A stretch of 19,231 nt of DNA from an uncultured Christensenella sp. (lineage in GTDB: Bacteria; Bacillota; Clostridia; Christensenellales; UBA1242), in NCBI GenBank assembly GCA_949291975.1, contig CASEYA010000052.1, forward strand, positions 1-19,231. The letters are read 5' to 3'. Position numbers and translations under genes: made by a program. The notes below the pieces were generated by a model, which was not told the origin of the DNA, did not search any database, and saw nothing but the letters and a program-made list of their open reading frames with translations. Below, piece after piece: positions 1 to 19,231 of the stretch (the first letter of the stretch is position 1; each line of letters starts with the position of its first letter).

Positions 1-1
1 C

Positions 2-1078
2 AATGCAGAGACTTTTGCAATGAGTGCTGTTAAAATTGCTTGCAGTTTTAATGAGGTAACTCATCTTTCTTTTGGTAGCGAATGTGGAGATATTGAAAGC
101 ATTGTTGAACTTGCAAATTTTTTATATAAAGAACCTATCTTTTACAAAAATGCAATTAAAAAATATTTAAGTGAAGGCTATTCACTTGGATTGTCAAAAG
201 TGAAAGCCCTTAATGAATGTATAAATAACAAACAAGTAGATTTTAAAAATCCAAAGACAATTTTACAACTTCTATCCGCACCCAACAACATTTTGGCAGT
301 GGAATATGTCCGTGCCCTTTTAAAACTGAAAAATAAAAGAATAACTCCAATAACAGTTAAACGGCAAAACGCATATGAAGGTTATGAACTAGATATTGAC
401 TTTAAATTAAGCAGTGCAACTGAAATAAGACAAGCAATTTCAAAAAGCAAGCGAATTTGGAACATAAGGAAATATATTCCTGCAAAAAGTTATTACATTT
501 TTGCCTCACACCTAAGGGAAAACAACTTGCCAGATAACAAACTTTGGGGGAAAATTGCGCTTTATAAACTGAGAACAACCTTGCCAGAAGAATTAAAACA
601 AAACTATGATGTTGTTGAGGGTTTTGAAAACAAACTTATCTGTGTCGCAAGAGAAAGTGCAAACTATGATGATTTTCTTGAGCGGACAGTTTCAAAAAGA
701 TATTCAAGCAACAGGGTTAAGAGAATTATTGCCTCTTGCCTTTTAAACTTGAAGGCAAATGTTACAAAAAAGATTTTCAAAGAACCTTTACCTTTTGTGA
801 AAGTTATTGCCTGCAAAAAAGACAAAAAACTTATTGCCAGTCTTAGCAACGCAACCTGCCCTGTTGTTATGAGAAGACTTGACGCAACAAAAGCGCTTAA
901 AAATGATTTTGCAAAAGAGATTTCTGTTGCTGAAGACCAAGCAAATGCTTTTTATGACCTTTTGATTGACTTACCAGAAAACAAGCAAATTAAAAAAGCA
1001 AATATAAGTGATATTTTTGAAAAGACAATTTTTGTTGAAAATGAAGACTATCTTTTAGACAAAACAATTATGGAATAA
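2..1078 (+). CDS. tmcAL: tRNA(Met) cytidine acetate ligase TmcAL, 5'-partial
   Basis: This enzyme uses acetate and ATP to form N4-acetylcytidine at wobble position 34 of elongator tRNA-Met, helping AUG be read accurately. The reading frame is open to the left edge of the window, so the ATG at 20 is internal. The codons before it continue a conserved segment that leads into SFGSE (17-21, counted from that Met), a TmcAL hallmark. Further hallmarks are PNNILAVEY (88-96), where the family usually has PNNILGIEY, and SATEIR (132-137), the C-terminal motif of the nucleotidyltransferase site. The family is about 400 residues long, so roughly 80-100 N-terminal residues, including the HIGH-like ATP-binding motif, lie outside. 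The gene converges on the rnj-trmR-trhP operon and is followed by a good terminator. Family assignment is confident; activity cannot be judged without the N-terminus. Confidence 0.88.
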   Translation, partial: NAETFAMSAVKIACSFNEVTHLSFGSECGDIESIVELANFLYKEPIFYKNAIKKYLSEGYSLGLSKVKALNECINNKQVDFKNPKTILQLLSAPNNILAVEYVRALLKLKNKRITPITVKRQNAYEGYELDIDFKLSSATEIRQAISKSKRIWNIRKYIPAKSYYIFASHLRENNLPDNKLWGKIALYKLRTTLPEELKQNYDVVEGFENKLICVARESANYDDFLERTVSKRYSSNRVKRIIASCLLNLKANVTKKIFKEPLPFVKVIACKKDKKLIASLSNATCPVVMRRLDATKALKNDFAKEISVAEDQANAFYDLLIDLPENKQIKKANISDIFEKTIFVENEDYLLDKTIME

Positions 1079-1160
1079 TTTTATATAAAAAAATGATTTT
1101 ATATTTAAAAATCTTGTAATGCACTTAAAAAATAACAACAAAATCTTTTCCATTAAAAGT

Positions 1161-1191
1161 AAAAAGAACTTTATGATAAAAGTTCTTTTTT
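1161..1191 (+). terminator. Intrinsic terminator of tmcAL
   Basis: A perfect 12-bp stem (1161-1172 with 1179-1190, core AAAGAACTTT) has a 6-base loop and ends in a run of T. It starts about 80 bases after the tmcAL stop. Because the stem begins with an A-run it could also work on the opposite strand. Confidence 0.75.
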
Positions 1192-1410
1192 GTTTGCTGT
1201 TTATAAGAAATTTTAGTGTTAATTTTTTCTAAGTTTTATTTGTATTTTTCAGTTAAAAAGCTTGTTTTTGTTTTTATCAATAAAGTTTTAACTTTTATCA
1301 AAAATTATAAATTTTGCAAAAATCATACGTAAAAAATTGAAAAAAGTGTGATTTTTTATGTTAAAATTGCCATTTTTTTATTATTTTTTATATTTTTTTA
1401 CAATTTAAAT

Positions 1411-1434
1411 TAAAAAACAGCAAAAGATTTGCTG
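1411..1434 (-). terminator. Intrinsic terminator of the rnj-trmR-trhP operon
   Basis: Read on the minus strand, CAGCAAA pairs with TTTGCTG around a 3-base loop and is followed directly by six T. It lies about 55 bases after the trhP stop, as expected for the end of that operon. Confidence 0.8.
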
Positions 1435-1488
1435 AATTTTAATATAACTTTTTTAATTGATTTATACCTTTTTCTTTTAACTAGAAAT

Positions 1489-2694
1489 TTATTTTTTGCG
1501 TCTTAAGATATCATTTGGAGAAAGCGTATAAGGCACTTTTAGTTTTATAATTTGCTGAACCTTGTCTGCAACAGAAATTTTTTCCTCACCTGCAAACATT
1601 TCTTCGACTTTGAAAGTTTTTTGAAAATTCTCGCTTGGAGATAATATTTCCAAAGTATCTCCAACTTGAAAACGGTTGCGTTGCTCGACAAAAGCAAAAC
1701 CGTCTTTATAATCTTTTACAACAGCAATAAACTCGCTTTCGCTTGTTGGTAAACTTTCTTTGATGTTTTCTTTTTCTTCACCCTTGAATAAAAAGCCAGT
1801 GGTAAATTCTCTGTGGCTACAATTTTTAAGTTCTGTGGCCAAACTTTTATCAACTTTATAGTTATTTGGCGATTTTATGTATTCATCAAGCGCACGCCTA
1901 TAGGCATTAACAACAGTTGCAACATAGAAAGGAGATTTCATTCTGCCCTCAATTTTAAAACTTGTAACACCTGCCTTGGCAAGTTTATCAAGGTGTTCAA
2001 TTAAGCAAAGGTCTTTGCTGTTAAGAATATAGGTGCCTTTGTCATCCTCCTGTATTTCAAGTTCGCCAGAGCGTGAAACTTCTCGAATTTTATATTGCCA
2101 TCTGCATGCTTGCACGCACTCTCCACGATTGCTATCTCTGTTTGCAAGATAGTTTGACAGCAAACAGCGTCCAGAATAACTGATGCACATTGCCCCATGC
2201 ACAAATGCTTCGAGCTCAATTTCTTTTGGCAAGTAATCTCTTATTTCCTTTATTTCTTCAAGGCTGAGTTCTCTTGCAAGAATGATGCGCTTTGCACCAG
2301 CATCAGCCCAAAATTTTGCTGAATATTTGTTAGAAGCGCATGCTTGTGTCGACAAGTGAATATCAAGATTTGGCACAACTTGTTTAGCAAGACTTAGAAT
2401 ACCAGCATCAGACACAATGATTGCGTCTGCTTTGATTTGTTCAATAAATTTTAAATAGTCTGCTAAACCTTCAAAATCTTGGTTGTGTGCTTGAATGTTT
2501 ACTGTTATATAGGCTTTTTTACCCTTGCTATGAGCAATTTGAACATATTTTTCAAGTTCATCATCTTCAAAATTTTCAGCAAAAGCACGAAGCCCCCATC
2601 TTTTTCCAGCAAAATAGCAAGCATCTGCACCAAAATATAGTGCAGTTTCTAATTTTTCCTTATCTCCCGCAGGAGCCAGCAATTCTAGTTTCAT
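1489..2694 (-). CDS. trhP: U32-family tRNA 5-hydroxyuridine synthesis protein (TrhP/YrrO-like)
   Basis: U32 proteins were named as peptidases, but the TrhP branch takes part in prephenate-dependent hydroxylation of uridine 34 in tRNA. The 401-residue product opens with the family's ELLAPAGDKEKL and A-DACYFAGKRWGLRA pattern. It carries the U32 signature EAFVHGAMCISYSGRCLLS (162-180), with Cys170 and Cys177 followed by Cys193 and Cys197, the likely Fe-S cluster ligands. The ATG at 2694 was chosen over a longer open frame because it has AAAGGAGA 6 bases upstream and begins exactly at the family's conserved N-terminus. The gene starts 1 bp after the trmR stop, so the two are co-transcribed. TrmR methylates the hydroxyuridine made here, which supports the TrhP assignment over other U32 branches (collagenase-like, UbiU/V, RlhA). 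The length is close to that of characterised members. Confidence 0.85.
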   Translation of the reverse strand: MKLELLAPAGDKEKLETALYFGADACYFAGKRWGLRAFAENFEDDELEKYVQIAHSKGKKAYITVNIQAHNQDFEGLADYLKFIEQIKADAIIVSDAGILSLAKQVVPNLDIHLSTQACASNKYSAKFWADAGAKRIILARELSLEEIKEIRDYLPKEIELEAFVHGAMCISYSGRCLLSNYLANRDSNRGECVQACRWQYKIREVSRSGELEIQEDDKGTYILNSKDLCLIEHLDKLAKAGVTSFKIEGRMKSPFYVATVVNAYRRALDEYIKSPNNYKVDKSLATELKNCSHREFTTGFLFKGEEKENIKESLPTSESEFIAVVKDYKDGFAFVEQRNRFQVGDTLEILSPSENFQKTFKVEEMFAGEEKISVADKVQQIIKLKVPYTLSPNDILRRKK

Positions 2695-2695
2695 T

Positions 2696-3292
2696 TTATT
2701 TCTCCTTTTTCCATTTTGCAACCAAAAGCCCGTCTCCAATGTCTGCAAAAACCTGTGTTTCAAGTTTTTTATTTTCTTTAAAATCTTTTATAAATTCACG
2801 CAGAACCTTAACTGTTTCTTCAAAGCGTTTTTCTGTTATTGGTGCGTTTTCACTTACCATGTGCCTGAACTCAACATTATCAGCCACCAAAATGCCATTT
2901 GCATCTAAAAGTGGCAATAATAATTTGCCAATTTCTCGATATTGTTTTTTTGGCCCGTCAAGAAAAATTAGGTCAAATTTTTTCTTTATACTTGGCAAAG
3001 TTTTTAGACAATCTCCTTCAATAATTTGAACTCTGTCTGCCAAATTAAGTCTTGCAAAATTTTCTTTTGCAAGTTTTATGTTTGGCTTGCTTGCCTCACA
3101 GCAAGTGATATCTGCTGTGCTGTTTAAAAGCATAAAAGAAGCGGAATAGCCAATGGCTGTTCCCACCTCTAAAATGTGTTTGGGTTTATGTTTTACGCAC
3201 AGTTCTTCGAGAAAAACACGGGTTTGCGGTTGTATTATGCAAATACGCTTTTCCTTTGCAAACTGTTCCATTTCATCTAAAATTTTGTTCAT
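2696..3292 (-). CDS. trmR: tRNA 5-hydroxyuridine methyltransferase (TrmR/YrrM, O-methyltransferase family)
   Basis: This is a class I, S-adenosylmethionine-dependent O-methyltransferase of 198 residues. Motif I is ILEVGTAIGYS (40-50). It is followed by the acidic ribose-binding CCEASK segment (64-69), IIEGD (90-94), FDLIFLDGPKKQY (106-118, with Asp112 as a likely metal ligand) and GILVADNV (133-140, Asp138-Asn139 as further ligands). The family also contains catechol and caffeoyl-CoA methyltransferases. Placement directly before a trhP-like gene indicates TrmR, which converts 5-hydroxyuridine 34 to 5-methoxyuridine in tRNA. B. subtilis yrrM has the same arrangement with yrrN and yrrO. The start lies 1 bp after the rnj stop and has no clear ribosome binding site, only A-rich sequence, so translation is probably coupled to rnj. 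Confidence 0.83.
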   Translation of the reverse strand: MNKILDEMEQFAKEKRICIIQPQTRVFLEELCVKHKPKHILEVGTAIGYSASFMLLNSTADITCCEASKPNIKLAKENFARLNLADRVQIIEGDCLKTLPSIKKKFDLIFLDGPKKQYREIGKLLLPLLDANGILVADNVEFRHMVSENAPITEKRFEETVKVLREFIKDFKENKKLETQVFADIGDGLLVAKWKKEK

Positions 3293-3293
3293 T

Positions 3294-5081
3294 TTATTTT
3301 TTTATATCCATTACAATAGGAATTATGATTGGTTTTCTTTCAATTCTGCGATAGAAAAGATTTGTTAAAGTTTGTTTTATGCTGTTTTTAAGCTCGTTTT
3401 TATCTGCGCTTTGCAAATTCATTTTTGAAAGTGAATTCAAAACCACATCTTTTGCTTCGTCAAGCACCTTTTCTGCTTCGTGCGAATAGATAAAGCCCTT
3501 TGCAATCATTTCTGGTCCAGAAAGAATTTCGCCTTTTTGCAAATTTACACCAAGGACAACAACGCAGAAGCCATCATTTGCAAGTTGTTTTCTTTCTTTT
3601 AGCACATTGCTACCCGCCTGACCAATTCCCAAACCATCAACAAGTGCCTCGCCCGCCACAACATCCTGAACAAAGCGAGCATGATGCGAAGTTACTTCCA
3701 AAACAGAGCCATTGTGTGGAACAAAAATATTGCTTTCTTTCATTCCCATTTCCATTGCAAGTTTTTTGTGCGCAAGTTGATGTTTTGCTTCACCGTGAAC
3801 TGGAACAAAAAACTTTGGCTTTATGAGTTTGTGCATAATTCTGAACTCACCTTTGCAAGCGTGTCCAGATGCGTGAACACTGGCAAGGTCGTTATATACA
3901 ACAGTAATGCCCTTTTCAACCAAATCGTTTATAATTCCAGAAACTGATTTTTCATTTCCTGGAACTGGTGAGGATGAAAAGATTACCGCATCGTTTGGGG
4001 TAAGTGTCAAGCCTTGGAACTCGCCACGAGCCATTCTGGCAAGAGCGGTTGTTTCCTGACCTTGACTGCCTGTTGCCAAAACAAGTGCTTCATTGTCTTT
4101 AAGATTTTTGATTTTAGCCATATCAACAATTATGCTTTTGTCGTATGCCACCTCGCCCACCTTCATGGATATTTCCATGTTGTTAATCATGCTTCTTCCA
4201 GCAAAGGCAATTTTTCTGCCATATTGTTTTGCAAGGTTCATAATTTGTTGCATACGGTGAACATTTGAAGCGAAAACTGTTATGATTATTCTTTTATCTT
4301 TAAATTCTTCGAAAAGGTCTTTCAAAGTATCTCTAACAACTTTTTCACTTAGAGAAAAGCCCTCAAACTCGGCGTTTGTGCTTTCTCCCAAAAACATAAG
4401 AACACCTTTTTGCCCAAGTTCGCCAAAGCGTGAAAGGTCTGTTGTTTCTTCTAGCAGTGGTGTGAAATCAATCTTGAAATCTCCTGAATGCACAATAGTT
4501 CCAACTGGTGTTTTGATTGCAAGTGCGTGTGCTCCTGCAATTGAGTGATTAACATGAATAAACTCAACTTGAAAGCATCCAATTTTTACAACATCATGAG
4601 GTTTAACAACCTTGCCTGTCATTTTAACCCTTGGAAATTCACGAAGTTTTCCTTGTATCATTGCCAAAGTTAAACGACTTGCATAAACAGGCGCTTTTAC
4701 TGTGTCCAGAAAATATGGAAGACTTCCAATGTGGTCTTCGTGTGCGTGAGTTATCACAATTCCCTTGATTTTGTGCGCATTGTTTTTAAGATATGTCATG
4801 TCAGGAATCACAAGGTCAACACCCGGCATATCTTCGTCTGGAAAAGCAACCCCACAGTCTATGACCAGAATGTCATCGTTATAGCAAAGTGCAGTCATGT
4901 TCTTTCCAACTTCACCCACTCCACCAAAAAACATTATTCTAAGTTTGTTTCTTGCTCCCCTTGACTCTTGATGAAAATTGCTTTTTGCTGGTTTCTCTTT
5001 TCTTGCAAAAACTCGTTTTTTTATATTTGGTGCAATGGAGATTATTTCAGCATTTTCGTTATTAGTTGTATTATTTTCCAT
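3294..5081 (-). CDS. rnj: Ribonuclease J
   Basis: RNase J is a cytoplasmic beta-CASP metallo-beta-lactamase ribonuclease with 5'-3' exonuclease and endonuclease activity, central to mRNA decay and rRNA maturation in Bacillota. The 595-residue product has the zinc motif HAHEDH (112-117), further ligands in HVNHS (176-180) and HSGDFK (198-203), the FLGESTNAEFEG segment, the beta-CASP motif VHASGHACKGE and the conserved PVHGE. The 45-residue N-terminal extension is Asn-rich and then basic, which makes the protein slightly longer than the usual ~555. The ATG at 5081 was chosen because AAAGGAGA sits 5 bases before it; a longer frame to 5120 would cross the likely promoter. It is the first gene of the operon with trmR and trhP. 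Whether it is J1 or J2 cannot be decided here. Confidence 0.96.
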   Translation of the reverse strand: MENNTTNNENAEIISIAPNIKKRVFARKEKPAKSNFHQESRGARNKLRIMFFGGVGEVGKNMTALCYNDDILVIDCGVAFPDEDMPGVDLVIPDMTYLKNNAHKIKGIVITHAHEDHIGSLPYFLDTVKAPVYASRLTLAMIQGKLREFPRVKMTGKVVKPHDVVKIGCFQVEFIHVNHSIAGAHALAIKTPVGTIVHSGDFKIDFTPLLEETTDLSRFGELGQKGVLMFLGESTNAEFEGFSLSEKVVRDTLKDLFEEFKDKRIIITVFASNVHRMQQIMNLAKQYGRKIAFAGRSMINNMEISMKVGEVAYDKSIIVDMAKIKNLKDNEALVLATGSQGQETTALARMARGEFQGLTLTPNDAVIFSSSPVPGNEKSVSGIINDLVEKGITVVYNDLASVHASGHACKGEFRIMHKLIKPKFFVPVHGEAKHQLAHKKLAMEMGMKESNIFVPHNGSVLEVTSHHARFVQDVVAGEALVDGLGIGQAGSNVLKERKQLANDGFCVVVLGVNLQKGEILSGPEMIAKGFIYSHEAEKVLDEAKDVVLNSLSKMNLQSADKNELKNSIKQTLTNLFYRRIERKPIIIPIVMDIKK

Positions 5082-5106
5082 TTTTTCTCCTTTTAGTTTT
5101 TTCTTT

Positions 5107-5135
5107 ATTATATAAAACAATAATTTGACATCTAA
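5107..5135 (-). promoter_or_regulatory. Possible rnj promoter
   Basis: On the minus strand a perfect -10 box TATAAT (5107-5112) lies about 26 bases before the rnj start codon. The -35 region at 17 bp (TTAGAT, 5130-5135) is poor, so this is only a candidate. No strong terminator separates rnj from the membrane-protein genes upstream, so read-through is also possible. Confidence 0.35.
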
Positions 5136-5159
5136 GATATAAAAATTTACATCTTTAAA

Positions 5160-6107
5160 TTAAATTATATTTTTAACATCTTTAATTCTTTCAAGTTCCT
5201 CTATTTTTCTTGGCGAAATTATTTTGTCTTTATCCACATAATATCTAAGTCCATTATATTCAAAATAGATAACGCTGTAAAGAATGATAACAAAAATCAT
5301 TGTGGCAGGAACAGTTATCAATAGACCCACACCACAGGTTAAGGCACTTATGCCATAGTTTATTGCAAAGCCAATTACTGTTGTTAAAAGTGTGCTTGCA
5401 AAAACTGATTTAAATGTTCGTTTAAAGCCTTTAAAGTTCTCTTTTAATGCTTGCCAAATTTTCATGTTATTAACCACAACATTTGCTCCCCACTCTGCAA
5501 AAAGACTTTGCCTTATTGTGATAAGAACAATCATTGCTAAAATTATCAAAAATGGTGCAAAAAGTGCAACAAGCCCGTCCAAAGTAAAAAGTTTTAGCAT
5601 CAAGAAAAAGATTGCAATGATACAAAAATCAAGTGGAACTGTGGTTATAAGTTTGCAAAGTCTGAATTTTAAAGAACGACCAAAATTGCTTATAAAGTAG
5701 CCCATGAAATTAAGCCTTGACAAACTTCCCATATAACCATATACACATTCGTAAAGCGGAATTTCAGCAAGGCCAAAAAGAATAGAACCTAAAATCACAA
5801 AGATTGCAATAAACAGAACAAAATATAAAATTTGTGAAATATCAGTTGAAATTAGAGATAAAAAACCATCAAAAAGTTCTTGAAGTCCAATTAAAATTTG
5901 GTCAATTCTGAAATTAAACAAATTACTGCTGATAAAACTTTCTACCTCGGTCATAAAACCGCTGTCTATCATATAGTTTACAAGTGGAAAACAGCAAGCA
6001 AGTGCAAGCCCACAAAGCAGAACTATGCACAAAATTTGATAAACAAGAACTCGCCAAACAAGCCCTGTTTTATTTAAAGATATTTTCAAACTGTTATCTA
6101 GAACCAT
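5160..6107 (-). CDS. Six-pass membrane protein of unknown function (second of a pair)
   Basis: I do not recognise a named family. The 315-residue product has about six hydrophobic helices, for example LVYQILCIVLLCGLALACCF near the N-terminus, a central pair, and two near the C-terminus ending in VIYFEYNGLRYY. A charged tail of about 25 residues follows, probably cytoplasmic. There are no catalytic motifs, ATPase or substrate-binding domains. It starts immediately after the stop of the preceding gene (TAAATG) with AAGGTG as ribosome binding site, so the two are co-translated. The proteins share layout: hydrophobic blocks in the same order, a charged loop with an AL-x4-to-5-F/I-containing amphipathic helix after the fourth block, and a Y-x-G ending to the last helix. 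This suggests distant paralogues acting as a heterodimer or in one membrane process. It is probably a host gene, but a phage-carried accessory gene cannot be excluded. Confidence 0.7.
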   Translation of the reverse strand: MVLDNSLKISLNKTGLVWRVLVYQILCIVLLCGLALACCFPLVNYMIDSGFMTEVESFISSNLFNFRIDQILIGLQELFDGFLSLISTDISQILYFVLFIAIFVILGSILFGLAEIPLYECVYGYMGSLSRLNFMGYFISNFGRSLKFRLCKLITTVPLDFCIIAIFFLMLKLFTLDGLVALFAPFLIILAMIVLITIRQSLFAEWGANVVVNNMKIWQALKENFKGFKRTFKSVFASTLLTTVIGFAINYGISALTCGVGLLITVPATMIFVIILYSVIYFEYNGLRYYVDKDKIISPRKIEELERIKDVKNII

Positions 6108-6929
6108 TTAGCACCTTCTTATCTTACTTTCTTTTTTTGTGTCTTGTCTTTCCATTCCATAATAATCAAAAAACAATGTTAAAGCAAAAATGCAGACAAA
6201 AGGAAGAACAATCAGCACACCTATGAAATTACTGAGCCACACAACATTTAGCAGACACCCTAGTATTGTTAATATAGATGTGAATAAAAACGGAAGAAAT
6301 GAGGTGCAAATGTTTTGAAAAGCGTGTTTGTGAAAGATTAAGCCAGCGTTTGAAAGTGCTGTTTTAAGCGGCGAACCCATTAGCATCATTTCACAACAAA
6401 CCAAGCCAAAATATGTTGTGCAGTTTGAAAAAAGTAACAAAGCAAAAAATGTCAGAACATAATTTAAAACAGTGCTTACAACAAGCATTCCATTATTTGC
6501 AAAAATAAAATTTACAAGCATTATAAGAAGAGATAAAATAACCATTATCACAAGAAAGGCAATCATCAAAAACAGCGAAGATATAAGCACGCTTGAAAAG
6601 TTGTTATTTACACCCGAACTTTTAAACGCCAAACTTTTTTTGCCAAGTCTGAAATGTGCTTCAATTTTTCCAAGCAACATACTGATTAAAATTGTTACAA
6701 AAACAAGCCCAATAAGTCCAAGCACCAAAGTTATTGTATCAAGCGGAAGCATTGCTGAAATAAAACTTGCAAAGCCGTTAAATTCTTCGTTTGGATAGTT
6801 GTATAAAAATTCAACAAACTGAAAAGGATGCAAAAGCAACCCTATATAGATTGCTGGAATAAGTGAAAACAACATAACAAACCAAAAATTCTTGAAATAA
6901 TATGCTGTTACTGATTTAAAATAGTTCAT
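6108..6929 (-). CDS. Six-pass membrane protein of unknown function (first of a pair)
   Basis: The 273-residue protein consists mostly of hydrophobic segments: about residues 11-33, 60-85, two in the middle (including FLVIMVILSLLIMLVNFIF), and two near the C-terminus. It ends in LFFDYYGMERQ and a short basic tail. No enzyme motif is visible and the family is unknown to me. The ATG at 6929 is the only good start: the open frame extends to a TTG at 6986, which would fall in the -35 box of the nearer promoter. The ribosome binding site is weak (ACGGGTT). The start lies about 95 bases downstream of the strong promoter at 7032-7060. The gene abuts its probable paralogue downstream, and both are the first genes beyond the phage terminator. 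Confidence 0.7.
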   Translation of the reverse strand: MNYFKSVTAYYFKNFWFVMLFSLIPAIYIGLLLHPFQFVEFLYNYPNEEFNGFASFISAMLPLDTITLVLGLIGLVFVTILISMLLGKIEAHFRLGKKSLAFKSSGVNNNFSSVLISSLFLMIAFLVIMVILSLLIMLVNFIFANNGMLVVSTVLNYVLTFFALLLFSNCTTYFGLVCCEMMLMGSPLKTALSNAGLIFHKHAFQNICTSFLPFLFTSILTILGCLLNVVWLSNFIGVLIVLPFVCIFALTLFFDYYGMERQDTKKESKIRRC

Positions 6930-6956
6930 GTTAATAACCCGTTTCTTTTTCTTTAT

Positions 6957-6986
6957 ATTATATAAGAAAAAGGAGTATAAAATCAA
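6957..6986 (-). promoter_or_regulatory. Candidate promoter of the membrane-protein pair
   Basis: On the minus strand TTGATT (6981-6986) and TATAAT (6957-6962) are separated by 18 bp, ending 27 bases before the start codon at 6929. The -10 is perfect and the -35 is reasonable. It would be a second start site behind the stronger promoter at 7032-7060. Confidence 0.45.
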
Positions 6987-7031
6987 ATCATTTCATATAA
7001 AAAATTCAAATTATTTTACTTTGCTTTTAAA

Positions 7032-7060
7032 ATTGTAACACATATGAAAATGTTTGTCAA
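7032..7060 (-). promoter_or_regulatory. Near-consensus sigma-70/sigma-A promoter
   Basis: On the minus strand a perfect -35 TTGACA (7055-7060) and TACAAT (7032-7037) are separated by exactly 17 bp. It points leftward to the membrane-protein genes and begins just after the T-run of the phage terminator, so the phage and host transcription units are insulated here. Confidence 0.7.
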
Positions 7061-7061
7061 C

Positions 7062-7090
7062 AAAAAAAGAAGGGCAATTATGCCCTTCTT
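7062..7090 (-). terminator. Intrinsic terminator ending the phage late operon
   Basis: A perfect 10-bp stem (AAGAAGGGCA with TGCCCTTCTT) has a 4-base loop. On the minus strand it is followed by seven T (7062-7068). It lies about 25 bases after the last holin gene. Confidence 0.92.
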
Positions 7091-7115
7091 GTCTTTCTGC
7101 AAAATGTGTATATTC

Positions 7116-7385
7116 TCATTTTTCTTGCAAATTATCCTGCTCACTTTCGTTTTTGGTGCTTTCTTTAATTGTCTCTTCTGTTTCTTCGCCTTTTTTTGTT
7201 GGGTCTGAAATTATGCCAAAGACCACAAAAATTCCAAGAACAGCATTTATGATGCTCATATAGACTTCTTCACTGATATCAAGTCCCAAAGGTTTGCCAA
7301 TAGCTTGAATAAGCAGAAAAAGCGCACTGGCAATTGCAAGCCAAAAACTGTATGATTTACATCTTTCTTTTAAATCAAACTTCAC
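7116..7385 (-). CDS. Phage holin, phi-LC3-like family
   Basis: Holins assemble in the cytoplasmic membrane and open holes that let the endolysin reach the wall or trigger lysis. This 89-residue protein has an amphipathic N-terminus, a hydrophobic segment SFWLAIASALFLLIQAIG (13-30), a second one AVLGIFVVFGII (48-59), and directly after it SDPTKKG. In the phi-LC3 holin family the equivalent is the GI-x-x-DPTTKG hallmark. The tail is highly charged and Glu-rich. The start is a GTG overlapping the preceding holin gene by 11 bases, with GGGGAGG about 8 bases upstream; no early in-frame ATG exists. It is the last phage gene before the terminator. Confidence 0.82.
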   Translation of the reverse strand: MKFDLKERCKSYSFWLAIASALFLLIQAIGKPLGLDISEEVYMSIINAVLGIFVVFGIISDPTKKGEETEETIKESTKNESEQDNLQEK

Positions 7386-7623
7386 TTACTTTTCCTCCCC
7401 TTTTTAAAATCATTTTTTTTATTTCAAGAACATTTCCTGACACAACTGAAAGTTGTCTGTCCACCTTTTTTATGATGGTCACATCGGTTGCAAGTTGGTT
7501 TATCAAACCAATATATTTTGTTTCACGCTTTTTACTGTCGCTGAGTTGATAGAAAAACAAAAGCACAAACAGCACAGCCCAAAGCCCGTTGCCAAGAGCA
7601 AGTTCAAGAATGTTTTCAATCAT
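7375..7623 (-). CDS. BhlA/UviB-type holin
   Basis: This 82-residue protein has one N-terminal membrane helix (GLWAVLFVLLFFYQL, 13-27) followed by a charged region with SKKRETKYIGLINQLATD. That is the layout and wording of the BhlA/UviB family (short N-terminus, GIWALLFV-like helix, then KREEKYQ-like stretch). Members act as holins or bacteriocin-release proteins. Its ATG overlaps the stop of the preceding gene as ATGA, and the next holin gene overlaps its 3' end. A holin and a second holin or antiholin regulating lysis timing would be a normal pairing, but which does what cannot be read from sequence. Confidence 0.85.
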   Translation of the reverse strand: MIENILELALGNGLWAVLFVLLFFYQLSDSKKRETKYIGLINQLATDVTIIKKVDRQLSVVSGNVLEIKKMILKRGGKVSEV

Positions 7624-8420
7624 TTGTTAATCCAAGCAACAAAGATATCATACCATCTGCCAAGTTCATCTTTTAGGCTTGGGTTGTTGTTCACAAAAGC
7701 AATTTGCTCGTCTTTTGTTTTACCCTGAAGATATCTCAGCGTCTCTGCTGTCTTTTCCCTGCCAACATCAAGCAAAATGTCTTCTATTTGTTTTTCAACG
7801 TTTTCTCTTTCACTTGCGTTTGCTTTTTCAAATTCTTTTTTTATTTTTTCAATTTCTGTTGTGAGTTTATCTGCATATGTAAGATTAAACTCTTCAAGAG
7901 CATTTTCTTTTTCTTGTTCCAAAAGAGCCTGCTGAAACGCAAGATTATCAAGATAGGCTTTGTTTTTATTTTTGAGAGCCTCTTTTTGATGATTATATTC
8001 ATTGCTAATTAAATCAAACTGATTATCATATATGCTGGAAACACGCCAACCTTTATCTATTGAGTCAAAGCGCAAATCTTGCATATCTTGGTTAAAACTA
8101 TTGGTTGCTTTCCCAAGTTGCTCATAATATTTGTTTTGGTTTGATATTCTGTTTGAATCCAACTTTTCTTGCTTGGTTTGATATTTATCATTTATTTTGT
8201 TTGTTTGTGTATCGTAATACTCACTCAAACTTTCCGATGCCTGATTTTTTGCTTCTTGGTCGGTTAATGTAAGTTCCTGCTGTTTGTTTTTCCAAGTAGA
8301 AAGTTCACTTTGATATTTATTATTTATTTGCTCAAATTTTTTGGTTAATTCACTTGGAAGAGATACATTTGCAGAAGATGTTTTAACTTTTTGTTGTTCT
8401 ATTTTTTGTGTTGTTGCCAT
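7620..8420 (-). CDS. Phage coiled-coil protein of unknown function
   Basis: The 266-residue product is very polar (Glu, Lys, Gln, Asn) and has no cysteine, signal peptide or membrane segment. Residues of about 20-100 and 125-220 are long helical stretches with coiled-coil character. A short segment around DKGWRVSSIYDNQFD interrupts them, and the last 40 residues look globular (ending DELGRWYDIFVAWINK). Similarly built proteins of unknown role occur near the tail or lysis genes of phages of low-GC bacteria. Position after the fibre and before the holins suggests a virion protein, such as a tail needle, internal ejected protein or fibre partner; this is inference. GGAGGT 6 bases before the ATG at 8420 fixes the start; a longer open frame to 8600 would overlap the fibre gene out of frame. 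An ATGA overlap couples it to the BhlA-type holin. Confidence 0.6.
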   Translation of the reverse strand: MATTQKIEQQKVKTSSANVSLPSELTKKFEQINNKYQSELSTWKNKQQELTLTDQEAKNQASESLSEYYDTQTNKINDKYQTKQEKLDSNRISNQNKYYEQLGKATNSFNQDMQDLRFDSIDKGWRVSSIYDNQFDLISNEYNHQKEALKNKNKAYLDNLAFQQALLEQEKENALEEFNLTYADKLTTEIEKIKKEFEKANASERENVEKQIEDILLDVGREKTAETLRYLQGKTKDEQIAFVNNNPSLKDELGRWYDIFVAWINK

Positions 8421-8502
8421 ATAGGCACCTCCATTTTTAAAATAATCTTCTTTGTTTTGAAGAGTGATAAAAAATTGCACAAAGTTTAAGGGCTTATATC
8501 CA

Positions 8503-10092
8503 TTATTTCTTGACATATGAGAAAACTCCGTTTGTGTTGCGCATAATAAAGCCATTGTTTGTTTCTTTGTAATACTCACCGTTAAAAACAAACACTTCAC
8601 TTGATTTTTGGTTTGTTGTTAAATTAAGTGTGGTTTTATATATTTTTCCATCACGATGATAGTAAAATCTGATTTCACCGTTATCGTAATATCCTGTGCA
8701 TGTGCCTCCAACTCCAATTTGAACAGGACTGCCCTCTGCTGTTAGATAACCAGTTGCTGAGGTTGTTTGATTGTCTTTATATGGCTGAAAAAACAGTTTG
8801 CCGTCTTTATCTTCAAAAATAACCATTATTGCATAGTTAAAAGCATTTCCATGTATGTTAGACACACCGCTTAAATTACACACATTATCGACTGTAACTG
8901 CCACTTCTGACGCAGGCGAATTGGTGGTGTCGAAACTGACATTTCCACCGATTACATAAAACACATTGTTTTTATCAAACCCGCCCATTAAAATGCCAAA
9001 GTTATTTAAAATTAAATCATTTATTCCATTTTTACCCCTTGCATTCTGATTGTAAAATTCCAAAGGACTCATAAACTTAAATTTGGGATAAGAAGACAAG
9101 TAATTTAATTTATAGGTTGTTGCTGCTGGTGCGGAAACCGCAACAACAATGCCATCATCTTGCAATTTGCAAAATGATGGATATGCCAATTTAACACCCG
9201 AACTTATAACCACCACACAAGATGATTTTATATCAATAATTTTTGTTGTGTTTGTTGAGCCAAAAACCGCTGGCGTATCTTCATCTAGACTTGTCGAGGT
9301 TGAAGAGCCATTTGCATATACCCTTGTGTGATAACCAATGCCATCACAAGAAGCAACATAGAGATTTCCTGAATAGGCATTTGAACCAGCGGGAACTTCC
9401 TCTCCTATTTCAGCATAGGCATTATCAATTATGAGTGGTTTTTGCGCCAAAAGGCAAAGTTTGATGTTTTTTATTTCACAACTTACCCCAGCACTTAAAC
9501 ACTCACCTTGCATATAGACAGATTGCGGACTTGCGGAACCAAAGAAATATATGTTATGATGCCTTTTGACTGCAATATCGCCAAAGTTTATTTCTTCGTG
9601 AAAACTTAATTCATCATTAACAAATATCTTTAAGTCACAATTTCCTGTTTGCCCAGATGTTGTGTTAGACACCTCAAAATCAATTGTAAAAACTCCCACA
9701 CAGTCGTTATCACAAGAAAATTTACCAAGGTAAGCATAGTATGTTTGTCCCGAATTAAAAAGATATAAAGAACCATAATCACGCTTTGTAAGCGCAACAC
9801 CTGATGAGTTTGACGACAACTGAGTTTGAAGTTCATCTATGTCTTGCTGAATTGTTTCAACATCTGTTTGAATTAGATTGACCTCACTTTCAATTGAGTT
9901 TACATCTGTTTGCAAAGCACCAACATTGGTTTCAAGTGTATTTAGACTGTTTTGCACTAAACTGAGATTTTGAGCTGTTGTGTTAGACTGATTTTTAACA
10001 TCCTGCAATGTTTGATTGCTGTTTTCAAAGCCTTCTTCAAATTCTAGACTCATTTTATAGGCTTGCTTGCCATATTTTTGTTCATCTTTCAT
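8503..10092 (-). CDS. Tail fibre / receptor-binding protein with N-terminal coiled coil
   Basis: The 529-residue protein begins with a short attachment region. A parallel coiled coil follows at about residues 27-94, with five regular heptads at 60-94 (LQTDVNS, IESEVNL, IQTDVET, IQQDIDE, LQTQLSS), which would trimerise the fibre. The rest is beta-rich and Ser/Thr/Asn/Gly-rich, typical of receptor-binding tips. Near the C-terminus are repeated Y/F-rich strands (GEIRFYYHRDGKIYK). It has 11 cysteines, many for a phage fibre. It follows the nozzle gene, with GGAGT about 6 bases before the start, as expected for a fibre attached to a short tail. No enzymatic domain (pectate lyase, peptidase, sialidase) is recognisable. 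Role from position and architecture; the receptor is unknown. Confidence 0.72.
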   Translation of the reverse strand: MKDEQKYGKQAYKMSLEFEEGFENSNQTLQDVKNQSNTTAQNLSLVQNSLNTLETNVGALQTDVNSIESEVNLIQTDVETIQQDIDELQTQLSSNSSGVALTKRDYGSLYLFNSGQTYYAYLGKFSCDNDCVGVFTIDFEVSNTTSGQTGNCDLKIFVNDELSFHEEINFGDIAVKRHHNIYFFGSASPQSVYMQGECLSAGVSCEIKNIKLCLLAQKPLIIDNAYAEIGEEVPAGSNAYSGNLYVASCDGIGYHTRVYANGSSTSTSLDEDTPAVFGSTNTTKIIDIKSSCVVVISSGVKLAYPSFCKLQDDGIVVAVSAPAATTYKLNYLSSYPKFKFMSPLEFYNQNARGKNGINDLILNNFGILMGGFDKNNVFYVIGGNVSFDTTNSPASEVAVTVDNVCNLSGVSNIHGNAFNYAIMVIFEDKDGKLFFQPYKDNQTTSATGYLTAEGSPVQIGVGGTCTGYYDNGEIRFYYHRDGKIYKTTLNLTTNQKSSEVFVFNGEYYKETNNGFIMRNTNGVFSYVKK

Positions 10093-10096
10093 AGTT

Positions 10097-11608
10097 TTAC
10101 TCCAAATTTACTTCCATTTGCGGATTAGATATATAAGCATCATTTTCCGTGCTATAAAAAGCAATGGCAAAAGTGTTTCCTCGCAAGTTTATTGGAACTT
10201 TTACCGCCTTGTTTGAGGCTGGCACATTAAAAATGTGAGTTTGCCCGTCAACAAAAACACCAATTTGACTGTCGTATCTGTTTAGCATTGTTATGCTTTT
10301 TATAATTTTATTTCTGCTTGGATATCCCATGTCTGTATAAGGTGATTCCCAAACCTTTTGCGTTGGAGTTCCAAAAACTTTTCCATTATATGTAAGTTCA
10401 CCAAGTCTGTTTTTATAGGTGCTACCAAAACAAGCAACCAGTTTGCTGATGTTTTTATATTGAATAGTTGTCAAAGCGCAAATGTCTACTCCTCGAAGAA
10501 TGCTGTATTCGCCTGTTTCTAGGTCTAGTTCAATTAAACAATTATTAGTCATATTTGTGGTATTATTTTCAAATCTATAATCTTTTGTGTCCATTTTGCA
10601 GGCAAGATAATACTTCCCGTCAAGAAAGGCAGCACAAGCAGACGAGTTATCCATTTCTTTGAATAAATTTTCAAAGCCAAGGGTAAGTTTGGTCATTTCA
10701 AGACCATCAAACTGATATATTCCGTCTCTGCAAAGCATTACCACAACATCGCCACACAAAACAGCGGTATTTGCAAAAATTTGCGAACTTGACAGAGCTA
10801 AATGTCTAACCACAAACTCATTTTGTTCACCAGAACCGCTTAATCGTGAAATTCCAAATTCACGGATAATATAAAGATAGTTGTTATAACTGATAACCGA
10901 GTTAAGAGTTCCTCTTTCATCGGTCATTTCGATGTATCCACCATCAAAGGCATTAACAATCCAGTTGGTTGGGTCAACATCTGAACTGAACCAAATTTGA
11001 GACTTATCTCCGCCAATGGTTGCAAACAACCTGTTTGCGTGATAAGCAAGAGAGGTTATCACTGGTGCTGATGGCCACTGCTCTGGAGAAGCAAAACTAT
11101 CCCAAGTTGTCAAACTGTCTGTTGAGTTTGTTGGGCAAAAGAAAAACTTATCCGAGCCATCTGTTCGCAAATTAATTCCAACAGGACAAGATGTAAAATG
11201 AATATTGATAAGAGAGGTAAATTCTGTGTTTGGTGACTCTACCCTTCCCCAATATATTTCATCATTGCCCTCTTCTCCACTTGCCTCACTGTAAAACAGA
11301 AGAAGTGGACTGAAAGTTTGCGACACATCTGACCAGCGTTTATAGACCCAAAATTTTTTGATGTCTGTTACATTTGTTGGAACTTCCATTGTTTTGATGT
11401 CACCATATGGGTCTGGCAAAGTTAAATCTTGAAAGCCCATGCCTGTTGTTAACGCACCTGTTGAAAAATTAAAATTATAGGTGTTTCTAGCAAGATTAAG
11501 TGGCATTACATTTGTATCAAGTTTTGTGTTCATTCCACTTGAAAAATCGGTGAGTTTAACAGTTATAACAGTTTGGTCGGAAATTGGTAAAAGGTCGCTA
11601 TAAAACAT
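10097..11608 (-). CDS. Short-tail nozzle / DNA-stabilisation-like protein (beta-propeller type)
   Basis: The 503-residue, beta-rich protein has repeated short strands of beta-propeller type. A segment at about residues 189-220 reads HANRLFATIGGDKSQIWFSSDVDPTNW. This phrase (a place name-like N-R-L-F, then 'W/YFSSxxDPxNW') recurs in podovirus proteins that close the tail tube, such as P22 gp10-like stabilisation proteins and T7 gp12-like nozzles. Further repeated units read YNNYLYIIREFGISRL, CRDGIYQFDG and LDGKYYLACK. It probably plugs the tail and keeps DNA in the head. The start at 11608 overlaps the preceding stop as TAATG and has AAGGGGGTGG upstream. An upstream extension of 28 codons overlaps the previous gene and is unlikely. 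Family by pattern, not by search. Confidence 0.7.
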   Translation of the reverse strand: MFYSDLLPISDQTVITVKLTDFSSGMNTKLDTNVMPLNLARNTYNFNFSTGALTTGMGFQDLTLPDPYGDIKTMEVPTNVTDIKKFWVYKRWSDVSQTFSPLLLFYSEASGEEGNDEIYWGRVESPNTEFTSLINIHFTSCPVGINLRTDGSDKFFFCPTNSTDSLTTWDSFASPEQWPSAPVITSLAYHANRLFATIGGDKSQIWFSSDVDPTNWIVNAFDGGYIEMTDERGTLNSVISYNNYLYIIREFGISRLSGSGEQNEFVVRHLALSSSQIFANTAVLCGDVVVMLCRDGIYQFDGLEMTKLTLGFENLFKEMDNSSACAAFLDGKYYLACKMDTKDYRFENNTTNMTNNCLIELDLETGEYSILRGVDICALTTIQYKNISKLVACFGSTYKNRLGELTYNGKVFGTPTQKVWESPYTDMGYPSRNKIIKSITMLNRYDSQIGVFVDGQTHIFNVPASNKAVKVPINLRGNTFAIAFYSTENDAYISNPQMEVNLE

Positions 11609-12183
11609 TAAAACCACCCCCTTGAAGAAATTTTTGGCATATGTTTTGGACGCTGAGCAATGAGCATTAGTCTTTGAAAACTTAAATCCCAAGCATTAGC
11701 ATCTTGATACATTCCTCTTCTTAGATAGAACTTTGAAGTTGTCCCAACAGCAAGCGTTCTGGTGCTAATTTTCCCCTCTTCTATTGGAAGATTGTCGCTA
11801 AGGGTGCTTACTTGCTGTGGAGAATATGTATATGTTATAGTGTGATTTCCATTTTTACAGCGAAAAAATGTTGGAAATGTTGTGAATTTTATGTTAACAC
11901 CATTTTCATCTTTAATTTTTATTATATCTATTAAAATTTTATCAAGTTCGTTATAATCAAAAGTTTCATTTGTAACTTTTATCTTTTCTGTTGTTTTAAA
12001 AGGCAGATAGATATATGCAATGCTAAAAATGGTATCATTTAGACAATTGATTAAATTTTCTATTGTGTCCTTTTGCTCTTCGTTTAACTCTGTTTGACTG
12101 GATGTATTAAAAGCCGAAGTGCTTAAAATATCTTCTCGGGATAAATTTTTTAAAACCAAAGTTAACACTTCTTTAACTGTCAT
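11608..12183 (-). CDS. Probable head-tail adaptor / tail-tube protein
   Basis: The 191-residue product has a helical N-terminus (1-55, VKEVLTLVLKNL and an Asn/Glu-rich helix) and a beta-rich centre (GNHTITYTYSPQQVSTLSD). A segment RTLAVGTTSKFYLRRGMYQDANAWDLSFQRLML follows, listed here as three shorter parts: RTLAVGTTSKFYL, RRGMYQDANAW and DLSFQRLML. The last part resembles the helix in which T7 gp11-like and P22 gp4-like adaptors count tail subunits. No motif is decisive; the assignment rests on size and on position between capsid and nozzle genes. AGGAGG 6-7 bases before the ATG is strong, and the gene is coupled to the nozzle gene by a 1-base stop/start overlap. Confidence 0.55.
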   Translation of the reverse strand: MTVKEVLTLVLKNLSREDILSTSAFNTSSQTELNEEQKDTIENLINCLNDTIFSIAYIYLPFKTTEKIKVTNETFDYNELDKILIDIIKIKDENGVNIKFTTFPTFFRCKNGNHTITYTYSPQQVSTLSDNLPIEEGKISTRTLAVGTTSKFYLRRGMYQDANAWDLSFQRLMLIAQRPKHMPKISSRGWF

Positions 12184-12195
12184 AGACTCCTCCTT

Positions 12196-12570
12196 TTAAG
12201 CCCATTTTGTGATATAGGCATCATTAAAGTTTTCTGCTTCTTTTTTTGATGCATAGTCAAACATCTCTTTTAATTTCCAACTGGTTTTATCGAAAAGTTC
12301 TTTTTTTGTGTCACTTTCAATCTTTTCATTGTTTTTGTCAATTTCAGCAAGAATTCTATCAAGAAATTCTCGCCTTGTTCTAAGTGTTAAAGAAATTGTT
12401 CTTGCATCAAGTGAACCATATGGAACAGATAAGCAGAAAGTGTTTTTTTGCGAATAGTTATGAATTTCATAACATTTTCGGTTTGTGTTATATACAATAA
12501 AATAATCTTTATCAATCTCTTTCAAACGCCTTGTTATGTCATGAGTATCTTCTAAAATTTTAATTAGCAT
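12196..12570 (-). CDS. Small phage protein of unknown function, connector region
   Basis: The 124-residue product starts with a beta-rich domain (TRRLKEIDKDYFIVYNTNRKC, YEIHNY, FCLSVPYGSLDAR), then has a helical charged tail (residues about 60-124). The first part, 'DITRRLKEIDKDYF-VYN--YEIH', reads like a small phage-specific domain seen in other low-GC phages after the capsid gene; I cannot name it. It may be a head-completion or connector protein. It starts after a 90-base spacer with a hairpin and a repeat, using AAAGGAA about 11 bases before the ATG. It ends 12 bases before the next gene. Confidence 0.6.
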   Translation of the reverse strand: MLIKILEDTHDITRRLKEIDKDYFIVYNTNRKCYEIHNYSQKNTFCLSVPYGSLDARTISLTLRTRREFLDRILAEIDKNNEKIESDTKKELFDKTSWKLKEMFDYASKKEAENFNDAYITKWA

Positions 12571-12587
12571 TTTTTATAATTCCTTTA

Positions 12588-12605
12588 AATTTGCAAAAAT
12601 TTATC
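12588..12605. repeat. Short repeat copy 2, upstream of the 124-residue gene
   Basis: AATTTGCAAAAATTTA followed by TCAAAA lies immediately in front of the ribosome binding site of the 124-residue gene. The same 16 bases and the following TCAAAA (with one inserted A) stand before the scaffold gene at 15724-15746. Confidence 0.5.
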
Positions 12606-12656
12606 AAAAAAATTAGCAAAATTCATGAAAAATCAATGAAAAATGCTAATTTTTTT
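12606..12656 (-). terminator. Large hairpin after the second capsid gene, possible partial terminator
   Basis: A 13-bp perfect stem (12606-12618 with 12644-12656, core ATTAGCA/TGCTAAT) encloses a 25-base loop holding two near-repeats of ATGAAAAAT. On the minus strand it begins just after the second capsid gene's stop and its 3' arm ends in seven T. It could stop a fraction of transcripts or protect the 3' end of the capsid mRNA, lowering expression of the tail genes. Confidence 0.5.
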
Positions 12657-12660
12657 AAAA

Positions 12661-13851
12661 TTATGAAGCAGTTATTGTAAGTTTGCCTTGTGCTCCTGGT
12701 TTATCACAAACAAGTTCAGCATATTTTACAAGTGTTGCTGTGTGAATTGGATAGCCCTCTTTTTGTCTTAAAATTTGACCTTTATCATTTTCAATCCATT
12801 GCCAATCGCCAAGTTGATGCATTTTAAAGTTATCGCTGTTAAGGAAGTAAATTGTTCCATCATCAATAAAACGCTCTGCAATGAAAGGTATGCCGTTAAA
12901 TGCTATTGTTGTGTATCCACCTTCAAGTTTTGTTACATCAAGGTTAAGTCTGTTGTTTTTGAAAAGATTTTGAAAACTTCTTCTTGCGTCGTAAGAACCA
13001 CATATAAAGTTTATCTCTCCACCCGATTGCTCTTCGCAAGCGTCAATTACACTCATCAAACTTGCCTCACTGAAACTTGCATTTGCCACAGTTTGAGTGA
13101 TTGGAGTTAGAAATGGATAATCTGCTTTTGTAAGTCCATAAAGCGTTGTTATACTGGAATCAAAAATTGAACCAATTCCTGTGATTTCTTTTCCCTTGCT
13201 TCCTTGAACATAAAGTTCAACAACAGCCTTTTCCTGCTCATCATCACTTTGAGCAACCATTTCTGCTGTGCAAGCATCACTGAAAGTTATTGTTTTGCTT
13301 GCGTAGTCCCAACTTACAATTCTGGTGGTTGCCTTGTATACTCCGTCAACATAGATGTCAACAACTTGTCCAACCATAAGATTTTTCATGCTGTCAACCG
13401 TGAAGGTATAGGCACCACTTGCTGTTGCTGTTCCAGTTGCCAAAAGCCCGTTGCCGTTGCCATAGAGCATGCGAGCAAGATTAAATTTGCTTGCTTCAAC
13501 AAGCCCCTCCATTTCTGCAGACAGAAGATTTAAAAATGCGCCAGCTTCATTTGAAGATGACCTGATTGCTTTATCACTTATTTCAATTGAACCATAAAGA
13601 TTTTTAAGAGCAACCTCAAAAAGAGCGTAATTGTTTTCTGCCACATTTGGCAAAGAACCTGACTCTGTTCCAGCACCAATTCCACCATTCACACCATAAG
13701 GCACAAGTTTTTTAACCAATTTTCCAACAACATCTTGCGATGTTTTTTCTACCTTTGCTAAAAATGGATGAATGTTTGAATTAAGTTGATTTGCCACAAC
13801 ATCAAGATACATTGTTTTTAACGCTGAATTAGCCGATGTTAAAGTTACCAT
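12661..13851 (-). CDS. Major capsid protein paralogue 2
   Basis: The 396-residue protein has the look of an HK97-fold coat protein and is clearly a paralogue of the preceding gene. Shared blocks include KLVPYGVNGG, GSIEISDKAIR, GAF-x2-LL-AEMEGL, EASKFNL-RMLYG, LYVQGSK-EITG, FNGIP and ATLVKYAELVC-PGAQGK. The region at about 142-205 differs, possibly an insertion domain on the capsid surface. Both copies are intact and of equal length, so this is functional duplication, not decay. GGGGGAAATTTT precedes the ATG; the gap from the first paralogue is 18 bases. It may be a minor capsomer (vertex or hybrid lattice) or the main coat. No separate decoration or protease gene is present. The hairpin at 12606-12656 follows. 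Confidence 0.87.
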   Translation of the reverse strand: MVTLTSANSALKTMYLDVVANQLNSNIHPFLAKVEKTSQDVVGKLVKKLVPYGVNGGIGAGTESGSLPNVAENNYALFEVALKNLYGSIEISDKAIRSSSNEAGAFLNLLSAEMEGLVEASKFNLARMLYGNGNGLLATGTATASGAYTFTVDSMKNLMVGQVVDIYVDGVYKATTRIVSWDYASKTITFSDACTAEMVAQSDDEQEKAVVELYVQGSKGKEITGIGSIFDSSITTLYGLTKADYPFLTPITQTVANASFSEASLMSVIDACEEQSGGEINFICGSYDARRSFQNLFKNNRLNLDVTKLEGGYTTIAFNGIPFIAERFIDDGTIYFLNSDNFKMHQLGDWQWIENDKGQILRQKEGYPIHTATLVKYAELVCDKPGAQGKLTITAS

Positions 13852-13869
13852 ATAAAATTTCCCCCTTTA

Positions 13870-15048
13870 TTAAGAAAGACTTGCCATTTTACCTTGCGCC
13901 CCTGGTCTTGAACAAACAAGTTCGGCATATTTTACAAGCGTTGCAAGATAACTAGCATATCCCTGTTTTTGTTTTAAAATTGAACCATCTTCATTTGTAA
14001 GCCACTCCCAATCACAAAGTTGATGAGTTACAAAATCATTGGTATTAAGCATATAAAGAACTCCATTTGGAACAAATTTATCACCATAAAGCGGAATTCC
14101 ATTGAATGAAAGTGCTTTGAAGCCACCATTTAAGTTTTGTGTGTCAATATGTTTTGTCATTGCACTAAGTTTTGATGCAAAAGTGCGTTTAAGCGCATTT
14201 GTTGTTATAATGAAATTCATTTTGTTACCTGTTCGTTTTTCAACCTCGTCAAGACATTGTTGAAGTAAATCTTCGTCAAATGTTTCACTAGAACTTTTTG
14301 TCTTTATATAACTGTTAAGCCATGGATATGTCGACCTGTCTAATCCATAGATTGTTCCTGTTGTTTTAAAAATTGCTTCAAGCCCTGTGATTTCTTGGTC
14401 TTTGCTTCCTTGCACATAAAGAGTATAGGAACTTGCACTAGTTGCAAAGGTGGAATCAATTTCTTTATCAATTGTTATTTTATTGTTTACTCGGTCAACA
14501 CCTTTAATTCTTACACCACCAAAACCAGTTACCAAAGTTGAACCATTATATACATCAATCATCAGTCCTTCAATTAAATTTGTTGTTGATGTAACGGTGA
14601 TTGTCTGCGATGAAGCATCTGCAGAAGCAACAGTTGTAAGTGCCCCCGTTCCGTCACCATAAAGCATTCTGCCAAGATTGAATTTGCTTGCCTCAATTAA
14701 CCCTTCCATTTCTGCGGTAAGCAAGGAAACAAAGGCACCAGCATCATCACTTGAAGCACGAATTGCCTTGTCTGAAATTTCTATGCTTCCAAACAAATTT
14801 TTAAGAGTGCTTGTAAAAACAAGATATGGATTGCCATTGCTTGTTGGCAAAATTCCACCCTCATCACCAGCACCAACTCCACCATTTACCCCATATGGCA
14901 CAAGTTTTTGAACTTCACGACCATAGACATCACTGGTGGAACTTTTGATTTGATTGAAAAGCACATTTGTTTTTGTGTTAAGTTGATTGCTCACAACATC
15001 AAGATATAAATCTTTTAATGCATTTTGAGCAGTTGTCATTGTTACCAT
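13870..15048 (-). CDS. Major capsid protein paralogue 1
   Basis: This 392-residue coat protein follows the scaffold gene, the usual place of the major capsid gene. It shares the N-terminal arm (VT-T-A-ALK--YLDVV-NQLN), the blocks named for its paralogue and the C-terminal ATLVKYAELVC-PGAQGK. The E-loop-like N-terminal arm and C-terminal P-domain are conserved and the middle (about 140-205, with DVYNGSTLVTG) is divergent. Of two nearby ATGs, the one at 15048 is preferred: GGAGAG then lies 6 bases upstream, and the protein then aligns with the second paralogue from residue 1 (MVT). It assembles the capsid shell around the scaffold product encoded just before. Confidence 0.9.
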   Translation of the reverse strand: MVTMTTAQNALKDLYLDVVSNQLNTKTNVLFNQIKSSTSDVYGREVQKLVPYGVNGGVGAGDEGGILPTSNGNPYLVFTSTLKNLFGSIEISDKAIRASSDDAGAFVSLLTAEMEGLIEASKFNLGRMLYGDGTGALTTVASADASSQTITVTSTTNLIEGLMIDVYNGSTLVTGFGGVRIKGVDRVNNKITIDKEIDSTFATSASSYTLYVQGSKDQEITGLEAIFKTTGTIYGLDRSTYPWLNSYIKTKSSSETFDEDLLQQCLDEVEKRTGNKMNFIITTNALKRTFASKLSAMTKHIDTQNLNGGFKALSFNGIPLYGDKFVPNGVLYMLNTNDFVTHQLCDWEWLTNEDGSILKQKQGYASYLATLVKYAELVCSRPGAQGKMASLS

Positions 15049-15059
15049 AAACATCTCTC

Positions 15060-15713
15060 CTATTTATTAAAAATTTTTCTTGCCATCTCTTTTACTTCTT
15101 CTAAAGTTTTTGGTTTATTTGTAACTTTCGTTGATATTCCAAAATCAGAAGAGGCAAAAATTGGTGGCGTGCTTTCTCGGTTGTTAAGTGTTAAAAGATA
15201 ATCTTTTATAACAGCGTTAACAACCTTATCATTTTTTTGAACCTGTTTTAAAAAGTTCTCATCTTCTAGAAGTTGCTCGGGCGACTTATAGTTGGCTTCA
15301 AGCCATTTTGCCCATGCAACATAGAGGGGGCGTTCGTTTTGAATAAGAGCCTTATCCTCTAAAATCATTCTTGAAAGTTCTTTTGCATGACTTTTTGCAA
15401 GCGGGTTGTCCTTTAAGAAATTTTCAACCTGCTGATTCCAATCTTCTCGTTTCCAAAAAGGAACAGAGTTATCAATGTTGTTTTCTTCTGTGTTTAGGTT
15501 TTCAACCTGTGTTAATGACTTTTCTTCTTCCTTTTTGTTTTCAAGCGAAGATAAATCTGCTTGCTTTTGAAAATCACTTAAAAGCTGACTTTTTCTTGTG
15601 AATTCCCTTTCTAGATTTTCATAAGCATTTCTTAAACTTTCAACATTTTCAAATTTTCCATATGGGGAGCCGTTAAGATTTTGCGGTTGTTCCCCTTCAA
15701 TTTTTTCTTTCAT
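15060..15713 (-). CDS. Capsid scaffolding protein
   Basis: Position between portal and major capsid genes, small size (217 residues) and composition support a scaffold, which guides coat assembly and then leaves. It is highly charged and Gln/Asn/Glu-rich with a helical N-terminal half (VESLRNAYENLEREFTRK, KQADLSSLENKKEEE), a disordered-looking middle, a helical segment around WAKWLEANY, and a basic C-terminal tail (LEEVKEMARKIFNK) like coat-binding tails of P22-type scaffolds. The ATG at 15713 is chosen because GGAGG lies 5 bases before it; an earlier TTG at 15725 overlaps that site. No protease gene is nearby, so the scaffold probably leaves intact. Role by context. Confidence 0.72.
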   Translation of the reverse strand: MKEKIEGEQPQNLNGSPYGKFENVESLRNAYENLEREFTRKSQLLSDFQKQADLSSLENKKEEEKSLTQVENLNTEENNIDNSVPFWKREDWNQQVENFLKDNPLAKSHAKELSRMILEDKALIQNERPLYVAWAKWLEANYKSPEQLLEDENFLKQVQKNDKVVNAVIKDYLLTLNNRESTPPIFASSDFGISTKVTNKPKTLEEVKEMARKIFNK

Positions 15714-15723
15714 AAAATCCTCC

Positions 15724-15746
15724 AATTTGCAAAAATTTAATCAAAA
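15724..15746. repeat. Short repeat copy 1, upstream of the scaffold gene
   Basis: AATTTGCAAAAATTTA (15724-15739) then A and TCAAAA. On the minus strand it sits directly before the scaffold ribosome binding site (GGAGG). It matches the element at 12588-12605; see there. Confidence 0.5.
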
Positions 15747-15753
15747 TTTTTGA

Positions 15754-15790
15754 TTTTTTTGCGTTTTTTGTGTTAATTTTCTTAATTTTT
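15754..15790. repeat. T-tract spacer after the portal gene, shared with 17738-17752
   Basis: TTTTTTGCGTTTTTT (15755-15769) is identical to 17738-17752 on the other side of the portal gene. Runs of T begin at about 15754, 15764, 15777 and 15786, close to one per helical turn, a pattern that bends DNA. Confidence 0.45.
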
Positions 15791-17687
15791 ATTGATTTTG
15801 TGTTTCATAAAGCATGTTTGCCTGTTGTTCTAGCGCTTTAAACTGTTTGTGTTTTCTTATGTGTTCAAGCATGATTTTTTCAATATCTTTGTTCTTTTCT
15901 TTTAGATTTTCCCACTCACCACCAAGCATAAAATTGGTGTGAGTGCTTATATGTAAGTCATGGTCATGAACCTCCAAAACCTCTGGCTGTTTTCCCCTTG
16001 TTGCAAGGTCAATGTTTTCCTTTCGTGCATTTTGAATTTGCAGAGTGTTTGAATCAAGAGTATCTTCCCAAACACCAAAGCCAAGCATCTCTAGAATTTT
16101 ATGACGCATACTGTTTGATAATTTTCCGTTTTCATCATGCAAAAGCCCCTCTTTCAAAATATCCAAAATCATGGAACGCTTTTGCGCAACTGTTTGAGTA
16201 TATTCATTCTCTGTATCAAAAGAAATATCATCTGAACTGATGTTTCCCCTGTCCCAATAGAAGAAGTTTGTTGTTCCATTTATTCCAACCACTCGGCTCA
16301 TTCTTTGATGTGTTACAAACTGCTTATACAGTCTTAAAATTTGTTGAGCAACTTGTTTAATGGCAAAACTTATGTTTTCTCCACTTGCAGAAATTCTTGC
16401 ATTTTCTTGCTCAATTAAAAGTTGTAACGCAACTCCACTTAGGTTTGTAAGTTCTGCTGTGTTCGTTCCAAAAAGGTCACTGATTCCACTGACACTTAAA
16501 AATTCATTAAGAAGTTTTTCCTCCTCTTCGCTAAAACTTACGGGAATACTTTCTGCACCCATAAGCGTTGGCATGTTTGAACCTTGACGATAAACCAAAA
16601 CTTTTCCCGGACTCATACCCTCTTCTTCAAGATTGTCAATATCAATTGAGCCATCTTCAACAGCCAAAACACCAACCGTTGACCTGTTCATAAATTCATG
16701 CTTTCTGTTTTTTACTGCGTTATAGGCACGCTGAATTGGAATTGTTCTTTCAATTACACTACCACCCCAGAAAAGTGATGGCTGTTCAACTGAAATTTGC
16801 CTTATAAATGGAAAACCTCTTTCTCCGTCTTTTAAGTTTTTATATGGTAAATCTCCATTGAACACAAGCTTATCTTCTACCACAACAATAAGCCGTCCAT
16901 TTGGAAATTCTTTTGAAGGCATTTCATATTTTTCCAAAACAACCGCTTGATTGTGTTTTGATGTTTTTGAAACCTTGTTAAAACCCCCAAGGGTGATTGC
17001 ATTGTTGTGAACGCTTGAAAGAGCATAACTGTCTATGTCCTGCCCTTCCACTTTAACTCCCCAAAGTTGTTCAATCACATTGACATCATAACATCGTGCA
17101 TGAATTAAACTTTGGCAGTGGTTAAGGTCTGAACAGGAGTTGCTGTCTGGATAGATTTCAAAGGGCGAGCAAACCAAAACATCAACATCACCTTCATAGA
17201 TGTTTTCACCCATTGGAGAAAGTCCAACAATTGAGCCTGCGCTATCATTCCAAACAACTTTATAAAAAGCTGTTCCACAAATTTCACTCCACCTTGTCGC
17301 TTGTGAAACAAGCCGACTGAAATCAAGTTTGTTGCTCACAGATTTTAAAATATCTTTGCATACTTTTGCATTGCTGATATCATCCTCATCATCACTTGCT
17401 GGAAGAACAGTCATAGAAGGTCTTACATTAGCAAGTTTTGCAACCCTTGTTTCTATAAGTGGAGCAATGTGATTATAAACAGCACGCTCTTCCCAATAAA
17501 ACTGTTTATCAATTTCTCTTAAAATATTGTTTGAATTTATGTCGCAAAATTGATTTCCTATTAAAAAATTGATGTTAAGTTGCCATTGTGTTTCAAAAGG
17601 CTTGCGCTCTTCTTGTCTTCTTTTAAAATCTTTCCAAACGGCAGATACTATTTCCTTTTGTTGTTTTTTTGTTAATTTTTGTTCCAT
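15789..17687 (-). CDS. Portal protein
   Basis: The portal is the dodecameric ring at the capsid vertex through which TerL pumps DNA and to which the tail attaches. At 632 residues it is in the range of portals of short-tailed phages. The N-terminal region (MEQKLTKKQQK, ERKPFETQWQLNINFLIGNQF) is typical of P22-like portals. Other landmarks are YNHIAPLIETRVAKLANVRP, the SEICGTAFYKVVWN strand, IQRAYNAVKNRKHEFMNRS, and LTNLSGVALQLLIEQ, which precedes the tunnel-forming helices. The C-terminal 100 residues are helical and polar. It starts with AAAGGGGTT before the ATG and follows an 84-base spacer with phased T-tracts. Next to TerL and scaffold, the assignment is secure. Confidence 0.92.
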   Translation of the reverse strand: MEQKLTKKQQKEIVSAVWKDFKRRQEERKPFETQWQLNINFLIGNQFCDINSNNILREIDKQFYWEERAVYNHIAPLIETRVAKLANVRPSMTVLPASDDEDDISNAKVCKDILKSVSNKLDFSRLVSQATRWSEICGTAFYKVVWNDSAGSIVGLSPMGENIYEGDVDVLVCSPFEIYPDSNSCSDLNHCQSLIHARCYDVNVIEQLWGVKVEGQDIDSYALSSVHNNAITLGGFNKVSKTSKHNQAVVLEKYEMPSKEFPNGRLIVVVEDKLVFNGDLPYKNLKDGERGFPFIRQISVEQPSLFWGGSVIERTIPIQRAYNAVKNRKHEFMNRSTVGVLAVEDGSIDIDNLEEEGMSPGKVLVYRQGSNMPTLMGAESIPVSFSEEEEKLLNEFLSVSGISDLFGTNTAELTNLSGVALQLLIEQENARISASGENISFAIKQVAQQILRLYKQFVTHQRMSRVVGINGTTNFFYWDRGNISSDDISFDTENEYTQTVAQKRSMILDILKEGLLHDENGKLSNSMRHKILEMLGFGVWEDTLDSNTLQIQNARKENIDLATRGKQPEVLEVHDHDLHISTHTNFMLGGEWENLKEKNKDIEKIMLEHIRKHKQFKALEQQANMLYETQNQ

Positions 17688-17714
17688 ATTAACCCCTTTT
17701 TCTTAAAAATAACT

Positions 17715-17757
17715 GTTTTTTTAATGTTTTTTTAATGTTTTTTGCGTTTTTTTGCGC
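17715..17757. repeat. Phased A/T-tract repeat upstream of the portal gene
   Basis: Two exact 11-base units (GTTTTTTTAAT at 17715-17725 and 17726-17736) are followed by two similar 9-10-base units (GTTTTTTGC, GTTTTTTTGC). The four tracts recur about every 10-11 bases, in phase with the DNA helix, which predicts intrinsic curvature. On the minus strand they read as A-tracts just before the portal start. No ORF fits here. Confidence 0.6.
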
Positions 17758-17771
17758 ATAATTTTTGCAAG

Positions 17772-18053
17772 TTATGAATTTTTAAGTTCTTTTAAAAGTC
17801 TTTGTTTTTCCTGTAAAAGTTCTTTTTCTGTCATGTTGTCATATTTTGATTTGATATCTTCTTTGAAAAGTTCAAAATATGCACGAACGGCAGACACATC
17901 TGGCGGTGAATGTTTTTTGTTTACCTTTTGTTTACATCTTTTCATTTCGCCAGTTTCATCATCAAAACAAAACTCTTCTGTTACTTCATCAAAATCATAA
18001 CCTGTTGCTTTTTTCATCAGCGCAGATGCCAACTTATCTTTATCTTCATTCAT
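17772..18053 (-). CDS. TerS-like phage protein
   Basis: The 93-residue product contains ATGYDFDEVTEE (16-27) and KHSPPDVSAVRAYFEL (47-62). This pair resembles the C-terminal half of many small terminase subunits, where GY-x-Y/F-x-EVT and PPD-x2-A-x2-FWL occur. The N-terminal helix-turn-helix of such proteins is missing; residues 65-93 are a charged helix. It may be a short TerS, a detached TerS C-terminal domain, or another packaging regulator. It starts within the stop of TerL (ATGA overlap), so the two are translated together. TerS normally precedes TerL; the order here is reversed and a conventional TerS may exist upstream, outside the window. Confidence 0.55.
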   Translation of the reverse strand: MNEDKDKLASALMKKATGYDFDEVTEEFCFDDETGEMKRCKQKVNKKHSPPDVSAVRAYFELFKEDIKSKYDNMTEKELLQEKQRLLKELKNS

Positions 18054-19231
18054 AATTTTCTTTTACCCCTTGCCTTTTGTATCAGTCTATCTTTATGCAA
18101 TGTTATTTCGCTTTTAGTGTCAAATTGTTTGGTCGGCTCAGGTTTGGTCATTATGTAATATCTAAGTTCATCAAGTGCGTGGTCATCTTTTTTGATTGGT
18201 GTGTCTGCATTACCCCAAAAATATCCTTTTATCTCACGAATTAAATTTGTGCAGGTTGAAAAGATTTTTAACCTTGCTTCTCCTTTGATGTTTTTAAGAT
18301 AACTTTTTACCCGTGAAATTCCAGCAAATAAATCTTTATTAACTTTGGTATTCACATTGATTTTATTATCATAGAAAAGTTCAGCAACACTTTTTTCACT
18401 TGCAAGAGTTTTTTGATTTGCAGCAGAATCAATTAGCGCATCAATAAAACCATTTCTTTGCTTCCAACCAAGTTTGATGCATTTTTCTCTTATTTTATCT
18501 GCATGCCATTCCACAGTCTTATTTGAAAAATAATGTTCAGCAATGACATAGATATTTCCATCATAATCCACAGCATACCAATGAGCAGATAAAGGATTGT
18601 GAAGCCCTGGGTCAATGGATATTGTATCAAACCAGTCTTTCGGCACATCAAAAGGCTCAATTACATGAACAAGAGGGTCAAATTCGCTGTAAACCATTCC
18701 ACCATTGGACAAGAACTTTCCATATCTTCTGCTTTCTAGCTCATCTTTTGATAAAATACTGGACATAAATTCAATCTCTTCTTCATCTAAATACGGGTTG
18801 TCTGCCCACTCCATTTGAATTGTCCAAATCTCTTTATCGTTGGCAGGATTAAGATAAATTGTGTTATACACCCATGAAAGTCCTTTCAGCGGAGTCATGG
18901 TTGCAAAAATTTGACCTTTGCGGTCTAGAACCCTCATTCTGCATTCGAGATAAATATCATACGGGGGTTCTTCGTCAAACCAAACAAAATCAAGACTTGT
19001 TCCTTGAAATTTTTCTCTTCCTTGGTCACAACTTTTAAAGCCAATTCGGCTGTAACTGCCAAAAACATTTTTGATAACAATATAGTCAATAACTCCATTT
19101 TCTGGCACATCCTTTCTGCCTGAAAGCATAACAACATCAACAATCCACTCTGGCTTTAAATATTGCAAAATTTTTTGCTGTGCAACATCCCTTTGAACTT
19201 GAGAACTTAGCGACACCACCCACCCCTCCAC
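18050..19231 (-). CDS. Terminase large subunit TerL, 5'-partial
   Basis: TerL is the ATP-driven motor and nuclease that packages DNA through the portal. This 393-residue portion lacks the N-terminal Walker A region, which lies beyond the window edge; the frame is open there and the first codon (GTG) is not a real start. Present are the Walker B FVWFDEE (82-88), the coupling motif TMTPLKG (111-117), and the RNase-H-type nuclease: Asp207 in SIDPG, Asp268 in ALIDSA and Asp354 in HALDELRYY. The motifs are intact, suggesting a working motor. It lies directly upstream of portal genes as in most tailed phages and overlaps the TerS-like gene. Whether packaging is pac- or cos-type cannot be told. Confidence 0.95.
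   Translation of the reverse strand: MEGWVVSLSSQVQRDVAQQKILQYLKPEWIVDVVMLSGRKDVPENGVIDYIVIKNVFGSYSRIGFKSCDQGREKFQGTSLDFVWFDEEPPYDIYLECRMRVLDRKGQIFATMTPLKGLSWVYNTIYLNPANDKEIWTIQMEWADNPYLDEEEIEFMSSILSKDELESRRYGKFLSNGGMVYSEFDPLVHVIEPFDVPKDWFDTISIDPGLHNPLSAHWYAVDYDGNIYVIAEHYFSNKTVEWHADKIREKCIKLGWKQRNGFIDALIDSAANQKTLASEKSVAELFYDNKINVNTKVNKDLFAGISRVKSYLKNIKGEARLKIFSTCTNLIREIKGYFWGNADTPIKKDDHALDELRYYIMTKPEPTKQFDTKSEITLHKDRLIQKARGKRKL

Follow-up and report, generated by a model that had tools for sequence, protein, structure and literature searches.

The closest known system to the locus reported here, compared by description, is FpGTA of Faecalibacterium, for which particles of ~40 nm with ~9 kb of DNA have been shown (PMC12946183). 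As far as the available text describes it, FpGTA resembles our module in belonging to gut Clostridia and in having podovirus-type TerS, TerL, portal, scaffold and major capsid protein (MCP) genes; a second locus with tail and lysis genes is a further likeness (PMC12946183). FpGTA belongs to a different bacterial order, and the text available names one MCP accession for it (PMC12946183), whereas the module described here is found across an order, follows the host tree and carries tandem MCP genes in four genera. GTA-type packaging events have also been reported in Christensenellaceae (3/25) from gut virome data, with no locus given in the portion of the paper available (PMC12946183).

Other described systems share some of these features. 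The GTA viriforms of Rhodobacterales, Bartonella and Brachyspira are, in the parts of the account available, also Caudoviricete-derived and vertically inherited; some of their loci are dispersed (PMC9662315). They differ in belonging to other phyla and in that their particle production is established (PMC9662315), while the present module is of podovirus type and described from its gene content. Paired capsid genes are familiar from T4, where gp23 and gp24 are paralogous shell proteins, the second probably derived from a duplication of the first (PMC9958956, available in part). The T4 proteins are ~20% identical (PMC9958956), compared with 45% for the tandem pair described here, which sits in a vertically inherited module. 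A further difference from T4 is that no prohead protease was recognised among the ORFs scanned.

Three phages, Arthrobacter phage Jasmine, Microbacterium phage Shocker and Cellulosimicrobium phage DS1, have related MCP and portal proteins, with one MCP match per record. They differ from the module in being phage records of 45-47 kb, and their MCPs and portals are 25-30% and 22-25% identical to those of the module, respectively. A scan of a viral collection with the downstream capsid copy returned one weak relative, at 28% identity. A literature search covering open-licence PMC, with subscription journals and bioRxiv outside its scope, gave no title or abstract among the matches listed that deals with this module or with a tandem MCP in a GTA.

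The stretch of DNA that we analysed (hereafter the window) comprises 19,231 nucleotides of contig CASEYA010000052.1, from an uncultured Christensenella sp. Along the direction of transcription, it encodes TerL, a TerS candidate, the portal, a putative scaffold, MCP copies B and A, a 124-aa protein, an adaptor-like protein, a 531-aa protein, a coiled-coil protein, a DUF7934-type protein and two holins (Table 1). Beyond the holins lie two membrane-like ORFs without a family, RNase J, a methyltransferase and a U32-type protein, followed by a nucleotidyltransferase-like gene on the opposite strand.

Table 1. Features of the capsid module and its neighbourhood, in coordinates of the window.
Feature	Position	Strand	Basis
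TerL, truncated at window end	18050..19231	minus	Pfam Terminase_6N + Terminase_6C
Candidate terminase small subunit (93 aa)	17772..18053	minus	PHROG 309 E 3e-6
Portal protein, P22 type	15789..17687	minus	Pfam P22_portal E 6.3e-19; PHROG 156 E 1.1e-37
Putative scaffolding protein (221 aa)	15060..15725	minus	Named by position; present in 53/54 family loci
MCP copy B (392 aa)	13870..15048	minus	NF033394 242.5 bits; PHROG 14242 E 1.4e-59; dN/dS 0.035
18-base gap holding ribosome-binding site (AAAGGGGGAAA) for copy A	13852..13869	minus	Sequence reading
MCP copy A (396 aa), downstream copy	12661..13851	minus	NF033394 230.1 bits (cut-off 80); PHROG 14242 E 1.2e-53; dN/dS 0.050 (G000-G535)
Conserved 124-aa protein	12196..12570	minus	Present in 50/54 family loci
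191-aa protein, putative head-tail adaptor by position	11608..12183	minus	Present in 53/54 family loci
531-aa virion structural protein, candidate short-tail hub or nozzle	10097..11692	minus	PHROG 3287 E 1.2e-7; 53/54 family loci
529-aa protein, candidate fibre or receptor-binding protein	8503..10092	minus	N-terminal coiled-coil type matches near residues 13-108
326-aa protein	7620..8600	minus	L083 homologue matches Pfam DUF7934, E 1.3e-22 (scan of the homologue)
BhlA-type holin	7375..7623	minus	Pfam Holin_BhlA E 1.3e-12
Phage holin	7116..7385	minus	Pfam Phage_holin_1 E 5.6e-12
Host RNase J	3294..5120	minus	TIGR00649 546 bits, cut-off 400

Across 54 longer relatives aligned together, the ATPase and nuclease motifs of TerL are retained. 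Other products were less readily matched to known families: Pfam and PHROG scans gave no phage family for the putative scaffold, family scans gave no clear match for the 191-aa protein, and a search of 50,697 phage records with the 531-aa protein gave 0 matches at an E threshold of 0.01. The cluster of the 529-aa protein is found in just 3/74 loci. No endolysin was recognised at the locus, and no contractile-tail gene among the ORFs scanned.

The first-pass annotation had described two adjacent capsid genes of 392 and 396 residues separated by 18 bases, and the ORFs, NCBIfam NF033394 and PHROG 14242 all agree with this. Both ORFs are intact and adjacent, both match the PHROG family 'major head protein', and both pass the curated cut-off of 80 bits for NF033394 (capsid_maj_Podo); copy B would be 394 aa long if it started at the in-frame ATG at 15054. 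The copies had been judged roughly half identical from end to end, and an end-to-end BLASTP alignment gives 180/396 identical residues (45%) and 66% positives (E 9e-116), a similarity that, on this alignment, is far beyond chance. The same annotation proposed a diverged middle between strictly conserved termini, which holds for the middle but not quite for the ends. As means over all A and B rows from four genera, identity between the copies is lowest in residues 161-200 (27%) and 241-280 (23%) and reaches 70% in residues 81-120, but the termini are moderately conserved (48% in residues 1-40 and 59% in residues 361-392).

A sequencing or assembly artefact had been named as a possible source of the second copy. 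This is ruled out by the 45% identity between A and B and by the presence of the pair in other MAGs, including a near-identical pair (97% and 96% identical) in a second MAG, G535, and altogether in 15/16 loci of four genera. A and B each have a separate ribosome-binding site. Across the tandem loci, a GGAGG or GGGGG site precedes the second copy in 12/15; in the remaining three, an upstream ORF start had been chosen and no gap sequence was given. A PDB profile search with the capsid protein found no match at E 0.1, and a profile comparison with the MCP of phage SU10 gave no usable mapping (22 columns, probability 1.7). At E 10, the better of two PDB matches was the putative MCP 7f38 (E 0.26, residues 278-340), which was not used as evidence.

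Searching with copy B, we found an MCP match in 289/309 genomes of the host family, in 42/42 of its genera and in 182/190 of its high-quality genomes; with copy A as the query, the tallies were equal. The family is probably GTDB UBA1242, under which Onthoplasma, with reduced genomes, has been placed according to the part of the source available (PMC12306168). Exactly one match was found in 254 of the 289 positive genomes. An active prophage would be expected to occur sporadically, as does our yardstick, the phage capsid family PF05065, which was detected in 3/98 family genomes (2 above the cut-off), and the MCP does not show this pattern. Beyond the family, the MCP occurs in 80/151 sampled genomes of the order, spread over 18 families and with one match in 75 of the 80, and in 20/291 genomes of the wider class. 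It is absent from the single-contig genomes G072 and G148, of another family (f2) in the same order.

Among the 20/309 family genomes without the MCP, nine were tested for TerL, of which five lacked it and four had kept it, indicating that the module can be lost. Apart from the four genera with tandem genes, another 14 genomes of the family also gave at least two MCP matches. In nine of these, the best scores are well under full-length, as one split gene would give, while the best matches in the other five (G369, G374, G414, G468 and G542) are full-length.

Gene order is kept from TerS or the portal onwards in 54 family loci (the window plus 53 fetched regions). Ahead of this block, most genera read have a sigma-like regulator, an SH3-domain gene on the opposite strand, and TerL. 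Families f3, f82, f86, f94, f95 and f104 clearly share this arrangement, with the note that ORF choice was mechanical and antisense frames were picked in some genomes of the order. In 19/81 loci, belonging to 12 genera of the family and to families f95 and f100, RNase J is found on the downstream side of the MCP at a distance of 6.7-10.3 kb. The module adjoins genes other than RNase J in several genera, so it has moved at times.

The module is contiguous in the window's own genus. We tested 20 MCP-positive genomes for TerL, mostly picked because their MCP region lacked it, and found the gene in all 20; in 14 of them, it is separated from the MCP by ~10-125 kb or sits on a different contig. Thirteen of these 14 belong to genera g2, g195, g216 and g192, and the last is G504 (g207), with a distance of ~10 kb. 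The regulator, SH3 gene and TerL stand together in 14 of the 16 TerL loci read, and the other two have no regulator within the 4.2 kb available. As the two terminase subunits are thereby found at different chromosomal places, spread of the module as one phage genome is unlikely.

The genes of the module also agree with the host tree. The rpoB tree shares 36/55 splits with the MCP tree (58 genomes), 38/55 with the portal tree (58), 33/53 with the tree of the 531-aa protein (56) and 14/37 with the TerL tree (40 genomes, those with TerL inside the fetched MCP region), compared with 0.2-0.3 common splits on average, and at most 5, when labels were shuffled. G707 was excluded from this comparison (wrong ORF). 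Tree distances show a weak correlation between the MCP and TerL (r 0.21) and between the MCP and the 531-aa protein (r 0.22), with 11 and 8 of 500 permutations as high, respectively.

Selection on both copies had been suggested from their conservation, and dN/dS points the same way. For the pair G000-G535, the closest within g1 (synonymous sites are near or at saturation in most more distant pairs), Nei-Gojobori dN/dS is 0.035 for B and 0.050 for A, compared with 0.037 for the portal, 0.039 for TerL and 0.026 for the host RNase J. Judged by these ratios, both MCP copies are under purifying selection. In comparisons between g1 genomes, divergence is mostly greater for the 191-aa protein, the 531-aa protein and the scaffold than for MCP, portal and TerL.

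Tandem MCP genes were found in 15/16 loci of genera g1, g203, g211 and g220 vs 0/65 other loci; the sixteenth locus, with a single copy, starts at a contig edge. In all 15, the copies are adjacent and in the same orientation. In the rpoB tree, the four genera form one clade, (g220,(g1,(g203,g211))), whose sister is the single-copy genus g182. The MCP tree (88 rows, omitting five class-level loci, the second G620 locus, G655, G690 and ORFs of at most 250 aa) places the A copies of g1, g203 and g211 in one clade (100/100) and their B copies in another (99/87), with B nearer than A to the single-copy MCPs. For G487, whose contig begins just before its one copy, the label A was given before the tree was built, from its place beside the 124-aa gene.

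The order of genera is identical in the A and B clades, from which it follows that the duplication predates g1, g203 and g211 and that both copies have been inherited since. The first-pass annotation had looked to a phylogeny to date the duplication, and these mirrored clades indicate that it is old and, among the loci compared, confined to the four genera. Recent gene conversion between A and B was considered and rejected on the same mirrored trees. Within genera, the branching of A and B is the same in g1 and differs at one shallow fork in g211. The two copies of the sole g220 genome fall outside the A and B clades in the best tree, but trees in which all A or all B are held together are not rejected by the AU test (p 0.392 and 0.358). 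One duplication is the simplest history suggested by these trees, though other histories are possible.

We also compared how the two copies have changed. The residue contrasts exclude the g220 rows, follow a criterion chosen after looking and come from related rows, so that the counts stand for few independent events: Q265 (B numbering) is kept in 14/14 B and 0/15 A, E162 in 13/14 B and 0/15 A, and Q293 (B numbering) in 14/15 A and 0/14 B, while E162, R188 and Q265 are lost in 15/15 A rows. At a 75% threshold in both copies, only three sites are fixed differently between A and B. Copy A keeps 94% of the positions in residues 81-100 that are conserved in single-copy proteins. Copy A has diverged at roughly twice the rate of copy B in g211 (mean pairwise distance 1.34 vs 0.61), whereas rates are equal in g1 and g203. 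Reciprocal loss of residues together with a rate difference is what a split of roles would give.

As in a T4-type pair, two shell paralogues are here kept together under selection. In T4, gp24 makes the pentamers and gp23 the hexamers (PMC9958956, available in part), and in SU10, the pentamer and hexamer subunits differ in the N-arm, the extended loop and the annular loop, according to the part of the paper available (PMC9509320). Most likely, A and B share one shell and take different places in it. That each MCP instead builds a shell of its own, for example of different size or stability, strikes us as unlikely. Separate ribosome-binding sites and the faster divergence of A in g211 are what such alternative coats might show, but the window has a single scaffold gene, a single portal gene and a single TerL gene for both copies, which lie side by side in the same orientation in 15/15 tandem loci and diverge at equal rates in g1 and g203. 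It is very improbable that copy A has left the shell for a non-capsid role, for example as a decoration protein or an internal one: despite the loss of E162, R188 and Q265 in all 15 A rows, it scores 230 bits as an MCP, retains 94% of the conserved positions in residues 81-100 and has a dN/dS of 0.050.

What, then, is the module? The near-universal MCP, conserved gene order, agreement with rpoB, split loci and rarity of PF05065 argue for a domesticated module that is vertically inherited. The first-pass annotation had assigned the capsid genes to a short-tailed phage; the podovirus-type affinity stands, but a phage or prophage of this isolate does not fit a near-universal MCP, a kept gene order, agreement with the host tree and split loci. 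As in known GTAs, the structural and packaging genes are Caudoviricete-derived (TerL, TerS candidate, portal, MCP, holins), and vertical transmission is seen in the 289/309 genomes, the conserved order and neighbours, and the agreement with rpoB. We think it rather likely, with considerable room for doubt, that this is a domesticated podovirus head-tail module, vertically inherited, which makes GTA-like particles with a mixed A/B shell. It probably makes gene-carrying particles rather than viruses, and we regard it as a GTA-like domesticated module, most likely a GTA, though not a proven one.

We infer particle production, DNA packaging, transfer, co-assembly of the copies and their placement, as follows. 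The terminase and portal would fill a small capsid with fragments of host DNA, the adaptor and nozzle would form a short tail, and the holins would help particle release. A single MCP gene would have been duplicated in tandem in the ancestor of the four genera, with both copies kept since. A and B would co-assemble on one scaffold into one shell, where they may occupy different capsomer positions or contacts, like gp23 and gp24 of T4. More tentatively, and with slightly less than even confidence, we suggest that Christensenellales have an ancient podovirus-type GTA spread across the order, whose coat gene was duplicated once the module had been domesticated and whose two copies split jobs (e.g. 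hexamers and pentamers, or size control) under selection at the level of the host; the bacterium would then be making a two-protein delivery shell of its own. Against the domesticated-module reading, we counted the lack of a recognised endolysin, the 20/309 genomes without the MCP, the movement of the module, the lower agreement of TerL with rpoB, the weak distance correlations, the ungrouped g220 copies and the after-the-fact choice of the residue contrasts.

One rival reading is that a temperate podovirus with a very narrow host range resides here as a prophage, with the tandem MCP as a phage trait. In its favour, the structural genes recognised are phage-type, and a phage bound strictly to its host could mirror the host tree; the nearest isolated phages, those of Arthrobacter, Microbacterium and Cellulosimicrobium, do carry related MCPs and portals. 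However, such a prophage should not leave a near-universal, mostly single MCP, gene order and neighbours conserved across families, or, in four genera, a TerL gene away from those of the head. The window ORFs that were scanned include no recognised integrase, repressor or replication gene, and of 11 loci taken from the viral collection, 9 turn out to be this same module, on contigs no longer than 13.6 kb. We give this explanation hardly any credence.

The module could instead be domesticated for another use, either killing, as by PBSX, or a DNA-filled particle that does not transfer its contents. PBSX is described, in the text available, as acting as a tailocin without injecting its packaged DNA (PMC12946183), and the greater divergence of the 191-aa and 531-aa proteins (and the scaffold) in g1 pairs is what target recognition might give. 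But purifying selection on the terminase, portal and MCP suggests that packaging matters, and the ORFs scanned contain no recognised contractile-tail gene. Such a use appears fairly unlikely.

If the GTA-like reading is true, much of a gut-bacterial order, including lineages with genomes of ~1 Mb, has retained machinery for phage-type packaging from a time before the families of the order diverged. The module would be a candidate for the GTA-type packaging reported in Christensenellaceae, as described in the available text (PMC12946183). A viral collection lists short contigs of this module as viruses, a point of importance for the annotation of viromes. The duplication would be a replicated case of capsid evolution in which selection acts on the host rather than on phage spread. 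The module would also represent a standing route of gene exchange in lineages that are expected to lose such costly genes.

Pieces of the module, the domesticated podovirus-type packaging gene set, also lie in a viral collection: IMG/VR contigs L001-L009, none longer than 13.6 kb, are catalogued as viruses and are pieces of it. The tandem of adjacent major capsid protein (MCP) genes is found in two of these contigs (L005 and L006).

At the terminase end, the large subunit gene (TerL) can lie apart from the small subunit gene (TerS) and the head genes, at a distance of up to ~125 kb (loci L206-L223, in genera g2, g195, g216 and g192). Between TerL and the sigma-like regulator gene that precedes it, and on the opposite strand, sits an SH3_3-domain gene, a position common to several families; in the split modules this gene remains beside TerL. 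Upstream of the module, several genera carry SpoIIGA- and SigE-like sporulation genes, named by eye rather than from a family search.

At loci of genera g194, g207 and g208, TerL and TerS are separated by an inserted gene (cluster c21) for a large protein of ~750-1100 aa whose N-terminus resembles a signal sequence; in g181 (L151) such a gene adjoins a TerL fragment. Cluster c11, zinc-ribbon-like by eye, occupies the TerS-portal interval at many loci from several families; no member was seen in the window.

Features of the module and its flanks at the compared loci
Feature	Locus and coordinates	Placement or strand	Homologues
SH3_3-domain gene	L071:1334-2122	strand opposite to flanking regulator/TerL	L083, L085, L111
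Large-protein gene, c21	L160, L161, L183, L184, L185		
Small cysteine-rich, zinc-ribbon-like protein (by eye), c11	L085:7354-7578	between TerS and portal	
SpoIIGA-/SigE-like genes (by eye)	L085:1-2179; L106:1-2010	upstream of module	

MCP relatives extend to other lineages. One genome of family f107 (G620; a single contig of 2.4 Mb) holds two MCP genes 1.2 Mb apart (L242 and L249), with 48% and 39% identity to copy B of the tandem, and the second of these may be prophage-borne. In another part of the class, five genomes of genus g61 (family f47) carry relatives that are 32-42% identical over full-length matches (L201, L202 and a class-level search). At L202, the portal and its neighbours are partly similar to those of the module, and the g61 MCP locus may represent a second fixed module.
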